64,000 nt of DNA from Deltaproteobacteria bacterium (GTDB lineage: Bacteria > Desulfobacterota > Desulfobulbia > Desulfobulbales > Desulfurivibrionaceae). Under the pieces are notes generated by a model, which saw only the letters and a program-made list of their open reading frames with translations, was not told the origin of the DNA and ran no database searches. Below are positions 1 through 64,000 of this stretch, piece by piece (positions within the stretch are counted from its first letter, which is position 1; each line of letters starts with the position of its first letter). The stretch spans positions 1-64,000 of the forward strand of contig JAJZRJ010000007.1 in NCBI GenBank assembly GCA_021802775.1, given 5' to 3'. The position numbers were made by a program, and so were the translations under genes.

Positions 1-1
1 C

Positions 2-85
2 CTGACCCGCCACTTCCGGCGGGAGGGAATCGGCGTTGCCATCGGGAAGGACGGCAAGGTGCTGATCACCCAGAATTTTTGTTGA
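2..85 (+). CDS. C-terminal end of a CAP (SCP-like) domain protein, partial
   Basis: Only the last 27 codons are inside the window, ending at TGA 83-85. The visible peptide ends in GVAIGKDGKVLITQNFC. This resembles the last two strands of bacterial CAP/SCP (YkwD-type) domains, which typically finish with a 'GVA...DGK..VTQ.F' pattern. CAP proteins are usually secreted and of uncertain biochemical function. The assignment rests on this short tail alone, so an unrelated protein ending in a similar beta-hairpin is possible. Confidence 0.4.
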   Translation: MTRHFRREGIGVAIGKDGKVLITQNFC

Positions 86-209
86 GCGATTGCCGCGGCT
101 GGGCTGCGGCTGGAATGATGCGAAGGGCCAGGGCCGTGGGCGCTGCCCCTTCTTTTCGTGTGGCAATGTCGCTGAGGGGCTTTGCCGTGTTCTCTCCGGC
201 GAGTCTGGC

Positions 210-635
210 TCAGTCGTTGTTGTGGCGCACCGGCCGGCGCAGGGCCTTGGTCTGGCCGGCCTTGCTCTTCTTGGTCAGCCGTTTTTCCTTGGAGCTTCTG
301 GTCGGCGCCGTGGGCCGCCGCTTCTTTTGGACCACGGTGGCTGCCCGGATCAGTTCGGCCAAGCGGGTGAGCGCATCCTCCCGGTTTTTCTCCTGGCTGC
401 GGAAGCGGCCGGCCTTGATGACGATCACGCCATCCTGGGTAATGCGGCGGTCGCTGGCCGTGAGCAGCCGCTCCTTGCAGGTTTCGGGCATGGACGGGGA
501 ATTACGGAAGTCGAAACGCAGGTGCACGGCAGTGGCCACCTTGTTGACGTGCTGGCCGCCGGCCCCCTGGGCGTGGATGTAGCGGATCTCGATCTCGCCG
601 GTGGGGATGGTGATGTGCTTGTTGATGCAGAGCAT
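210..635 (-). CDS. arfB: Alternative ribosome-rescue peptidyl-tRNA hydrolase ArfB (YaeJ-like)
   Basis: The 141-residue protein carries the release-factor catalytic loop HAQGAGGQHVNK, with the GGQ at residues 26-28. It then has a long basic tail (KKRRPTAPTRSSKEKRLTKKSKAGQTK) as in ArfB/ICT1 proteins. In the family, GGQ hydrolyses peptidyl-tRNA on ribosomes stalled on non-stop mRNA, and the basic tail enters the empty mRNA channel. The length matches the family, and there is no codon-recognition domain of RF1/RF2 type. The ATG is preceded by AAGGAG at 4 nt spacing. It is followed in the same direction by nothing recognisable. Confidence 0.92.
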   Translation of the reverse strand: MLCINKHITIPTGEIEIRYIHAQGAGGQHVNKVATAVHLRFDFRNSPSMPETCKERLLTASDRRITQDGVIVIKAGRFRSQEKNREDALTRLAELIRAATVVQKKRRPTAPTRSSKEKRLTKKSKAGQTKALRRPVRHNND

Positions 636-646
636 GGCGCTCCTTG

Positions 647-1324
647 TCAGCCTTTGCGGGTGGCCAGCCAGACCGTGTGCCTGCCGCCGCCAAGGCGGCC
701 CCGCGCCCGCAGCCGGACCTCTTCCACTGCAAACCCTGCCTGGCCAAGGCGTTTGGCAAAGGAGGCGCAGGGATGGGCGGACCAGACCGCCAGTACGCCT
801 TGGGGGCGCAAGGCGGTGCAGGCCGCGGCCAGGCCGGCCGGGCTGTACAGGGCGTCGTTGGCGCGGCTGGTCAACCCTTCCGGGCCATTGTCCACGTCGA
901 GCAGGATGGCGTCGTAGGCTGCCGGTTCCTGCCGCAGCACCTTACCCACATCGCCCTCAACGACGCGGACCCGCTGGTCGTCCAACGGATGGCCGGCCAG
1001 GGTTCCCAGGTGGTGTTGGTTCCAGTGTACCACGGCCGGCACCAGTTCCGCCACCGTCACCCGGCTCTCGGCCGGGAGCTGCCGCAGGGCTGCGGCCAGG
1101 GTGTAGCCCATGCCCAGGCCGGCGATCAGCACGCCGGGGGCGGGCCGGTCACGCACCTTGGCGCAGGTCAGCTCGGCCAGCATCTCCTCGGAGTGGTGGG
1201 CGCGGCTGTTCATCAGTTCCTGCCGGCCGATGCGGATGGAGTATTCATTACCGCGGCGCCAGAGGGAGAGCACCTCGGCAGAGCCGGCAACCGGCGCCTG
1301 GTCCAGCAGTTCCCAGGGGATCAT
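647..1324 (-). CDS. Spermidine-synthase-like class I SAM methyltransferase
   Basis: A protein of about 225 residues with a Rossmann-type SAM/dcSAM-binding core: the glycine motif VLIAGLGMGYTLAAAL, an acidic strand end (VAELVPAVVHW), then GDV and AYDAILLDVDNGP. This order is that of the polyamine aminopropyltransferase superfamily, but the typical spermidine synthase GGGDGG motif is absent. A true polyamine role is therefore doubtful; 'spermine/spermidine synthase-like protein' is the safest name. The start at 1324 (MIPWELL) is chosen because an upstream start at 1411 would run into the toxin gene. It lies downstream of the yefM-yoeB pair on the same strand. Confidence 0.7.
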   Translation of the reverse strand: MIPWELLDQAPVAGSAEVLSLWRRGNEYSIRIGRQELMNSRAHHSEEMLAELTCAKVRDRPAPGVLIAGLGMGYTLAAALRQLPAESRVTVAELVPAVVHWNQHHLGTLAGHPLDDQRVRVVEGDVGKVLRQEPAAYDAILLDVDNGPEGLTSRANDALYSPAGLAAACTALRPQGVLAVWSAHPCASFAKRLGQAGFAVEEVRLRARGRLGGGRHTVWLATRKG

Positions 1325-1379
1325 CGGCGTTTGATCTCGCCGGCCGGGAGGGTGCGGTGTGTGTTGATGGGAAGCATGG

Positions 1380-1673
1380 TCAATAATGGTACCGCGCCTG
1401 GAGGAAGTCAATGCGGTTGTCGGCCACCAGATAGACGATCCGGTGTTCCTGGGTCAGGCGGCGGGACCAGGTGCCGGGTGCGAGATATTTGAGCGGTTCG
1501 GGTTTGCCGATGCCGCTGAACGGATCGCGGAGGATCGCCTCGATAATGGCGAAGGCCCGGAGGGCGGTCTTGCGGTCGGTTTCCACCCAGAAGCGGAGAT
1601 CCTCCCGGAACTCCCGCTGGAAGACTGCCGCGCGTTCAGGCCGGAGTCGGCTGGGAGCGCTTTTTTTACTCAA
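1380..1673 (-). CDS. yoeB: YoeB-family ribosome-dependent mRNA interferase toxin
   Basis: The 97-residue protein contains the YoeB/Txe signature: the helix with FREDLRFWVETDRK, then DPFSGIGKPEPLKY, WSRRLTQEHRIVYLV and the terminal QARYHY. In E. coli YoeB the equivalent Glu (here in QEH), Arg and His near the C-terminus are catalytic. They are present, so the toxin looks intact. The N-terminus is about 10 residues longer than usual; translation could begin slightly further in. The gene overlaps the antitoxin gene by 8 nt, as expected for coupled translation. Cleavage of mRNA in the ribosomal A site is the known family activity. Confidence 0.9.
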   Translation of the reverse strand: MSKKSAPSRLRPERAAVFQREFREDLRFWVETDRKTALRAFAIIEAILRDPFSGIGKPEPLKYLAPGTWSRRLTQEHRIVYLVADNRIDFLQARYHY

Positions 1674-1944
1674 GGCCCATTTCTTGCCGGAGTTTTTCCA
1701 CCGAGCTTGGCGTGCCGGCCTGGCTCAAGGCCCGTTCGAGGGCGGCCAGCAGGCGGCGGGCGTTTTCCGGGGAGCGCAGCAGATGGGCGGTTTCGCGGAG
1801 GCTGGCAAGCTCGTCGGCAGCGATCAGCGCCACATCCTCGGCCCCGCGGCGGTGGATGATCACTACCTCCCGGTCCTTGGCAGCGGCGTCGCAAAGCCCG
1901 GCGAAGCGGGCGCGGGCATCGGTGTACGTGGTCTGGATGGACAT
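1666..1944 (-). CDS. yefM: YefM/Phd-family antitoxin
   Basis: The 92-residue protein starts MSIQTTYTDARARFAGLCD and has the Phd/YefM DNA-binding fold sequence, including VVIIHRRGAEDVALIAADELASLRET. Its C-terminal part (RRLLAALERALSQAG) would be the toxin-binding segment. It lies directly upstream of, and overlaps, yoeB. The gene has an AGGAG ribosome site about 7 nt before ATG and a recognisable promoter with a TGTACA-type palindrome upstream. Autorepression by YefM and the YefM-YoeB complex is therefore likely. Confidence 0.9.
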   Translation of the reverse strand: MSIQTTYTDARARFAGLCDAAAKDREVVIIHRRGAEDVALIAADELASLRETAHLLRSPENARRLLAALERALSQAGTPSSVEKLRQEMGLE

Positions 1945-1960
1945 GGTGTGCTCCTGTGCG

Positions 1961-1989
1961 ATTTAATGTACAGAAATACTGTACGTCAA
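1961..1989 (-). promoter_or_regulatory. Sigma70-type promoter of yefM-yoeB
   Basis: Read on the minus strand, TTGACG (1989-1984) is followed after exactly 17 nt by TTAAAT (1966-1961). An AGGAG ribosome site and the yefM ATG follow. The -35 matches consensus at 5 of 6 positions and the -10 at 4 of 6. Confidence 0.7.
1967..1985. promoter_or_regulatory. Palindromic operator with TGTACA motifs
   Basis: Arms GTACAG (1968-1973) and CTGTAC (1979-1984) form a perfect inverted repeat around AAATA. The site contains TGTACA at 1967-1972 and TGTACG at 1980-1985, 13 bp apart. It lies almost exactly in the spacer of the yefM promoter. The E. coli YefM-YoeB operator is known to use TGTACA hexamers, so this is a plausible autoregulatory site. 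Confidence 0.75.
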
Positions 1990-2020
1990 ACCTGGGCAGA
2001 AGTCAAGGCCAGGAGGTGGT

Positions 2021-2791
2021 TCAGGCCGCAGGCCGGCGCTGGCGGACGATCTCGAAGAGGATCACCCCGGCGGCCACCGAGGCGTTGAGGGATTCGACCC
2101 CGGTAGCGAGCGGGATGGCAATGAGGTGGTCGCACTGTTCCGCCACCAGGGGGCGCAGCCCCTTGCCCTCGCTGCCGATTACGATGCAGAGCGGGCCGGT
2201 GAAGCTGGTCTCGTAGAGCGACTGACCCGCCTCGCCCGCGGCGCCGTAAATCCAGAACCCTTCCTTTTTCAATTCCTTCAAGGTATGGGCCAGGTTGGTC
2301 ACCTGGCAGAGGCTGGTAAGGGCCATGGTGCCGGCCGAGGCCTTGAGCACCGTGCCGGAAAGCGGGGCCGAGCGGTCCTTGGGCATGATGATGCCGTCCG
2401 CCCCGGCCGCGGCGGCCGAGCGGATAATGGCCCCGAGGTTGTGCGGGTCCTGGATCGAATCGAGCACCACCAGGAGCGGCGCGCTCTTGCCGGCCAGTTG
2501 CTCCAGCAAGGCGTTGAGGTCCATGGGCACAAAGGGTCGGATCGCGGCGGCCACCCCCTGGTGGGTGACGTTGTCGGCCTCCGGGATGGGCAGGCTTTCC
2601 ACCTGCTTCACCGCGATGCCGTGGCGGTTGGCCAGGCCGAGGATCTGGTGGAACCCCTGGTTTTCCTTGCTGCCCTTGAGCAGAAAGATGGCGGTGATCT
2701 GCTGCGGCTGGTGGCGGAGCAGCTCCAGCACCGGATGCAGCCCCCAGATGGCAAGGGGCGCGGGCGCAGAGGGGCGGGCGGGTTTCTTCAT
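2021..2791 (-). CDS. rlmB: 23S rRNA 2'-O-methyltransferase RlmB (SpoU/TrmH family)
   Basis: The 256-residue protein shows the three SPOUT signatures in order: motif 1 DSIQDPHNLGAIIRSA (about residue 112), motif 2 CIVIGSEGKGL and motif 3 IPLATGVESLNASVAAGV near the C-terminus. An N-terminal substrate-binding domain begins with IWGLHPVLELLRHQ. RlmB methylates G2251 of 23S rRNA from SAM. A very close relative acting on another rRNA or tRNA guanosine cannot be excluded. It begins 9 nt after gmk and is the last gene of the yicC-remA-gmk-rlmB run. Confidence 0.9.
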   Translation of the reverse strand: MKKPARPSAPAPLAIWGLHPVLELLRHQPQQITAIFLLKGSKENQGFHQILGLANRHGIAVKQVESLPIPEADNVTHQGVAAAIRPFVPMDLNALLEQLAGKSAPLLVVLDSIQDPHNLGAIIRSAAAAGADGIIMPKDRSAPLSGTVLKASAGTMALTSLCQVTNLAHTLKELKKEGFWIYGAAGEAGQSLYETSFTGPLCIVIGSEGKGLRPLVAEQCDHLIAIPLATGVESLNASVAAGVILFEIVRQRRPAA

Positions 2792-2800
2792 GACTGGCGG

Positions 2801-3412
2801 TTACGGCTGCGGGATGGTAAGCGGCGCGCCATTCGCGGCCCGGCGGCCCCGGCAGCGCTCGGCCAGGATCACGGCCTGGAGCATGGCGGTGGCTGCGGCA
2901 AGGTCGTCGTTGACAATGAGGTAGTCGTACCAGTGCGCCTCGGCCATCTCCTTGCGGGCATTGGCCAGCCGCACCCGCACGGTTTCGGCCGATTCGGTGC
3001 CGCGGCCGCTTAGCCGCCGCTCCAGTTCCTGCCAGGAGGGCGGGGCGACAAAGAGGAAGATGGCCGCCAGTTCGCCGGCCGCCTTGAGCTGGCGGGCGCC
3101 CTGCACGTCGATGTCGAGAAAGACATCCACCCCGCTGGCGAGTTTTTCGGCCACCGCCTGCTTGCTGGTGCCGTAGAGGTTGGTGTGCACCTCGGCCCAT
3201 TCGAGGAAGGCGCCGGCCGCGCGCATGGCCAGGAATTCCTCGCGGCTGACGAAGTGGTAATCCACCCCGTTGCGCTCACCCGGCCGCGGCGGCCGCGTGG
3301 TGTGCGAGACGGAAAAGCCCAGATTCGGCACGTCGGCCATGATTTTTTTGAGCAGCGTGGTCTTGCCGGCGCCGGAAGGGGCGGAGATGACCAGCAGGGT
3401 GCCGTGGCTCAC
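2801..3412 (-). CDS. gmk: Guanylate kinase
   Basis: Guanylate kinase makes GDP from GMP and ATP. The protein (203 aa) begins with the P-loop [15 protein letters not shown]. It continues with the GMP-binding region [35 protein letters not shown] and [14 protein letters not shown], and ends in a normal-length lid and C-terminus. The start is GTG at 3412, which overlaps the remA stop codon (GTGA), giving V-S-H-G-T-L-L. A longer ORF upstream is out of register with the family. The remA-gmk order matches that of many bacteria. Confidence 0.93.
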
Positions 3413-3711
3413 TTGCCCCCCTTCTTGACCGGGGCCGGTTCCGGCTCCTCGTCGAATTTCTCCTTGCCCGGCCCGGCGGCGAAGCGCATGGTGATGGTCT
3501 CCGGCTGCACCGAGGAGAGCACCACGTGGTTGCTGTCCAGGATGAGGATGGAACGGGTACGGCGGCCCTCGGTGACATCGATGAGCCGTTTCTGCTCCTT
3601 GGCCTCGTCCTTGAGCTTCTTCATGGGCGACGATTTCGGGTTCACCACTGCCAGCACCCGGCTGGCCAGCACGGAGTTGCCGAAACCGACGTTGATCATG
3701 CGTTGATCCAT
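3409..3711 (-). CDS. remA: RemA-like DUF370 regulatory protein
   Basis: The 100-residue protein matches the RemA/DUF370 family: [50 protein letters not shown] and [16 protein letters not shown]. RemA of Bacillus subtilis is a DNA-binding activator of biofilm and osmoprotection genes. The role in Gram-negative relatives is not established. About 20 extra C-terminal residues are charged and Pro-rich ([13 protein letters not shown]). It sits between yicC and gmk, as the homologue does in Firmicutes. This position can be mistaken for rpoZ, but no omega-subunit motif is present. Confidence 0.85.
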
Positions 3712-3725
3712 AGGACACCAATTCA

Positions 3726-3835
3726 GAATGAAGAATTAAGAATGCAGAATGAAAAATTAAGAATGCATAATGCAGAATGAAGAGAGCAGGGTTTTTAATT
3801 CTTCATTCTTAATTTTTCATTCTGCATTCATTCAA
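3726..3835. repeat. AT-rich heptad repeat with a 26-bp inverted repeat
   Basis: The interval between yicC and remA is made of variants of GAATTAAG, GAATGCA and GAATGAA. The segments 3740-3765 and 3804-3829 are perfect reverse complements (26 bp), separated by 38 nt, so transcripts can fold into a long hairpin. The yicC stop codon (3828-3830) lies partly inside the right arm. A related element occurs at 12258-12358. Confidence 0.85.
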
Positions 3836-4712
3836 GATTTTGCACCTGTTCGCGCAGCTTTTCCACCTCGTTCTTCATCTCCACGGTCTGGTGCGAGATT
3901 GTCACTTCGCTGATCTTCGAGGCCATGGTGTTGATCTCCCGGAAGAATTCCTGGAGCAGGAAATCGAGGCGCCGGCCCGCGGGCTCGGGCGCGGCGAGGA
4001 AGCGGCGGAACTGCTCGATGTGGCTGCGGAGGCGAACGATCTCCTCGGTGACGTCGGATTTGTCCGCCATGACCGCGACTTCCTGGGCCAGCCGCACCGG
4101 GTCGAGGTTGACGCCGGCCAAGAGGGTGGTGAGGCGCTCCTTGAGTTTCTCGCCGCGGTTGGCCACCAAGCCAGGAATCTCCGCCTCGATGGCGGCCACG
4201 GCCGCCTCGAAGCCGGCCAGGCGCCCCAGCAGCTCTACCTTGGTTGCCTCGCCCTCGGCCTCGCGCATGCACCGGGTGCTCTCCAGCGCCATTTTCAAGG
4301 CCTCGGCCAGCTCCGGCCAGGCGTTTTCCACGTCTTCCGGTGCCTCCACCGCGGTGATTACGTCGCGGCAATCCTTGAGCATGGCCAAAGTTGGCGGGTC
4401 GGGCAGATGGAGTTCATGGCGAATGGCATTGAGGCACTGCTGGTATTCGTGGGCCAGCGGGAGGTTGGCGACAAGTTTCAGGGAATCGGTCCCCTCGCCG
4501 CTCACCGTGACCATGACATCCACATGGCCGCGGCTGTAGCAGGTACCGATCTCCCGCTTGATCTGTTCCTCGAACCCCGCGTACTTGCGGGGCATCTTGA
4601 TCTTGACGTCGAGGTAACGGTGGTTGACCGAGCGGAGTTCCACGGTCCAGACGCGGCCGTTGGCGCTCGCCTCGCCGCGGCCAAAGGCGGTCATGCTGCA
4701 CGGATAGTTCAT
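3828..4712 (-). CDS. yicC: YicC/YloC-family endoribonuclease
   Basis: The 294-residue protein starts MNYPCSMTAFGRGEAS and continues with VELRSVNHRYLDVKIKMPR, the N-terminal YicC signature. It ends with RRLDFLLQEFFREINTMASK and a C-terminal coiled segment (EMKNEVEKLREQVQNLE), the DUF1732 part of the family. YicC/YloC proteins act as endoribonucleases and modulate small-RNA decay in studied bacteria. The ATG overlaps the hldA stop (ATGA), so the two are translationally coupled. The stop codon coincides with the edge of a repeat element. Confidence 0.9.
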   Translation of the reverse strand: MNYPCSMTAFGRGEASANGRVWTVELRSVNHRYLDVKIKMPRKYAGFEEQIKREIGTCYSRGHVDVMVTVSGEGTDSLKLVANLPLAHEYQQCLNAIRHELHLPDPPTLAMLKDCRDVITAVEAPEDVENAWPELAEALKMALESTRCMREAEGEATKVELLGRLAGFEAAVAAIEAEIPGLVANRGEKLKERLTTLLAGVNLDPVRLAQEVAVMADKSDVTEEIVRLRSHIEQFRRFLAAPEPAGRRLDFLLQEFFREINTMASKISEVTISHQTVEMKNEVEKLREQVQNLE

Positions 4713-5698
4713 GCAATGGCCCTCAGCAGTTCTTCGGTGGAGGCGGTGGCGGTACCCACCTTGCCGACCACGATGCCGGCGGCAAAGTTGGCCAGGGTGG
4801 CGGCCTCGGCAAAGCCCAGGCCCACGGCCAGACCCAGGGCCAAGGTGGCGGCCACGGTATCGCCGGCGCCGGTGACGTCGTACACCTCCTTCGCCACGGT
4901 GGGGATGGTGTAGAGCGGCTTGCCCTTTTCGTAGAGGGCCATGCCGGCCTCGCCGCGGGTGATGAGCACTGCCTCGCAATCGAGCATCTTCTGCATTTTT
5001 TTGGCCGCGGTGGCGAGCTCCTTTTCGCTGCCGATCTTCATGCCGCTCATCAGCTCCGCCTCGTGGTGGTTGGGGGTGATGATGGTGGCTCCCTTGAATC
5101 GTTCGCAGTGGCGGGGCTTGGGATCGACGAGCAGCGGGATTTTCGATTGAGTCAGGAGCGTGCGAAGATGATTCATGAGGGCCGGGCTGATCATCCCCTT
5201 GTCATAGTCGGAGACGATGACCGCGTCGAAGTCGCGGAGATGGTCGTCGAGGAAGCGCTTCACTTCCAAGAGACGGGCCTTGGAGAGTTCGCCGGTTTTT
5301 TCCCGGTCGAAGCGGACCACCTGCTGGTGCTGGGCCACGATGCGGGTTTTGAGGATGGTGGGCCGGTTGTCGCTGCGCACGATGCCGCTGGTGGGCGAGC
5401 CAAGGTCGGCCAGGAGTTTGAGCAGGTGGCCGCCCATGGCATCGTTGCCGATCACCCCGCAGAGCGCCGATTTGGCGCCCTGGGCGTAGATGTTGTGGAG
5501 TACGTTGGCCGAGCCGCCGAGCATCAGGTTTTCGTGGGTGACGTTCACCACCGGCACCGGCGCCTCGGGCGAGATGCGGCTGACCGAGCCCCAGATGAAG
5601 TGATCGACGATGATGTCGCCGATGACCAGGATGTTGGCGGTATGGAATTTCTTGACGGCCCTGGCCAGGGCCTTCTTGTCGAGCGTGGAGAGCGGCAT
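4709..5698 (-). CDS. hldA: D-glycero-beta-D-manno-heptose-7-phosphate kinase (RfaE1/HldA type)
   Basis: This is a PfkB/ribokinase-fold sugar kinase of 329 aa, with ILVIGDIIVDHFIWGSVSRISPEAPVPV near the N-terminus, LGGSANVLHNI, and the anion-hole motif YDVTGAGDTVAATLAL. These are features of the RfaE kinase domain. The C-terminal adenylyltransferase domain of bifunctional HldE is absent, so a separate HldC would be needed for ADP-heptose. The ATG at 5698 is preceded by GAGG with 5 nt spacing; an in-frame TTG at 5737 is less likely. The product feeds LPS heptose synthesis, consistent with the heptosyltransferase genes near 18-21 kb. Confidence 0.9.
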   Translation of the reverse strand: MPLSTLDKKALARAVKKFHTANILVIGDIIVDHFIWGSVSRISPEAPVPVVNVTHENLMLGGSANVLHNIYAQGAKSALCGVIGNDAMGGHLLKLLADLGSPTSGIVRSDNRPTILKTRIVAQHQQVVRFDREKTGELSKARLLEVKRFLDDHLRDFDAVIVSDYDKGMISPALMNHLRTLLTQSKIPLLVDPKPRHCERFKGATIITPNHHEAELMSGMKIGSEKELATAAKKMQKMLDCEAVLITRGEAGMALYEKGKPLYTIPTVAKEVYDVTGAGDTVAATLALGLAVGLGFAEAATLANFAAGIVVGKVGTATASTEELLRAIA

Positions 5699-5748
5699 GG
5701 CATCCTCGGGTTGCGGGAAGCGGGGAACATCAATCAAATACGGAAGCT

Positions 5749-5777
5749 ACTATAGACGCCATTTCGCTTTGCGGCAA
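5749..5777 (-). promoter_or_regulatory. Sigma70-type promoter for hldA-yicC-remA-gmk-rlmB
   Basis: On the minus strand TTGCCG (5777-5772) is followed after 17 nt by TATAGT (5754-5749), with matches of 4/6 and 5/6 to consensus. The hldA ATG lies about 50 nt downstream. Confidence 0.55.
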
Positions 5778-5918
5778 GTGCTCTTTCCGGACAGTTTATT
5801 TACTCCTTACACTCGGCAGGGCAGGGCTTGAATTTTCCGGCCGGCGATGGTAGGGTGTGCCCCTCGCCGCCCCGGAAAAGGGCCAGATTATCCGAACATC
5901 ACGACCGAGAAAAACGCC

Positions 5919-6683
5919 ATGGAAAAGAAGTTTCCCGAGGGCATGACCCCATTAGGCGACGCGCCGTTCCGCTTTGCCTGCCACCCCGGTGTGGCCTGCT
6001 TCACCCGGTGCTGCCGCAAGCTCGACCTTTTTCTCTATCCCTACGACATCCTGCGGCTCAAGAAGCGGCTCAACATCGGTTCCGAGGAGTTCCTGAATCA
6101 GTATGCCGGGGTGGTGCAGGGGGCGAATCCCTTCTTCCCCTCGGTGATCATGCGCATGGCCGAGAATGCCGACCACACCTGCCCGTTTCTCGATCCGGCC
6201 ACGGGCTGCACGGTGTATGAGGATCGTCCCTCTTCCTGCCGCATGTATCCGCTGGAGCGGGCGGTGGACAGAAGCCCGAGCCAGGGGAGGCCGACCGAGT
6301 ATTACTTCCTGACCAACCACCCCTATTGCCTGGGGCACCAGGAGACCAAGGAGTGGATCGTGCGCGACTGGCTGCGGGACCAGCAACTGGTGTACTACAA
6401 CGCCATGGACGACCTGTGGGCCGAGATGGATACCATCTTTGCGGGGAACCCCTGGCAGGGCGAGGGGGCCGCGGGGCCGCGTCAACTCTTGGCCTTTATG
6501 GTCTGCTACAACGTGGACCGTTTCCGCCAGTATGTGAACGACCACAACCTGCTGGCCAGGTTCACCATCGATAAGGCGCGCAAGCGGGCCATTGCCACCG
6601 ACGACGAGGCCCTGCTCAAGTTCGGCTTTGACTGGCTCAAGTATATTCTCGCCGCCAAGCCGACCCTGCTCCCCAAGGGTTAG
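5919..6683 (+). CDS. YkgJ-family cysteine-cluster protein
   Basis: The protein (254 aa) has an N-terminal cysteine cluster CHPGVACFTRCC at about residues 22-33 and a second group, CPFLDPATGCTVYEDRPSSCR, typical of the YkgJ/CxxCxxCC zinc- or iron-chelating family (UPF0153). The biochemical role of the family is not established. The start MEKKFPEG at 5919 is chosen because the longer ORF upstream encodes Pro/Arg-rich sequence and lacks a ribosome site. It stands alone on the plus strand, convergent with the secreted-protein gene downstream. Confidence 0.75.
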   Translation: MEKKFPEGMTPLGDAPFRFACHPGVACFTRCCRKLDLFLYPYDILRLKKRLNIGSEEFLNQYAGVVQGANPFFPSVIMRMAENADHTCPFLDPATGCTVYEDRPSSCRMYPLERAVDRSPSQGRPTEYYFLTNHPYCLGHQETKEWIVRDWLRDQQLVYYNAMDDLWAEMDTIFAGNPWQGEGAAGPRQLLAFMVCYNVDRFRQYVNDHNLLARFTIDKARKRAIATDDEALLKFGFDWLKYILAAKPTLLPKG

Positions 6684-6763
6684 CTTATCCCCTCTCTTTT
6701 GGTGGCCCAGCGGTTGCCGATTGTCTCGAGTTTCTGCCCCGCCCGATTTTTTGCTTCCCAAAT

Positions 6764-6803
6764 AAAAAAACAGATGCTCAACCCCAAAGGGAAGAGCATC
6801 TGT
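6764..6803 (-). terminator. Rho-independent terminator of the barrel/secreted-protein operon
   Basis: Arms ACAGATGCTC (6770-6779) and GAGCATCTGT (6794-6803) form a perfect 10-bp stem with a 14-nt loop. On the minus strand the stem is followed by a run of seven T. It lies 29 bp after the stop codon of the gene at 6832-7515. Confidence 0.9.
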
Positions 6804-6831
6804 CTGACTTGGTGTTTTTTAATTTCTTGAA

Positions 6832-7515
6832 TTAGTTAAGTGTGACAACGATGTCGGGCGGGGCCGGGAACAGACCGCAAGCCCCGCTGATATTCGCCGC
6901 GCCCAAACCTTCGCTCGTGTCGAAGGCGATATCGATGGAGGGGGCCTGGGTGGTGATGGTGATCGGCGCGGGGAGCGCGCCGACCATGGTCAGGGTGGCG
7001 CCATTGTGGACGACGCCCAGGGGGGTATAGGTGCCAGCCGCCGTTATGGCCGCCAGGGCGCCTGGCTGCGGGAGTACCAGGGTCGATGTTGCCAGCGCTT
7101 GGGCTGCGGCTACAGTTGCCGGCGTGGCCGCGGTGCCAGGGGTGCCTTCGGTGTTGCAGACACCGAGTCCGACGACAGTTGCGGTACCCCGGATGTCGAA
7201 GGATGTATCGACGGTTACCCGCACATGGGTATAGGTGGTTCCCGCCAGGAGGTTGCTGATGGTGGCGTAGGAACCGACCTCGGCGCCAACCCCAACGCTG
7301 GCGATGTCAAAGGTTCTGGCTCCCTGGCCGACAATGGCGGCGCCTTCGCAGCTGGTGCCGTCTGTGCCCGTACAAAGTTCTATGCTGTGAACCGTGACCT
7401 CATACACGTCGGCGGGACCGCAGGTCAATCCCGCAGGACATCCATAGCTTGCCGAGGCGGAGCCCAGCACCAGGGCCGAACCGATCAGGCCGCAAAAAAG
7501 TGAACTCTTTTTCAT
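6832..7515 (-). CDS. Secreted protein of unknown function, paired with a beta-barrel gene
   Basis: No family was recognised. The 227-residue product has a clear signal peptide (MKKSSLFCGLIGSALVLGSASASYG). The mature part is rich in Thr, Ala, Val and Gly and looks all-beta (VYEVTVHSIELCTG, TYTHVRVTVDTSFDI, ITITTQAPSIDIAFDTS). Mature-region cysteines (CPAGLTC, CTG, SC, VC, AC) could form disulfides after export. There is a good AAGGAG ribosome site. The gene begins 33 bp after the barrel gene stop, in the same direction, and ends at a strong terminator, so the two are almost certainly one transcription unit. It may be a surface or periplasmic partner of the barrel; this is inference. Confidence 0.6.
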   Translation of the reverse strand: MKKSSLFCGLIGSALVLGSASASYGCPAGLTCGPADVYEVTVHSIELCTGTDGTSCEGAAIVGQGARTFDIASVGVGAEVGSYATISNLLAGTTYTHVRVTVDTSFDIRGTATVVGLGVCNTEGTPGTAATPATVAAAQALATSTLVLPQPGALAAITAAGTYTPLGVVHNGATLTMVGALPAPITITTQAPSIDIAFDTSEGLGAANISGACGLFPAPPDIVVTLN

Positions 7516-7548
7516 GAGATTCTCCTTAATATTATCCCAAGCAATTTT

Positions 7549-8541
7549 TTACTGGCGTGAAATGGTGATATTGCCATTGGTTACCCGTTCCACCCGGATG
7601 GTGTTGTTGCGGCGCACCTTGTCCAGGGTGTGGGTGGTCATGTCACGGAGTTCAAAGGCCTTGTCGGCCACGAACTGCTTGGTGGCCGCCGGCCGTGCGG
7701 CGGATGCCAACTGGAAGGTGAATTTCGCGAACACCGCGTTGTCCGAGAAATTATCGTCGGTGGAACCGATCTCAAACCGCATATTGGGGTGGAGGTCCAT
7801 CTCGGCGCTGTAGGACCAGCCGTCAACGTCGTCTGTTGCCTTGTCGCTGTCGTATTCGAAGTATTTGCCCCGCACGCGGAGCCACGGGAGGTAAGGAACC
7901 TGGGAGGTGAGTTCCAGGTCGAAACCGTCCAGGGCCTTTTCGGTACCGGAGCCGGTGGCATCGGTGTAGGTGCGGGTGTCGCTGGTGGCGTCGTAGTAGT
8001 TGGCGTAAAAATCGAAATTGTACCAGCGGGCTTCAGCCCCGACGCCGACGCGGGTGTGGTCCATTTCCGACTCATAGTCATAGAAGGTGTTGGCGCCCAG
8101 CAGCAGGGTGTTGTCCACGAAGAGTTGGCGGTAACCCAAGCCGCCGTTGGCCGTGATCCGGTCGTCGCCAAACTGGTAATTTTTTGCCAGACGGGCCTGC
8201 ACAAAGAGGGTTTTATCCTTGGAGTCGGTCTGGTAAAGGGGCTGGACCGTCAGGATCGACCAGGTCGGCTCCTCGTCTTCCAGAAGGCCCAATTCAAGCT
8301 CTATCCGTTTTGCCCATTCCGGGGCGCTCTCGCCAAGGCCATTTTTCAGCCAGTTCAGGCCGTAATTCGCCATGCTGTTGGCAAGGCTCGATGTGCTGCC
8401 GCTGGTGGCGGCAGGAACGGCGGACATGGCGAGTTGGGTCAGGGGAGTCTTCTCCTCGCTGGCATTCGTTGTTGGCGCCACGGCCAGGGCCGCGAGCACA
8501 GCAGACACGGCAAGTTTTGTGGTGTTTTTTCTCAATCGCAT
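7549..8541 (-). CDS. Inverse autotransporter (intimin/invasin-type) beta-barrel protein without passenger
   Basis: The start at 8541 (MRLRKNTTKLAV) follows GGAGAGGAGGAAGG and gives a signal peptide ending near TNA-S. The rest (about 300 aa) is a barrel with alternating strands and the intimin-barrel signatures LLLGANTFYDYE, HTRVGVGAEARWYNFDFYANYYD and WLRVRGKYFEYDSD. In intimins and invasins this barrel is followed by Ig-like passenger domains. Here the protein stops about 45 residues after the last strand (KVRRNNTIRVERVTNGNITISRQ), so there is no exported passenger. The next gene encodes a separate secreted protein. An outer-membrane location is expected. Confidence 0.8.
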   Translation of the reverse strand: MRLRKNTTKLAVSAVLAALAVAPTTNASEEKTPLTQLAMSAVPAATSGSTSSLANSMANYGLNWLKNGLGESAPEWAKRIELELGLLEDEEPTWSILTVQPLYQTDSKDKTLFVQARLAKNYQFGDDRITANGGLGYRQLFVDNTLLLGANTFYDYESEMDHTRVGVGAEARWYNFDFYANYYDATSDTRTYTDATGSGTEKALDGFDLELTSQVPYLPWLRVRGKYFEYDSDKATDDVDGWSYSAEMDLHPNMRFEIGSTDDNFSDNAVFAKFTFQLASAARPAATKQFVADKAFELRDMTTHTLDKVRRNNTIRVERVTNGNITISRQ

Positions 8542-8593
8542 GGACCCTTCCTCCTCTCCTTCTATTGTCGGGCATCCCTTCCTGCCCTTTGGG

Positions 8594-8622
8594 GGTATAT
8601 TCCTATCAAATAGCACTGCCAA
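8594..8622 (-). promoter_or_regulatory. Probable promoter of the barrel/secreted-protein operon
   Basis: On the minus strand TTGGCA (8622-8617) is followed after 17 nt by TATACC (8599-8594), matching consensus at 5/6 and 4/6. The barrel gene ATG is about 50 nt downstream. The interval 8542-8699 separates this operon from dnaE. Confidence 0.45.
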
Positions 8623-8699
8623 GCCGGTATTGCAAGGGAATTTCTGACTTTTGGGAGGAGTATGCTTTCCCGGTCAATCCCCCATTTGCTCCCCAAGAG

Positions 8700-11600
8700 C
8701 TAACTTGTCCGTTCTCCCTTGGCCCAGCGGCCATTGCGACCGCCTTTCTGCTCCAGTTCGGTTTGTTTCCGGAGGTAGAATACGCCCGGATAGCCGAGGC
8801 ATTTTTCCAGGGCCGTGGTCAGCTCCCGGCACGGACGGACGGTGAGGTCGGCGTGGGTGTCGAGGTCCACCTCGCCGCGGCCGTTAAAGCGCACGGTGAG
8901 CGAGACCGGGCAGGGGCCGTGGAACTCGCGCATCGCCTTTTTCAATTCCTCAAGCTGCTTGCGGCTGGTGCGCTCCGCCTGGAGCATGAGCTTAAGCCCG
9001 GTGGTGTACCTGGCCCGCGCCTCGGCCAGGCTCACCACCTCCTCGGCAATGATCTTCACCCCGCGTTCCTCTTTTTTGAGCGTGCCCTGCACCACGATGG
9101 GGTCGGTGGAGTTGAGCAGCGGCGCGCTCATGGCATAGGCCGTGGGGAAGACCACCACCTCGACGCCGGTGGCGGTATCCTCGAGGGTAAGGAAGGCCAT
9201 GGGGTCGCCTTTCTTGCTCTTGTGCAGCTTGCACTCGCGGATCAGCCCGCCCACCCGCACCGGCTGGTTGTCGCCCCATTCGGCGAGTCCCGTGAGATCG
9301 GTATCCGCTACTGCCATGATCTCCTGATGGAAGTTGTCGAGCGGATGGCCGGTGATGTAGAAGCCCACGGTTTCCTTTTCCAGGGCAAGCTTTTCGCGTT
9401 CGTTCCACTCCGGCACATCGGGCAGTTCGATGGTCACCGATTTGCTCACCTGCGCGGCCGGCATCACCGCAAAGAGCGAGATCTGGCCGGAGAGCTTGTC
9501 GCGCTGGGCGACCTGGGCCTGGTCCAGCGCCGCGTCGAGGATGGCGAAGAGCTGGGAGCGCCTGGCCCCCAGCGAATCGAAGGCGCCGGCCTTGATCAGG
9601 CTTTCCACTACCCGGCGGTTCACCTTGCGGGAATCGACCCGCATGCAGAGATCGGGAAGCGATCGGTAGGGGCCATCCTTGGCGCGCTCTTCGATGATGG
9701 AGTCGAGGGCCGCGTCACCCACGTTCTTCACCGCCGCCAGCCCGAAGCGCACCCGGTCGTTGACCACGGTGAAGTCCTTCTGCGATTCGTTGATGTCCGG
9801 CGGCAGCACTTCGATTTCGTGTTCCTTGCACTCGTTGATGTAGCGCACCACCTTGTCGGTATTGCCGACGTCGCAGGAGAGAAGCGCGGCCATGAACTGG
9901 GCCGGGTAATGGGCCTTGAGCCAGGCGGTCTGGTAGGCGATGAGGGCGTAGGCCGCGCTGTGGCTCTTGTTGAAGCCGTAGCCGGCGAACTTCTCCATCA
10001 GGTCGAAGATGTGTTCCGCCTTGTCGAGCGGGATGTTGTTCTTTTTGGCCCCGGCCAGGAATTTCACCTTTTCCTGGGCCATGACCTCGGGCTTCTTCTT
10101 GCCCATGGCGCGGCGCAGGTTGTCGGCGTCGCCCAGGGAGTAGCTCGCCAGCACGTTGGCGATCTTCATGACCTGTTCCTGGTAGACGATGACGCCGTAG
10201 GTTTCCTTCAGGATCGGTTCGAGCTGCGGCAGCGGGTAGGAGGCCACCATGCGGCCGTGCTTGGTGTTGACGAAGTCCGCCACCATGCCCGATTCCAATG
10301 GGCCGGGCCGGTAGAGGGCCACCAGCGCGATGAGGTCGGAAAAGGCCTCGGGCTTCATATCCACCAGCAGTTGGCGCATGCCCGAGCTTTCCAGCTGGAA
10401 GACGCCCAGGGCATCGCCCTTGGTCAGGAGATCGTAGGTCTTGGGGTCGTCGAGCGGGATGCGGCTGATGTCGAGCTGCTGGCCGCGGTCCGCGGCGATG
10501 ATCTTCAAGGCCCGGTCGATGACGGTGAGGGTCTTCAAGCCCAGGAAGTCGAACTTGATCAGCCCGGTCATCTCGGTGTGGACCATGTCGTACTGGGTGA
10601 GCACCTCGCCTTTGGGGCCCTTGCAGACCGGCAGGTATTCCACCATCGGGCCGGGCGAGATGACGACGCCGGCGGCGTGGATCGAGGTGTGGCGGTTCAA
10701 ACCCTCCAGGGTCCGGGCGATGGTGAGCAGCTCCTTGACCTTGGGGTCTTCCCGCAGCAGTTCCTGGAGGCGCGGCTCCTTGTCGATGGCGCTCTTGATG
10801 GTGATCTTGAGCTCCTCGGGAATGAGCTTGGCGATGCGGTCCACCTCGCCGAAGGTCATGCCCAGGGCCCGGCCCACGTCGCGGATCACCGCCCGGGCCT
10901 TCATCGAGCCGTAGGTGACGATCTGGGCGACATGGTCCTCGCCGCCGTACTTCTGCTGGACGTATTCGATCACCTCGCCGCGGCGTTCCTGGCAGAAGTC
11001 CACGTCGAAGTCGGGCATGGACTTGCGCTCGATGTTCAAAAAGCGCTCGAAGATCAGGCCATAGGGGATGGGGTCGATGTCGGTGATCCGCATGGAGTAG
11101 GCCACCAGACTGCCCGCGCCGGAGCCGCGGCCCGGCCCCACCGGGATCCGGTGATCCTTGGCCCAGTTGATGAAGTCGGCGACGATGAGAAAATAGCCGG
11201 GAAAGCCCATCTTCTTGATGACCTCGATCTCCATCTCCAAACGGTCGCGGTAGCTTTTTTCAAGCTCCGGGGTGAGGGAGCCGATTTCCCGCATGGTGGT
11301 GAGCCGTACCTCCAGCCCCTCCCGGGCCTCCCGCTCGAAAAGGGAATCCAGGGTCTCGCCCTCGGGCACCGGGAAGATCGGGAAGTGATGCTCGCCAAAG
11401 ACGAGGTCGAACTGGCAGCGCTCGGCGATTTTGACTGTCTCGGCAATGGCCTCGGGGCAGTGGCTGAAGGCGGCCTTCATCTCCTCCGGCGACTTGAAGA
11501 AGAGTTCGTCGGTGGAGAAGCGGAAGCGGCTGGTGTCGTGGATGGTCTTGCCGGTCTGGATGCAGAGCAGCAGTTCGTGGGCCTGGGCCTCGTCGCGGTT

Positions 11601-12245
11601 GAGATAATGGCAGTCGTTGGTCGCCACCAGCGGGATGTTCAGTTCCTTGGCAAGGAGCTTGAGCCCCTTGTTGACCACGGTCTGTTCCGGGATCTTGTTC
11701 TCCTGCATCTCCAGATAGAGGCGGTCGCCGAAGAGTTCTTGCAGCCGTTTTGCCTCGGCGCGGGCGCCCGCCATGTCGCCCTGGGCGATGCGAAAGGGGA
11801 TGCCGCCGTGCAGGCAGGCGGTGAGGGCGATGAGCCCTTCGCTGTGCGCGGCCAGCACCTCCATGTCGATGCGGGGCGCGTAGTGGAACCCTTCGAGCTG
11901 CGCGATGGAGGCGAGCTTCATGAGATTCTTGTAGCCCGCAAGGTTCATGGCCAAGAGCACCAGGTGGAAGGTGGCCTTGCCCTTGGATTTGGCGGATTTG
12001 TCGAAGCGGTCGGAAGGGGAGATGTAGAACTCGCAGCCGATGATCGGTTTGATCCCGGCCTTCTTGGCCTTGACGTAAAATTCCAGGGCCCCGAACATGG
12101 CGCCGTGGTCGGTGACGGCCACGGCGTCCATGCCGTACTCCTTGCACTTGGCCAGCAGGTCGCCGATGCGGATGGCGCCGTCCAGCAGGCTGTACTGGGT
12201 GTGGACGTGGAGGTGGACAAAGTTGGCTTGTGGGGCTTCCGACAT
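8700..12245 (-). CDS. dnaE: DNA polymerase III alpha subunit
   Basis: The 1181-residue replicative polymerase starts with the PHP domain (NFVHLHVHTQYSLLDGAIR, VAVTDHGAMFGALEFY). It has the C-family polymerase core with HRIPVGPGRGSGAGSLVAY and the catalytic-acid motif MPDFDVDFCQERR, then the thumb and fingers (YQEQVMKIA, RRAMGKKKPEVMAQEK, GYGFNKSHSAAYALIAYQTAWLK in two parts), a helix-hairpin-helix segment and a C-terminal OB fold (VRVGGLIRE). The length agrees with DnaE1. It is the polymerising subunit of the chromosomal replicase. It follows a TIM-barrel isomerase gene on the same strand, separated by an AT-rich heptad repeat. Confidence 0.97.
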   Translation of the reverse strand: MSEAPQANFVHLHVHTQYSLLDGAIRIGDLLAKCKEYGMDAVAVTDHGAMFGALEFYVKAKKAGIKPIIGCEFYISPSDRFDKSAKSKGKATFHLVLLAMNLAGYKNLMKLASIAQLEGFHYAPRIDMEVLAAHSEGLIALTACLHGGIPFRIAQGDMAGARAEAKRLQELFGDRLYLEMQENKIPEQTVVNKGLKLLAKELNIPLVATNDCHYLNRDEAQAHELLLCIQTGKTIHDTSRFRFSTDELFFKSPEEMKAAFSHCPEAIAETVKIAERCQFDLVFGEHHFPIFPVPEGETLDSLFEREAREGLEVRLTTMREIGSLTPELEKSYRDRLEMEIEVIKKMGFPGYFLIVADFINWAKDHRIPVGPGRGSGAGSLVAYSMRITDIDPIPYGLIFERFLNIERKSMPDFDVDFCQERRGEVIEYVQQKYGGEDHVAQIVTYGSMKARAVIRDVGRALGMTFGEVDRIAKLIPEELKITIKSAIDKEPRLQELLREDPKVKELLTIARTLEGLNRHTSIHAAGVVISPGPMVEYLPVCKGPKGEVLTQYDMVHTEMTGLIKFDFLGLKTLTVIDRALKIIAADRGQQLDISRIPLDDPKTYDLLTKGDALGVFQLESSGMRQLLVDMKPEAFSDLIALVALYRPGPLESGMVADFVNTKHGRMVASYPLPQLEPILKETYGVIVYQEQVMKIANVLASYSLGDADNLRRAMGKKKPEVMAQEKVKFLAGAKKNNIPLDKAEHIFDLMEKFAGYGFNKSHSAAYALIAYQTAWLKAHYPAQFMAALLSCDVGNTDKVVRYINECKEHEIEVLPPDINESQKDFTVVNDRVRFGLAAVKNVGDAALDSIIEERAKDGPYRSLPDLCMRVDSRKVNRRVVESLIKAGAFDSLGARRSQLFAILDAALDQAQVAQRDKLSGQISLFAVMPAAQVSKSVTIELPDVPEWNEREKLALEKETVGFYITGHPLDNFHQEIMAVADTDLTGLAEWGDNQPVRVGGLIRECKLHKSKKGDPMAFLTLEDTATGVEVVVFPTAYAMSAPLLNSTDPIVVQGTLKKEERGVKIIAEEVVSLAEARARYTTGLKLMLQAERTSRKQLEELKKAMREFHGPCPVSLTVRFNGRGEVDLDTHADLTVRPCRELTTALEKCLGYPGVFYLRKQTELEQKGGRNGRWAKGERTS

Positions 12246-12257
12246 AGCGGTTCCGAG

Positions 12258-12358
12258 AAGAATTAAGAATTAAGAATTAAGAATTAAAAATTAAGAATAG
12301 TAAGAGTACAAATTTTTGCCTTTCACTTTTCATTCTTCATTTTGCATTCTGCATTCCT
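12258..12358. repeat. AT-rich heptad repeat (second copy)
   Basis: The left part contains about four consecutive copies of AATTAAG (12258-12298). The right part, read on the minus strand, consists of GAATGCA/AAATGAA/GAATGAA heptads (12320-12358). The organisation resembles 3726-3835. The right part overlaps the 3' end of the preceding minus-strand gene (12337-13149) and provides its last codons (GMQNAK) and stop. Confidence 0.8.
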
Positions 12359-13149
12359 GTAAGGATGCCCATCCGGTCGAGGGCGGCGAGACTCTGCCAG
12401 AGCGTTTCCTCGGTGTGGGGCTCCAGGGTGAGGATCGGGTCGAGCCGTTCTTTGTGCAGGTAGTCGAAGAAGCCGGCAAAATCGAAGTTGCCCTGGCCCG
12501 GCGCCAGATGCTCGTCGCGCTCGCCATGGTTGTCGTGGATGTGGAGCTGGCCGAGCCACGGCGCCATGGCCGGGAACCAGTCGCGCCAGGAGCTCTTGGC
12601 AAAGGCCAGCGAGTGGCCCAGGTCGAAGCAGAAGCGGGCCTGGGGCGAGTCGAGCGCCGCCAGCATGGCCTGGAGCTGCTCCGGGCTCTGTTCGTAGGTG
12701 TTTTCCAGCATCATGGTCACGCCGCTGGCCTCGGCCATGGCGAGCAATTCCCGGAAGGTGTCCAGGGCATGGCCGAACCATTCCTGTTGCTTGGAGCCCT
12801 CGTGTTTGTTTGCCTCGAATCCCAGGTGGCAGACCACGGCGCGCGGCTTGAAGAGAGGCAAAAGGGCAAAGGCGCGGCGCAGTTTGTCGCGGCTGGCGGC
12901 CCGGATCCGGTGATCCAGGGCACCGGGCAGCAGGTCGAAAAAGGGGGCGTGAATGGTGCAGGCCAGCCCCTCGGCGTGGAGCCGGTCCGCGGTGGCGGCA
13001 AACTCCCGCGCTGACGTGGTGTAGAGCCACTCCCCCTCAAGCCCGATCTCCGGCTGGAGGCGGTGGCTACGGATCAGGTCGAAATCCTGCACCAGCCGGG
13101 GGTAGGGGACATTGACGAAACAGTGCGCCGTGATGTGCTGATATATCAT
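12337..13149 (-). CDS. Sugar-phosphate isomerase/epimerase-like TIM-barrel protein
   Basis: The 270-residue protein has the AP-endonuclease-2/xylose-isomerase-like TIM-barrel pattern with probable metal ligands in order: CTIHAPFFDL, VCHLGFEAN, MMLENTYEQ, CFDLGHSLAFAK, QLHIHDNHGERDEH and LEPHTEE. These His, Glu and Asp residues match the family's metal site. The substrate cannot be deduced. An endonuclease IV (Nfo) role is less likely because the length and motifs fit the isomerase/epimerase subgroup better. The last residues come from the neighbouring heptad repeat. Confidence 0.75.
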   Translation of the reverse strand: MIYQHITAHCFVNVPYPRLVQDFDLIRSHRLQPEIGLEGEWLYTTSAREFAATADRLHAEGLACTIHAPFFDLLPGALDHRIRAASRDKLRRAFALLPLFKPRAVVCHLGFEANKHEGSKQQEWFGHALDTFRELLAMAEASGVTMMLENTYEQSPEQLQAMLAALDSPQARFCFDLGHSLAFAKSSWRDWFPAMAPWLGQLHIHDNHGERDEHLAPGQGNFDFAGFFDYLHKERLDPILTLEPHTEETLWQSLAALDRMGILTGMQNAK

Positions 13150-13245
13150 TATAAGTGCTGAGTGTTGAGGGCGAGGACCGAGGGCCGAGGAGCGGCTTCA
13201 GCCGCGATCTCTCAGCACTTTCCGTCAGTCCTCAGTACTTTCTGT
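13150..13245. repeat. CTGAG-type repeat between two minus-strand genes
   Basis: The interval contains AGTGCTGAGTGTTGAGG and, inverted, CTCAGCACTTTCCGTCAGTC and CTCAGTACTTTCTG, flanking a small stem (GCGGCTTCAGCCGC). It is built of heptad-like units (ACTGAGG, ACTGACG, GTGCTGA). The right side extends into the 3' end of the Trm112-like gene and encodes its last residues (TESTED) plus stop. Confidence 0.65.
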
Positions 13246-13407
13246 TAGTTTCTTGGCCTCGTCGATGAGCATGATCGGGATGTCGTCGCGGATTTCGTAG
13301 AGCAGACGGCAGGATTCGCAGACCAGGCCGTCCTTGGCCGGAGTCAAGTGGACCGGTCCCTTGCACTTGGGGCAGGCGAGGATATCGAGGAGTTCCTGGC
13401 TGATCAT
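13225..13407 (-). CDS. Trm112/YcaR-family zinc-ribbon-like protein
   Basis: The 60-residue protein has LLDILACPKCKGPVHLT and LVCESCRLLYEIRDDIPIMLIDEA, the Trm112/UPF0434 pattern with two CxxC pairs (C12-C15 and C30-C33 region). Bacterial members are small zinc-ribbon proteins of poorly known function; eukaryotic Trm112 activates methyltransferases. AAGGAAAG precedes the ATG. The C-terminal TESTED is encoded by a repeat and is probably not conserved. Confidence 0.85.
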   Translation of the reverse strand: MISQELLDILACPKCKGPVHLTPAKDGLVCESCRLLYEIRDDIPIMLIDEAKKLTESTED

Positions 13408-13493
13408 GGTGATCTTTCCTTGGGGCGGGCAGGGGTGGTGCTTCTTCGCCGCAGCGGACCGCGGGAAAAAGACTTTTTATTTACGGCAAAACA

Positions 13494-13517
13494 CGCTAAA
13501 ATTACGAAATTTTAGCG
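13494..13517. promoter_or_regulatory. Perfect 10-bp inverted repeat upstream of the polysaccharide locus
   Basis: CGCTAAAATT (13494-13503) and AATTTTAGCG (13508-13517) flank a 4-nt centre. It lies between the divergent Trm112-like gene and rfbA. TAAAAT (13497-13502) could serve as a plus-strand -10, with TTTTTA 17 nt upstream as a weak -35, so the palindrome might be an operator; a hairpin or attenuator is equally possible. Nothing else was seen in 13408-13642. Confidence 0.45.
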
Positions 13518-13642
13518 GGACCGGACGGCCCTCTTTCCAGGCCACTGACAGGTGAGAATAAAATGCCTCAGGCGGAAAAGCAAGCGTTTCTCAAAAGCAG
13601 CCCACGGCGCCACGGAGCCGAAAAAATCACGATGGTGGCGCT

Positions 13643-14518
13643 ATGAAGGGGATCATCCTGGCAGGCGGCAGCGGCACCCGGCTCTATCCGCTGACCCGCT
13701 CGGTGAGCAAACAGCTCATGCCGGTCTACGACAAGCCGATGATCTACTATCCGCTCTCCACCCTGATGCTGGCCGGCATCCGCGAGATCCTGGTGATCAC
13801 CACCCCCGAGGACCAGGCCCAGTTCGTGCGATTGCTCGGGGATGGCAGCCAGTGGGGGCTCTCCCTTTCCTACGCGGTGCAGCCGGAACCGGGCGGCATC
13901 GCCCAGGCCTTCCTGATCGCTGAGGGGTTCCTGGCCGGCAGTCGGGTGGCCCTGGTGCTGGGGGACAACATCTTCTATGGCCACGGCCTGGCCGCTATCC
14001 TCCAGCAGATCGCCAAGCGCCGCGAGGGCGGTACGGTCTTTGGTTACTATGTGCGGGATCCGGAACGCTACGGCGTGGTCCGGTTCGACGATGCAGGCCG
14101 GGTGCTCGACATCGAGGAGAAACCGCGGAAGCCCAAGAGTCATTATGCGGTGACGGGCCTCTATTTCTACGACCACGAGGTGGTCACGATTGCCAAGGGG
14201 ATCAAGCCTTCGGCCCGCGGCGAGCTGGAGATCACCGACGTGAACAAGGCGTATCTCGCCAAGGGCAGGCTCCAGGTGGAACGGCTGGGCCGCGGTACCG
14301 CCTGGCTCGACACCGGCACCCACAATTCGCTGCTGGATGCGGCCAACTTCATCCGGGTGGTGGAGGAGCGGCAGGGGCTCAAGGTCGCCTGTGTCGAGGA
14401 GATCGCCTTCCGCATGGGCTACATCGACGCCGGGGGGCTGGCCCGCCTGGCCGGGCCGCTCAGCAAGAACGGCTATGGCCAGTATCTCCTCGATATCCTG
14501 GCGGAAGAGGGGCGTTGA
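13643..14518 (+). CDS. rfbA: Glucose-1-phosphate thymidylyltransferase
   Basis: RmlA makes dTDP-glucose from dTTP and glucose-1-phosphate. The 291-residue sequence begins [18 protein letters not shown] (nucleotide-binding loop), followed by [52 protein letters not shown] and [13 protein letters not shown], all RmlA signatures. It is the first of four dTDP-L-rhamnose genes, and its stop overlaps the ATG of rfbC (TGATG). Rhamnose made here is a probable donor for the rhamnosyltransferase-like GT2 at 19029-19949. Confidence 0.96.
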
Positions 14519-15066
14519 TGCGCTTTGTCCCGACCCGGATTCCCGAGGTGGTGCTGATCGAGCCGCAGGTGTTCGGCGATAGCCGCGGCTTTTTCATGGA
14601 GACCTGGCATGCGCGGAAATTCGCCGCTGCCGGCCTTGATCTCGCCTTTGTCCAGGACAACCACAGCAAGTCAGGCCAGGGCACCCTGCGGGGACTCCAC
14701 TATCAGATCGTCAATCCCCAGGGCAAGCTGGTGCGGGTGATCAGCGGCGAGGTTTACGACGTGGCCGTGGATCTGCGGCAATCTTCGCCGACCTTTGGCC
14801 GGTGGGCGGGCGAACTGCTCTCCGCCGAAAACAAGCGGATGCTCTGGGTGCCGCCCGGTTTTGCCCATGGCTTTTATGTGACCAGCGACTCTGCCGAATT
14901 TATCTACAAATGCACCGATTTTTACGCGCCGGAACATGAACGCTGCATCCGCTGGGACGATCCGGAACTGGCCATTGCCTGGCCCTTGGTGGAGGGGGTA
15001 TTGCCCCTGCTCTCGCCCAAGGATGCCGCAGGCACGCCCTTCCGGCAGGCGGCCTATTACCCATGA
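14518..15066 (+). CDS. rfbC: dTDP-4-dehydrorhamnose 3,5-epimerase
   Basis: This 182-residue cupin has the RmlC signature regions PQVFGDSRGFFMETWHARKF, FVQDNHSKSGQGTLRGLHYQ with the catalytic His of GLHYQ, GEVYDVAVDLRQSSPTFG, and LWVPPGFAHGFYV. It epimerises C3 and C5 of dTDP-4-keto-6-deoxyglucose. ATG 14518 overlaps the rfbA stop; its own stop overlaps rfbD (ATGA). Confidence 0.95.
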   Translation: MRFVPTRIPEVVLIEPQVFGDSRGFFMETWHARKFAAAGLDLAFVQDNHSKSGQGTLRGLHYQIVNPQGKLVRVISGEVYDVAVDLRQSSPTFGRWAGELLSAENKRMLWVPPGFAHGFYVTSDSAEFIYKCTDFYAPEHERCIRWDDPELAIAWPLVEGVLPLLSPKDAAGTPFRQAAYYP

Positions 15067-15941
15067 AGGTGCTGCTCACCGGCGCGGCCGGCCAATTGGG
15101 CTGGGAGTTGCAGCGATGTGTCCCGCAAGGGGTGGCCTTGGTGGCGATGGATGCAGCCGGTCTGGACATTACCGATCACGCGGCGGTGGCACGTGTGGTT
15201 GCCGAGGCGCGGCCGGATGCCATCATCAATGCAGCCGCCTATACCGCGGTGGACAAGGCTGAGGCCGAGCCGGAACGCGCGCAGGCGGTGAACGCCCAGG
15301 GTGCGGCCCACCTGGCCCGGGCAGCCAGGGCGAACAATGCCTTTCTGGTGCAGGTTTCCACGGATTTTATCTTTGACGGCGCCAGTTCCCGGCCCTATGG
15401 TCCGGCCGATCCCCCGGCCCCGCTCGGGGTCTACGGCGCGACCAAGCTGGCTGGAGAAGAGGCGGTGCAGCAGGTGTTGGGGGAGGGGTGCGCCATTGTG
15501 CGGACCGCCTGGCTCTATTCGAGCAATGGCCGGAATTTCGTCAAGACCATGCTGCGGCTCATGGCCGAACGCGAGGAGGTGCGGGTGGTGGCCGACCAGA
15601 TCGGCACCCCCACCTGGGCCTGGGGGTTGGCCGAGGCGGTCTGGCAGATAACCTGCCGCTCCCTGCCGGGTATCCACCACTGGAGTGATGCCGGGGTGGC
15701 GAGCTGGTACGATTTTGCCGTGGCGATCCAGGAGGAGGCTCTGGCTTTGGGGCTGCTTGGCCGGACGATTCCAATCGTGCCCATCACCACGGCAGAGTAT
15801 CCGACCCCGGCCCGGCGGCCTGCTTACAGCGTGCTCGATAAAACCGCGACCTGGGCGCTGCTTAGCGGCCCGGCCCCCCATTGGCGCGTGCAGTTGCGAC
15901 GGATGCTGGCGGAATATAAGGGGATGCACGGGAATGGCTAG
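15063..15941 (+). CDS. rfbD: dTDP-4-dehydrorhamnose reductase
   Basis: This 292-residue extended SDR starts with LLTGAAGQLGWEL (NAD(P)-binding glycine motif), has INAAAYTAVDKAE, STDFIFDG and the catalytic Y-x3-K in YGATKLAGEE, and ends with a substrate-binding segment (YPTPARRPAYSVLD). RmlD carries out the last step to dTDP-L-rhamnose. The coding region overlaps rfbB by 8 nt. Confidence 0.95.
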   Translation: MKVLLTGAAGQLGWELQRCVPQGVALVAMDAAGLDITDHAAVARVVAEARPDAIINAAAYTAVDKAEAEPERAQAVNAQGAAHLARAARANNAFLVQVSTDFIFDGASSRPYGPADPPAPLGVYGATKLAGEEAVQQVLGEGCAIVRTAWLYSSNGRNFVKTMLRLMAEREEVRVVADQIGTPTWAWGLAEAVWQITCRSLPGIHHWSDAGVASWYDFAVAIQEEALALGLLGRTIPIVPITTAEYPTPARRPAYSVLDKTATWALLSGPAPHWRVQLRRMLAEYKGMHGNG

Positions 15942-17037
15942 ATTGCTCGTCACCGGCGCTGCCGGCTTTATCGGCGCCAATTTTGTCCACTACTGGCTGG
16001 CCCGTTATCCCGACGACCGGCTGGTGGTGCTCGACCTGCTTACCTATGCCGGCAATCGGGCCAGTCTCGCGGCAGCGGAAGGCGACCCGCGCTTCCGTTT
16101 CGTGCAGGGCGATATCAACGATGAGGCATTGGTGGGGCAACTGCTGCGGGAAGAGCGGCTCGACACCATCGTCAACTTCGCGGCCGAATCCCACGTGGAC
16201 CGCTCCATCCATGGGCCGGACCCCTTTGTGCAGACCAATATCGTCGGCACCCACAGCCTGCTCAAGGCCGCCAAGGCGGTCTGGCTCGACGCGAGTTTTG
16301 GCGGCCGGCCCCATCGCTTCCATCATGTCTCCACCGACGAGGTCTACGGCTCGCTGGCGTCGGCTGATCCGGCCTTTACCGAATCGACCCCCTACGCCCC
16401 CAATTCGCCCTATTCGGCGAGCAAAGCAGCGGCGGATCACCTGGTGCGGGCCTATCACCACACCTACGGCCTGCAGGTGACCACGAGCAACTGTTCCAAC
16501 AACTACGGCCCCTATCAGTTTCCGGAAAAATTGATCCCGCTGGTGCTGCTCAACATCCTCCACGGAAAAGCGCTGCCGATCTATGGCGACGGTGAGAACA
16601 TCCGCGACTGGCTCTACGTGGAGGATCATTGCCAGGGCATCGAGCGGGTGCTCAACAAAGGCCGGGCCGGCGAGGTGTACAACATCGGCGGCAACAACGA
16701 ATGGACCAACATCGAGATCGTGCGGCTCATCTGCCGGCTGATGGATGAACGGTTTGCCGCCGATCCTGGATTGCGCCGGCGTTTCCCCGAGAGCCCGGCA
16801 GGAGAGGGCAAGGGTGCCGCGGGGCTCATCACCTTTGTCACTGACCGTCCGGGTCACGACCGGCGCTATGCCATCAATGCCAGCAAGATTAGCGCGGAGT
16901 TGGGGTACCAGCCGCAGGAAACCTTTGAGAGCGGCATCGCCAGAACCGTGGATTGGTATCTGGCCAACGAGCCATGGTGGCGGGCAGTGATGGACGGAAG
17001 CTACCGGCAGTGGTTGGAGACCCAGTATGGCGGCTGA
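15934..17037 (+). CDS. rfbB: dTDP-glucose 4,6-dehydratase
   Basis: The 367-residue protein starts MARLLVTGAAGFIGANFVHY (NAD-binding motif) and has NFAAESHVDRSI, VSTDEVYGSL, the catalytic YSASKAAADH (Tyr/Lys) and NNYGPYQFPEKLIP. All are RmlB hallmarks. A short insertion, RRRFPESPAGEGKGAA, lies between the nucleotide-sugar-binding region and TFVTDRPGHDRRYAI. The ATG at 15934 matches the family start; the longer frame upstream is a shadow of rfbD. The order A-C-D-B completes the rhamnose module. Confidence 0.96.
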   Translation: MARLLVTGAAGFIGANFVHYWLARYPDDRLVVLDLLTYAGNRASLAAAEGDPRFRFVQGDINDEALVGQLLREERLDTIVNFAAESHVDRSIHGPDPFVQTNIVGTHSLLKAAKAVWLDASFGGRPHRFHHVSTDEVYGSLASADPAFTESTPYAPNSPYSASKAAADHLVRAYHHTYGLQVTTSNCSNNYGPYQFPEKLIPLVLLNILHGKALPIYGDGENIRDWLYVEDHCQGIERVLNKGRAGEVYNIGGNNEWTNIEIVRLICRLMDERFAADPGLRRRFPESPAGEGKGAAGLITFVTDRPGHDRRYAINASKISAELGYQPQETFESGIARTVDWYLANEPWWRAVMDGSYRQWLETQYGG

Positions 17038-17953
17038 TTTGATGTCACTTTCCTCTAAGGGTTCCGGCAAGCAGTCGAACCGAGACCGCGAAGGCCAGCG
17101 AGCAGCGACGAGGCAGTACAGTGAGTACGGCGAGGAGCCGCGCAGCGCAGCCGACAGCAGCGAACGCGGCGAAGGTATCGGTTTGAATGCAAACCGGAAG
17201 CCGCTTTCCGTGGCGATCATCACTCTCAATGAAGAGGAGCCGCTGGCCGACTGCCTTGCCAGCGTCGCCTTTGCCGACGAGATCGTGGTGGTCGATTCCG
17301 GCAGCAGCGACCGGACCGTGGCCATTGCCGAGGCCCATGGCGCCAGGGTGATCGTTCAGGCGTGGCTCGGATTCGGCCGGCAGAAGCAGTTCGCCATTGA
17401 CCAGTGCCGCCACCAATGGGTGCTGGTGCTGGATGCCGATGAGCGAATCCCGCCGGCAACCGCCCAAGAGATTACGGCGGTGCTGCGTCAGCCCGCCCAT
17501 GTCGCCTACAGTCTGCCGCGCCAGAATTTTTTCTGCGGCCGCTGGCTCAAGCACGCGGGCTGGTGGCCGGACCGGGTGGTGCGGCTCTTCGACCGGACGC
17601 AAGCACGGATGAGCGACCGTCTGGTGCACGAGGGATTGGTGGTGGACGGCCCGGTGGGGCAGCTCCAAGGTGTGATTGTCCACCATGCCAACCGGGATAT
17701 CGCCCATACCCTGGCCAAGATCAATGATTATTCTTCAGCCGGTGCCGCCGAGTTGGCCAAATCCGGCCGGAAAGGCTCGCCCTGGCAGGCGGCGGCCCGA
17801 TCTGCCTGGGCCTTTGTGCACAACTATCTCCTGCGCCGGGGTTTCCTGGACGGTAAGGAGGGGTTTGTGCAGGCAGTCTGCGATGCGGTCAATGTTTTCT
17901 TTAAGTACACTAAGCTTTGGGAGTCGGGTCGACGCAAGGACCGTGGTGCATGA
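17027..17953 (+). CDS. GT2 glycosyltransferase (WaaE/KdtX-like) with a repeat-encoded N-terminus
   Basis: From about residue 58 the protein is a family 2 glycosyltransferase: PLSVAIITLNEEEPLADCL, EIVVVDSGSSDRTVAIAEAHGA, WVLVLDADERIP (DxD-like) and RLVHEGLVVDGPVG, as in WaaE-type LPS core transferases. The first ~57 residues are low-complexity and encoded by an 88-bp dispersed repeat (17087-17174) that also occurs upstream of msbA. ATG 17027 overlaps the rfbB end and has GGAG 7 nt upstream. A TTG just before NANRKPLS, preceded by GAAGG, is an alternative start that would skip the repeat. The donor and acceptor are unknown. Confidence 0.75.
   Translation: MAADLMSLSSKGSGKQSNRDREGQRAATRQYSEYGEEPRSAADSSERGEGIGLNANRKPLSVAIITLNEEEPLADCLASVAFADEIVVVDSGSSDRTVAIAEAHGARVIVQAWLGFGRQKQFAIDQCRHQWVLVLDADERIPPATAQEITAVLRQPAHVAYSLPRQNFFCGRWLKHAGWWPDRVVRLFDRTQARMSDRLVHEGLVVDGPVGQLQGVIVHHANRDIAHTLAKINDYSSAGAAELAKSGRKGSPWQAAARSAWAFVHNYLLRRGFLDGKEGFVQAVCDAVNVFFKYTKLWESGRRKDRGA
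17087..17174 (+). repeat. 88-bp dispersed repeat, copy A (inside a coding region)
   Basis: The segment is nearly identical to the minus strand of 31667-31754, including GTACGGCGAGGAGCCGCGCA and GCGCAGCCGACAGCAGCGAA, with a handful of substitutions and one small indel. Here it is read in frame as part of the glycosyltransferase N-terminus. The 12-bp terminal inverted repeats flanking the other copy are not seen here. Confidence 0.9.
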
Positions 17954-17975
17954 TGCGGTTGCAGAGGATTGCTGT

Positions 17976-19028
17976 TTGAATATCCTGATCGTCAAGACCA
18001 GCGCCATCGGCGATGTCATTCATACCCTGCCGGCGCTCCACTGCCTGCGCCGGACTTATCCAACGGCCCGGATTACCTGGCTGGTGGAAGAGGCCGCCGC
18101 CGACGTGGTGATCGGCCATCCGGCGCTCGACCGAGTGCTGGTCGCTGGCCGCAAGGGATGGATGAGGGAGTGGCGGGCCGGCAGGCGCCTCTCTGCCTGG
18201 AGTCAGGCGCAGCGCTTTCTGCGGGAGTTGCGCGACACCCGTTACGACCTGCTCATCGACTTCCAGGGGCTGCTTAAGAGCGGCATCTGGGTGGCGCTTG
18301 CCAAGGCCGGCCGCAAGGTAGGCTTTGGCCGCGGCATGGAGCACGCCGAGATGAGTTACCTCTTTCTGAACGAACAGGTCCCGGCGGTTTCCATGGAGAT
18401 GCACGCCGTGGACCGCGAGCTGCACCTCCTACGTGCCATTGGCATCGAGTGCCCGGAGGTGCGTTTCGAGCTGCCGCTCACCACTGCCGACCATCAGGCG
18501 GCAATGGAACTCCTGGAGGCCCATGGCATTGCACCTGAGCACCCTTTTGTTGTCATCAACCCGATGACCACCTGGCCGACCAAGCACTGGCAGCCGGAGA
18601 AGTTCGCCGCGCTGGCGGACCGGCTGGCGGAGTCGGGCAAGGCGGTGGTCTTTACCGGCGGGCCGGCTGACCGGGCCGGAGTCGCGGCCATTGGCGCCAT
18701 GATGCGCCAGAAGGCGGTCAACCTGGCCGGTGCCACCTCGCTCAAGAGCCTGGCTGCCATTTTTGCCAGGGCGCAGGTGGTGGTGAGCACCGATACCGGC
18801 CCCATGCACGTGGCCGCGGCCATGGGTACCCCGGTGGTGGCTCTGTTCGGCCCCACCGCCCCGTGGCGGACCGGCCCCTATGGCGGGAAGCACCAGATAA
18901 TCCGGCTCGGACTGCCGTGCAGCCCCTGTCTCAAGAAACAGTGCCAGTTCGACACCACGGCCTGCATGGCGGATATCCCGGTGTCAGAGGTGGTGCAGGC
19001 GGTCATGAAGATCACTGGTGAGGCGTAG
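17976..19028 (+). CDS. waaC: LPS heptosyltransferase I-like (GT9, WaaC type)
   Basis: The N-terminus NILIVKTSAIGDVIHTLPAL is the WaaC/WaaF signature, followed by a GT9 C-terminal half with PFVVINPMTTWPTKHWQPEKFA, NLAGATSLKSLAAIFARA and STDTGPMHVAAAMGTPVVALFGPT. Family members add L-glycero-D-manno-heptose from ADP-heptose to the LPS inner core at the cytoplasmic membrane face. The start is TTG 17976, selected because AGAGGA lies 7 nt upstream and the protein then begins at the family N-terminus (350 aa). In-frame GTGs at 17943 and 17946 are less well placed. It fits functionally with hldA at 4709-5698. Confidence 0.87.
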   Translation: MNILIVKTSAIGDVIHTLPALHCLRRTYPTARITWLVEEAAADVVIGHPALDRVLVAGRKGWMREWRAGRRLSAWSQAQRFLRELRDTRYDLLIDFQGLLKSGIWVALAKAGRKVGFGRGMEHAEMSYLFLNEQVPAVSMEMHAVDRELHLLRAIGIECPEVRFELPLTTADHQAAMELLEAHGIAPEHPFVVINPMTTWPTKHWQPEKFAALADRLAESGKAVVFTGGPADRAGVAAIGAMMRQKAVNLAGATSLKSLAAIFARAQVVVSTDTGPMHVAAAMGTPVVALFGPTAPWRTGPYGGKHQIIRLGLPCSPCLKKQCQFDTTACMADIPVSEVVQAVMKITGEA

Positions 19029-19949
19029 ATGGCGGGCGTGGATCTTTCCATCGTCATCGTGAACTGGAACACCAGGGCGTTGCTCCTTGACTGCCTGGCC
19101 TCGGTCTATCATACGATCCGCGAGTTGTCGTTCGAGGTCTTTGTGGTGGACAACGCCTCCACCGACGGCAGTGTCGCGGCGGTGCGGCAGGAATATCCCC
19201 AGGCGGTCGTCATCGAAAACGAGCGGAACCTCGGCTTTGCCGCGGCCAACAACCAGGCCCTGCGCCAGATGGCTGGCCGCTACGCGCTGCTCCTCAATAC
19301 CGATGCAGTGCTCACCGAGGGGGCGGTGGAAAAATTGCTGCGCTTCATGGAGAGCCACCCACGGGTGGCCATGGGGTGCGGTCAACTGCTCAATGCCGAC
19401 GGCACCAAGCAGAACTCCATTGCCAACTTCCCGAGCTTTTTGACCCTGCTTGGCAACGAGTCCGTGCTCCGTATCCTGTGGCCCAAAAGATTCCCCAGCA
19501 AGCGGCGGGAGTATGCGGCGCCGATCCCGGTGGAATCCTGCATCGGCGCCTGCCTCATGGTGCGCAAGGCAGCCATGGATGCGGTGGGGTTGCTCGATGA
19601 ACGCTATTTTTTCTTCATGGAGGAGACCGACTGGGCACGCGCAATGAAAGAGGCCGGCTGGGAGTCCTGGTTCGTGCCGGATGCCCGGATTTACCATCTA
19701 CAGGGCCAGAGCGCCGGCGACAATATCGAGGCCCGGAAGATGTTCTACCGTTCGCGGTACCAGTACCTCCGCAAATGGCATGGCAACCTGATCTACCTGT
19801 TTGGATTGATTGTGGTAATACGACTTTTGGTGAATATGATGCTGAATGGTGTCGGAGTCCTTCTCTCCGTGGGGATGCATCAGGAAAGCCGTCGCCGTTT
19901 ATGGCGTTATGCCAGTTTGCTTGGTTGGCATTTCAGCGGATGCGTTTAA
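19029..19949 (+). CDS. GT2 glycosyltransferase, rhamnosyltransferase (WbbL)-like
   Basis: The protein (306 aa) has LSIVIVNWNTRALLLDCLASV, FVVDNASTDGSVAAV, NLGFAAANNQALRQ, LLLNTDAVL (DxD), CIGACLMVRKAAMDAVGLLDERYFFFMEETDW in pieces, and a C-terminal hydrophobic stretch (LIYLFGLIVVIRLLVNMML). This is the WbbL/rhamnosyltransferase-type GT2 layout. With rfbABCD just upstream, dTDP-rhamnose is a reasonable donor, by inference. The start immediately follows the waaC stop. Confidence 0.8.
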   Translation: MAGVDLSIVIVNWNTRALLLDCLASVYHTIRELSFEVFVVDNASTDGSVAAVRQEYPQAVVIENERNLGFAAANNQALRQMAGRYALLLNTDAVLTEGAVEKLLRFMESHPRVAMGCGQLLNADGTKQNSIANFPSFLTLLGNESVLRILWPKRFPSKRREYAAPIPVESCIGACLMVRKAAMDAVGLLDERYFFFMEETDWARAMKEAGWESWFVPDARIYHLQGQSAGDNIEARKMFYRSRYQYLRKWHGNLIYLFGLIVVIRLLVNMMLNGVGVLLSVGMHQESRRRLWRYASLLGWHFSGCV

Positions 19950-19963
19950 GAGTGGAACCCTCC

Positions 19964-21055
19964 ATGGCGATGCAACCACAGCGGAAGAAAGGAGGAGAGA
20001 CACTTCCCCTCGAACGCCTGAAGACGATCTTGCTGGTTCAGCTTGGGGATATTGGCGATGTGGTCTATTCGTTCTCGTGCGCCCGTGCCCTGAAAGAAAC
20101 CATGCCCAAGGCTCAGATCGTTATGGCGGTTCGCCAGAAGGCCGCCGGTTTGGTTGAGGGTTGTCAATGGGCTGACGGGGTTATCGTTGTTGACGGGAAG
20201 CCGCGGGGGGTATGGGGTACCTTAGCATATCAGTGGAAATTTTGGCGGGCGGTGCGGCGTTACCACTTTGATCTGGCTATCGATCTACGTACCGGGACTC
20301 GGGGTGCGGTTCTTGCCTTTTTGTCCGGGGCGCCGTTTCGGCTTGCCCCGTATGCTCTGGACGGCACGTTATGGCGGAACAGGCTGTTTACTCACCTCGT
20401 CGCGCCAAGTGGGAAACAAGGACAGTTTATTGTTGAGCATTATCTGGAAATCCTCACCCCATACGGTATCCAAACGGAACAGGTGATACCCGAAATCAGC
20501 GTTTCTCCCGCGCGGCTTACCGAGGTAGAGAGGTTGTTGGCTGTGTACGGTCTGGGGCGGTGGGATAAGGTGATTGCCGTTCAGCCTTTTTCACTGTGGG
20601 GCTATAAGGAATGGAAAAAGTCGAAACTGGCCACGCTCATTCGGCGAGTGCATGAGGATTATGGTCTGCCGGTCCTTATCGTTGGTGGACCTGACGAGCG
20701 GGAGAGGGCGGACGAGATCGCTGCCCTGGCCGGTGAAGGCGTTTTTAATCTTGCAGGGCAGACATCGATAGCCTTGCTCCCTCCTCTTTTGAAGGAATGT
20801 TGTCTTTTTATCGGGGTGGATAGCGCCGGTTTGCACATCGCTGCATCCGTGGGTACGCCGACCATCGGTCTCTATGGACCATCGGGATTTGCGACGTGGG
20901 CGCCAAGGGGAGAGAAACATATGGTGGTGCACAAGGCTTTTCCTTGTGTGCCGTGTCATCGTAAGGGGTGTGAGGATAGCCTGAAGAGCCGCTGTATGGA
21001 CGAACTTGATGTCGATGAGGTCTACTCGGCGGTGCGGAATCAATTAACCGGCTGA
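19964..21055 (+). CDS. GT9 heptosyltransferase-family protein
   Basis: This is a second GT9 enzyme of about 363 aa, with LKTILLVQLGDIGDVVYSFSCARAL at the N-terminus (in two halves), WDKVIAVQPFSLWGYKEWKK, NLAGQTSIALLPPLLKECCLFIGVDSAGLHIAAS in pieces, and VPCHRKGCEDS near the end. The C-terminal half is the typical ADP-heptose-binding region, but the usual WaaF-specific motifs are only partly visible, so the donor is open. The start could also be ATG 19940, which overlaps the previous gene. A+T content rises noticeably from here. Confidence 0.8.
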   Translation: MAMQPQRKKGGETLPLERLKTILLVQLGDIGDVVYSFSCARALKETMPKAQIVMAVRQKAAGLVEGCQWADGVIVVDGKPRGVWGTLAYQWKFWRAVRRYHFDLAIDLRTGTRGAVLAFLSGAPFRLAPYALDGTLWRNRLFTHLVAPSGKQGQFIVEHYLEILTPYGIQTEQVIPEISVSPARLTEVERLLAVYGLGRWDKVIAVQPFSLWGYKEWKKSKLATLIRRVHEDYGLPVLIVGGPDERERADEIAALAGEGVFNLAGQTSIALLPPLLKECCLFIGVDSAGLHIAASVGTPTIGLYGPSGFATWAPRGEKHMVVHKAFPCVPCHRKGCEDSLKSRCMDELDVDEVYSAVRNQLTG

Positions 21056-21071
21056 AATAAAGGAATTGCGC

Positions 21072-22364
21072 ATGCAACAAGCTGTAACTACCCTCCAAGT
21101 TGGGAGGATATGTTTAGATCATCCGAAAAAATGGGAAATAATTATCTGGGCAAAAGTTGTGCCCTTTCTTGTTCTGATTAACATTGCCCTGAACCCTTTT
21201 CCACATACCACTTCCATCCGTGAGATCTGTTACTATTCGGCGGTTGTCTTGCTGGCCTTTTGTTTTCTGCGGTATCGTGACTGGCGCCCTTTAAATACAC
21301 CACTCACCCTGCCGGTCGCGCTTTTTACCGGGTGGGCGTTTGCCGGGCTGTTCTGGGCGCTGGATGTTGGCGCGAGCCTGCATGATCTCCGCAGCCATTT
21401 ATTGAAATATATCGTGCTGTTTTTGTTGCTGACGATTTTCTTCAATTCACGCGCAAAGATTCGACTGTTGTTCTGGGCCATTATCGTCTCGGTGATGATT
21501 TCCGGGTTCCATGATATGTATTTTTTTTATGTGGTGGATCAGAATAGCTTTTTGACCCGGATGTGCATTCCCAACCATCAACTTCCGGTTGGTCCGCTGG
21601 GGTTCATGGCCTTGTTCGCCGCAATGCTTGCAGTTTATCTCTGGCGAATCGGGGAGGGGTTTTGGGGTAAATGCGCATTATTCTTGTGTCTTGTTGGGCT
21701 TTCGTTGATTATTTTTGTAACACAGATGCGCTCGCTTCTGGTTTCCCTGCCTTTCGTTGTTGTTGCGCTCTTCTGGGACAATAAAAAAATATTGGCAGCG
21801 GTGATGCTGGCCGTTGTTCTGGCTTTTTTCGGCTTTTTTACGAAGTTGCGAAGCTTGGATAATATTGGTTCTTATACCGACAGATTGACTATTAACTATA
21901 TGTCTCTGCTGTTGATTAAAGAACACCCGATCACAGGAATGGGTTTCAGTATGGAAACCCCTGGGGATTCGCGTTTCGTTGACCATGAGAAACTCAGGGA
22001 CCAGGTTCCCATTGCAATCAAAAATGATGGAGTTGAATATACAAGCCCCCATAACATGTGGATTGGGCTTACGATACAAACAGGCGTGGTCGGCCTGATC
22101 TTGTTTTTGGGTGTTTGGGTAACGGGAATAAGAATGTGCATAAAGTTGATTCGGAGTGCGGCTTCCCTGGAGATAAGGCTTCTCGGACAACTTGTTTTGT
22201 CTGCCATTATGTTATTTTCAGTGTATGGGTTGTTTAACGTAGTGTTCATGCACTTTTTAGAGTTGCTCATGTGTGTTTCCTTTGCTGTTGTTTCGGCTGA
22301 CAGCATTCAGAACAACAACAGCGCCGGGGGGAGCCCCGGAAATAGTTGTCTTCATGCCTCGTAA
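21072..22364 (+). CDS. O-antigen ligase/polymerase (WaaL/Wzy)-like membrane protein
   Basis: The 430-residue, highly hydrophobic protein has about 10-12 membrane segments (VVPFLVLINIALNPF, ICYYSAVVLLAFCFL, IVLFLLLTIFF, LLFWAIIVSVMISGF and others). A large loop carries ITGMGFSMETPGDSRF followed by SPHNMWIGLTIQTG, the H-N element typical of the Wzy_C/O-antigen ligase family. These enzymes join or polymerise undecaprenyl-linked glycans in the periplasm. Ligase and polymerase cannot be distinguished from sequence alone. AGGAA precedes ATG 21072. Codon use is AT-richer than in the flanking housekeeping genes. Confidence 0.75.
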   Translation: MQQAVTTLQVGRICLDHPKKWEIIIWAKVVPFLVLINIALNPFPHTTSIREICYYSAVVLLAFCFLRYRDWRPLNTPLTLPVALFTGWAFAGLFWALDVGASLHDLRSHLLKYIVLFLLLTIFFNSRAKIRLLFWAIIVSVMISGFHDMYFFYVVDQNSFLTRMCIPNHQLPVGPLGFMALFAAMLAVYLWRIGEGFWGKCALFLCLVGLSLIIFVTQMRSLLVSLPFVVVALFWDNKKILAAVMLAVVLAFFGFFTKLRSLDNIGSYTDRLTINYMSLLLIKEHPITGMGFSMETPGDSRFVDHEKLRDQVPIAIKNDGVEYTSPHNMWIGLTIQTGVVGLILFLGVWVTGIRMCIKLIRSAASLEIRLLGQLVLSAIMLFSVYGLFNVVFMHFLELLMCVSFAVVSADSIQNNNSAGGSPGNSCLHAS

Positions 22365-23502
22365 AAGAAAAATCGCGGTCGTCGTTCCCAAATATGGCCT
22401 CGTGGGGGGAGGGGAAAGATTCGTTCGCGAATTGACCGAAAGGATAGCACGGAATGCAACCTATGATATTCATGTGCTTGCCAGTCAATGGCAGGGCGGC
22501 TCAAGCCGGATAACCTTTCACCGGATACCGAGCCTTACTTTTCCCAAGTGGCTGACCACCATCAGTTTTGCCTGGTTTGTTCAGAGAAAGCTCAAGAAGA
22601 TCAAACCGGATATTGTCCATACCCATGACCGTATTTTCACTGCCGATGTCGCGACGGTTCACAGTATCCCGCACCGAACCTGGGTAAAAAAAATTCGCCG
22701 CAAGCGGGTGCCAAGTCTTTTTGATCTGGCAACAAGCTGGGTTGAAAGGAGGATGTTTACTAAGGGAAATTGTAAATACGTCTTGCCTGTTTCTGCGCTC
22801 GCAGCCCGGAAAAACCGGGAGGAGTATCCCGCGGGAGATTATCGTGTGGAAGTGGTGCATCCTGGTGTCGATGAACAATTTCTTGCTGCGGAGACGCAAT
22901 CCGGGGTCGCGGTCCGGAAGGAATTCGGGATTTCAGAAAGTGATTTTTTGATCCTCTTTGTCGGCATGAATTTCGAGCTGAAGGGCCTTGACCAACTGTT
23001 GGCAATCATGGGGCGGCTGCGCAAGAAAAACTTGCACCGGCGTCCCAGGCTTCTTGTGGTGGGCAAGGGCAACCGGGAAAAATATGAGCATGTCGCACGG
23101 GGGTACGGCATCCATGACGACGTCCTTTTTGCCGGCATCCGCCATGACATGCCCGCGGTTTACAGTGCTTCCGATATCCTTGTCCTCTTGTCCGGGTTTG
23201 ATACCTTCGGCATGGTTGTCACCGAAGCCATGGCCGCCGGGTTGCCGGCCATCGTCAGCGATAACGTGGGCGCAAGCGATTTGGTTCGTGAAGGGGAAAA
23301 TGGTTTTGTGGTGAACAGGGAGTCGAACACTGATCAAATCGCCACGAAGATCGTTGAACTTGCTGCAAACGATGAAAGGATGGCGGCGATGTCCCGCGAA
23401 GCGAAGCATACAGCCGCTGGTCAAAGCTGGGAAGAGGTGGCTGGAAAGGTTGAGGCCGTTTACGAACGTCTTTTGCGGGACAGTGGAGGGATATCTTTAT
23501 GA
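22354..23502 (+). CDS. GT4 glycosyltransferase
   Basis: The protein (382 aa) starts MPRKRKIAVVVPKYGLVGGGERFVRELTE in two halves, a GT-B N-domain with the glycine-rich GGGE loop. It then has KPDIVHTHDRIF and, in the C-domain, FLILFVGMNFELKGLDQLL, VLFAGIRHDMPAVYSASDILVLLSGFDTFGMVVTEAMAAG in pieces (the E-x7-E-type donor site) and NGFVVN. This is a retaining GT4 of the WaaG/PimA type. The acceptor is unknown. ATG 22354 overlaps the end of the ligase gene. Confidence 0.88.
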   Translation: MPRKRKIAVVVPKYGLVGGGERFVRELTERIARNATYDIHVLASQWQGGSSRITFHRIPSLTFPKWLTTISFAWFVQRKLKKIKPDIVHTHDRIFTADVATVHSIPHRTWVKKIRRKRVPSLFDLATSWVERRMFTKGNCKYVLPVSALAARKNREEYPAGDYRVEVVHPGVDEQFLAAETQSGVAVRKEFGISESDFLILFVGMNFELKGLDQLLAIMGRLRKKNLHRRPRLLVVGKGNREKYEHVARGYGIHDDVLFAGIRHDMPAVYSASDILVLLSGFDTFGMVVTEAMAAGLPAIVSDNVGASDLVREGENGFVVNRESNTDQIATKIVELAANDERMAAMSREAKHTAAGQSWEEVAGKVEAVYERLLRDSGGISL

Positions 23503-24482
23503 AAAAGGCACTCATCTCGGGAATCACCGGTCAAGACGGCAGTTACCTTGCCGAACTGCTCCTTGCGAAAGGGTATGAGGTGCACGGTATTGTCAGGAGG
23601 GTCAGCCTGGAAGACCCTGATGTGCGTATGTGGAGAATCAGGCATATTTTAGATGATGTTCATATCCATAGCGCTTCAATGGAGAGTTATGCCTCCATCT
23701 TCAATATCGTTTCAGAGGTGAAGCCGGATGAGTTTTACCATTTGGCTGCGCAAAGCTATGTGTCCTATTCCTTTGAGGATGAGTTTTCCACCATCAACAC
23801 CAACCTGAATGGTACCCATTATGTTCTTTCGGCCATAAAGAGAATAGCGCCTGCTTGCCGGATCTATTTTTCGGCCTCAAGCGAGATGTTTGGAAATCCG
23901 GAGGAAAGTCCCCAGGATGAAACAAGCAGGTTTAGGCCGCGCTCCCCTTATGGAATCTCCAAACTGGCCGGTTTTGAGTTGACCAGGAATTATCGTGAAG
24001 CATACGGTCTGTTTGCCGTTTCCGGTATCCTTTACAACCATGAATCACCCCGCCGCGGCCGTGAGTTCGTGACCAGGAAAATTTCTGGCGCCGCCGCCAG
24101 GATCAAACTGGGAATCGACAAAAAGATAGTGCTGGGCAATATCGATGCCAACCGCGACTGGGGGCATGCCCGCGACTACGTGGAGGCCATGTGGCTGATG
24201 CTCCGGCAGGATGAGCCCGAGGATTATCTGATCGCCACCGGCCAGACTCATTCGGTCCGGGATTTTCTGGAAGTAGCCTTTGGCCATCTCGGACTGGATT
24301 ACCGGCAATATTTGGAGATTTGCGACGAATTCTACCGGCCGTCAGAGAAAAACGTCTTGTGCGGCAACGCCGCCAAGGCGGGTGAGAAGCTCGGCTGGAA
24401 GCCACGGATCAGCTTCGAGGAACTGGTGCGGGAGATGGTGGAGCATGACCTTTCCTTGCTTGCGGGCAACAAAAGGACGTAG
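23499..24482 (+). CDS. gmd: GDP-mannose 4,6-dehydratase
   Basis: The 327-residue SDR starts KALISGITGQDGSYLAELLL (NADP motif). It has GIVRRVS, FYHLAAQSYVSYSFE, YFSASSEMFGNPEESPQDE, the catalytic YGISKLAGFELT, ILYNHESPRRGREFVTRKI and NIDANRDWGHARDYVEAMW, diagnostic of Gmd. The product GDP-4-keto-6-deoxymannose leads to GDP-fucose, GDP-rhamnose or related sugars. No reductase/epimerase (fcl, rmd) is visible nearby. A family 10 fucosyltransferase-like gene lies at 27244-28194. The start overlaps the previous stop (ATGA). Confidence 0.94.
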   Translation: MKKALISGITGQDGSYLAELLLAKGYEVHGIVRRVSLEDPDVRMWRIRHILDDVHIHSASMESYASIFNIVSEVKPDEFYHLAAQSYVSYSFEDEFSTINTNLNGTHYVLSAIKRIAPACRIYFSASSEMFGNPEESPQDETSRFRPRSPYGISKLAGFELTRNYREAYGLFAVSGILYNHESPRRGREFVTRKISGAAARIKLGIDKKIVLGNIDANRDWGHARDYVEAMWLMLRQDEPEDYLIATGQTHSVRDFLEVAFGHLGLDYRQYLEICDEFYRPSEKNVLCGNAAKAGEKLGWKPRISFEELVREMVEHDLSLLAGNKRT

Positions 24483-24539
24483 GACTGCTCTGCTAGCGAT
24501 AGATATCAGTTCTGTAAAAACAAAAGAACGGAGGAATGC

Positions 24540-25208
24540 GTGGGGTACCAGAGCAAACTGCTGCACCATTATGATGAGCTGAACACCCGGCAGAGGATCC
24601 GCTATAACCTGATGGATCGCTTCCGCTTTTCGGCGGCGGACCGTTTTTTCTTTGAGGGATGCCGGGGTAATCCGGGCCAGATGTTTTTAGCCGAGCGGCG
24701 GGCTCTGTACGAGGCCATTCTCCGGCACCAGCCGCGGCATTGTTTTGAAATTGGCACCTATACCGGTGGAGGCAGCACCTTCTTCCTGGCTCATGCGTTT
24801 GCCCGGCTCGGTAAAGGAAAAGTGATCACCATGGAGAGCGATGCCTCCCTGCATAAGGGGTGCGTGGACTTTTACCGGAAACGGCTCCCCGAGCTTTTTC
24901 CCTTTGTGGAGTTCGTGCATGGTGACCGGGTGGAGGCGTTATCGCCAAATATCGGTGACCGGCTTGACTGCTTTTTTCTGGACGGGGCGGAGGATGCCAG
25001 TCAGACCATGTCGCAATACCTGTTCTTTGAACAGTTCTGCGATCAGGGCACCGTGATGATGGCCCATGACTGGCACACTGAGAAAATGAAGGATCTGCGG
25101 GCGATGCTTCCCGAAGCCGCCATGGAATGGCGGATCGAGGTGTGTCTGGACCCGCCGGTGAGCGTGGGATTCGTGGTTATGGTCTGCGAAGGGAGAAAGC
25201 AAGGATGA
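24540..25208 (+). CDS. Class I SAM-dependent methyltransferase, glycan-locus type
   Basis: The 222-residue protein starts with GTG 24540, preceded by GGAGG at 5 nt. The core has HCFEIGTYTGGGSTFFLAHA (SAM glycine loop), KVITMESDASLHKGC (acidic end of strand 2) and DCFFLDGAEDASQT. This resembles the Methyltransf_24 / cephalosporin hydroxylase-like group often found in glycan clusters, where members methylate sugars. The substrate is unknown. Its stop overlaps the next gene (ATGA). Confidence 0.72.
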   Translation: MGYQSKLLHHYDELNTRQRIRYNLMDRFRFSAADRFFFEGCRGNPGQMFLAERRALYEAILRHQPRHCFEIGTYTGGGSTFFLAHAFARLGKGKVITMESDASLHKGCVDFYRKRLPELFPFVEFVHGDRVEALSPNIGDRLDCFFLDGAEDASQTMSQYLFFEQFCDQGTVMMAHDWHTEKMKDLRAMLPEAAMEWRIEVCLDPPVSVGFVVMVCEGRKQG

Positions 25209-26461
25209 CCGGCAGCGGCAGCAGGCGGCAGTGCGTTTATAGCCTTCCCGCGGTGAAGCCGCCGGTGCGGAAGCTGCGTTTTTTCAATCTCGATCTCCAT
25301 ATCTCGGTGATCGCGGACTTGAAGTTTATTTTTGAATACCTGGGGCATGAGGTGGTGGATTGGAGCATTTCCGGTCACACCTGGGTCTTCGGCAGGAAGC
25401 GGGATTCGGTCGAGGTGGTTAACCAGGGCACCTGGCTTGGCCTGGATCAGACGATGTGCGACGATTTTTACAGTCGATACCGGGAGGTTCTCGATGGTTT
25501 CGACGCGTTCATCGTCACCTACAACGCCAGCTTTGCCCTGCTTTACGAAAAGACCGGCAAGCCGATTGTCGTAGACAATCCAACCCGCTATGAAAACCCG
25601 TTTACCAGCAGTCCCGAAAAGTGGCAATGGCTTAACGACTACCTTGTCCGTGGGGTCGCTGACGGACGCATCACCATTGTCTCCAACAACCGGGGCGACG
25701 AGCATTACCTCCGCCATTTCACCGGTATCGCTTCCCAGGTGATCCCCAGTCTCTGCCTGTATACCAAGGCTCAGTATCGGGGCCGGCACGAAGCTTTCAT
25801 CCTGGTGTCGCGGATTCAACCCGCTCTCATTCAAAGGAGGGCACAGGGGGTGATCAATTGGATAAATGCGGTTGTGCCGCGAATGGCGGATCGGCTTTTC
25901 GCTTATTTTCAGAAAAATCGGCGGCCATTGATACGGTCAAGGTTTCTGAATGAGTTATTGCTTAATAAGACAGAGGCGTTGAAGGATGGTTTTTCGTGGC
26001 AGTCTTTCTATGATTTCAAGGGGATAGTTCATATCCCGTATCAAGTAAGCACGATGTCCATCTTTGAGCAATACTCCGCCAATGTTCCCCTGTTTTTTCC
26101 GACCAAGAGATTTCTTTTTGATCTGCATAAGCAGTTTCCTGACAAGGTGCTCAGCGAACTGTCATTCTATCAGGTTAACAAGTTGAATACTTCAGGTCTG
26201 GCCGCCGACGATCCCAATAACACTGGAAAGGACGAAGTTATTAAGAGATGGATCGATCTGGCTGATTATTATGATGAGCTGAATATGCCATATATCCAGT
26301 ACTTCGATTCATTTGAACATTTGGAAAGCTTATTGCGTGAGGTTGATTGCCGGGCGATAAGTGAAAAAATGATGGTTTTCAATCAGCAGCGGATCGATCG
26401 GGCATTCGGGGATTGGGAAAAATTATTGGCTCAGGTGGCTGATTTTGCCAAACCGTTTTGA
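25205..26461 (+). CDS. Unrecognised protein of the glycan locus, possibly a glycosyltransferase
   Basis: No family could be assigned. The 418-residue, non-membrane protein has GT-B-like alternation: KLRFFNLDLHISVIADLKFIFE at the start (in two parts), then FDAFIVTYNASFALLYEKTGKPIVVDNPTRYE, RITIVSNNRGDEHYL, and a C-terminal IVHIPYQVSTMSIFEQYSANVPLFFPTKRFLFDLH region (all quoted in short runs). That region resembles the 'fixed acceptor, then P/E-containing loop' part of GT-B enzymes. It is coupled to the methyltransferase gene and surrounded by glycosyltransferases, which suggests a glycan role. Its 3' end overlaps the convergent GT2 gene by 31 bp. Confidence 0.5.
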   Translation: MTGSGSRRQCVYSLPAVKPPVRKLRFFNLDLHISVIADLKFIFEYLGHEVVDWSISGHTWVFGRKRDSVEVVNQGTWLGLDQTMCDDFYSRYREVLDGFDAFIVTYNASFALLYEKTGKPIVVDNPTRYENPFTSSPEKWQWLNDYLVRGVADGRITIVSNNRGDEHYLRHFTGIASQVIPSLCLYTKAQYRGRHEAFILVSRIQPALIQRRAQGVINWINAVVPRMADRLFAYFQKNRRPLIRSRFLNELLLNKTEALKDGFSWQSFYDFKGIVHIPYQVSTMSIFEQYSANVPLFFPTKRFLFDLHKQFPDKVLSELSFYQVNKLNTSGLAADDPNNTGKDEVIKRWIDLADYYDELNMPYIQYFDSFEHLESLLREVDCRAISEKMMVFNQQRIDRAFGDWEKLLAQVADFAKPF

Positions 26462-27234
26462 CAGCGAAATGGTCTGGTTTTTTTGAAATATTCCATATTC
26501 GGTCCCTGTTGCCAGCCACGATTGCCTAACTCCTTGGGGTGCCAAGCGTGGAGCGCTTTGACGTAACGAATGGCGGACCGGCAATATATCCCTGCCATTA
26601 CTAATCTGATGCCAAGATCCTCATCCTCCCCGCCCCAGCCGACAAAATTTTCATCATAGCCGTTGATGTATTCGATGTCTTCACGATGAATGGAAAAATG
26701 GCCGCCCAGGCTTTGTTTCCGTGGCGACATCAGGCGAAGTCGCATCAGCCAGGTGCGCAGGTTGAATTTTTTATGCTCACGCAGCAGATTTTTTTCGGAG
26801 ATTGAATTGTATAGTTTCTCAAGAAGCTCGGCGGTAATACCGCTTTGAAAGATGGCCGCAGTTTGGTTTTCATCGAGATATTTGCAGTTTCCGGCCACAA
26901 AACGCTTCTTTTTTGCGTACTTGAGGTGTTCTCTGACTGTGCCGGGAAGAACCAGAAAGTCGCAATCAAAAAAAATCAGATAATCCCCGGCGGCGTTTCT
27001 GATTCCATTGTTGCGGGCCGCTGCGACTCGAAAACCTTTTTTCTCCTGCCAGATATGGCGAATGGGAAAATCATAATCTCCGATTATTTCGTGCAGAGCT
27101 TTCACCGTCCCGGCCGAAGAGCCGTCGTCGCTGATTACGACCTCATCAAAATCATCCTGCGATAATCGTAAAGAATCCAGACAGTGCTTGAGATGCGTAA
27201 GGCGCTCGTAAAAACAGATAATTATGCTGGTCAT
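26431..27234 (-). CDS. GT2 glycosyltransferase with galactosyltransferase-type C-domain
   Basis: The 267-residue protein has SIIICFYERLTHLKHCLDSL, EVVISDDGSSAGTVKAL, GFRVAAARNNGIRNAAGDYLIFFDCDFLVLPG (DxD; quoted in parts), and the Glyco_transf_7C-like motif NFVGWGGEDEDLGIRLVMAG. The last element binds acceptor in N-acetylglucosaminyl/galactosyl-type enzymes and is common in bacterial GT2 proteins. Donor and acceptor are unknown. It is the last gene of a minus-strand run that begins with msbA. Confidence 0.83.
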   Translation of the reverse strand: MTSIIICFYERLTHLKHCLDSLRLSQDDFDEVVISDDGSSAGTVKALHEIIGDYDFPIRHIWQEKKGFRVAAARNNGIRNAAGDYLIFFDCDFLVLPGTVREHLKYAKKKRFVAGNCKYLDENQTAAIFQSGITAELLEKLYNSISEKNLLREHKKFNLRTWLMRLRLMSPRKQSLGGHFSIHREDIEYINGYDENFVGWGGEDEDLGIRLVMAGIYCRSAIRYVKALHAWHPKELGNRGWQQGPNMEYFKKTRPFRCQNGLAKSAT

Positions 27235-27243
27235 TATCTTGGG

Positions 27244-28194
27244 CTACCGGAAGAGTTTTCCGAGTTTGTACGCCAGGCGATGGCCGCGTGCGCGCAAGCT
27301 TCTTTTGTATGGAGCAATGGTGAAGGGAAGCCGGGGGGAATCATGGGCCGGGAAGTTGCGTATCTGTTCCGTTAAAAAAGGAAAAAGCTGGTATTTGTTG
27401 AGGATGAGATCCCTTGCCTCGCTAATGGCAGGGAGCCGTTTTTCCCAGTTTTCCGGCGTAGCGTTCTCGCGGATGATTTTGATGGCTGCCCTTGGGTTGG
27501 TGATATCAAGAGGGATATAAGCATCCTTTGGGAAATACTTTTCGAGATTGGTGCAGCCGTAATAGAAGGGAACTGACCAACTCAAGAAACAGTCAGCCAG
27601 CTTTTCAGTCCACATGTCGGGACCGCTGTTGTTTTCAACCGCGAGCGAAAAGAAATAAGGGGCCAAGCCGTCCCATTTGTCTTCAATGGGGCGGACGGCC
27701 CGGCCAAACAGATCAATGGCGAGCGAACTTTTTTGGATCATCTCCAAAAATGCCAACCGTTGCAAGTGGCCGGGTAGATCCCTTGCTCCCCCTACAATCC
27801 AGGAAAGCGGTTTTGTTTTGGGAGGCAAAGGGCAATTGATGAGTTCATCGTACGTTTTGTTCACATGCCAAGGAATGGCCGGGGGGGAAACGTGATATTT
27901 TTCATCCTGATTCGGAGGTCGGTGGGTAAATACTAGAGCAAACGGTTCATGTCTCTCGACAACCCAGTCTGTGAGTCCTTTTTGATAGGGTTCCTGAATC
28001 AACATCCAGATGCTTTCTGGTGGGCATTTCCCCGAAGTCCATATCTTCATGCGGTTGTTGAGCATCACCAGATAATCGCATTCGGGGACCGGACTGAGGG
28101 TGAAAGTGATTCCGTCCCATTTCCCAATCTGCCCCGGGGTCTGCCGCAGCAGATCGGGCCAATCCCAATCTTTAACAATGCGCACCAACGTCAT
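27244..28194 (-). CDS. GT10 fucosyltransferase-like protein
   Basis: The 316-residue protein has a C-terminal half with FFSLAVENNSGPDMWTEKLADC and WSVPFYYGCTNLEKYFPKDAYI. These match the alpha-1,3/4-fucosyltransferase (GT10) motif 'F.LAFENS...DYxTEK...ALxxxxVPVxxG'. GT10 enzymes use GDP-fucose, consistent with gmd upstream at 23499-24482. The N-terminal half is less typical, so an altered donor such as another GDP-6-deoxyhexose is possible. It starts 20 bp after the bifunctional transferase gene. Confidence 0.72.
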   Translation of the reverse strand: MTLVRIVKDWDWPDLLRQTPGQIGKWDGITFTLSPVPECDYLVMLNNRMKIWTSGKCPPESIWMLIQEPYQKGLTDWVVERHEPFALVFTHRPPNQDEKYHVSPPAIPWHVNKTYDELINCPLPPKTKPLSWIVGGARDLPGHLQRLAFLEMIQKSSLAIDLFGRAVRPIEDKWDGLAPYFFSLAVENNSGPDMWTEKLADCFLSWSVPFYYGCTNLEKYFPKDAYIPLDITNPRAAIKIIRENATPENWEKRLPAISEARDLILNKYQLFPFLTEQIRNFPAHDSPRLPFTIAPYKRSLRARGHRLAYKLGKLFR

Positions 28195-28214
28195 GTTTTA
28201 TGAAGATGCCCGAT

Positions 28215-29852
28215 TTATAGTTTTTGCCTGTTTTGGCGATAAAATTTTTCATTGGGATATTGAGGTGCTGTGGGGGCTTTACAGCGCACTGGAAAGTCGA
28301 ACATACCCTGAATGCCGTTTGTATCTTGTTCGTATTTTTCCCGGAACATAAAATCCCGATTAAACCGGCTATATTTACTGCCGGAATGGCTGGCTATATT
28401 GGGGATTTTATAGTCGGACGTTTTGCCAGCAAAATTTTTAAAACAATCCAACTCGATATTGTGCACAGACTCTCCAAATCGTTCCATATAACGCCAGACG
28501 AAATCACCATCCTCTTCGCCTATGCCGAGTAGTCGTTCGTCAAAATACCCGAGATGGTCAAGTTCTTCCCGCGCGATCACAAAATGCGAAAAGGAATGGT
28601 TGATCGTAAAAGAGCGGAGTCTGTTGTTCTTGAGGCACCCTGCGATGATGTCGGCGACGTTGGGGTCTGTAACAGCGATGTCGTCGTTCAGCATGAGAAT
28701 GTGGTCGTGGCTGGCGTGGACGACAATGGTGTTCCAGAGCTTGGCAACCCCCCTGAACTGCGGAAAGAATATGGGAAAGGTTTTAGGTTGTGTCGCGAAG
28801 AAACGAAGTATTTTTTCCCGGTATTTTTCAGAAAAATCTAATTGGTGTTCACCGTTGACGGCAACAATGATCTCGATTTCCTGGTTGAATTGGCGAAGTT
28901 GTGTAAGTAATGGAACAAGGTACTGCTCAAAACGATGTTGAAAGGTGGTAATGCCGATGCTGATTTTGTACTGTTTTGCCGCATGAGCACAGACCGGGAG
29001 AGAAGGCGCGGCTGTGGGATTGGGAAAAATTCTCCACAGGCGTTGCAACCGATGCGTCAGGGAAAAATTCCGTTCTCGGTGGAGAGAGAAGAGAGTGCTG
29101 TAGGGGGAATTGGCATAGGGCGCAGGAGAATACGCAAGTCCTGGGGCAAGTTCTCCCTGGAACCGGTAAGGAGGCAATTTGAGATGATTGCCGAACTGCG
29201 AGGGGTCGCGGAATGTTTCCACCTTATGACGGACAGCGAGAAGAGAGAGAACTGACTGGTCATGCCGATGGTCTTTGAATTCGGCATAGTTGTCAAGGCC
29301 GCAACGGTTGGGAATGTCGGTGAGAACACGCTCGTCGGTGCAGTAGTCCAGCCATTCTTTGACAAAGGCTATGCTGCGGGGATTTTTTTGATAGAGTTGG
29401 GGCGAGCCGGCGATTTGTTCGGCATTATGAAAGCGCGGCTCATCCGCATCCATGAGGACAAAACAATCACGCTTTGTCCACATGATATTGGTATGTTTAT
29501 TATTGGGGATGTGTACATTGAAAAGGAGGATACCCCCTTTTTGTTGGCAGAGGGCGACCAGTGGATCAAGGGGGGCAATAACCTCAGCCCCGCTGTCGCT
29601 GTATATGACGATGTCGTCATCTTCGGCAGACCGTAGTGTTTCAAGAATAATAAAAGGTTTCCACAACCAGTAGCCCGCGCCACGCTTCTGGTCGAGGATT
29701 GCGCGGTTTTTGGGGTAAAGCCCCGTTTTTTTGAGCAGGCGTTGGTTGTAGGAGATACATTGGTCTACCCCAAAACGCAGGGCGGATTTGTTGAGCTTCC
29801 TTTGCGCTTTGTAAAAATTGGGGGTGGCAAAATTGACGAGATAAACTTTCAT
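28215..29852 (-). CDS. Two-domain glycosyltransferase: GT-A-like N-domain fused to a GT2-like C-domain
   Basis: The 545-residue protein appears to be a fusion. Residues 1-240 have KVYLVNFATPNFYKAQRKL, GYWLWKPFIILETL, DDDIVIYSDSGAEVI (a DxG/DxD-type site) and PNRCGLDNYAEF, a pattern seen in DUF-type capsule transferases. From about residue 295 a GT2-like domain begins (YKISIGITTFQHRFEQYLVPLL). It continues with IEIIVAVNGEHQLDFSEKYR, HILMLNDDIAVTDPNVADII (DDD) and LLGIGEEDGDFVWRYMERFG. No transmembrane segment was seen. Each half could act on a different step of the same repeating unit; specificities are unknown. Confidence 0.62.
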   Translation of the reverse strand: MKVYLVNFATPNFYKAQRKLNKSALRFGVDQCISYNQRLLKKTGLYPKNRAILDQKRGAGYWLWKPFIILETLRSAEDDDIVIYSDSGAEVIAPLDPLVALCQQKGGILLFNVHIPNNKHTNIMWTKRDCFVLMDADEPRFHNAEQIAGSPQLYQKNPRSIAFVKEWLDYCTDERVLTDIPNRCGLDNYAEFKDHRHDQSVLSLLAVRHKVETFRDPSQFGNHLKLPPYRFQGELAPGLAYSPAPYANSPYSTLFSLHRERNFSLTHRLQRLWRIFPNPTAAPSLPVCAHAAKQYKISIGITTFQHRFEQYLVPLLTQLRQFNQEIEIIVAVNGEHQLDFSEKYREKILRFFATQPKTFPIFFPQFRGVAKLWNTIVVHASHDHILMLNDDIAVTDPNVADIIAGCLKNNRLRSFTINHSFSHFVIAREELDHLGYFDERLLGIGEEDGDFVWRYMERFGESVHNIELDCFKNFAGKTSDYKIPNIASHSGSKYSRFNRDFMFREKYEQDTNGIQGMFDFPVRCKAPTAPQYPNEKFYRQNRQKL

Positions 29853-29866
29853 GCCGTTGGTGCGCG

Positions 29867-31597
29867 TCAGGCGGCAAATTGCATGTCGTGGAGCATTTTA
29901 TAGGCGCCTCCTTTGCCTAGGAGTGTCTCGTGCTTTCCCTCTTCCACGATCCTCCCCTCCTGGATCACGATGATGCGGTCCGCGTTGCGGATGGTGGAGA
30001 GGCGGTGGGCGATGACAAAGGTGGTGCGGTTCTGCATCAGGTTTTCCAGCGCGGTCTGCACCTCGCGTTCCGATTCCGTATCTAACGCCGACGTCGCCTC
30101 GTCCAGGATGAGGATCGGCGCGTTTTTCAGGAGCGCCCGGGCAATGGAGAGACGCTGCTGCTGGCCGCCGGAAAGGCGCGCTCCGGATTCACCGATCACC
30201 GTATCAAATCCGTCGGGAAATGCATTGATAAAATCAAGGGCATGGGCAGCCCTGGCCGCGGCGATGATCTCCGCCATGGGACGGGACGGGTCGCCGTAGG
30301 CGATATTGTTCTTGATGGTGTCGTTGAAGAGGATCGTCTGCTGGGAGACGATGGCGATCTGCTCGCGCAGGGATTTCTGGGTCACCTCCCGGAGATCGTG
30401 GCCATCGATGGTAATGGAGCCGGAGTCCACATCGAAGAAGCGGGGGATGAGGTTGACCAGCGAGGTCTTGCCGCCGCCGCTGGTGCCGACCAGGGCCAGT
30501 ACTTCGCCGGCACGGACGCGCAGGTCGATGTTTTTCAGTACCGGGTGTTTACCATCGTAGCTGAAGGTGACGTTGTTGAAGGCAATGGCCTCCCGGAAAG
30601 GCGGCAGGGTCGTGGCGCCTTGCTTGTCCCGGATGGCGGGTTGGGTTTCAAGCAGGGTGAAGATGCGGTCGGCGGCGGCAAGCCCTTGCTGCACGGGACT
30701 GTTGATGTTGCTCACCCCCTTGATCGGGTTGTAGATCATGATCATGGAGGTGACAAAGGCAAAGAAAATGCCAGGGGTCGATTGGCCGGTAATCACCTGA
30801 TGACCGCCGTACCAGATCACGGCGGTAATGCCGATGCCGCCTAAGAATTCCATGAGCGGCGACTGCAGGCTGTTCATCTTGATGTCCTTGACGATTATCC
30901 TGAAAAGCCGGTCAATCGTCTCGGCGAAGCGCTTGGCCTCATATTGTTCCATGCCAAAGGCCTTGACGATCCGGTGGCCGGTGATGGTCTCGTGCATGAG
31001 GTTGGTTACCTGGGCCACGGTCTGCTGGTTGGTGGTGGAGAGCTTGCGGAACTTCCGGCTGAAATGGGCCACCGGGATAAAGGAAAGCGGCAGGAAGATA
31101 AACGAGGCCAGGGCCAACTTCCAGTTGAGGTAGAAGACCACGCCGACCAGGCCGAAGACCTGGAACATATCTTTGAAGACACCGATGAGCGCCCTGGATA
31201 CCGCCGTTTGGATCAGGGTGGCGTCGTTGATCACCCGGGAAATGAGTTCGCCGGTGGGGGTGTTGTGGAAAAAGGAGATGGGCAGGGAATGGACATGGAC
31301 GAAAATCTGTGTGCGGATATCGCGGATGATCTTTTGGCCAACGGTGTCGAGCATCGAAACCGCGAAGTAGTTGAACACCCCTTTCAGCAGAAAGACCGAG
31401 ATCAGAACCAGAGGAAAGATGTTGAGCAGCCAGCGGTCCTTGTTGACGAAGATTTCATCGAGCAGGGGCTTGATCATGTAGGCCTGGGCCGAGGCCAGCC
31501 CGGACACCAGGACCATGCAGACCGTGGCAACGACCAGTTGCGACCGGTAGGGTTTGGTCAGGCGCAGAAGTTTTTTGATCAGCTCTCTGGTATGCAT
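29867..31597 (-). CDS. msbA: Lipid A/LPS-flippase ABC exporter MsbA
   Basis: The 576-residue half-transporter has six N-terminal membrane segments (e.g. LVVATVCMVLVSGLASA, NIFPLVLISVFLLKGVFNY). The nucleotide-binding domain carries Walker A ALVGTSGGGKTSLVNLIP, Q-loop IAIVSQQTILFND, signature ARLSGGQQQRLSIARALL, Walker B PILILDEATSALD and H-loop VIAHRLSTI. It fits MsbA in length and in the context of LPS core genes, though the broader type-I exporter family is hard to split. An 88-bp dispersed repeat lies about 50 bp upstream of its ATG. Confidence 0.88.
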   Translation of the reverse strand: MHTRELIKKLLRLTKPYRSQLVVATVCMVLVSGLASAQAYMIKPLLDEIFVNKDRWLLNIFPLVLISVFLLKGVFNYFAVSMLDTVGQKIIRDIRTQIFVHVHSLPISFFHNTPTGELISRVINDATLIQTAVSRALIGVFKDMFQVFGLVGVVFYLNWKLALASFIFLPLSFIPVAHFSRKFRKLSTTNQQTVAQVTNLMHETITGHRIVKAFGMEQYEAKRFAETIDRLFRIIVKDIKMNSLQSPLMEFLGGIGITAVIWYGGHQVITGQSTPGIFFAFVTSMIMIYNPIKGVSNINSPVQQGLAAADRIFTLLETQPAIRDKQGATTLPPFREAIAFNNVTFSYDGKHPVLKNIDLRVRAGEVLALVGTSGGGKTSLVNLIPRFFDVDSGSITIDGHDLREVTQKSLREQIAIVSQQTILFNDTIKNNIAYGDPSRPMAEIIAAARAAHALDFINAFPDGFDTVIGESGARLSGGQQQRLSIARALLKNAPILILDEATSALDTESEREVQTALENLMQNRTTFVIAHRLSTIRNADRIIVIQEGRIVEEGKHETLLGKGGAYKMLHDMQFAA

Positions 31598-31648
31598 AGC
31601 ATTGGCAGGGGCGAGCGGCGAACCCGGAGGAAGGCCATGTTATTCCAA

Positions 31649-31773
31649 TTCTAAATCAAGCGTTAACTTCGCCGCTTCGCTGCTGTCGGCTGCGCTGCGC
31701 GGCTCCTCGCCGTACTCCCTGTACTGTCTCGTCGCTGCTCGAAAAGCCTTCGCGTTTCCATCTTGATTTAGAA
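31649..31773 (-). repeat. 125-bp repeat element with 12-bp terminal inverted repeats (copy B)
   Basis: TTCTAAATCAAG (31649-31660) and CTTGATTTAGAA (31762-31773) are perfect inverted repeats bounding an 88-bp core (31667-31754). The core, read on the minus strand, is nearly identical to 17087-17174. The element lies in the leader of msbA, in the same orientation relative to the downstream gene as copy A. The rest of the 31598-31933 interval has no recognised gene. Confidence 0.88.
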
Positions 31774-31933
31774 ATGGAATTAGAAAACCGTGCGACGGTA
31801 TCCGGCATAAAAAAGTGTCGCATTGCCAGGGGAGATTGCATTACTTTTCTGGTGGGTTTTCTAAATGATGCAGGGGGTTTTGTCAAATGGTAGTTGGGGC
31901 TTTGGCGTTGGACGCTGGTTGGGAAGGCATCTG

Positions 31934-32656
31934 ATGAGTATGACCATTGCGGTGGACAATCGCTCGTTGCCGCTCATCATCCGGCGGACTGCGCGGCAGA
32001 AGAGCATCGGTGTCGAATTGACCTGCCGCCACGAGGTGATTGTGCGGGTGCCGCATTATTTGAGCGAGGCCGCGATCAGCGAAGTGGTCAATAAGTGTCT
32101 GCCGTGGCTGCGGAAGAAACTTTTGTCATTGCCGCCAACGGCAGCCGGCCCTGTTTTTCTTGCCTCGGGCAGCGAGGTACTGGTGCTGGGCGAGGTCAAG
32201 AGGCTGGTGGTGGAGCAGGGCGTCCTGCCAGGTGGCGGCGGGGTGGTTGTTCATAACGCGGAACTTGTGGTCGCCCTGCCGGCGTTGCCCGAAGCGGAGC
32301 GTGAGGCAGCGGTCAGGGGTGCTCTGGCCCGGTGGTACCGCACAAAGGCGGCCGAGGTGATCGGGGCGTTGGTGGAGCACTATAGCGCGGTCCTCAAGGT
32401 TTCCCCCCCGCCTTTCTCGATCACCAGCGCCCGGCGGCGGTGGGGGAGCTGCGGTACCACCGGCCGGCTCAACTTTGCCTGGCGGCTGGCCATGGCCCTG
32501 CCGGAGCTTATCGAATACGTGGTGGTGCATGAACTCTGCCACCTCAGGCGGCGCGACCATTCCCGTGCCTTTTGGGCGCAGGTGGCTGCGGTGTTGCCCG
32601 ATTACCGTGAACGGCGCCAGCAGCTGCGTGAGCACGGCCTTCGTTACGACATGTAG
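31934..32656 (+). CDS. YgjP-like zinc metallopeptidase-fold protein (M48-related)
   Basis: The protein (240 aa) carries VVHELCHLRRRDHSRAFWAQV near its C-terminus (HExxH with a downstream His), the metal site of the YgjP/SprT-like (DUF45) family. This is preceded by the conserved SARRRWGSCGTTGRLNFAWRL. The N-terminus VDNRSLPLIIRRTARQKSIGVEL fits the same family. Some members were reported as UTP pyrophosphatases and others are assumed peptidases, so activity is open. AAGG lies 6 nt before ATG 31934. It converges with the MOSC gene, 7 bp apart. Confidence 0.85.
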   Translation: MSMTIAVDNRSLPLIIRRTARQKSIGVELTCRHEVIVRVPHYLSEAAISEVVNKCLPWLRKKLLSLPPTAAGPVFLASGSEVLVLGEVKRLVVEQGVLPGGGGVVVHNAELVVALPALPEAEREAAVRGALARWYRTKAAEVIGALVEHYSAVLKVSPPPFSITSARRRWGSCGTTGRLNFAWRLAMALPELIEYVVVHELCHLRRRDHSRAFWAQVAAVLPDYRERRQQLREHGLRYDM

Positions 32657-32663
32657 CCGCCGA

Positions 32664-33101
32664 TCAGGTTGTTGCCTTTACCTCGATTGCCGCCCCTTGC
32701 TGGAGAGTGCCCGGCCGGATGACCTTGGCGAAGACCCCCTCGCGGGGCATGATGCAGTCTCCCACCTGGGTGAAGATGTTGCACTTGGCATGGCATTTCT
32801 TGCCGATCTGGGTGATCTCCAGTTCCACCTCGCCGCTCACCAGCCGGGTGCCGATGGGCAGGGAGCTTAAGGCGAGACCTTGGGTGGTGATATTCTCGGC
32901 AAAGTTGCCGGGAACAAGCTCCAGCCCTTTTTCCCGCATCTTGTCAATGCTTTCCAGGGCCAGCAGGCTGATCTGCCGGTGCCAGTCCCGGGCATGGGCG
33001 TCGCCCTCCATGCCGTGGTCGCAGCGCACGGCAATCGAGGCCACCGGCGTCTTGCCGGTACCGGTGGTGGTGCTGATGTTGAGTGAAACGATGGTTCCCA
33101 T
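32664..33101 (-). CDS. MOSC-domain protein
   Basis: The 145-residue protein consists of a single MOSC domain: GMEGDAHARDWHRQISLLA, PGNFAENITTQGLAL, LPIGTRL and the conserved cysteine region IGKKCHAKCNIFTQVGDC. Stand-alone MOSC proteins are thought to carry sulfur or bind molybdenum cofactor. Its position directly downstream of cysK fits sulfur or cofactor metabolism. Three cysteines instead of the usual one or two are noticeable. The substrate is unknown. Confidence 0.85.
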   Translation of the reverse strand: MGTIVSLNISTTTGTGKTPVASIAVRCDHGMEGDAHARDWHRQISLLALESIDKMREKGLELVPGNFAENITTQGLALSSLPIGTRLVSGEVELEITQIGKKCHAKCNIFTQVGDCIMPREGVFAKVIRPGTLQQGAAIEVKATT

Positions 33102-33134
33102 GGAGTCTCCTGTGTCTGGTGTGGTGTTTCCCTG

Positions 33135-34061
33135 TTATTTCAAAAAGAGGTCGGTGGAGAGATAGCGTTCGCCGGTGTCGCAGATCATGGTGACGATGCG
33201 TTTGCCTTTGCTTTGCGGCCGGGCCGCTATCGCAAGCGCGGCCCAGACGTTGGCGCCGGAGGAGATGCCGCAGAGGATGCCCTCCTCCCTGGCGAGCCGT
33301 CTGGCCATGATAAAGGCCTCCTCATTCCGCACGGTGACGATCTCGTCGATGATGCCGGTGTTCAAGACCGGCGGCACGAAACCGGCGCCGATGCCCTGAA
33401 TCTTGTGCGGTCCCGGTTTGCCGCCGGAGAGCACCGGCGAGTCGGCCGGCTCCACGGCAATGGCGGTGAATCCTGGTCGGCGCGCCTTGAGCACCTCGGC
33501 CACCCCGGTGATGGTGCCGCCGGTGCCCACGCCGGCCACGAAGAGATCGACCTCGCCTGCGGTGTCGCGCCAGATCTCCTCGGCGGTGGTCTGCCGGTGG
33601 ATCGCCGGATTGGCCGGGTTGGCGAATTGATTGGGCATGAAGGAATCCGGGCTGGCCGCGACCAGTTCGCTGGCCTTGGCAATCGCCCCTTTCATCCCCT
33701 CGGCCGCCGGGGTGAGCACCAGTTCGGCGCCCAGGTGTTTGAGCAGCGCGCGGCGTTCCAGGCTCATGGTTTCCGGCATGGTGAGGACCAGCCGGTACCC
33801 CTTGGCCGCGCAGATGGCGGCGAGCGCAATGCCGGTGTTGCCGCTGGTGGGCTCGATGATGGTGGTGGTCGGGGTGATTCTTCCCGCCTCTTCCGCTGTG
33901 GCGATCATCGCCTTGCCGATCCGGTCCTTCACGCTGCCGAGCGGGTTCTGCGATTCCAGCTTGACCAACACCTCGGCCCCGGTGGCTGCCGCGATTTTGT
34001 TGAGCCGCAGCAGGGGGGTTTTGCCGACCACGCCGGTGATGTCGGGGAGTATTCCTGTCAT
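33135..34061 (-). CDS. cysK: Cysteine synthase (O-acetylserine sulfhydrylase)
   Basis: This 308-residue fold-II PLP enzyme has [37 protein letters not shown] (PLP Lys), [56 protein letters not shown] (phosphate loop) and [12 protein letters not shown]. It makes cysteine from O-acetylserine and sulfide. The start MTGILPD at 34061 follows GGAAGAGG; a longer frame is less likely. It lies in a run with the methionine genes metYXW, which share sulfide as a substrate. Confidence 0.93.
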
Positions 34062-34089
34062 AACCTCTTCCTGTCGTTGGGGTGCCGGA

Positions 34090-34707
34090 TTATCTGCCAA
34101 TTAAAAAAATACCATAGGTGGCGCGAAGATTGGGCAGGAAATGGACGATGCTCCCGTACCGGTCGTGCTGGTGGGTATTGATCGCTGTTTCCCGGTAGAT
34201 GGTGCAGCCCACGGTGCGGGTAAAGCGCCGGAAGTCCCGGATGGTGATGACCCGGATGTTGGGGGTATCGTACCATTCGTAGGGCAGTTGGGACGAGCGC
34301 GGCGCCTGACCCTGAATCAGCAGTTGCAGCCGGTTTTTCCAGTGGCTGAAGTTGGGGAAGCTCACCACCACCCGGCGGCCGATGGCGAGCAGGGTGCTGA
34401 TGAGTTCCACCGGCGCAAAGACCTGTTGCAGAGTCTGGCTGACGATGACGTAGTCGAAGGTGTTGGGGGCATAGTCGGCCACCTCCTCGCGGATATCGCC
34501 CTGCAGCACGGTGAGCCCCCTGGTGAGTGCCGCGGCGACCTTGTCCTCCCGTTTTTCGATGCCGGTGCCTGCTACCCCTTTGGTGGTCTTGAGATGAAAG
34601 AGGAGGTCGCCCTCGCCGCAGCCGAGATCGAGCACCCTGCTGCCAGGCTCGATCCAGGAGGCGATGATCTCCAAATCATAGCGCAGGGGCTTAATGGCCG
34701 GTTTCAT
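34090..34707 (-). CDS. metW: Methionine biosynthesis protein MetW
   Basis: The 205-residue SAM-methyltransferase-fold protein has [60 protein letters not shown] in parts, and the characteristic [18 protein letters not shown] and [17 protein letters not shown]. MetW works with MetX in homoserine acetylation in proteobacteria. The gene overlaps the 3' end of metX by 17 bp, the usual metXW arrangement. Confidence 0.93.
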
Positions 34708-35863
34708 GGGTCACCCGGTCGAGGAAGCTGCTGATGAGGCTCGTCAGCCGTGCATTGGGAATGAGAAAGGCGTCGTGGCCGCAGTCTGCCGCGATTTCGC
34801 AGAAACTCACGTCGAGCCCGTTTTTCTTGAGGGCCCGGACGATCTCCCTCGATTGATATGTCGGGTAAAGCCAGTCCGAGGTGAAGGAGACCACCAGGAA
34901 TTTTGCCTGTGCCCGGCGGAAGGTCTCTACTGCCGAGGCGCTCCCGCCCCGGTGTTCGAGGTCGAAGTAGTCCGCCGCCTTGGTGATGTAGAGGAAGGAG
35001 TTGGCATCGAAGCGCTCGACGAACTTGCTGCCCTGGTGGCGCAGGTAGCTCTCCACCTGGAATTCCGCGTCGAAATCGAAGGAGAAATCCTCCTTGTCCT
35101 GGAGCCGCCGGCCGAACTTGCGGCGCATGGCCTGGTCGGAGAGATAGGTGACATGGCCGATCATCCGCGCCACCGCGAGTCCGGTGGCTGGGATGGTGTT
35201 GCCGTGGTAATGCCCCTCCCGCCAGTTGGGGTCGGCCATGATCGCCTGGCGGGCGATTTCGTTGAAGGCGATGGCGAGCGCCGAATGGCGCATGGTGGTG
35301 GCGAGCGGGATGGCGGCTCTCACCCGCTCCGGGAAGCGCACCGCCCATTCCAGCACCTGCATGCCGCCGATGGAGCCGCCGATCACTGCCAAGAGTCTTG
35401 CGATGCCGAGGTGGTCGATGAGCGCCCGTTGCGCCTCCACCATGTCGCCGATGGTCACTACCGGAAAGTCGAGGCCGTATGGTCTGTTGGTCTGCGGATT
35501 GATGGAGCCGGGGCCGGTGGTGCCCATGCAGCTGCCGAGAATGTTCGAGCAGATCACGAAATAGCGGTTGGTGTCGATCCCCTTGCCCGGCCCCACCATA
35601 TATTCCCACCAGCCGGGCTTGGTCTCCTCCTGCCTGTGGTAGCCAGCCACATGGGCGTCGCCGGAGAGGGCGTGGAGGATGAGGATGGCGTTCGATTTGT
35701 CGGCATCGAGGGTGCCGCAGGTCTCGTAGGCCAGGGTGATGGGCCCCAGGCTTGCCCCGCTTTCGAGGTGCAGCGGATCGGGCGGCTCGGCAAAGGTGTA
35801 GGATTTCGGGGCGACAAGGCCGACGGAAGCCCCGCCCTGATCCTGGCCTGCGTACTCGCTCAT
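34691..35863 (-). CDS. metX: Homoserine O-acetyltransferase
   Basis: This 390-residue alpha/beta hydrolase has LTLAYE-type start ([34 protein letters not shown] in parts), [33 protein letters not shown] (in parts), the nucleophile elbow [15 protein letters not shown], and late Asp/His segments ([21 protein letters not shown]). It belongs to the MetX family; acetyl- versus succinyl-CoA use cannot be settled by eye. Together with metY it forms the direct sulfhydrylation route to homocysteine. The start overlaps the metY stop (ATGA). Confidence 0.93.
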
Positions 35864-37128
35864 CCGGGCAGCTTCGCCAGGGCCTGGTCAAGGTCGGCGA
35901 TGATGTCGTCCGCCGCCTCGATGCCCACCGACAGCCGCAGCAGGTCGGGGGTGATGGCGAGCTCCCGCCGGGTCTCTTCGGCGAACGAAAGGTACTGCGA
36001 GGAGTAGGGGTGGATGATGAGGCTCTTGCAGTCGCCCAGGTTGGCCAGGTGGTAGATGAGGCGGAGATTGTCGATGCAGGTGAAGCACTCCTGCTGATTG
36101 GCCAGGCCGAAGGTGAGCAGCCCGCCAAAACCCTTGTTGCCGAACTCACGGGCTGCCAGGGCGTGATCCGGGTGGCCGAGCAGGCCGGGGTAGTTGACCC
36201 AGCGCACCTTGGGATGGCTGGCGAGAAAACGGGCCACGGTCAGGGTATTGGCCATGTGCCGTTCCATGCGGAGCACCAGGGTGTCGAGCCCCAGCAGCGT
36301 AAGGTAGGAGTGGAAGGGGGCCGCGGTGGTGCCGAGATTGATGTGGAGTTCGCGCCACACCCGGTCGCGGTAAGCCAGCGGCCCCTTGCGTTCGACAAAG
36401 GGCGCGAAGTCGGCGAAGCGATCCGGGTGGGCGGCCCAGTCGAAGGCGCCGCTGTCGATGATCACCCCGCCCGTGGCATTGCCGTGGCCGCTCAGGTACT
36501 TGGTGGTGGAATGGATCACGATGTCCGCCCCCAGTTCGATGGGCCGGCAGAGCCAGGGAGTGGCCATGGTGTTGTCCACCAGCAGCGGCAGGCCGTGCCG
36601 GTGGGCAAGTTCCGCCAGACCGGCGAGGTCCGGCACGTCCATCTTGGGGTTGCCGATGATCTCGATGTAGACGAAACGGGTCCGGTCGTTGATCGCCGCG
36701 GCGACCGCTTCCGGATTGCGCGGGTCGACGAAGCGGGCGGTGATGCCGTACTTGGCAAAGACCCTGGCAAAGAGCAGATAGGTGGACATGAAGAGGGAGT
36801 TGCCGGTCACGAACTCGTCGCCGGCCTTGAGCAGCGCCAGGCAGGCGTTGCTGATCGCGGCCATGCCCGAGGCCACCACCACTGCACCCTTGCCGCTTTC
36901 GAGGGCGGCGAGTTTCTCTTCCAGTACCCGGTTGGTGGGATTGGTGAGCCGCATGTAGATATGGGCGTCCTGCTGGCCGCCAAAGGTGCGGCTCAGGCTC
37001 TCGGCGGTCTCGTGCCGGTGGGCGCTGGACTGGAAGATGGGCGGCAGGGTCGCGCCCTGCCATTCCTCGGCATGCATGCCGAGATGGACCACCCGCGTGT
37101 CAAAGGCGTAGTCGTTGGTCATGTCCAT
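35860..37128 (-). CDS. metY: O-acetylhomoserine sulfhydrylase
   Basis: The 422-residue cystathionine-gamma-synthase-family PLP enzyme has [75 protein letters not shown] (quoted across the PLP Lys region) and a C-terminal [18 protein letters not shown]. The long insertion around '[20 protein letters not shown]' is typical of MetY (OAH sulfhydrylase), which forms homocysteine from acetylhomoserine and sulfide. ATG 37128 follows GAGGG. It is the first metabolic gene after the HTH regulator on the same strand. Confidence 0.9.
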
Positions 37129-37176
37129 GGAGCCCTCAAAAGGTGAAGCGGCCATCGAGGCGGCCGGCGAAACTGA

Positions 37177-37554
37177 CTAGAGCAGCGGGGAGAGTACCTC
37201 GCACTTCTTGCAGATCTGCATCTTTTCCATCCAGTTGGACTGCACCTTGCACTCGCAGATGGTGCCGTTGATGAACCAGCAGAGTTCGCCGGCGCGGAAC
37301 TCCCAGGCCGGGCAGTTCTTCTTACGGGAAGGCGGGCACTTCTTGATGGTCCAGCACGCCTTGGGCGGTTTGGCGTGCAGCAGGCGGTGGCGGGAAAGCA
37401 GGAAGTAGACCTGGCGCTCCACATGGGCAGGGATGGAACGCCAGCCCTGCTCGTAACTGTGGACGGCCTTGATGGAAGAACCGAGCAACTCGGCCACCTC
37501 TTTCTGGGTCTTGCCCAGCTTCTTGCGCGCGGTCAGGAAAAGCTTGCTGTCCAT
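37177..37554 (-). CDS. XRE-type HTH regulator with C-terminal cysteine-rich (two-CW-like) domain
   Basis: The 125-residue protein begins with a lambda-repressor-like HTH (ARKKLGKTQKEVAELLGSSIKAVHSYEQGWRSI). It follows with a Cys-rich domain: CWTIKKCP, NCPAW, LCWFINGTICEC and MQICKKCEVL (eight cysteines, two CW pairs). The same spacing occurs in the histidine kinase at 47348-48949. The cysteines could bind metal or an Fe-S cluster, or sense redox or sulfide; this is inference. It has a GGGGAG ribosome site and lies first in the metY-metX-metW-cysK run, with a palindromic operator in its promoter. Confidence 0.8.
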   Translation of the reverse strand: MDSKLFLTARKKLGKTQKEVAELLGSSIKAVHSYEQGWRSIPAHVERQVYFLLSRHRLLHAKPPKACWTIKKCPPSRKKNCPAWEFRAGELCWFINGTICECKVQSNWMEKMQICKKCEVLSPLL

Positions 37555-37599
37555 CGTGGTACTCCCCGGTGTTTCGTGGTCGGCGGTTTCCTCTTCTCT

Positions 37600-37629
37600 C
37601 TATACCACGATGTGGTATAGGGCTGTCAA
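37600..37629 (-). promoter_or_regulatory. Promoter with perfect palindrome, regulator/met operon
   Basis: CTATACCAC (37600-37608) and GTGGTATAG (37612-37620) form a perfect 9-bp inverted repeat around GAT. On the minus strand a perfect -35, TTGACA (37629-37624), lies directly upstream. TATAGA within the palindrome is a candidate -10, with a long 19-nt spacer. Binding of a repressor here would block the promoter; the adjacent HTH protein is the natural candidate. Confidence 0.75.
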
Positions 37630-37693
37630 GGGAAAAAGGCTGGCTCCGGTCGGGGTGGCACTGGCCGGAGCCAGCTGGTCCGCAGCAGCAGGG

Positions 37694-38641
37694 TCAGGCG
37701 GCTGCCTGTTTGCGGCAGGTGTTCCGCGCGCAGAGCAGCCGGCTGCGCATCTTGAGCCTGGTCATGCCGTAGCGGATGATCTCCGAGACGCCGGTCGCCA
37801 TCTCGCTGGTTTTCAGCAGGATATCCAGGGGCTCACGGCAGCAGTCCAGCCGGAAGACCTCGCCATATTGGTGCAGCAGCGCCTCCGGATGCTGCCTGGC
37901 CGCGACCTGTCGGGTGAAACGGTTGCAGAACACCGCCAGATGCTGGAGATAGAGGTCGGGGGAGTCCTGGCCATCCAAAGGTTCGGGATTGGTGGCCATG
38001 GCGTTGACGATGGTCTCGGAGAAGTTCCAGAAACGGGCGAGCTCCATGCCGACCTCGGCAAAGGAGAGCCCCTTGAGCATGAGCTTGGCCATGTTTTCCT
38101 CGGAACTGCCCCCCTGGTGGGCCATGTCGATGCGGCGGTAGACGTGCGGCAGATAGATGAAGATGACGATACGGCCGAGGTCGTGGAGCAGGGTGCAGAT
38201 GTAGGCCTCCTCCGGCGCGACCGGCAGCCGTTTCCGCTGGGCAATGGCCTTGCTCAGGTGGGCGCTTAGAAAGGAGAGGGTGAAGAGCTTGCTGATCCCC
38301 TCCTTTTCCACCCCTGACTTGAGAAATTCCTCGACGAGGGAGACCGTGATCGCAAGTTCGCCGATAACATCGATACCGAGGGAGGTGACCGCCCGCTCGA
38401 TGGTGGTCACCGGCACCCCGCGGCTGTAGTAAGCGGAGTTTACCACCTGAAGCACCTTGTTGGTGAGCGAAAAATCCTCGAGGATGACCCTGGCCAGTTC
38501 CCTGGCGTTGACCCCTGGCTTGCGGGTCAGCGCCAGCAGCTCGCTCACATGGTTGGACATGGCGGGCAATTCACTGAGGTTCATCATGCCAAAAATTTCG
38601 GCAAGCTTTTGGTGGGTCGAACGTGTGGTATCGTTTTTCAT
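37694..38641 (-). CDS. HDOD-domain signalling protein
   Basis: The 315-residue protein is an HDOD domain from about residue 20: LARVILEDFSLTNKVLQVVNSAYYS, TTIERAVTSLGIDVIGELAIT, and the degenerate HD motif ICTLLHDLGRIVIFIYLP. The catalytic HD pair of true phosphodiesterases is only partly present, as usual in HDOD. Such proteins often link to chemotaxis, c-di-GMP or virulence control. The C-terminal region includes a Cys-containing tail (RLLCARNTCRKQ). It stands alone between comM and the CW regulator. A second HDOD gene is at 51134-52006. Confidence 0.88.
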   Translation of the reverse strand: MKNDTTRSTHQKLAEIFGMMNLSELPAMSNHVSELLALTRKPGVNARELARVILEDFSLTNKVLQVVNSAYYSRGVPVTTIERAVTSLGIDVIGELAITVSLVEEFLKSGVEKEGISKLFTLSFLSAHLSKAIAQRKRLPVAPEEAYICTLLHDLGRIVIFIYLPHVYRRIDMAHQGGSSEENMAKLMLKGLSFAEVGMELARFWNFSETIVNAMATNPEPLDGQDSPDLYLQHLAVFCNRFTRQVAARQHPEALLHQYGEVFRLDCCREPLDILLKTSEMATGVSEIIRYGMTRLKMRSRLLCARNTCRKQAAA

Positions 38642-38672
38642 GGCTGGAATAAAGGAAATAAACCCTGTAGCT

Positions 38673-38701
38673 ATGATTTATGGAAAAACCATAAAAGTCA
38701 A
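38673..38701 (-). promoter_or_regulatory. Candidate promoter with palindromic spacer, HDOD gene
   Basis: On the minus strand TTGACT (38701-38696) precedes, at 17 nt, AATCAT (38678-38673). The spacer is almost entirely an inverted repeat (TTTATGG 38677-38683 and CCATAAA 38689-38695). The ATG is 32 nt further on. The rest of 38702-38979 shows no convincing gene. Confidence 0.4.
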
Positions 38702-38979
38702 GGTGTTTTCAGCTACTTCTGGGGTGTGAAAGAAGGTTTTTCTTGATGGAGGGGAGAACTTTTGTCAGGGGTGGGGAAAAGGGTGTCGAGAAAATGTCAG
38801 GTCCGCCGATGGTGCAAAAAAAGCGGATCAGGAGTCGTGATGCCGGTGGGCGTTTTCGTCCCGGACGATGGCGATCAAACGTTGGCGCATGGCCAGTTTG
38901 TGCAATCCTTGCCGGAGGGGCCCGGCAAGCGTGGCCGCGGCTTCCATTGTGCATGAATTTTTCAAAGGCAGCGTAATAT

Positions 38980-40509
38980 TCACTTTTGGGGGTCGAGCCG
39001 GCGGTACTGGATCGCCTCGGCAACGTGGTCGGGCTGGATGGCGGGGATTGCGGCCAGGTCGGCGATGGTGCGGGCGATTTTCAGGATGCGGTGGTAGGCG
39101 CGGCCTGAAAGGCCGAGGCGGTCAACGGCCTGCTGCATCAGTAGCTGCGATGGCGGGTCCAGGCTGCAATAGCGCTTGAGGTCGGCCGGGGTCATCTGGC
39201 TGTTGTAGCAGGCGGTCTGGCGCCGCTGAAAGCGTTGCCGCTGGATCTGGTGGGCAGCGGCCACCCGTTGCCGGATCGATTCCGACTGCTCGCCGGCGGC
39301 CGGGGTGGCGAGGTCGGTGTAACGCACCGCCGGTACCTCCAGGTGGAGGTCGATGCGGTCGAGCAGCGGCCCGGAGAGGCGATGGCGATAGCGCTGCAAC
39401 TGGACCGGATTGCAGGAGCAGTGGTGGTGGGCATTGCCGGGGTAGTAGCCGCAGGGGCAGGGATTCATCGCGGCGACCAGCATGAAGCGGGCCGGAAAGC
39501 GCAGGGAGTTGCTGGCGCGGGCGATGGTGACCGCCCCGTCCTCCAGCGGCTGGCGGAGCACCTCCAGCACGTTCTTCTTGAACTCGGGCAGTTCATCGAG
39601 AAAGAGCACTCCGTTGTGGGCAAGCGACACCTCGCCGGGCCTTGGTATCTGGCCGCCGCCGATCAGGCCGGCGTCGGAGATGGTGTGGTGCGGGGTGCGG
39701 AAGGGGCGTTCGTTGATGAGCCCGGTTACCGGCGGCAGCAGCCCCATGACGCTGTAGATTTTGGTGGTTTCCAGCGCCTCGGCGAAGGAGAGGGCAGGGA
39801 GGATGGTGGGCAGCCGCCGCGCCAGCATGGTCTTGCCGGAACCCGGCGGCCCTTGCAGCAGCACGTTGTGATGGCCGGCCGCCGCGATTTCCAGGGCGCG
39901 CTTGGCGTGCTCCTGGCCCTTGACCTCGGAGAAATCCACGGCATAGTGGTTGAGCGGCGTCTGGTTTGCGGCAGCGGCCGGTGCTTCCGGCGCCGGTCGC
40001 GCGCCGGTCAGGATATCCACCGCTTCGCCCAGCGTCTCGATGCCGATCAGCCGGATGTCGCCCACCACCGCGGCCTCGGCCAGGTTCGCCTTGGGCAGCA
40101 GCACGGTGTCGAGGCCGGCGTTCTTGGCGGCGATCACCATGGGCAGAATGCCGGGTGTGGCCCGCACCTGGCCGTCGAGCGACAGCTCTCCCACCACGCT
40201 GTGTCGCGCAAGATTTTCCAGCGGAATGACCTCGGTGGCGGCGAGCAGCCCGAGGGCAATGGGCAGATCGTAGCCGGCGCCGCCCTTCTTCACATCGGCC
40301 GGGGCGAGATTGACCGTGATGCGGCGGTTGGGGAATTCGTAGCCGTTGTTCTTGATCGCCGCCTTGACCCGTTCCTTGCTTTCCTTGACCGCCCCCTCGG
40401 GCAGGCCGACGGTGGTGAAGGTGGGGAGGCCTAAGGCGACGTCGACCTCCACATCCACCAGCAGGCCATCCACGCCCACCACTGCCCCGCTCTTTAACTT
40501 TGCCAGCAT
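38980..40509 (-). CDS. comM: YifB/ComM-family Mg-chelatase-like AAA+ ATPase
   Basis: The 509-residue protein has an N-terminal Lon-like region (VEVDVALGLPTFTTVGLPEGAVKESKERV in parts). It then has the AAA+ core: Walker A LLQGPPGSGKTMLARRLP, LALE-type PFRTPHHTISDAGLIGGG, Walker B GVLFLDELPEF and sensor VAAMNPCPCGYYP, where a zinc-type Cys cluster (CPCGYYPGNAHHHCSC) occurs. ComM is a branch-migration helicase aiding natural transformation in studied bacteria. The length is normal. It is followed on the minus strand by the HDOD gene. Confidence 0.93.
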   Translation of the reverse strand: MLAKLKSGAVVGVDGLLVDVEVDVALGLPTFTTVGLPEGAVKESKERVKAAIKNNGYEFPNRRITVNLAPADVKKGGAGYDLPIALGLLAATEVIPLENLARHSVVGELSLDGQVRATPGILPMVIAAKNAGLDTVLLPKANLAEAAVVGDIRLIGIETLGEAVDILTGARPAPEAPAAAANQTPLNHYAVDFSEVKGQEHAKRALEIAAAGHHNVLLQGPPGSGKTMLARRLPTILPALSFAEALETTKIYSVMGLLPPVTGLINERPFRTPHHTISDAGLIGGGQIPRPGEVSLAHNGVLFLDELPEFKKNVLEVLRQPLEDGAVTIARASNSLRFPARFMLVAAMNPCPCGYYPGNAHHHCSCNPVQLQRYRHRLSGPLLDRIDLHLEVPAVRYTDLATPAAGEQSESIRQRVAAAHQIQRQRFQRRQTACYNSQMTPADLKRYCSLDPPSQLLMQQAVDRLGLSGRAYHRILKIARTIADLAAIPAIQPDHVAEAIQYRRLDPQK

Positions 40510-40626
40510 GCCGACCTCATGATGCAGGAATCGTGTTTGAGGGAAACTTTTTCGAGTTAGGATACACGAATGCGCGGGATTTGTCAGGGTTTTTGCGGTA
40601 GATGGCGGTAAGGTGGCGGCAACCGG

Positions 40627-41559
40627 TTAGCCGATGATCCATATCGCCACTTGCTCGGCCATGAGCAGCACCCGGTCGGAAACCCCCCTGAAGACGCCCT
40701 TGCTGATTTCACCGCCACGGCGGCCCATGACGATGGTGCCAAAGTCCTTCACCAAGGCCTGGCGCAGAATCTGGCGGCTGGGGTCGATGCCTTTCCTGGT
40801 CTGGTGCCACAGGATGCGCTCGGCCGGAAAACCGCTTTCGATGAGCAGTTGCCGCGGGGCATGGAACAGGCTGTCCGGTCGGGAGAGATGGGTATCGCAC
40901 CACTCCTTGCCCCATTGCCGGTAGAACTCCCCGGGCTTGATCTCCGGCCGGTTGGCCAGCATGGCGGCGGAATGGAAGAGGGTGATCTCGGCGTGAGGAT
41001 TGTCCTTGAGGACGAAGGCAAGATGGTCGATGGCCATCAGGGAATGGAAGGTGCCGTCCACCGGTACCAGGAAGCGGCGGGAATCCACCTCGCCATCGAT
41101 GATCCACAGAGGAACGTCGTGGCTTTTTTCGAGCAGGGTGGCGGAGACGCTGCCGAGGATCATCTCTTCCAACTTGCCGATGCCGCGCCGGCCGATGACC
41201 AGCGCATCATGGCGGCCGTGACGCGCTTCGTGGAGAATCTCCCGGGCAATGCCGCCCCGTGATAATCGCATGGTCTCTTTAATCTGGCCAGGCGCGAAGC
41301 CGTGGCGGACGAAAAGTTCAATACCGCCGGTCACGCACTGCTGCTGGCTGAGAAACTGCTTGCGGATGGCCGGCGGCATGGCGTTCATCTGTTCCTGCTC
41401 GGTCATCCAGCCGTCCCCTGCCGGGTGCGAACCGGCCGGGACCAGGGAGAGCAGGTGGATGCCCACCTCGGGCTGGCCGGCAAAGAGGGTGGCCAGGTAG
41501 TGCAGGGCGCGTTTGCTGTATATCGAACCGTCGATGGCGGCAAGGATCGAGCGTTCCAT
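40627..41559 (-). CDS. Tandem universal stress protein (UspA) domains
   Basis: The 310-residue protein consists of two Usp domains. The first (about 1-150) starts RSILAAIDGSIYSKRALHYLATL and ends GRRGIGKLEEMILGSVSATLLEKS, including the G-x2-G-x9-G-(S/T) nucleotide-binding pattern. The second repeats SRRFLVPVDGTFHSLMAIDHL and ends with MGRRGGEISKGVFRGVSDRVLL. Such proteins bind ATP or act as stress signals. It is preceded by a KamA-like gene and followed by comM. Confidence 0.9.
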   Translation of the reverse strand: MERSILAAIDGSIYSKRALHYLATLFAGQPEVGIHLLSLVPAGSHPAGDGWMTEQEQMNAMPPAIRKQFLSQQQCVTGGIELFVRHGFAPGQIKETMRLSRGGIAREILHEARHGRHDALVIGRRGIGKLEEMILGSVSATLLEKSHDVPLWIIDGEVDSRRFLVPVDGTFHSLMAIDHLAFVLKDNPHAEITLFHSAAMLANRPEIKPGEFYRQWGKEWCDTHLSRPDSLFHAPRQLLIESGFPAERILWHQTRKGIDPSRQILRQALVKDFGTIVMGRRGGEISKGVFRGVSDRVLLMAEQVAIWIIG

Positions 41560-41635
41560 GAAAGGCTCCCACGTTTTTTTTCAGCGTATCATCGCGGGCG
41601 CCGGGAGACAACCGGGAGAGTGAAAAAAGGTCGGT

Positions 41636-42688
41636 TCAGGCGGCGTTGTGGTAAGTGCAGGTCAGCCCGAGGTAGTTGGTGAAGGTGAGGGTACGGCCCA
41701 GGCTCTGCAGATAATCGGGCTGCATCGGGATCTTGCCGCCGCCGCCCGGCGCGTCCACCGCAAAGGTGGGCACCGCCATGCCGGAGCAGTGGCCGATGAG
41801 TTCCCGCATGATGGCGAGCCCCGTTTCCACCGGGGTGCGGAAGTGGTCGGTGCCGCGGGTCATGTCGGTCTGGAAGAGGTAGTAGGGCTTGACCCGCATC
41901 TTGAGCAGGCCGAACATCAGGTCGCGGATGGTGGCGGTGTCGTCGTTGATGCCGCGCAGGAGCACGGTCTGGTTGCCGAGCGGGATGCCGGCATCGGCCA
42001 GGCGGGCGCAGGCGCGGGCAGCCGCGGGGGTCAGTTCGGCCGGGTGATTGAAGTGGGTGTTGAGGTAGAGCGGGTGGAATTTTTTGAGGGTCCTGGCGAG
42101 CTGCGCCGTGACTCGCATGGGCAGGGTGCAGGGCACCCGGCTGCCGATGCGGACGATCTCGATGCTCTTGATCCGCCGCAATTCACCGAGAATGGCGGCG
42201 AGGGTGTCGTCGTCGAGCAGCAACGGGTCGCCGCCGGAAACCAGTACGTCACGGATGGCCGGGGTGCGCCGGAGGTAATCGAGCCCCTGGCGGACGGTTT
42301 CCCGGGTGATCCGCATCCGGGCGGTGCCCACCTTGCGTTTGCGGGTGCAGAAGCGGCAATACATGGCGCAGCGGGAGGTGACCAGGAAGAGGGCACGGTC
42401 CGGGTACTTGTGCACCAGATTGGGGACCGGGCTCAGATTTTCTTCGTTCAGCGGGTCCTCGAAACAGGTGGTATCGGTGAGTTCCCGCGGGTCCGGTACG
42501 GCCTGGCGGAGGAGCGGGGCGCCGTGTTCCCTGATGAGCCCGAGGTAGTAGGGATTGATCCGCATGGGGAAGCGGGCGCAGACCGCCGCAAGTGGCGCCG
42601 GATCAAGGTCGAGTTCGGCAGCCAGTTCAGTCGGCGAGGTGATGCTCTGCCCGAGAAGGTGCTGCCAGCGGGTAGTCGGACGCTTCAT
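41636..42688 (-). CDS. KamA/lysine 2,3-aminomutase-family radical SAM enzyme
   Basis: The protein (350 aa) has the radical SAM cluster CAMYCRFCTRKRKVG (CxxxCxxC), DVLVSGGDPLLLDDD and, in the C-terminal part, DAPGGGGKIP, the PLP-binding Lys motif of KamA. Lysine 2,3-aminomutases and the EF-P-modifying EpmB share these features. No EF-P, EpmA or beta-lysine acetyltransferase gene is in the window, so the role (EpmB-like, osmolyte or lysine metabolism) is open. The ATG at 42688 lacks a strong ribosome site. An upstream in-frame start at 42802 would add unlikely residues. Confidence 0.8.
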   Translation of the reverse strand: MKRPTTRWQHLLGQSITSPTELAAELDLDPAPLAAVCARFPMRINPYYLGLIREHGAPLLRQAVPDPRELTDTTCFEDPLNEENLSPVPNLVHKYPDRALFLVTSRCAMYCRFCTRKRKVGTARMRITRETVRQGLDYLRRTPAIRDVLVSGGDPLLLDDDTLAAILGELRRIKSIEIVRIGSRVPCTLPMRVTAQLARTLKKFHPLYLNTHFNHPAELTPAAARACARLADAGIPLGNQTVLLRGINDDTATIRDLMFGLLKMRVKPYYLFQTDMTRGTDHFRTPVETGLAIMRELIGHCSGMAVPTFAVDAPGGGGKIPMQPDYLQSLGRTLTFTNYLGLTCTYHNAA

Positions 42689-42792
42689 GGAAACAGCGCA
42701 TGTCGGTGGAAGGTTGGTGCCATGCTGCCGCACCCTAGCCAACTTCGTGGAGTTGTGCAACAAAACTTCACCGTCCTGCCGCTGGTTTTGGC

Positions 42793-42821
42793 TTGACAGC
42801 ACGCGGATAACCCGCTGTACT
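42793..42821 (+). promoter_or_regulatory. Sigma70-type promoter of the binding-protein/hybrid-kinase operon
   Basis: TTGACA (42793-42798) is followed after 17 nt by TGTACT (42816-42821), matching consensus at 6/6 and 4/6. It lies between the divergent KamA gene and the lipoprotein gene starting at 42874. Confidence 0.6.
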
Positions 42822-42873
42822 GATTCGAAGAACGCTCTTTGAGCGGGCGCGGCACACGCATGGGGGGAAGGAT

Positions 42874-44022
42874 ATGGGGAAAAGGCCCTGGAGTCGTGGC
42901 TTGGCGGTGTTTCTTGGTCTGTCGGTGTTTTTGGGCACAGGTGCCTGCAAACCGCAGGCGCGGAATCCTCTCCGTATTGGCCTGGCCATCAACCTTTCCG
43001 GCGAGGGCGGGGCAGCGGGCGAACATATCCGCGACGGCGCCCTGCTCGCGGTGGATGCAGTCAACGCCGGGGGCGGCATCAACGGCCGGCCTCTCGAGCT
43101 GCTGGTGGAGGACGACCGCAACACCGAGGCGGGAATCCTTGCTGCGGACGGCCGCCTCATCGACGCCGGCGTGGTCGCCATCATCGGCCATTCCTTTTCC
43201 GCCAACACTCTGATCGCCTACCCCCTGGTGACCTCCCGCAACACCCTGCTTTTTACCCCCTACACCGCCACCACCGAGCTTAGTGACCGGGATGACCTCT
43301 TCTGCCGCACCGCGGTGGACAACAAGCTTTACGGCAAGGCGCTGGCCTCGCTGCTTGCGGCGCGCGGTTTTACCAGCGTCGCCTTCCTGGTCGACATGGC
43401 CAACGCCAGTTTTGGCGAAGATCTCCTGGGCCAGACCCGGCAGCACTACCAGGGGGCAATCACCACCGTGCGGGTCGATTCGAAGCAAGGGGTGAATTGG
43501 GACGAGGCCCGTGCCAAGCTGCTGGCTGGCGGATCGCAGGCCGTGGTGATGCTGACCGAGGTGGCGGCCACCGGTATCGGCGCCCAGAAAATCCGGGCCG
43601 GCGGCTTTCAGGGCGAACTGATCGCTACCCTCTGGGTTCAGACCCCGGAACTGTGGCAGTATGGCGGCGAGGCAACGGAGGGCATGACGATCATTACCTT
43701 TATCCAGGCGAAGAACAACCGGGTCGCCTATCAGGCCTTTGCCAGTACTCTGCAAAAACGGTTCAACCGGCCAGCCACCGCCCATTCGGTACGGGCTTGC
43801 GAGGCGGTCGAGATTCTGGCCGCAGCCTTGCGCCGCTGCTCTGCCAACCCGGCGGCCGCGGAACTGAAGCGTGAGCTGGCCGGCAACCGGTTCGAGACCA
43901 TCATGGGCGGGGTGGCCTTCAACCAGTCCTGCGATGTGATCCGGCCGGTGTACGAGGTGCGCGTGCAGGACCGGCAGTTTGTCACCGTGGGCGAGTTGCG
44001 GCTTGGCGGAGGCATGGACTGA
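42874..44022 (+). CDS. Periplasmic binding lipoprotein, branched-chain amino-acid (LivJ)-type
   Basis: The 382-residue protein has a lipoprotein-like signal (LAVFLGLSVFLGTGAC, with an unusual Thr at -3 before Cys25). This is followed by a periplasmic-binding fold type I: PLRIGLAINLSGEGGAAGE, GALLAVDAVNAGGGINGRPLELLVEDD in parts, VVAIIGHSFSANTLIAYPLV and TRTAVDNKLYGKALA-like segments. No ABC permease or ATPase follows; the next gene, 13 bp on, is a hybrid kinase. It may therefore serve as a ligand sensor for that kinase (inference). GGGGGAAGG precedes ATG 42874. Confidence 0.82.
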   Translation: MGKRPWSRGLAVFLGLSVFLGTGACKPQARNPLRIGLAINLSGEGGAAGEHIRDGALLAVDAVNAGGGINGRPLELLVEDDRNTEAGILAADGRLIDAGVVAIIGHSFSANTLIAYPLVTSRNTLLFTPYTATTELSDRDDLFCRTAVDNKLYGKALASLLAARGFTSVAFLVDMANASFGEDLLGQTRQHYQGAITTVRVDSKQGVNWDEARAKLLAGGSQAVVMLTEVAATGIGAQKIRAGGFQGELIATLWVQTPELWQYGGEATEGMTIITFIQAKNNRVAYQAFASTLQKRFNRPATAHSVRACEAVEILAAALRRCSANPAAAELKRELAGNRFETIMGGVAFNQSCDVIRPVYEVRVQDRQFVTVGELRLGGGMD

Positions 44023-44035
44023 CGTGCGGCACGGG

Positions 44036-46591
44036 ATGCCGTTCAGTTCGAAGATCAGGCGGTTGCTGGCCTTGTTTGGCCTGGCGGCCTTTGCCGTGGT
44101 CTTTGCGGCCAGCGCCCTGTACGAAAGTCGGAAGTTCAAGGCGGAACTCTCCGGCATCATGCAGGCGCTCGCGGCGGCGAGCGGTTCGTTGCTCCACGAA
44201 TCGATTGTGCAGCACCGGCGCGCCATCAATGAGATTCTCGCCGCGGTGCCGGCGGGGGATGAAGCGGCAGTGTGTCGCTATTTTACCGAAAACCTGCCGC
44301 TGCTCGGCCCTGAGGATTGCTACTTCATCCTGAACAGCGCAGGGGTTGTGGTCCACGCCAGCCGCCGGGCCAGCGATTTTATCGGCCTCGATTTCTCCCA
44401 CCTTCCCTATCTCCACAGCAAGGAGGAGATTTCCGGGGTGCATCAGTCGCTGGCCACGCTCAAGCCGGTGGTGACTCTCACCTATCCCCTGCCTGCCGGT
44501 TGGATCATGCTGGTGGAGCGCGATCTTTTCAGTCTGGCGCCGCTCGTTGGCCATCTCAAGCTGGTCGGTCTGGTGGAGGGGGGATTTTTCTTTATCCTCT
44601 CCGACAGCGGTACCGTGGTTTATCATCCGGATGAACGGCTGGTGGCAAACCGGCATCCCCTGGGCTTCGATCTGCGTGAGTGGAGCGAGGCCGACTCCTA
44701 CGGCCTGCGGGAGTATACCTACCGCGGCAAACGCTATCTTTGCCTGCGTCAGCCTTTGGCGGCGCCGCGGGGGTGGGTTTTCTACGCGGCCGTGCCGCGC
44801 CAGGAGTTCCTGCGGTTCGTGGGAATACATCTCGTTTACCAGGCCATGGCCATCGCGGTGTTGTTCGGGATATTGGGCGGCCTGCTCCATATTCTCATCG
44901 ACCGCAAGGTATCGAAGCCGATTCAATGCCTGGCGGCGCATCTTTCCACGTTCAACCCGTTGCAGGATGCGGCCGGGTGCGATCCCGTGGCCGGTGAAGA
45001 TGCTGCGGAGCTGAACCAGATCGTCGCGGCCTGCGAGCGCATGGCGGCGAATATCCGGGCGGCCAACGAGCAACTCCGGGGAAACGAGGCGCTCTTCCGC
45101 ACCGTGACTGAGTTTGCCTCGGACTGGAGCTATTGGCTCGACCCGGAGGAAAAGGTGGTCTATGTTTCGCCTTCCTGCGAGTTGATCACCGGGTACACCG
45201 CCGCGGAATTTTACGCCGAGCCGGCGTTGATGCGGAAGCTCGTCCATCCGGAGGATCGGGAGCTGGTTCTTGCCCATGTGCCCCAGGCTGTGCAAGATCA
45301 GCCCCATGCGCCGCTTGAGTTCCGGATTGTGGCCAAAGACGGTACGGTGCGCTGGTTGAGCCATATCTGTCGGCCCATTCGTGATGCCGAAGGGAATTTT
45401 CTCGGGGTGCGGGGAAGCAACACCGACATCACCGAGCAGCGTCGCCTGGAGCAGGAACTCTACAAGGCGTACAAACTGGAATCGCTCGGCGTGCTGGCCG
45501 GCGGCATTGCCCATGACTTCAATAACCTGCTTACCGCCATCATCGGCAATCTTTCCATGGCCAGGAGCGATGCTCCGGGAGGAGCGATGCGGCGGCAGCT
45601 TGAGGCCGCGGAAAAGGCGGCATTGCGGGCGCAGGGACTGACCAAGCAGTTGCTTACCTTTGCCAAGGGTGGGGCGCCGATCAAGGCCGTGGCCTCGATT
45701 GCCGATCTGGTGCGGGAGGCGGCCGAATTTTTGCTGCACGGCGCGAAAACCCGCCACACCATGACGAGCCCGCCGGATCTCTGGGCTGTGGAGGTGGATG
45801 CCGCCCAGATGAGCCAGGTGGTCAATAATCTCATCCTCAATGCCGATCAGGCCATGCCCGGTGGAGGCACCATTGCCATTTCGCTGACCAATCGGCATCT
45901 CGACGCCGGCGCCGGGCTGCCGCTGCCACCGGGGCCCTATGTGGAGATCCGGGTGGCGGATCAGGGGCACGGGATCGCTCCCGACCACCTGGAACGGATT
46001 TTTGATCCCTACTTTTCCACCAAGCAGACCGGCAGCGGGCTTGGGCTTGCCAGCAGCTACTCGATTATCAAACGCCATGGCGGCCACATTGCGGTGGAGT
46101 CGCGGCCGGGAGAAGGCGCGGTCTTCACCGTGTATCTGCCGGCGCAACCCGATCAGGCCGTGCCCGAGTCCGCGGGCGAGCCCGGGCAGCCGCTTCCCGG
46201 CCAAGGCCGGGTGCTGGTGCTCGATGATGAAGAGATGCTGCGCGAACTGGCCCTGGCGGTCCTGGAGCGGTTGGGCTACGAGGCCGACTGCGCCGAGGAA
46301 GGCGGCCAGGCCCTGTCCATGTACCAGGCGGCCCAGGCGGCCGGCCGGCCGTACGACGTGGTGATCATGGATCTCACCATCCCCGGCGGCATGGGCGGTC
46401 AGGAGGCGATCAAGGAATTGCTGCGGCTCGACCCGCTGGCCAGGGCCATCGTTTCGAGTGGCTATGCCCAGGACCCGGTCATGGCCAACTACCGCGATTA
46501 CGGTTTTGCCGCGGTGCTGGCCAAACCCTATTCGGTGGAGGCATTGAGCCGGGTGCTGCACGATATTTTGGTCGGCGGCTGTACGGAGTGA
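44036..46591 (+). CDS. Hybrid sensor histidine kinase (sensor-PAS-HisKA-HATPase-REC)
   Basis: The ~851-residue protein has an N-terminal membrane helix (LLALFGLAAFAVVFAASAL), a periplasmic sensor of dCache-like length and a second helix (IAVLFGILGGLLHILI). A PAS domain follows (YWLDPEEKVVYVSPSCELITGYTA). HisKA has GVLAGGIAHDFNNLLTAIIG (His about 493); the catalytic domain has NNLILNADQAM, DQGHGIAPDHLERIFDPY and GSGLGLASSYSIIKRHGG. A C-terminal receiver begins VLVLDDEEMLRE, with Asp about 779 in VVIMDLTIPGG. It probably senses the ligand of the upstream binding protein. GTG 44024 is an alternative start. Confidence 0.88.
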   Translation: MPFSSKIRRLLALFGLAAFAVVFAASALYESRKFKAELSGIMQALAAASGSLLHESIVQHRRAINEILAAVPAGDEAAVCRYFTENLPLLGPEDCYFILNSAGVVVHASRRASDFIGLDFSHLPYLHSKEEISGVHQSLATLKPVVTLTYPLPAGWIMLVERDLFSLAPLVGHLKLVGLVEGGFFFILSDSGTVVYHPDERLVANRHPLGFDLREWSEADSYGLREYTYRGKRYLCLRQPLAAPRGWVFYAAVPRQEFLRFVGIHLVYQAMAIAVLFGILGGLLHILIDRKVSKPIQCLAAHLSTFNPLQDAAGCDPVAGEDAAELNQIVAACERMAANIRAANEQLRGNEALFRTVTEFASDWSYWLDPEEKVVYVSPSCELITGYTAAEFYAEPALMRKLVHPEDRELVLAHVPQAVQDQPHAPLEFRIVAKDGTVRWLSHICRPIRDAEGNFLGVRGSNTDITEQRRLEQELYKAYKLESLGVLAGGIAHDFNNLLTAIIGNLSMARSDAPGGAMRRQLEAAEKAALRAQGLTKQLLTFAKGGAPIKAVASIADLVREAAEFLLHGAKTRHTMTSPPDLWAVEVDAAQMSQVVNNLILNADQAMPGGGTIAISLTNRHLDAGAGLPLPPGPYVEIRVADQGHGIAPDHLERIFDPYFSTKQTGSGLGLASSYSIIKRHGGHIAVESRPGEGAVFTVYLPAQPDQAVPESAGEPGQPLPGQGRVLVLDDEEMLRELALAVLERLGYEADCAEEGGQALSMYQAAQAAGRPYDVVIMDLTIPGGMGGQEAIKELLRLDPLARAIVSSGYAQDPVMANYRDYGFAAVLAKPYSVEALSRVLHDILVGGCTE

Positions 46592-46674
46592 GGCGCGATT
46601 TTTCTTTTCTTTCCGGCGAAACCGCCTAAGATGGGATGCCCTGTTCACCCAAGATCATGGCGGAGACTGGCATC

Positions 46675-46947
46675 ATGAGTATCTTCGAAATCCTTATGCT
46701 CGTCTGTTTCGGCGCGGCGTGGCCGTTTTCCATCGTGCGTTCCTACCGCTCGCGGATGACCGGCGGCAAGAGTCTGCCCTTCCTTTACATCGTGCTTATC
46801 GGCTATCTGGCCGGAATCTTCCACAAGCTCTTTTTTAACCGTGATCCGGTGATCTTTCTTTACGGCCTGAACGGCATGATGGTCGCCACCGACATCCTGC
46901 TCTATCACCGCAATCGCCGTCTGGAGCGACAGGCGCTGGCCGGGTGA
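46675..46947 (+). CDS. Small membrane protein, PQ-loop/SemiSWEET-like
   Basis: A protein of about 90 residues with three predicted helices: IFEILMLVCFGAAWPFSIVRSYRS, SLPFLYIVLIGYLAGIFHKLFF and VIFLYGLNGMMVATDILLYH. The AWPFSIVRSYRSR segment resembles the PQ-loop of SemiSWEET-type half-transporters, but the canonical PQ is replaced by WPF, so a transport role is uncertain. The start at 46675 (MSIFEIL) has GGAG upstream; longer starts (46657, 46636) are possible. It sits alone between two kinase genes and is followed by a 12-bp stem-loop. Confidence 0.6.
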   Translation: MSIFEILMLVCFGAAWPFSIVRSYRSRMTGGKSLPFLYIVLIGYLAGIFHKLFFNRDPVIFLYGLNGMMVATDILLYHRNRRLERQALAG

Positions 46948-46971
46948 GCGGCCGTGGTTCCGGCCTGTCTG

Positions 46972-47003
46972 CTGCTCCATGCCTCGTCAACGGCATGGAG
47001 CAG
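46972..47003. terminator. Stem-loop after the PQ-loop-like gene
   Basis: CTGCTCCATGCC (46972-46983) and GGCATGGAGCAG (46992-47003) form a perfect 12-bp stem with an 8-nt loop, 24 nt after the stop codon. No strong U-run follows on the plus strand, so it may be a weak or factor-assisted terminator, or an mRNA end. Confidence 0.5.
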
Positions 47004-47119
47004 TACCTTCCCTTCTTCTCGCTTTCCCTTCATTTCGTTTGTAAAATCAAAAGAGCCGATGCTATCCTGTTGATGAAATGGGCGCCGGCTTTTGCGGGCG
47101 GGCCAGTGATGCTTTCAGT

Positions 47120-47273
47120 TTAGCAGCCCGTTGAAAAACGGGCTGTTGGCGCCACAGGGACGTGGCGCCGAATTTTGCCGGCCCGAAAGGGCCAAGAAAT
47201 TCGCGAGGTTGGCCAAAGCGCCTTTGGCCAACCGACAGTTGAAAAAGCCAGGGATGACTTTTTCAACATCCGG
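47120..47273 (+). repeat. Multi-hairpin repeat element, copy 1
   Basis: Five consecutive stem-loops fill the interval. H1 is CAGCCCGTT/AACGGGCTG (47124-47145). H2 is GGCGCCAC/GTGGCGCC (47148-47169). H3 is CGAATTT/AAATTCG with an inner GGCCC/GGGCC (47169-47203). H4 is GGTTGGCCAAAG/CTTTGGCCAACC (47207-47233). H5 is GTTGAAAAAG/CTTTTTCAAC (47238-47267). The last 36 nt (47238-47273) match the reverse complement of 63537-63572 at 32 positions. It ends about 75 bp before the histidine kinase start. Confidence 0.88.
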
Positions 47274-47347
47274 TTAAAGAAACGGTGGATGGAGCGGTTC
47301 GTCGGCCCATCCAGCGGAGAGACGAGCGCATACTCCAGAGGAAGGAA

Positions 47348-48949
47348 ATGTCTGATTCTCGGCAGTCCTTGTCGCCGGCCTTGTTCCGGCAAGTCGAAGT
47401 CGCCAAGCAGGAGTGGGAAATGACCATGGATTTCGTCGGCGACGTGGTTATCCTGGTGGACGCCGCGCACAGGATCAAACGGTGCAACCGGCCGTTGACC
47501 TTGCTCGCCGGGAAAGGATATCGGGAATTGCTTGGCGCGGATTGGCGAGAGTTGCTCGATGCCATGCAATTTCAGAAGATCGGCAATGACGAAGACGGCT
47601 TCGAACTCTTTCACGAGCCTTCCAGCCGCAGCTTCCGTTTGGTGATCTATCCCTTTGACCCGGTCAAGGATGGGGTGACCGGATCGGTCATCACTCTGCA
47701 GGATGTCACGCTGCACACTCGCATGACCGCGGAGCTGGCGGAGAAGAACCGCGCAATCGAGCACCACCGGCGGGACCTGCAGCGGGCGTTGGATGAACTG
47801 TCGCTGATGATCCGTCGAGCCACCGAAACAGGGGAGCTTGGTGTCTACTTTGATCTGCCGCCGGACCTGCCACAGTGCTGGAAGATGATGCCCTGTGAAC
47901 AGGCTGACTGCCCCTGCTACGGCAGAGAGCCGGTACGTTGCTGGCAGGTGGCCGGGACCCAGTGTCAGGGACAGGTGCAGGGGGACTTTGCCCGGAAGAT
48001 TGGCGCGTGCGAAAGGTGCAAATTTTATCAGGCCGCGACCAGCAATCCCATTTATCGGATCGGCGAGGAATTCAATCACATGATGTTCATTCTGGAGGAG
48101 AAGAACAAGGAACTTGCCAAGGCGTACGATGAGTTGAAAGGGTCGCAGGCCAAGCTGCTCCAGCAGGAAAAGATGGCCTCCATCGGCCAGTTGGCCGCCG
48201 GGGTCGCCCATGAGATCAACAATCCCATGGGCTTTGTGACCAGCAACCTCGGCAGCCTGGCCAAATATGTCAACCGGCTGGAGGAGTTCCTGGCCAAACA
48301 GTCCGAATTTGCCGGCCGTTGCACCACGCCGGAGCAGAGCGCCGAACTGGAGCGGTTGCGCAAGGAATTGAAAATCGATTTTATCCTGAACGATGCAGCC
48401 TCCCTTATCCGGGAATCCCTGGATGGCACCGACCGGGTGCGCGTCATTGTCCAGAATCTGAAGAGTTTTTCGCGGGTGGATCAGGCGCAGGAGAGCGGGG
48501 CGGACATCAATCAATGCCTGGAAGACACGATCAACATCGTCTGGAACGAGCTGAAGTACAAATGCGAAGTGAAGAAGGAATATGGCGAATTGCCTTTCAC
48601 CCGCTGTTTTCCCCAACAGCTGAACCAGGTGTTCATGAACCTGCTGGTGAATGCCGCCCAGGCCATTGCGAAGCAAGGGACGATCACCATTAAAACGTGG
48701 CAGCAGGATGGGGAAATTCGGGTGGCGATCAGCGATACCGGCTGCGGGATCGCACCGGAACACATGAGCCGCCTGTTCGAACCCTTTTTCACCACCAAGG
48801 AGGTGGGCAAGGGCACGGGCCTCGGGCTATCCATCACCTATGACATCGTCAAGAAGCATGAGGGTCGGATCGAGGTGGAAAGCGAGCCGGGCAAGGGTTC
48901 CACCTTCACGGTGCGGCTGCCGATCAGGGGGCAGGCTAATGGGGAATGA
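47348..48949 (+). CDS. Sensor histidine kinase with PAS and two-CW-like cysteine domain
   Basis: The 533-residue soluble protein (no membrane helix) has an N-terminal PAS-like part (DFVGDVVILVDAAHRIKRCNRP). A Cys-rich block follows at about 177-222 (CWKMMPCEQADCPCYGREPVRCWQVAGTQC, ACERCKFYQ), with CW/C spacing shared with the HTH protein at 37177-37554. The HisKA motif is SIGQLAAGVAHEINNPMGFV (His288), and HATPase motifs include NLLVNAAQAI, DTGCGIAPEHMSRLFEPFFTT and GTGLGLSITYDIVKKHEG. The ATG follows GAGGAAGG. It overlaps the response-regulator gene downstream. Confidence 0.88.
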   Translation: MSDSRQSLSPALFRQVEVAKQEWEMTMDFVGDVVILVDAAHRIKRCNRPLTLLAGKGYRELLGADWRELLDAMQFQKIGNDEDGFELFHEPSSRSFRLVIYPFDPVKDGVTGSVITLQDVTLHTRMTAELAEKNRAIEHHRRDLQRALDELSLMIRRATETGELGVYFDLPPDLPQCWKMMPCEQADCPCYGREPVRCWQVAGTQCQGQVQGDFARKIGACERCKFYQAATSNPIYRIGEEFNHMMFILEEKNKELAKAYDELKGSQAKLLQQEKMASIGQLAAGVAHEINNPMGFVTSNLGSLAKYVNRLEEFLAKQSEFAGRCTTPEQSAELERLRKELKIDFILNDAASLIRESLDGTDRVRVIVQNLKSFSRVDQAQESGADINQCLEDTINIVWNELKYKCEVKKEYGELPFTRCFPQQLNQVFMNLLVNAAQAIAKQGTITIKTWQQDGEIRVAISDTGCGIAPEHMSRLFEPFFTTKEVGKGTGLGLSITYDIVKKHEGRIEVESEPGKGSTFTVRLPIRGQANGE

Positions 48950-49766
48950 AGTGAAAGTCCTGTTCGTGGATGACGAACCCAATGTGCTGCGGGCATTGGA
49001 ACGGCTTTTCCTGGACGAGGAATACACCCTCTTGCGGGCTGATTCCGGCGAGGAAGGGTTGCGGCTGTTGCAGGAGAACGAGCCGGTTCCGCTGGTGGTT
49101 TCCGACTACCGCATGCCGGGGATGAGCGGCGTCGAATTCCTGAAGACGGTCTATGAACGCTGGCCCGAAACAGTGCGTATCGTGCTCTCCGGTTATGCCG
49201 ATACCGCAACGATCGTCGAGGCGATTAACGAGGGGCATATCTATAAGTTCATCCCCAAGCCTTGGAATGATGACGAATTGAGGATCACCATCGCCAAGGC
49301 GGTGGAGGTCTACTTCCTGCGGCGGGAAAATATCCATCTTGCCGAGGAGTTGTGCCAGATGAACGAGCAGCTTCTTGGCCTGAATGAGGAGTTGGAACAG
49401 CGGGTGAGGGCGCGTACCAGCGAGGTGACTTTTCAGAATCGGGTACTCAAGCGAGGTCAGCATATTCTGGATTCGTTGCCGATAGCGGTATTCGGTTTTG
49501 ATGATCAACTCGAATTGGTGCAGCATAACCGACAGGCTCATGCTTTTGTGGAAACAGGCATCGAGCTTTCCCTCGGTCACCCGGCAGCGGAGGTGCTTCC
49601 CCCGCCGTTGGTCGAATTTCTGCGGGGAATCCCTCCGGGCAAGGTCGTCTCCCAAATGATGACGTTTGCCGGCAAGGATGTCTGCGTCAAGGGAACGCGG
49701 ATCGAATCCGAGGATGGCCAACGCGGGATCATTCTCCTGATGGACGAAATCTCCTGCAGCATATGA
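48939..49766 (+). CDS. Response regulator with C-terminal PAS-like domain
   Basis: The protein (275 aa) has a receiver with VLFVDDEPNVLRALERLF, VVSDYRMPGMSG (phospho-Asp), VLSGYAD (Thr/Ser switch position) and FIPKPWNDDE. After a helical linker with LEQRVRARTSEVT there is a PAS-like segment (LDSLPIAVFGFDDQLELVQHNRQAH). No DNA-binding or catalytic output is visible. Its receiver is clearly similar to that of the next gene. The start overlaps the kinase stop by 11 nt, and its stop overlaps the next ATG (ATGA), so kinase, regulator and HD-GYP protein form one unit. Confidence 0.85.
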   Translation: MGNEVKVLFVDDEPNVLRALERLFLDEEYTLLRADSGEEGLRLLQENEPVPLVVSDYRMPGMSGVEFLKTVYERWPETVRIVLSGYADTATIVEAINEGHIYKFIPKPWNDDELRITIAKAVEVYFLRRENIHLAEELCQMNEQLLGLNEELEQRVRARTSEVTFQNRVLKRGQHILDSLPIAVFGFDDQLELVQHNRQAHAFVETGIELSLGHPAAEVLPPPLVEFLRGIPPGKVVSQMMTFAGKDVCVKGTRIESEDGQRGIILLMDEISCSI

Positions 49767-51127
49767 CAGCAGAGAAGAGGCGATCTCCCATGGCAACGGC
49801 AATTCCTGTTCCTCCCGCTCTCCCGGAAACCGGCAAGGTGCTCTTCGTCGATGACGAGGAGAATATCCTGCGCTCCTTGGAACGGCTTTTCATGGACGAA
49901 AACGTCGAGGTATTCATCGCCGCGTCGGGCAAGGCCGGGCTCAAACGCCTTGGTGAACACCCCGACATGGCGGTGATCGTTTCCGATCAGCGCATGCCGG
50001 AAATGACCGGGGTCGATTTTCTCGAAAAGGCACGGGAGGTGGCGCCCGGCGCCGTCCGCATCCTGTTTACCGGTTATGCGGACGTCAACGCCGCCATCGA
50101 TGCGGTCAATCGCGGCGGCATTTTTCGCTATCTTTCCAAGCCGTGGAACGATGAGGAGTTGCTCCAGGCGGTCAAGGGCGCGGTGCAGATGCACCTGCTC
50201 GCCAAGGAAAACAGGCGGCTCAATGCCGTGGTCCAGCGGCAGAACGAGGAGCTGACGCGGTGGAGTCAGGAGCTGGAGGTGATCGTTCAGGAACAGACCA
50301 TGGCGCTCAGGAAGAGCTATGACTCGTTGCGGGTGATCAACGCCAAGCTCCGCACCAATTTCAAGAATACGATCATGGCCTTTGCGGGATTGGTGGAGCT
50401 GCGCGATCCGCGCATGCGGGCACATTCGCGCAATGTCGCCGAGGTGTGCGGCCTGGTCGCCAAGGAACTGGAAATGGCGAGGGAGGAGCGGGAAACCCTC
50501 ATTGTCGCCGCCCTGCTGCACGACATCGGCAAGATCGGCATCCCCGACCTCATGCTTCGGCAGGACGCGGAACAGATGAACTACGAGGTGCGCGAGGAGT
50601 ATATCAAGCACCCGTTGCGGGGGCAGGCGGCGGTGGAGATTATCGAGGATCTGCGGCCGGCCGGCCGGATCATCCGGAGTCATCATGAGCGGTATGATGG
50701 CACTGGTTTCCCGGATGGACTCAAGCGGAGGGAAATCCCTCCGTCTGCCCTGATCCTGGCGCTGGTCGATTATATTGATGTCAAGAACCGCCGCTTCGGC
50801 AGCACCCTCAGCCAGGAATTGATCCGCAAGGAGGTGGAGCTGCAGGCGGGCAGCCGTTTCGACCCCAAGCTGACAACGGTCGTCCTGGCGGTGGCGGAGA
50901 AATACTACCGCAAAAAGCGGCGGTTCACCGAGGCGGTGGCGGTGGAGGTGGAGGTGTCGCCCGACGAACTGGCCGTCGGCATGGAGGTCAACCGGGATGT
51001 GGTGAGCGGTACCGGTATCCTGTTGCTGGGCAAGGGCAAGGTGCTGGGAAAGACGAGCATCGAGCTGTTGCGGCGTTACTACAAGCTCGACCCGCCCCAT
51101 CAGGGGATCTTTGTCCGGCGGCAATGA
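49763..51127 (+). CDS. Response regulator with HD-GYP domain (c-di-GMP phosphodiesterase type)
   Basis: The 454-residue protein has a receiver (VLFVDDEENILRSLERLFMD, VIVSDQRMPEMTG, FTGYADV, YLSKPWNDEELL), a coiled linker, and an HD-GYP domain. That domain carries HSRNVAEVCG, LLHDIGKIGIPD, HPLRGQ, HHERYDGTGFPDGL and LALVDYIDVKN. Metal-binding His/Asp and the GYP-like GTGFP motif are present (family consensus GYP is written DGTGYP). The known activity is hydrolysis of c-di-GMP. A C-terminal extension (VAVEVEVSPDELAVGMEVNRDV) resembles PilZ-like or DUF3369-type ends. It is likely activated by the CW-domain kinase. Confidence 0.9.
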   Translation: MTAEKRRSPMATAIPVPPALPETGKVLFVDDEENILRSLERLFMDENVEVFIAASGKAGLKRLGEHPDMAVIVSDQRMPEMTGVDFLEKAREVAPGAVRILFTGYADVNAAIDAVNRGGIFRYLSKPWNDEELLQAVKGAVQMHLLAKENRRLNAVVQRQNEELTRWSQELEVIVQEQTMALRKSYDSLRVINAKLRTNFKNTIMAFAGLVELRDPRMRAHSRNVAEVCGLVAKELEMAREERETLIVAALLHDIGKIGIPDLMLRQDAEQMNYEVREEYIKHPLRGQAAVEIIEDLRPAGRIIRSHHERYDGTGFPDGLKRREIPPSALILALVDYIDVKNRRFGSTLSQELIRKEVELQAGSRFDPKLTTVVLAVAEKYYRKKRRFTEAVAVEVEVSPDELAVGMEVNRDVVSGTGILLLGKGKVLGKTSIELLRRYYKLDPPHQGIFVRRQ

Positions 51128-51133
51128 TCCGGC

Positions 51134-52006
51134 TTATGATTCGTAGGTCCACTGTTCGAGCAGAGTGTGATAGTCGGTTTTGATGGTGTTGATGATCTCT
51201 GTCAGAATCTTGTTGCTGATTCCAAGTGGTTTCAGATCCTCCGGCGTAAGTTTCACGATCAGCGGATCGGTGCTTTCGCCAAGGTGCATGGCCTTGGTGA
51301 TCTTGTTGCCAATGTAGACCACCCTGATGAGGTGAGCGGTCCTGGGGGCGGTCGTGGCGGCTACCTTGGGGGTATGGTGTTGTTTGATGACCTTGAGGTA
51401 CTCCTCCGGGAAGTTCCATACGTCTGCCAGGGCTTGGCCGGCCCGCTGGTGGCTGAATCCGATGATTTCCTTTTCGATCTCGTATTGTGGCCGCCCGGTT
51501 TCGCGCATCCGCTCGAAGACTTGGGCCATCTCGGAGGGGAGGCATTGGGTTAGCGCAATTTTGCCCATGTCGTGGATGATGCCGCACAGAAATGCCTCTT
51601 CCATCATGGTTTCGTCGCGAATCAGGGGCAACGACCTGGCGCAGATGGCCTTGGCCGCGACCGCGGTTCCCAGCGAGTGATGCCACAAGCCCTTGAGGTC
51701 GATCTGCCGTCCTTCCCTCGTGCAGAAGGCGTGGAAGACCGACACGGTCAGTGCCAGGTTTTTGATGGTCTCGAAGCCGAGAACGGTGATCGCCCTGGGC
51801 AGGGTGTCCACCTCGCGCATCAGGCCGTAATAAGCGGAATTGGCAAGTTTGAGCACCTTGGTGGTCAGGGCGGGATCGCGGGAGATGATTTCACCGAGAG
51901 CCGTTGTGGTAAGGGATTCGTTTTTGACCGCGAGATTGATCTGGTTCGCGACAGCGGAGATGGTCGGAAGAGCGGCGACTTTTCGTTGAAAGTGTTTGAT
52001 ATCCAT
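51134..52006 (-). CDS. HDOD-domain signalling protein (second copy)
   Basis: The protein (290 aa) begins at MDIKHFQRKVAALPTISAV, with the HDOD core DPALTTKVLKLANSAYYGLMREV, LPRAITVLGFETIKNLALTV and the HD-like CGIIHDMGKIALTQCLP. It is convergent with the HD-GYP gene, only 6 bp apart. The ATG at 52006 sits just 6 nt after a perfect -10, so the mRNA probably starts at or beside the initiation codon; no ribosome site is visible. A start further upstream would encode low-quality sequence. It may bind c-di-GMP-related partners (inference). Confidence 0.85.
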   Translation of the reverse strand: MDIKHFQRKVAALPTISAVANQINLAVKNESLTTTALGEIISRDPALTTKVLKLANSAYYGLMREVDTLPRAITVLGFETIKNLALTVSVFHAFCTREGRQIDLKGLWHHSLGTAVAAKAICARSLPLIRDETMMEEAFLCGIIHDMGKIALTQCLPSEMAQVFERMRETGRPQYEIEKEIIGFSHQRAGQALADVWNFPEEYLKVIKQHHTPKVAATTAPRTAHLIRVVYIGNKITKAMHLGESTDPLIVKLTPEDLKPLGISNKILTEIINTIKTDYHTLLEQWTYES

Positions 52007-52012
52007 AATATT

Positions 52013-52041
52013 ATTATATCCGAAAAAAGCTGCGATGGCAA
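52013..52041 (-). promoter_or_regulatory. Near-consensus promoter placed 6 nt before the HDOD start codon
   Basis: On the minus strand TTGCCA (52041-52036) precedes, after 17 nt, TATAAT (52018-52013), matches of 5/6 and 6/6. The ATG begins 6 nt downstream, so a leaderless transcript is expected. It is divergent from the riboswitch promoter near 52111. Confidence 0.75.
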
Positions 52042-52110
52042 ATTTTCCAGTGGGTATGAGGGCCTGGGGAATCCGGGATATTACGCGGCCGTGCGTTATC
52101 GCGGCTCCAC

Positions 52111-52139
52111 TTGACAAGCGACCGGATATTTTTTAAGTA
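52111..52139 (+). promoter_or_regulatory. Probable promoter of the first cobalamin-riboswitch transcript
   Basis: A perfect -35, TTGACA (52111-52116), is followed by a weak -10 (TTAAGT at 52133-52138, 16-nt spacing). It lies about 20 nt before the riboswitch P1 region. Confidence 0.45.
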
Positions 52140-52152
52140 AGCGGTACATAAC

Positions 52153-52438
52153 CACCCAGGTGCTCCTAGCCGAGCAGAAAGAGGGAACCCGGTGCGAATC
52201 CGGGACGGGCCCGCCGCTGTAACCGGGGACGACTGCCGCACAAGGCCACTGTCGATAAGGCAAGGGCGATGATTTCCGGCAAGATCAAGGAAGGCAAGGT
52301 TTTTCGCCGCAGGAATACGTGAAGGTATTTCGAGGACGAAGAACCGAAGCCTGACGCCGAGATTGCCAAAATCAGCCCCTTGACGACGGGAAGGCGCGGC
52401 AGGAGGACGAGCCGGAAGTCAGAAGACCTGCCTGGGAT
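52153..52438 (+). ncRNA. Cobalamin riboswitch 1, with large peripheral insertion
   Basis: P1 arms CCCAGG (52155-52160) and CCTGGG (52431-52436) close the element. Inside, AGGGAACCCGGTGCGAATCC, GCCCGCCGCTGTAA, GCCACTG (about 52245-52251), GGGAAGG (52388-52394) and the B12 box AGTCAGAAGACCTGCC (52417-52432) follow in canonical order. The 136 nt between GCCACTG and GGGAAGG are far more than the usual few tens, so one peripheral helix is greatly enlarged. It controls the Gate-domain gene through the terminator at 52499-52537. Confidence 0.9.
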
Positions 52439-52498
52439 GGATGCGCTGCCGCCGTGGACGGGTGACATGTGCTTTATGATCATGTGGATAAACCAGGG

Positions 52499-52537
52499 AA
52501 TCCCCGGATCGATGCAAAATCGGCCCGGGGATTTTTT
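52499..52537 (+). terminator. Riboswitch expression-platform terminator
   Basis: AATCCCCGG (52499-52507) pairs with CCGGGGATT (52525-52533), followed by a T-run. The structure ends only a few nucleotides before the ATG at 52545. It is the natural OFF state of the preceding cobalamin riboswitch (termination when corrinoid is bound). Confidence 0.85.
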
Positions 52538-52544
52538 ATTGACC

Positions 52545-53516
52545 ATGGAAATGCACGCACTGACCTTCACCTCGCTCTGGCACGGACTTGGCTGGCCGCT
52601 TATCCGGCTGGTGGCCAGCGTCTCGGCGGGGCTCCTTTTTGCCAATTTCATCGAGGCCCTCAACTGGACCCGGGGGCTGGCGCTGCTGGCCAAACCGCTC
52701 ATCCGCATCGGCCACCTCTCCGAGACCGCCGGCGCCAGTTTTTCCATGGCCTTCTTCTCCGGCGTGGGCTCCAACACCCTGCTGGCCGAGGCCTTTGACC
52801 AGGGCCGTCTCAGCAAAAAAGAGCTGGTGCTGGCCAACCTCTTCAACAGCCTGCCCAATTACTTTATCCACCTGCCCACGGTTTTTTTTCTCACCGCGCC
52901 GCTCATCAAGCTGGCCGCCTTCCTCTACGTGGGCCTCACGCTGCTGGCCGCCCTGCTCCGCACCCTCCTGGTTCTGGTGGCCGGTCGTTTCCTGTTGACC
53001 GCGCGGAATGGCGGCGATGTGGATGCGGAGCCCGCCGCCCACCAGCCGGTCACTCTGCGCCAGGCCATCGACAAGGCGTGGCAGCGCTTCCGGCGGCGGA
53101 TCGGGAAGATCATGCTCTTTACGGTGCCGATCTATACCCTCATCTATTTCATGCAGAAACTGGGACTCTTCCGCTGGCTGGAGCAGGCGATGACCGAGCA
53201 TCTCCGCCTGCTTTCCTGGCTCGATCCGCGGAGTTTCGGCATCGTGGTCGCCCATGTGGCTGCCGAGTTTGCCGCCGGGCTGGCGGCGGCCGGCGCCCTG
53301 CTCGAGGCCGGCACCCTCGATGCCCGCCAGGTGGTGCTGGCGCTCCTGGCCGGCAACGTGCTGGCCTCGCCGGTCCGCACCTTCCGCCACCAGTATCCCT
53401 ACTATGCCGGCATTTTCAGCCCGCGGCTTGCCGCGGAGCTGGTTTTTTGCAGCCAGGCCTTCCGCATCGGCAGCATCGTTGTGGTGGGGATCGCCTATTA
53501 TTGGGCCACGTTGTGA
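52545..53516 (+). CDS. Cobalamin-regulated nucleoside-recognition (Gate) domain membrane protein
   Basis: The 323-residue membrane protein has about 8 hydrophobic segments, including LIRLVASVSAGLLFANFIEAL, LTLLAALLRTLLVLVAGRFLL and IMLFTVPIYTLIYFM. Gate-domain features include SFSMAFFSGVGSNTLLAEAF and NLFNSLPNYFIHLPTVFFL in each half. These occur in the nucleoside-recognition/Gate family (also SpmA/SpmB-like). Control by a B12 riboswitch suggests transport of cobalt, a corrinoid or a corrinoid building block; the substrate is not known. The first ATG at 52545 is used; an in-frame ATG follows 2 codons later. Confidence 0.75.
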   Translation: MEMHALTFTSLWHGLGWPLIRLVASVSAGLLFANFIEALNWTRGLALLAKPLIRIGHLSETAGASFSMAFFSGVGSNTLLAEAFDQGRLSKKELVLANLFNSLPNYFIHLPTVFFLTAPLIKLAAFLYVGLTLLAALLRTLLVLVAGRFLLTARNGGDVDAEPAAHQPVTLRQAIDKAWQRFRRRIGKIMLFTVPIYTLIYFMQKLGLFRWLEQAMTEHLRLLSWLDPRSFGIVVAHVAAEFAAGLAAAGALLEAGTLDARQVVLALLAGNVLASPVRTFRHQYPYYAGIFSPRLAAELVFCSQAFRIGSIVVVGIAYYWATL

Positions 53517-53588
53517 TGTGGCAGGCCCTGCTCTTTCGGGAGGGATAAAAAAATCTGCGGGGTCGGGAGAGCCGATCTGAAAAAAGTC

Positions 53589-53778
53589 GCAAACCGGTGC
53601 CCGTAAGGGCTTGAAAGGGAATCCCGTGTAACTCGGGAGCGGTCCCGCCACTGTCATTCCTGCCTGTTTTCGCTGTTGGGGAGCAGGCACGGCTGGCGCA
53701 AAACGCCACTGTTTCCGGGGGTTGGAAATGGGAAGGCGCGCGAGCCATGGGGAAGAGCCAGGAGACCTGCCTGTTTGC
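53589..53778 (+). ncRNA. Cobalamin riboswitch 2
   Basis: P1 arms GCAAAC (53589-53594) and GTTTGC (53773-53778) enclose ACCGGTGCCCGTAAGGGC, GGGAATCCCGTGTAACTCGG, GGTCCCGCCACTGT, GCCACTG (about 53705-53711), GGGAAGG and the textbook B12 box AGCCAGGAGACCTGCC (53756-53771). No terminator with a U-run is seen before cbiK (53928). A long-range pairing of GATGGG with CCCATC around 53835-53900 could act on the ribosome site, so translational control is possible. Confidence 0.92.
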
Positions 53779-53927
53779 TGTGTGCCACTCGGTCATTCGA
53801 GGCTCCTTCGCGGAAAGGAGAGGCAACGGGCTTGATGGGGGCGAGGTCTTTTCCGTCACCGGCACCGTGCCTTCTTCTCCACGCGGCGGAGCACCCATCA
53901 ACCATCAATAAGGAGAAGAGGCAGCGT

Positions 53928-54905
53928 ATGCGCGACAACAAGTTGATTCATGGAATTCTGACCATCCTGCTGGCCCTTGCCATCCCGCTCACCACCGCGG
54001 CCAGGCCCGGCGAGGAGAAGGCCATTGTGCTGGCGGTCTTCGGCACCAGCCACGTCGAGGGGCTGCCCGGCATCCTCGCCATCCGCGACGGGGTGCGGCA
54101 GGCCTTTCCAAAGACGCGGGTGGAACTGGCCTTCACTTCCAACATTATCCGCCGGATTTGGCAGAAGCGCAGCCAGGACCCGAGTTACCGGGGCGCCCAC
54201 CCCGAGGTGCCGCGGGAGATTCTGGAGGTTAGGGGTCCCCTGGCCACCATGGCCAACCTCCAGGACGAGGGATACGGCTATCTCATTATCCAGCCGACCC
54301 ATATGGTCGGCGGCGAGGAGTTTGCCGATCTGTCCGCCTATGTGGACGGATTCAATTCCATCCGCACCGTGAAGGCGCGCAACCTGCCCTTTAAACGGGT
54401 GATCGTCGGCCGCCCTGCCTTGGGCGTTCCCGGCATCGAGCACGAATACCGGCGCGACATCGAGATCGCCGCCAAGGCCCTGGCCGCGGATGTTGCGGCG
54501 GCGGCCGGCCAGCAGCGGGCCCTGGTCTACATGGCCCATGGCAACGAGCATTATTCCACCGGCTATTATCTGGAGCTGGAGGCGGTGATGCGGGAGATGT
54601 ACCCGGCTACCCCGACCTACATCGGCACGGTGGAGGGCTTTCCCGAGTTGGCGCGAGTGGTGGCCGCCTTGGAGCATGACGGCGTGCGGCAAGTGTATCT
54701 GAAGCCGCTGATGACCGTGGCCGGCGATCATGCCAGGAACGACATGGCCGGTGACGAGCCCGATTCCTGGCGAAAGATCCTGGAAGCCAAGGGGATCGAC
54801 GTGCGGATTGATCTGCGCGGGGTGGGAGAACTTCCGGCCTTTGTCGAGATTTTCGTCCAGCACATCCGGGATGCCGCCAAGGATCACGGCCTGGAGCTCA
54901 AGTAG
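53928..54905 (+). CDS. cbiK: Exported sirohydrochlorin cobaltochelatase CbiK
   Basis: The 325-residue protein has a signal peptide (LIHGILTILLALAIPLTTA then ARPGEEK). It is followed by the CbiK fold: AIVLAVFGTSHVEGLPGILA, LIIQPTHMVGGEEFADL, LVYMAHGNEHYSTGYY (catalytic His) and LKPLMTVAGDHARNDMAGDE (second His). CbiK inserts cobalt into sirohydrochlorin early in anaerobic B12 synthesis. Exported CbiK is known from Desulfovibrio, where it is periplasmic, so this copy is also expected outside the cytoplasm. That is odd for biosynthesis and may point to metal or haem-linked uptake. It lies directly upstream of btuCDF-like genes. AGGAG/AGAGG precede the ATG. Confidence 0.9.
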   Translation: MRDNKLIHGILTILLALAIPLTTAARPGEEKAIVLAVFGTSHVEGLPGILAIRDGVRQAFPKTRVELAFTSNIIRRIWQKRSQDPSYRGAHPEVPREILEVRGPLATMANLQDEGYGYLIIQPTHMVGGEEFADLSAYVDGFNSIRTVKARNLPFKRVIVGRPALGVPGIEHEYRRDIEIAAKALAADVAAAAGQQRALVYMAHGNEHYSTGYYLELEAVMREMYPATPTYIGTVEGFPELARVVAALEHDGVRQVYLKPLMTVAGDHARNDMAGDEPDSWRKILEAKGIDVRIDLRGVGELPAFVEIFVQHIRDAAKDHGLELK

Positions 54906-54912
54906 GCGCGGC

Positions 54913-55944
54913 ATGACCTCCACCCACCGTGCATACCCGTGGCTGGCCATGGGGCTGATGCTGGCGGTCTGTATCGCCATCGTCCTCTCCACCGGCCTGG
55001 GCTTCATCCCTATCACCCCGGCCGAGGTGGTGCGGGTGATCGCCAGCCGTCTTACCGGCGATACGGGTTTGACGGCCGGTCTCGACCCGGTCTTTTCCTA
55101 CGTGGTGCTCGATGTGCGGCTGCCGCGCATCCTGGCCGCGGTGGGAGTCGGCGCGGGGCTCGCCATCTGCGGCGTGCTTTTTCAGGGGTTGCTGCTCAAC
55201 CCCCTGGCCGACCCCTATACCCTGGGCATCTCTTCCGGGGCCGCCTTCGGTGCCTCGGTGGCGTTACTCGCCGACGGCACCCTGCTCGGCCATCTGCCGG
55301 TGCCGCTCTTTGCCTTTGCCGGCGCCATGGCGGCCCTGGTGGTGGTGCTGTGGCTCGCCTCCCACGACGGCCAGCTCTCGGCCAATACCCTGATTCTCTC
55401 CGGTGTCATTGTCGGCGCCATTCTCGCCGCCGGCATCAGCTTCATGAAATACCTGGCCGACGAGCAGGTGGGAGTGATCGTCTTCTGGCTCATGGGCAGT
55501 TTTGCCGGTCGAACCTGGGCGCAGGTGGGCGTGGTCTTCGCCACCGTGCTGGCCGGCCTCCTGGTTGCTGTCTATTACGGCCGCGACCTCAACATCATCG
55601 CCCTCGGCAGCCGCACCTCCGATTCGCTGGGGGTGGAGACCGGGCGGGTTCGCAAGATACTGCTGGTGGCGGCCTCGCTGCTGGTGGGGGTCTGCGTTTC
55701 GGTCTCCGGCATCATCGGCTTCATCGGCCTCATCGTCCCGCACCTCATGCGGATGGTGGCAGGTCCCGACAACCGGCGTCTTACGGTGGTGGCGGCCCTG
55801 GCTGGCGGTCTGCTGCTGCTCATGGCCGATACCGTGACCCGGGCGGTGCTGCCGGCCGAGGTGCCCATCGGCGTGCTCACGGCGCTCATCGGCGGCCCTT
55901 TCTTCTGCTACATCTTCCGGCGGCGGGGGGCGTTCCATGGTTGA
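54913..55944 (+). CDS. FecCD/BtuC-family ABC permease
   Basis: The 343-residue permease has ten-helix BtuC-type hydrophobicity, with LDVRLPRILAAVGVGAGLAICGVLFQGLLLNPLADPYTLGISSGAAFGA (read in pieces) near the N-terminus, the family's most conserved stretch. Late in the protein are VSGIIGFIGLIVPHLMRM and MADTVTRAVLPAEVPIGVLTALIGGPFF. With the next two genes it forms an importer for corrinoid, haem or siderophore. The riboswitch upstream of cbiK and the cbi genes downstream suggest corrinoid or cobalt-complex uptake. The last 8 nt overlap the ATPase gene. Confidence 0.9.
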   Translation: MTSTHRAYPWLAMGLMLAVCIAIVLSTGLGFIPITPAEVVRVIASRLTGDTGLTAGLDPVFSYVVLDVRLPRILAAVGVGAGLAICGVLFQGLLLNPLADPYTLGISSGAAFGASVALLADGTLLGHLPVPLFAFAGAMAALVVVLWLASHDGQLSANTLILSGVIVGAILAAGISFMKYLADEQVGVIVFWLMGSFAGRTWAQVGVVFATVLAGLLVAVYYGRDLNIIALGSRTSDSLGVETGRVRKILLVAASLLVGVCVSVSGIIGFIGLIVPHLMRMVAGPDNRRLTVVAALAGGLLLLMADTVTRAVLPAEVPIGVLTALIGGPFFCYIFRRRGAFHG

Positions 55945-56725
55945 GAACACCGGGTTCCTGCTGCATGATGTCCATTTTGCCTATGGCGACAAGGCTGCTT
56001 TGCGCGGCGTGGATTTGACCTTGCCGCTTGGCCGTTTCTACGGGGTGGTCGGCCCCAACGGCTGTGGCAAGTCCACCCTGCTCGACGTGCTGATGGCGAA
56101 CCGGCAACCCCGGCAGGGGCGGGTACTGCTCGACGGCGCGGCAGTAGGCCACCATGGCCGCCGGCAGTTGGCCCGGCAGGTGGCTTTGGTGCCGCAGGAT
56201 TTTGCCATCCCCTTTGCCTTCACCGTGCTGGAGGTGGTGCTCATGGGCCGCCATCCCTATCTGCCGCGCTTCGGCACCCCGACCGCGGCAGACCTGGATT
56301 GTGCCGAGCAGGCCATGGCGGCCCTCGGTATTGCCGAACTCCGCGAGCGGTCGGTCACCGGGCTCTCCGGCGGCGAGAAGCAGCGGGTGGTGGTGGCCAG
56401 GGCCCTGGCCCAGGATACCCCGATCCTGCTCCTCGATGAGGCGACCTCCAACCTCGACATCCGTCATACCCTGGAGATTTTCCAGGTGGCACGGGAACGG
56501 GTGCGGCACGGGAGGACGGTGATCGCGGTGGTCCACAACCTGAACCTGGCCGCGGCCTATTGCGACGAGATGGTTTTTCTGGACGAGGGGCGGGTGGCGG
56601 CGGCCGGACCAACGGCCACGACGCTGACCAGCACCACCATTGCCGAGGTTTTTGGCGTGGAGAGCCGGGTGGCCCGCGATGATTTCTGCGGCACCCTGCA
56701 GGTCTCCTTCCGGTATGGAGATTGA
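55937..56725 (+). CDS. ABC transporter ATPase, BtuD/FepC type
   Basis: The 262-residue ATPase has Walker A GVVGPNGCGKSTLLDVLM, Q-loop VALVPQDF, signature VTGLSGGEKQRVVVARALAQ, Walker B PILLLDEATSNLDI and H-loop AVVHNLNLAAAYCDE. It matches the FepC/BtuD group serving FecCD permeases. Its stop abuts the binding-protein gene (next ATG at 56726). Confidence 0.92.
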   Translation: MVENTGFLLHDVHFAYGDKAALRGVDLTLPLGRFYGVVGPNGCGKSTLLDVLMANRQPRQGRVLLDGAAVGHHGRRQLARQVALVPQDFAIPFAFTVLEVVLMGRHPYLPRFGTPTAADLDCAEQAMAALGIAELRERSVTGLSGGEKQRVVVARALAQDTPILLLDEATSNLDIRHTLEIFQVARERVRHGRTVIAVVHNLNLAAAYCDEMVFLDEGRVAAAGPTATTLTSTTIAEVFGVESRVARDDFCGTLQVSFRYGD

Positions 56726-57649
56726 ATGATGCGGATTTTTCGTGCCTTATCGCTGTTCATGCTCGTCGTTGGCGTCGCTATGCCGGCCGGTGCGGCGAGC
56801 TTTGTCGACGAGGCGGGCCGTACCATCACGGTGGCCAGGCCCTTTAGCCGCATCATCTCCCTCTACCCGGCCCACACCGAGAATCTCTTCAGCCTTGGCC
56901 TCGACCGCGAAATCGTCGGCGTTTCCAGGAACGAGGATTTTCCCCCGGCGGCGCTGGCCAAGCCCACTTTCGACTACCGGGGCGATGCGGAGCGGATTTT
57001 GGCCGTCCGGCCCGACCTGGTGCTCATCCGGCCGATGATCGAACGGAGCCACCCGCAGTTGGTGGCCAAGCTCAAGGAGGCCGGCATCACCGTGGTCTCG
57101 TTGCAGCCGGTGAGCATCGACGAGACCTACACCTACTGGCGCCAGCTCGGGCTGCTCACCGGCAAAGGCGCCGCGGCAGAAAGCATGGTCAAGCGCTGCC
57201 AGGAGGAACTCCTGGCCATCGACCGCATCGTGGCCACCATCCCCGAGGCCCAGCGCCAGCGGGTTTACTTCGAGGCGATCCATGCCAGGATGAAGACCTT
57301 CGCCCCCGCCAGCATGGCGATCTTCGCCCTGACCAGGGCGGGCGGTGTCAACGTGGCCAGCGATGCCGAGCGGGTGCGGGAGACCAACATTGCTGCCTAC
57401 GGCAAGGAACGGATTCTGGCCAAGGCAGGCTCCATCGATGTTTTCCTCGCCCAGAGCGGCCCGATGAACCGGGTGGAGGTGGCGACCATCGTGAACGAGC
57501 CCGGCTTTGCGGCCATCAAGGCGGTGCGCGAGGGCAAGGTCCATCTGGTGGACGAGGAGCTGGTCGCCCGGCCCACCCTGCGCCTGGTGGAGGGAATCCG
57601 CCAGCTCGGCCGCATGCTCTACCCCCGGCATTTCAAGGCAGGCCGCTAG
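56726..57649 (+). CDS. Periplasmic corrinoid/metal-chelate binding protein (BtuF-like)
   Basis: The 307-residue protein has a signal peptide (IFRALSLFMLVVGVAMPAGAAS). It is followed by the type III binding-protein fold: VDEAGRTITVARPFSRIISLYPAHTENLFSLGLDREIVGVSRNEDFP (seen in parts), DLVLIRPMIERSHPQLV and, near the end, GKVHLVDEELVARPTLRLVEGI. The family includes BtuF and siderophore-binding proteins. Ligand inference comes from the riboswitch and cobalamin genes only. Confidence 0.85.
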   Translation: MMRIFRALSLFMLVVGVAMPAGAASFVDEAGRTITVARPFSRIISLYPAHTENLFSLGLDREIVGVSRNEDFPPAALAKPTFDYRGDAERILAVRPDLVLIRPMIERSHPQLVAKLKEAGITVVSLQPVSIDETYTYWRQLGLLTGKGAAAESMVKRCQEELLAIDRIVATIPEAQRQRVYFEAIHARMKTFAPASMAIFALTRAGGVNVASDAERVRETNIAAYGKERILAKAGSIDVFLAQSGPMNRVEVATIVNEPGFAAIKAVREGKVHLVDEELVARPTLRLVEGIRQLGRMLYPRHFKAGR

Positions 57650-57652
57650 GGC

Positions 57653-59014
57653 ATGGGCGCATCATCCCATCGCATACCCGGAGTGCTCCTGGCCGGCACC
57701 CACAGCGGCTGCGGCAAAACCACCGTGACCCTGGGGCTGATGGCCGCCCTTCGCCAGCGGGGGCTTGCGGTGGCGCCCTTCAAGTGCGGGCCGGATTTCA
57801 TCGATCCCACCTTACACAAACTGGCGACCGGTCGCGTCTCCCACAATCTCGATCCCTGGATGTGCGGCGATGCCTTTGTGCAGGGGTGTTTCACCCGCCA
57901 CGCCTCCGCGGCCGATGTGGCGGTGGTGGAGGGAGTGATGGGCCTCTTTGACGGCGCTGCGGGCAGCGGCGCCCATCTGGCCAAGGTGCTCGGCCTGCCG
58001 GTGGTGCTGGTGATCGATGCCCGCTCCATGGCCGAGAGCGCGGCCGCCGTGGTCAAGGGCTTTGAGGAACTGGATCCGGCGGTGCGGGTGGCGGGAGTGA
58101 TTCTCAATCGGGTGGGCAGCGAGCGCCACCTGGGGTTGTTGCGCGATGCCATTGCCGCCCATTGCCGGGCCGAGGTGCTGGGGCATCTGCCGCGCGACCA
58201 GGCCTTTGTCATTCCCGAGCGCCATCTGGGGCTCCGGATGGGCAGCGAAAAACCGCTGGACGAGGCGGCCATCGACCGGCTCGCCGGGACCGTGACCCGC
58301 CATGTCGATCTCGGCCGGCTGGCTGCCCTGGCCGCCACTGCCGCGCCGCAACCGCCAGCGAAGGCGGCCGGTGGGAGTCCGCTTCTTCCGCCGCGGGTGC
58401 GCATCGGCATCGCCAGGGATGCGGCCTTCTGCTTCTATTATGAGGAGAATCTGGCCTCGCTGGCTGCGGCCGGCGCCGAACCGGTGGAGTTCAGTCCGCT
58501 CACGGATCGGGCCCTGCCGGCAAACCTGGCTGGTCTTTATCTCGGCGGCGGCTACCCGGAACTGTATGCGGCGGAGCTGGCCGCCAATCAGGGGATGCGG
58601 GCGGCGATCCGCGACTGGTCGTTGTCCGGCCGGCCGCTCTACGCGGAGTGCGGCGGCTTCATGTACCTGACCGGGGGCATCCACGACAGCGATGGCCGCT
58701 TCCATCCCATGGCCGGCGTCTTTCCGGTGGAGGCGCGGATGCAGCGGGGCCGGGCCAGCCTGGGCTACCGCGAGGCCACCCTGACCAGCCCGACCATGTT
58801 CGGCCGGCCCGGCGTTACCCTGCGCGGCCACGAGTTCCACTATTCGGCCATCGGCCCCATGCCGGCAACGGTGGCCCGGGCGTACCGTCTGGGGGATGGC
58901 CGCGAGGAGGGGTATCTGATCAATCAGCGGACCCTGGGCAGCTACCTCCACCTCCATTTCGGCGGTACGCCGGAGGCAGCCCGCCGTTTTGTCCGTTTTT
59001 GCCAGGAGCAATGA
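57653..59014 (+). CDS. cbiA: Cobyrinate a,c-diamide synthase
   Basis: The 453-residue amidotransferase has GVLLAGTHSGCGKTTVTLGLMAAL (ATP-binding DTB-synthetase-like P-loop), PFKCGPDFIDPTLH, VVEGVMGLFDGA and, in the C-terminal glutaminase, LYLGGGYPELYA, YAECGGFMYLTGGI (Cys nucleophile) and LRGHEFHYSAIG (His). CbiA amidates cobyrinic acid a and c side chains with glutamine and ATP. It starts 3 bp after the binding-protein gene and overlaps nothing downstream except a 1-nt gap to cbiC. Confidence 0.95.
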   Translation: MGASSHRIPGVLLAGTHSGCGKTTVTLGLMAALRQRGLAVAPFKCGPDFIDPTLHKLATGRVSHNLDPWMCGDAFVQGCFTRHASAADVAVVEGVMGLFDGAAGSGAHLAKVLGLPVVLVIDARSMAESAAAVVKGFEELDPAVRVAGVILNRVGSERHLGLLRDAIAAHCRAEVLGHLPRDQAFVIPERHLGLRMGSEKPLDEAAIDRLAGTVTRHVDLGRLAALAATAAPQPPAKAAGGSPLLPPRVRIGIARDAAFCFYYEENLASLAAAGAEPVEFSPLTDRALPANLAGLYLGGGYPELYAAELAANQGMRAAIRDWSLSGRPLYAECGGFMYLTGGIHDSDGRFHPMAGVFPVEARMQRGRASLGYREATLTSPTMFGRPGVTLRGHEFHYSAIGPMPATVARAYRLGDGREEGYLINQRTLGSYLHLHFGGTPEAARRFVRFCQEQ

Positions 59015-59015
59015 G

Positions 59016-59648
59016 ATGGACGTGCAATTGCAGCAGGTGAAGTCTGCGGAGATCGAGGCGGCGAGCTTCCGCATCATCGAGCGCGAACTTGGCCCCACCG
59101 GCCACGCGCCGGCCGAGTTCGCGGTGGTGCGGCGGGTGATCCACGCCACCGGCGATTTTGCCTTCAGCGACACCCTCCGCTTCCACCCCGCAGCGGTGGA
59201 GGCCGGGCTGGCTGCCATCCGGGCGGGCAAGGACATCCTGGTGGACGTGACCATGGTGGCGGCGGGCATCAGCAAGGGGCTGCTTGGCAAGTGGGGCGGC
59301 ACCGTGCTCTGCGAGGTCGGCGATCCGGAGATCGCTGCCGAGGCCAAACGCTTGGGCCGTACCCGTTCCGAGGTGGCGATCACCGCCATGGCCCGGGAGA
59401 ATATCGGCATCGTCGCCATCGGCAATGCCCCCACCGCCCTCCTGCGGGTGATGCAGATGATCGACCAGGGGGCCTTCCGGCCCGCGCTGGTGATCGGCGT
59501 GCCGGTGGGGTTCGTCAATGCGGCGGAGTCCAAGGCGATGCTGGCGGCCAAAACATACCCCTTCATCACCGCTGTGGGCCGCAAGGGCGGCAGCCCGGTG
59601 GCCGCGGCCACGGTCAATGCCCTGCTGCGGCTGGCCGGGGAGCGGTAA
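59016..59648 (+). CDS. cbiC: Precorrin-8X (cobalt-precorrin-8) methylmutase
   Basis: The 210-residue protein has IEAASFRIIERELG, VVRRVIHATGDFAFSDTLRF with the catalytic His, ILVDVTMVAAGISKG, RENIGIVAIGNAPTALLRVM and VGFVNAAESKAML. All are CbiC/CobH hallmarks. It shifts the methyl from C11 to C12 to give cobyrinate. AGGAG lies 7 nt before ATG 59016. Confidence 0.95.
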   Translation: MDVQLQQVKSAEIEAASFRIIERELGPTGHAPAEFAVVRRVIHATGDFAFSDTLRFHPAAVEAGLAAIRAGKDILVDVTMVAAGISKGLLGKWGGTVLCEVGDPEIAAEAKRLGRTRSEVAITAMARENIGIVAIGNAPTALLRVMQMIDQGAFRPALVIGVPVGFVNAAESKAMLAAKTYPFITAVGRKGGSPVAAATVNALLRLAGER

Positions 59649-59649
59649 G

Positions 59650-60753
59650 GTGGCGAAACGGCTGCGCTCGGGATACACCACCGGCGCCTGCGCGGCAGCC
59701 GCGGCCAAGGGTGCGGCCCTGGGCCTGCTGACCGGCCAGGCCGCGGACCAGGTCACGATTCCCTTCCCGGACGCGAGCCGGGTAACTTTTAGCGTGTGCC
59801 GCTGGCAGCCGGAAGCGGGCGGCGCCTTCCTCGCCTCGGTGGTGAAAGACGCCGGCGACGATCCGGACGTGACCAACGGCGCCGAGATCGTGGCTGTGGC
59901 CGCGCGGCTTACTGGCAACGAGCTGCCGCCCGGTTGTGTCGTGCCGGAGGCAGGCGGTCGGCTGCTCCTCTGCGCTGGCGAGGGGGTGGGCATGGTGACC
60001 AAGCCGGGGTTGCCGGTGGCGGTGGGCGAGCCAGCCATCAATCCGGTGCCGCGCCGGATGATCGCCGCGGCGGTTGGTGAGGCTTTGGCGGCGGCAGGCG
60101 AGCAGAGCAGGGTGATGGTAATCATCAGTGTACCCAACGGCGAGGTCTTGGCCGCCAGGACCTTGAATCAGCGGCTGGGCATCGTCGGCGGCCTTTCCAT
60201 CCTCGGCACCACCGGCATCGTGCGGCCGGTCTCGGCCGAGGCGTGGACCGCGACCATTTCCGCCTCCATGGACGTGGCCCGCGCCGTCGGGCTTGACGAG
60301 GTCGTGCTTTCCACCGGCCGCACCTCGGAGCGGGCGGTGCAGGAGCTGTTGGGACTGCCCGAGGAGGCGCTGGCCATGATGGGCGACTATCTGGCGTTTT
60401 CCCTCAAGGCGGCCGCAGCCCATGGCTTTCGGCGTATTCACCTGGCCGCCATGTGGGCCAAGGCGGTGAAGGCAGCCATGGGAATTCCCCAGACTCATGT
60501 GCGCCATGGCGCCCTGGAGGCGGACGAGGCCGTCGGCCTGCTGGCAAGACTGGAGGTGGAGCCTGCACTGCTCAAGGAACTGAAAGGGGCCAACACCGCC
60601 CGCGAACTCTATGAACGGCTGATGGCCCTGGGTCGGGCCGACGTAATCCGGCTGGTGTGCAGCGAGGCCAAGGCCTTTGCCGAACGGACCGCCGGCCTGC
60701 CGGTGGATTTCTATCTGGTGGACAGCCGGGGCAAGGTGGTGGAGCGTGTCTAG
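59650..60753 (+). CDS. cbiD: Cobalt-precorrin-5B C1-methyltransferase
   Basis: The 367-residue protein starts at GTG 59650 (GGGGAG 7 nt upstream) with AKRLRSGYTTGACAAAAAKGA, the CbiD N-terminal signature. It continues with VVKDAGDDPDVTNGAEI and GGLSILGTTGIVRPVS. CbiD methylates C1 in the anaerobic pathway and marks the oxygen-independent route. It overlaps cbiET by 8 nt. Confidence 0.94.
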   Translation: MAKRLRSGYTTGACAAAAAKGAALGLLTGQAADQVTIPFPDASRVTFSVCRWQPEAGGAFLASVVKDAGDDPDVTNGAEIVAVAARLTGNELPPGCVVPEAGGRLLLCAGEGVGMVTKPGLPVAVGEPAINPVPRRMIAAAVGEALAAAGEQSRVMVIISVPNGEVLAARTLNQRLGIVGGLSILGTTGIVRPVSAEAWTATISASMDVARAVGLDEVVLSTGRTSERAVQELLGLPEEALAMMGDYLAFSLKAAAAHGFRRIHLAAMWAKAVKAAMGIPQTHVRHGALEADEAVGLLARLEVEPALLKELKGANTARELYERLMALGRADVIRLVCSEAKAFAERTAGLPVDFYLVDSRGKVVERV

Positions 60754-61960
60754 GATTCAGCTCATCGGCGTGGCACCGGGCAGCGCCCTTAACGACGAGC
60801 AGCGCGCCATCATCGGCCGCTGCGGCTGTGTAGTGGCCTCCAGCCGGCATCGGCCGCTGGTGGAGGGGCCGGGTATCGAGGTATTGCCCATTGCCCCGGT
60901 GGAACAGGCGCTGGCCGCTATTGCTGAACGGGTGCCACGCATGGCAGTGGCGGTGCTGGCCAGCGGCGACCCACTTTTTTTCGGCATCGGCCGGACGCTT
61001 ATCAGTCGCTTCGGCGGTGGGCAGGTGGCAATCTATCCGGCCCTTTCCGCCATGCAGCTGGCTTGCAGCCGTTTTGGCGTGCCATGGGACGATCTGGAGG
61101 TGGTCAGCCTCCATGGCCGGTTGGCCGGTGAACTGGGCGCCAGGCTCTTGCCGCACGCAAAGGTTTTCTGCTTCACCGACCGGATTAATTCGCCAGCTGC
61201 GGTGGCCAGGGCGCTGCTGGCGGCCTGCGAGAATTTAGGCGATGCGGAACTGGCCGCAAGTTACACGGTGCGGGTGGCGGAGAACCTGGGGCTGGCCGGC
61301 GAGCGACTGCGCCAGGGCTCCTTAACCGAGATCGCAGGCCAGGAATTTGGCGATCTGAACATCATGCTCCTCACCCGGCCGGCCGCGGCGACGAACGTGC
61401 CGGTCTTCGGCCTTGGCGAGGAGGCAATCCGTCACAGCCGGGGATTGATTACCAAGGACGAGGTGCGGGCCGCCACCCTTCATGCCCTGCGGCTGCCGCA
61501 AGAGGGGGTGCTGTGGGACATCGGTGCCGGCAGCGGCTCGGTGTCCGTGGAGGCGGCGCGCCTGGCGCCTGGCCTGCGTGTTTATGCGGTGGAGCGCAAC
61601 GAATCGGCGCTGGAGAATATCCGCGCCAACTGCCGGCATTTTGCGGCCTACAACATCACTGTGGTGGCCGGCCCGGCGCCCGAGATATTGACTGCGCTGC
61701 CTGCGCCGGACCGGGTCTTTGTCGGCGGCAGCGGCGGCAATCTTGCCGCCATCATCGCCCATGTCGTCCCGCGATTGCAGGCCGGCGGCCGTCTGGTGGT
61801 GAACGGCGTCATCCCCGCGACCAGAGAAACAGCGCCCGCCCTCCTGCACGGAGCCGGGCTTGAGGTAACGATCAGCGAGATCAGCGTCAGCCGCCGGACC
61901 TTCCCGGCCGGCGAGGAGAAGAGGATGAATCCGATAGCTATCATGGTGGGAAGCAAATGA
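60746..61960 (+). CDS. cbiET: Fused cobalt-precorrin-7 methyltransferase/decarboxylase (CbiE-CbiT)
   Basis: The 404-residue protein is a fusion. Residues 1-210 are CbiE, a corrin methyltransferase fold (IQLIGVAPGSALNDEQRAII, VLASGDPLFFGIGRTL, IYPALSAMQLACSRFG). The remainder is CbiT (FGLGEEAIRHSRGLITKDEVRA, VLWDIGAGSGSVSVEAARL, FVGGSGGNLAAIIAHVVPRL). It methylates C5 and C15 and decarboxylates the C12 acetate. The start is GTG 60746, overlapping the cbiD stop. The fused form is also called CobL. Confidence 0.94.
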   Translation: MSRIQLIGVAPGSALNDEQRAIIGRCGCVVASSRHRPLVEGPGIEVLPIAPVEQALAAIAERVPRMAVAVLASGDPLFFGIGRTLISRFGGGQVAIYPALSAMQLACSRFGVPWDDLEVVSLHGRLAGELGARLLPHAKVFCFTDRINSPAAVARALLAACENLGDAELAASYTVRVAENLGLAGERLRQGSLTEIAGQEFGDLNIMLLTRPAAATNVPVFGLGEEAIRHSRGLITKDEVRAATLHALRLPQEGVLWDIGAGSGSVSVEAARLAPGLRVYAVERNESALENIRANCRHFAAYNITVVAGPAPEILTALPAPDRVFVGGSGGNLAAIIAHVVPRLQAGGRLVVNGVIPATRETAPALLHGAGLEVTISEISVSRRTFPAGEEKRMNPIAIMVGSK

Positions 61961-62769
61961 GTGGACAGGGAAATGATCGCGGGGAAAAGCAAAAAACGGT
62001 GCACAGCCCCGAAATAAGCGGTCACCGGGCGACGGCCCGTGATCGCTTGGCCGGACAGTTTTATGTGATCGGGGTGGGACCGGGCGACCCGGAACTCATG
62101 ACCCTCAAGGCGGCGCGGCTCCTGGAGCGCTGTCCGGTATGGTTCGCGCCCAAGGCGCATCAGGATGGCGACAGCACCGCCCTGGCCATTCTGGCCGGCG
62201 CAGTTGCCACTGCGGGTAAGGAGATCATGGAGCTTCATTTCCCCATGAAGAAGATCCGTATGGGCGAGCCCCCCGACCCTGAGGTGGAGGCGGCCTGGCG
62301 GCTGGCGGCCAAGGCCATCGCCGCCAAACTGGCGCAGGGGATCGACGTCGCCTTTCCCACCCTGGGCGACCCGGCCATCTACAGCACCGGCTTTTACGTC
62401 TGCGACACATTGCTCAAATACGCGCCCGAGGCCAGAATCACCGTGATCCCCGGCGTCTCCTCCATCGGCGCCTCGGCGGCCGCGGTGGGCCAGCCGCTCT
62501 GCCTGGGCGACGACCGTTTGGTGGTGGTTCCGGCCACCTTCGAGAACGGCCGCCTGCGCGAGACCATCGAGCAGTTCGATACCGTGGTGCTGATGAAGGT
62601 GCACCGGGTGATGCCCAAGGTGGTGGCGCTGCTCACCGAACTCGATCTGCTGGACAAGGCGGTGCTGGTGGAGCGGTCGAGCCATGCCAATGAGCGGGTG
62701 CGGCGGGACCTGGCCGCGGCGTCCCGCGATGAACTCCATTATTTTTCCACCGTGATCATCCGGAAATGA
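61957..62769 (+). CDS. cbiL: Cobalt-precorrin-2 C20-methyltransferase
   Basis: The 270-residue protein has a tetrapyrrole methylase fold (FYVIGVGPGDPELMTLKAARLL, AFPTLGDPAIYSTGFYV, VIPGVSSIGASAAAVG, VVLMKVHRVMPKVVALL). CbiL methylates C20 of cobalt-factor II. It has about 33 N-terminal residues more than typical members (SGQGNDRGEKQKTVHSPEIS), of unknown use. ATG overlaps the cbiET stop (ATGA); an internal start near residue 34 is possible but lacks a ribosome site. Confidence 0.92.
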   Translation: MSGQGNDRGEKQKTVHSPEISGHRATARDRLAGQFYVIGVGPGDPELMTLKAARLLERCPVWFAPKAHQDGDSTALAILAGAVATAGKEIMELHFPMKKIRMGEPPDPEVEAAWRLAAKAIAAKLAQGIDVAFPTLGDPAIYSTGFYVCDTLLKYAPEARITVIPGVSSIGASAAAVGQPLCLGDDRLVVVPATFENGRLRETIEQFDTVVLMKVHRVMPKVVALLTELDLLDKAVLVERSSHANERVRRDLAAASRDELHYFSTVIIRK

Positions 62770-63536
62770 TGCGCACATCCGCCAACCCCATTTATTTTGT
62801 CGGCGCCGGGCCCGGTGATCCGGAACTGATCACCGTCCGGGGCCAGCGGCTGCTGGCCGCGGCCGACCTGGTGGTCTATGCCGGCAGCCTGGTGCCCAGG
62901 GCGCTGGTGGAGGGGCTCCGCGCCGAACTGCACGATTCGGCCAGCCTCCATCTTGCCGAGATCATCGACCTGATGGCCGGCGCCTGGCGGCAGGGGAAGA
63001 CGGTGGTGCGGCTCCATACCGGCGACCCCAGCATCTACGGGGCGATCAAGGAGCAGATGGCGGCCCTCGACGCGCAGCGGATTCCCTGCCAGGTGGTGCC
63101 GGGGGTGAGTTCCGCCACCGCCACCGCCGCCGCCCTCCAGGCCGAACTCACCCTGCCCGAGGTGTCGCAGACCGTGATCATCACCCGCCGGGCCGGCCGC
63201 ACCCCGGTGCCGGAGGGGCAGGATTTGACAAGCCTCGCCAGCCACCAGGCCACCATGCTCATCCTGCTCAGCGTCGGCATGATCGAAGAGGTGGTGGCGG
63301 AACTCCGTGATGGCGGCTACCCGGCCGAGACGCCGGTGGCGGTGGTGGAGAAGGTGAGCTGGCCGGAAGAGCGGATCATCCGCGCCACCCTGGCCACCAT
63401 TGCCAGGGAGGTGCAGGCGGCCGGGATCAACAAGACCGCGATCATCGCGGTGGGCCGCGTCTTTGCCGAGCTGCCGCCCGAGGCCTTTTCCAAGCTCTAT
63501 GACAAGGGATTCAGCCATGGCTGCCGCCAGGTCTAG
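62766..63536 (+). CDS. cbiF: Cobalt-precorrin-4 C11-methyltransferase
   Basis: The 256-residue protein has IYFVGAGPGDPELITVRGQRLLAAADLVVYAGSLVP in parts, LHTGDPSIYGAIKEQM, PGVSSATATAAALQAELTLPE, VIITRRAGRTPVPEGQ and ATMLILLSVG, all CbiF/CobM features. It methylates C11. The ATG overlaps cbiL (ATGA). The stop codon TAG coincides with the first bases of the multi-hairpin element. Confidence 0.95.
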   Translation: MMRTSANPIYFVGAGPGDPELITVRGQRLLAAADLVVYAGSLVPRALVEGLRAELHDSASLHLAEIIDLMAGAWRQGKTVVRLHTGDPSIYGAIKEQMAALDAQRIPCQVVPGVSSATATAAALQAELTLPEVSQTVIITRRAGRTPVPEGQDLTSLASHQATMLILLSVGMIEEVVAELRDGGYPAETPVAVVEKVSWPEERIIRATLATIAREVQAAGINKTAIIAVGRVFAELPPEAFSKLYDKGFSHGCRQV

Positions 63537-63700
63537 CAGGATGTTGAAAAACCCATCCGTGGCTTTTTCAACTTACGGAATCGCGGAAATGAATTCCGCG
63601 ATTCCTCACGATACCGGCAAGTTGCCACTTGCCGATATCGGCGATCCGTCCATGGATCGCGCGCAGGCTGCCGAAAAACGAGTTTTTCAACAGCCTGCTA
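63534..63700 (+). repeat. Multi-hairpin repeat element, copy 2, with 18-bp terminal inverted repeats
   Basis: The left end TAGCAGGATGTTGAAAAA (63534-63551) and the reverse complement of the right end (TAGCAGGCTGTTGAAAAA, from 63683-63700) differ at one position. Between them are five stem-loops: GTTGAAAAA/TTTTTCAAC (63543-63572), a 12-bp stem 63577-63605, GATA..GGCAAG/CTTGCC..TATC (63610-63639), GCGATCC/GGATCGC (63641-63660) and AGGCTG..GAAAAA/TTTTTC..CAGCCT (63665-63696). Order and ends mirror copy 1 in reverse orientation. It lies between cbiF and cbiG and is open in the cbiG frame. Confidence 0.92.
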
Positions 63701-64000
63701 AGATCAGGCGTATCGCCTGTCTGGCGGTAACCGAGGGCGGCCGGCAATTGGCGGCCCGCATTGCCGCTGGCCTGGGCGGCACCGTGATTCCCCAGCGCAC
63801 TGGGCTGGGGGAGCTGATGCCCGCGCTCTGGCAGGAATACGATGGCCTCATCTGTGTGATGGCCGCCGGCATCGTGGTGCGGTGCATCGCTCCGCTGGTC
63901 ACGGACAAGCAGAGCGACCCGGCGGTGGTGGTGGTGGATGAGGCGGGGAATTTCGCGGTGAGCCTGCTTTCCGGCCATCTTGGCGGCGCCAACGACCTGG
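63652..64000 (+). CDS. cbiG: CbiG, cobalt-precorrin-5A hydrolase, 5' part; start inside the repeat element
   Basis: The frame reads RIACLAVTEGGRQLAARIAA, YDGLICVMAAGIVVRCIAPLV, DKQSDPAVVVVDEAGNFAVSL and LSGHLGGAND before leaving the window, the CbiG N-terminal signature. CbiG opens the ring delta-lactone and releases C20 as acetaldehyde. No start codon lies between the repeat element and RIACL. The nearest ATG (63652, MDRAQAAEK) is inside the element, and ATG 63541 would read through nearly all of it. Either the gene now uses an element-borne start or it has lost its native one. The 3' end is outside the window. Confidence 0.82.
   Translation, partial: MDRAQAAEKRVFQQPAKIRRIACLAVTEGGRQLAARIAAGLGGTVIPQRTGLGELMPALWQEYDGLICVMAAGIVVRCIAPLVTDKQSDPAVVVVDEAGNFAVSLLSGHLGGANDL

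Follow-up and report, generated by a model that had tools for sequence, protein, structure and literature searches.

MITEs, short non-autonomous transposons, are commonly regarded as deletion remnants of insertion sequences (IS) that carry no conserved payload. The elements described here share with IS1182-like IS and their MITEs the terminal repeats CAGCCCGTTGAAAAAC, a 4-bp NTAN duplication of the target site and, in the full-length relatives, a transposase with the domains DUF772 and DDE_Tnp_1; they differ in that this transposase scores under the IS1182 cut-off and in that the MITE interior is an array of five hairpins. The REP/REPIN sequences of RAYT transposases and the BIMEs are likewise multi-copy intergenic palindromes that rely on a transposase acting in trans, but they are mobilized as single strands by HUH transposases and produce no target duplication; the present elements duplicate 4 bp at the target and have a DDE transposase as partner. 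Correia, ERIC and BOX elements are also small structured mobile repeats affecting neighboring transcripts, but they have other ends and occur in other taxa; to our knowledge, neither CANGGANG loops nor the turnover of stem sequences are known as features of these elements. Closer in taxonomic terms is the Chunjie MITE of Geobacter uraniireducens (Chen et al. 2008, summarized in PMC10969869), which is short, has many intergenic copies, is found inserted in an operon, and resembles the present elements as the MITE of a related bacterium with conserved ends and duplications. The comparison with Chunjie was made by description, and the summary of it (PMC10969869) describes no conserved array with compensatory change. 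The multicopy sequences of Geobacter metallireducens (PMC2700814) were considered as possible instances of the same element and set aside, since the figure legends of that report contain no description of it.

On the side of RNA, the apical hexaloop CANGGANG corresponds to the consensus bound by CsrA and RsmE (PMC4894983, PMC6849547), and RsmW is an RsmA-binding RNA of Pseudomonas aeruginosa (PMC4950607). RsmW, RsmY/RsmZ and the CsrB-type RNAs, which sequester CsrA or RsmA (Rfam clan CL00106; PMC4950607), consist, as our elements do, of successive hairpins with GGA loops, and one of our elements aligns to RsmW full length. The differences are that the MITE is mobile and multi-copy, that a promoter of its own was not found and that it has two GGA hairpins, and homology with these RNAs is not claimed. 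No MITE bearing CsrA sites came up in a search of the literature.

The window analyzed here, a stretch of 64,000 nucleotides, contains two such elements, called copy 1 and copy 2, the features of which are collected in table 1. Their ends are CAG[G/C]CYGTTGAAAAAC in inverted orientation, and the elements are non-coding and 150-161 bp in length. The sequence GTTGAAAAA is present six times in the window, on every occasion inside one of the two elements, against an expectation of 0.27 and with none of 100 shuffles reaching six occurrences. More than 30 copies in total were found in the host genome (G000; 2.58 Mb in 72 contigs), about 23 of which belong to the type of copy 1 (type A) and are 90-99% alike, while about 13 belong to the type of copy 2 (type B) and are more diverged (73-81% alike). 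Type A copies often lie at contig ends, indicating that the assembly has been broken by them. Exact 4-bp NTAN duplications flank many copies (for example ATAG/ATAG, CTAT/CTAT and CTAA/CTAA); the duplications of both window copies are imperfect, with one mismatch each. The site of copy 2 is empty at the orthologous position in a sister species of the same genus (G001); there the counterpart of the copy 1 region falls short by 150 bp and contains no recognizable element. That both repeats of the window are MITEs is near certain. Of note, the 4-bp flanking sequences at the two ends of an element frequently disagree in one or two bases (for example TTAG/TTAA at L129 and TTAG/ATAA at L007), a situation that could reflect decay, or else recombination between copies.

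Table 1. Features of the two five-hairpin elements and of the genes at copy 2, in coordinates of the window
Feature	Position	Strand	Basis
Copy 1, left target-site flank, TTAG	47120..47123	.	sequence; exact 4-bp NTAN duplications at other copies
Copy 1, MITE type A, 150 bp, five hairpins	47124..47273	+	model R2, 155 bits
Copy 1 hairpin 1, contains left terminal repeat CAGCCCGTTGAAAAAC	47124..47145	+	
Copy 1 hairpin 2, CANGGANG loop	47148..47169	+	
CAGGGACG in copy 1 hairpin 2, fits CsrA/RsmA hexaloop consensus CANGGANG	47155..47162	+	PMC4894983, PMC6849547
Copy 1 hairpin 3	47170..47202	+	
Copy 1 hairpin 4	47207..47233	+	
Copy 1 hairpin 5, overlapping right terminal repeat	47238..47267	+	
CAGGGATG, second CANGGANG loop of copy 1	47249..47256	+	
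Copy 1, right target-site flank, TTAA, one mismatch vs TTAG	47274..47277	.	sequence
Tetrapyrrole methylase gene, cobalamin pathway; end within copy 2 target site	62766..63536	+	
cbiG start; in frame through copy 2	63517..63999	+	
Copy 2, target-site flank, CTAG; provides TAG stop of upstream methyltransferase gene	63533..63536	.	
Copy 2, MITE type B, 161 bp, five hairpins	63537..63697	-	model R1, 177 bits
Copy 2 hairpin 5, loop CACGGATG at 63554-63561	63543..63572	-	
Copy 2 hairpin 4	63577..63605	-	
Copy 2 hairpin 3	63609..63640	-	
Copy 2 hairpin 2, loop CATGGACG at 63647-63654	63641..63660	-	
Copy 2 hairpin 1, contains terminal repeat CAGGCTGTTGAAAAAC	63664..63697	-	
Copy 2, target-site flank, CTAA, one mismatch vs CTAG	63698..63701	.	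sequence

Full-length IS of about 1.5 kb with the same ends were found in the genomes G036 (many copies), G028 (six copies) and G011, some of them with exact 4-bp duplications (CTAT, ATAG, CTAA). The best NCBIfam model for their transposase, which has the two domains mentioned above, is IS1182, with a score of 151.8 bits that lies below the cut-off of 270 for IS1182 proper. In the host genome, all that is left of an IS of this kind is a remnant at L017, which shares the end. The five-hairpin array is absent from the IS itself, and the interior of the MITE is not derived from it. The shared ends, together with the 4-bp duplication and the presence of the IS partner, indicate that a DDE transposase acting in trans mobilizes the MITEs. 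An element derived from REP/RAYT or from IS200/IS605 was also considered, but finds no support in view of the 4-bp duplications and the DDE partner. A second type of MITE having the same ends and a single long snapback hairpin was seen in genome G040 (L137:1501-1640 and L155:1501-1640), which contains five-hairpin arrays too.

The likeness between the two copies had been pointed out in an earlier note on this DNA, and is clearly present: one end is 91% alike over the 35 bases compared, and each copy contains five successive hairpins and folds with far lower energy than its dinucleotide-shuffled versions (z -7.8 and -11.0). The same note considered the inner stems to be unrelated, which is too strong, for the hairpins of the two copies correspond one to one and in order, loops, linker and stem bases are conserved, and covariance models built from type B (R1) and type A (R2) find the copy of the other type with considerable scores (copy 1 at 81.7 bits with the type B model, copy 2 at 92.5 bits with the type A model); the inner stems are thus homologous and have been turned over. 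Its central suggestion, namely that structure is preserved rather than stem sequence, agrees with the compensatory change now seen over many further copies. The note had called for a covariance scan of related genomes, naming the lack of further copies, or copies with random interiors, as contrary outcomes; further copies were found, with compensatory changes and turnover of the inner stems, and neither contrary outcome was observed.

Among 96 distinct relatives of type A, 92.9% of the pair cells are paired, a value inflated by the fitting of the alignments to the structure, and compensatory change is found at 57 of the 57 base pairs. The compensated cells in these relatives amount to 545, as compared with 142 after shuffling and 67-120 when the partners are slid. 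Type B shows 160 compensated cells versus 52 in the control, and ten matches from beyond the order, in four other families of the phylum, show 114 versus 33. Plain MAFFT alignments of the seeds agree with these results (compensated pairs 23/55 and 17/57) and, together with the slid controls, indicate that the compensation goes beyond the inflation due to fitting. It is very likely, we conclude, that the array is an RNA element selected for its secondary structure. Wobble pairs can be used as a cue to the strand; when those present in at least five sequences are counted, G-T exceeds A-C by 7 to 0 in type B and by 6 to 3 in type A, an asymmetry that is only suggestive.

The distribution of the elements is broad. 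The terminal repeat is present in 51 of 58 relatives, with as many as about 250 sites in a single genome, and five-hairpin arrays were detected in 22 (model R1) and 19 (model R2) of 146 relatives, each model recovering both types. A search with R2 in 395 genomes drawn from the phylum found arrays in 15, where the elements are present in many copies per genome; four families from beyond the order are represented (f29, f35, f72 and f100), and together with those within the order (f1, f2, f10, f13 and f4) they bring the carriers to at least nine families of the phylum. A MITE lineage thus keeps a five-hairpin RNA amid ongoing turnover of its stems in at least nine bacterial families. When 84,980 species genomes were scanned with the hairpin 1 pattern of type A, only related MAGs and Desulfurivibrio sp. 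AMeS2 were found among the matches listed, and a plasmid collection contained no match to copy 1 and none to a distant relative. Nearly all copies are intergenic, as judged with a crude gene caller, and lie in divergent, convergent and co-directional gene contexts; with respect to co-directional neighbors, 46 are in sense and 32 in antisense orientation, a bias that is not significant (p 0.14). A scan for promoters and terminators around copy 1 called none. Longer copies of about 233 bp occur in genome G035 (for example L285:136-368 and L302:2511-2744), having about 80 extra bases apparently located in hairpin 3, as if the array had received a payload.

Two of the five hairpins, 2 and 5, contain CANGGANG in their loops. 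In both seed alignments the letters CA.GGA.G are invariant in hairpin 2 and exactly the two N positions are variable, and the same holds for hairpin 5 in type A. Comparison of four lineages revealed no fixed change in the 12 columns of the loop core, the fixed steps per column being 0.39 in other stem columns and 1.05 in other unpaired columns, and in this respect the terminal repeat resembles the loop core; the rate of private changes is 0.062 in the loop core versus 0.064 in the stems. In the distant families the motif of hairpin 2 is kept almost always and the GGA of hairpin 5 in most cases, never on the opposite strand once the elements are oriented, a pattern to be read with the bias of covariance models that include the loop letters toward copies retaining them. 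Judging from these sequence features, CsrA binding at hairpins 2 and 5 is likely. The comparison of copy 1 with 4227 Rfam families gave RsmW (RF02809) as the best match (34.6 bits, E 1.7e-4), spanning hairpins 2-5 with both GGA loops in register, and another element (L150) reached 38.1 bits with the same family. Because these scores are under the gathering threshold of 52 and copy 2 has no match to RsmW, membership in this family is not claimed. The same-ended snapback MITE at L137, taken as negative control, did not match RsmW.

The host genome contains an intact CsrA and, adjoining it, an intact FliW. In the 56 genomes checked for the protein, all 19 carriers of the array have CsrA and none of the nine genomes without CsrA has the array, an association (Fisher p 0.02) that is confounded by kinship. 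Two of these nine genomes, G036 and G050, are rich in same-ended MITEs that have neither the array nor the motif; such array-less MITEs of high copy number are seen at L158-L165 in G036 and at L145, L151 and L157 in G050. If the proposed binding is true, the array would represent a CsrA-binding RNA in bacteria where FliW is thought to hold CsrA in check.

The level at which selection acts can be deduced from the fate of individual pairs. Orthologous insertions, defined as elements at the same site in two species with flanks aligned up to the element, show 6 compensated versus 34 broken pairs, and somewhat deeper paralogues, pairs of which are not independent, show 446 compensated versus 223 broken. 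Private changes within the lineages of type A include 15 compensated and 67 broken pairs, and the consensus sequences of these lineages differ from each other by 5-7 compensated and 1-4 broken pairs. Resident copies therefore lose pairs like neutral DNA, whereas the transposing lineages retain them, and selection appears to work on the transposing lineage rather than on individual resident copies. It can thus be localized to the lineage of the mobile element instead of the host locus. The decay of resident copies is evidence against palindromes that correct themselves, as it is against a function kept up site by site. One exception to this decay was noted in the orthologous pair L406/L412 (with which L038 is also listed), in which hairpin 4 of the shared insertion has undergone a compensated change.

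The reading that we favor, with somewhat better than even confidence, is that of a MITE lineage carrying a conserved five-hairpin RNA, in which hairpins 2 and 5 form hexaloops of the CsrA/RsmA type with putative CsrA binding. The RNA of the element would derive from read-through of neighboring transcripts, in the strand that reads 5'-CAG[GC]CYGTTGAAAAAC, and would bind CsrA at the two hairpins. Since pairing is kept in active lineages and lost in resident copies, the structure would be favored during transposition or in the survival of the insertion, and not for any benefit that a given copy brings to the host locally. The likeliest advantage, which is also the least certain step and speculative, is that a compact RNA bound by CsrA might render a new insertion less harmful to the recipient transcript, or that CsrA might be titrated in favor of the element. 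Three uses of the arrays had been proposed in the earlier note, among which that of protein-binding array is now best supported by the loop consensus of CsrA/RsmA targets, at the level of sequence. The use as a substrate for single-stranded (HUH-type) transposition is not supported, as the ends, the 4-bp duplication and the partner all suggest an IS1182-like DDE transposase, and neither is that of RNA stabilizer maintained at each locus, in view of the loss of pairs in orthologous resident copies. If the two hairpins do bind CsrA, mobile DNA would supply new sites under CsrA control, and jumping DNA may scatter regulator-binding sites across genomes of the sulfate-reducer type. A wider version of the proposal, which we advance tentatively and consider rather doubtful, envisages a phylum-wide transposon lineage with a putative CsrA-binding payload RNA, which would constitute a mobile and distributed CsrA sponge of tens to hundreds of sites and rewire the network, selection having preserved the interaction and not the interior sequence during the spread of the element.

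Part of these results would be predicted also by an ordinary MITE, in which the palindromic array, as a folded DNA strand or a bent duplex, brings the ends together for the transposase, while the GGA loops have no role of their own. The loss of structure in resident copies and its retention in transposing lineages are what a requirement of transposition predicts, and the terminal repeats are included in hairpins 1 and 5. However, in the same-ended MITEs of G036, G046 and G050 the interior is no more stably folded than shuffled sequence, those of G036 and G050 having multiplied in this condition (interior z about 0 to -1.3), and the IS lacks the array; the hairpin array is no general need of the transposase. 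Such an explanation, moreover, does not account for CANGGANG loops that are fixed despite stem turnover, and we consider it unlikely.

A service rendered to the host at each site, with the array maintained as RNA stabilizer, processing site, terminator or regulator, would be in line with the location of nearly every copy between genes, with the stability of the hairpins and with the A and T runs at hairpin 5, which resemble a two-way terminator. Such a service is nonetheless quite improbable, given that resident copies common to two species decay, that all gene contexts occur with no clear bias in orientation and that the scan called no terminator. Even less credit can be given to a purely mutational origin of the pattern, in which replication slippage or template switching in the hairpins would copy one arm onto the other in the absence of selection. 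Quasi-palindrome correction is a known mutational process, and the long perfect stems with many double changes are of the kind it would produce, but it should act also on resident orthologues, the altered pairs of which are mostly broken (34, against 6 compensated). The private changes by class (G-T 30, A-C 25, other breaks 42) also speak against it, and the conservation of the loops is left unexplained, so that we regard this possibility as very remote.

Copy 2 sits where the methylase gene of the cobalamin pathway and cbiG overlap, and the stop codon of the methylase gene is provided by its target duplication. Together with its duplication it amounts to 165 bp, equivalent to 55 extra codons that are in frame at the start of cbiG; the N-terminal extension of CbiG is consequently an antisense reading of the MITE, the hairpin strand of copy 2 being antisense to both genes. 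At the gathering threshold, Rfam recognizes two cobalamin riboswitches and nothing else in the whole window. These riboswitches (52142-52449 and 53578-53788) are on the same strand, 1.4 kb apart, and lie 5' of cobalamin genes.
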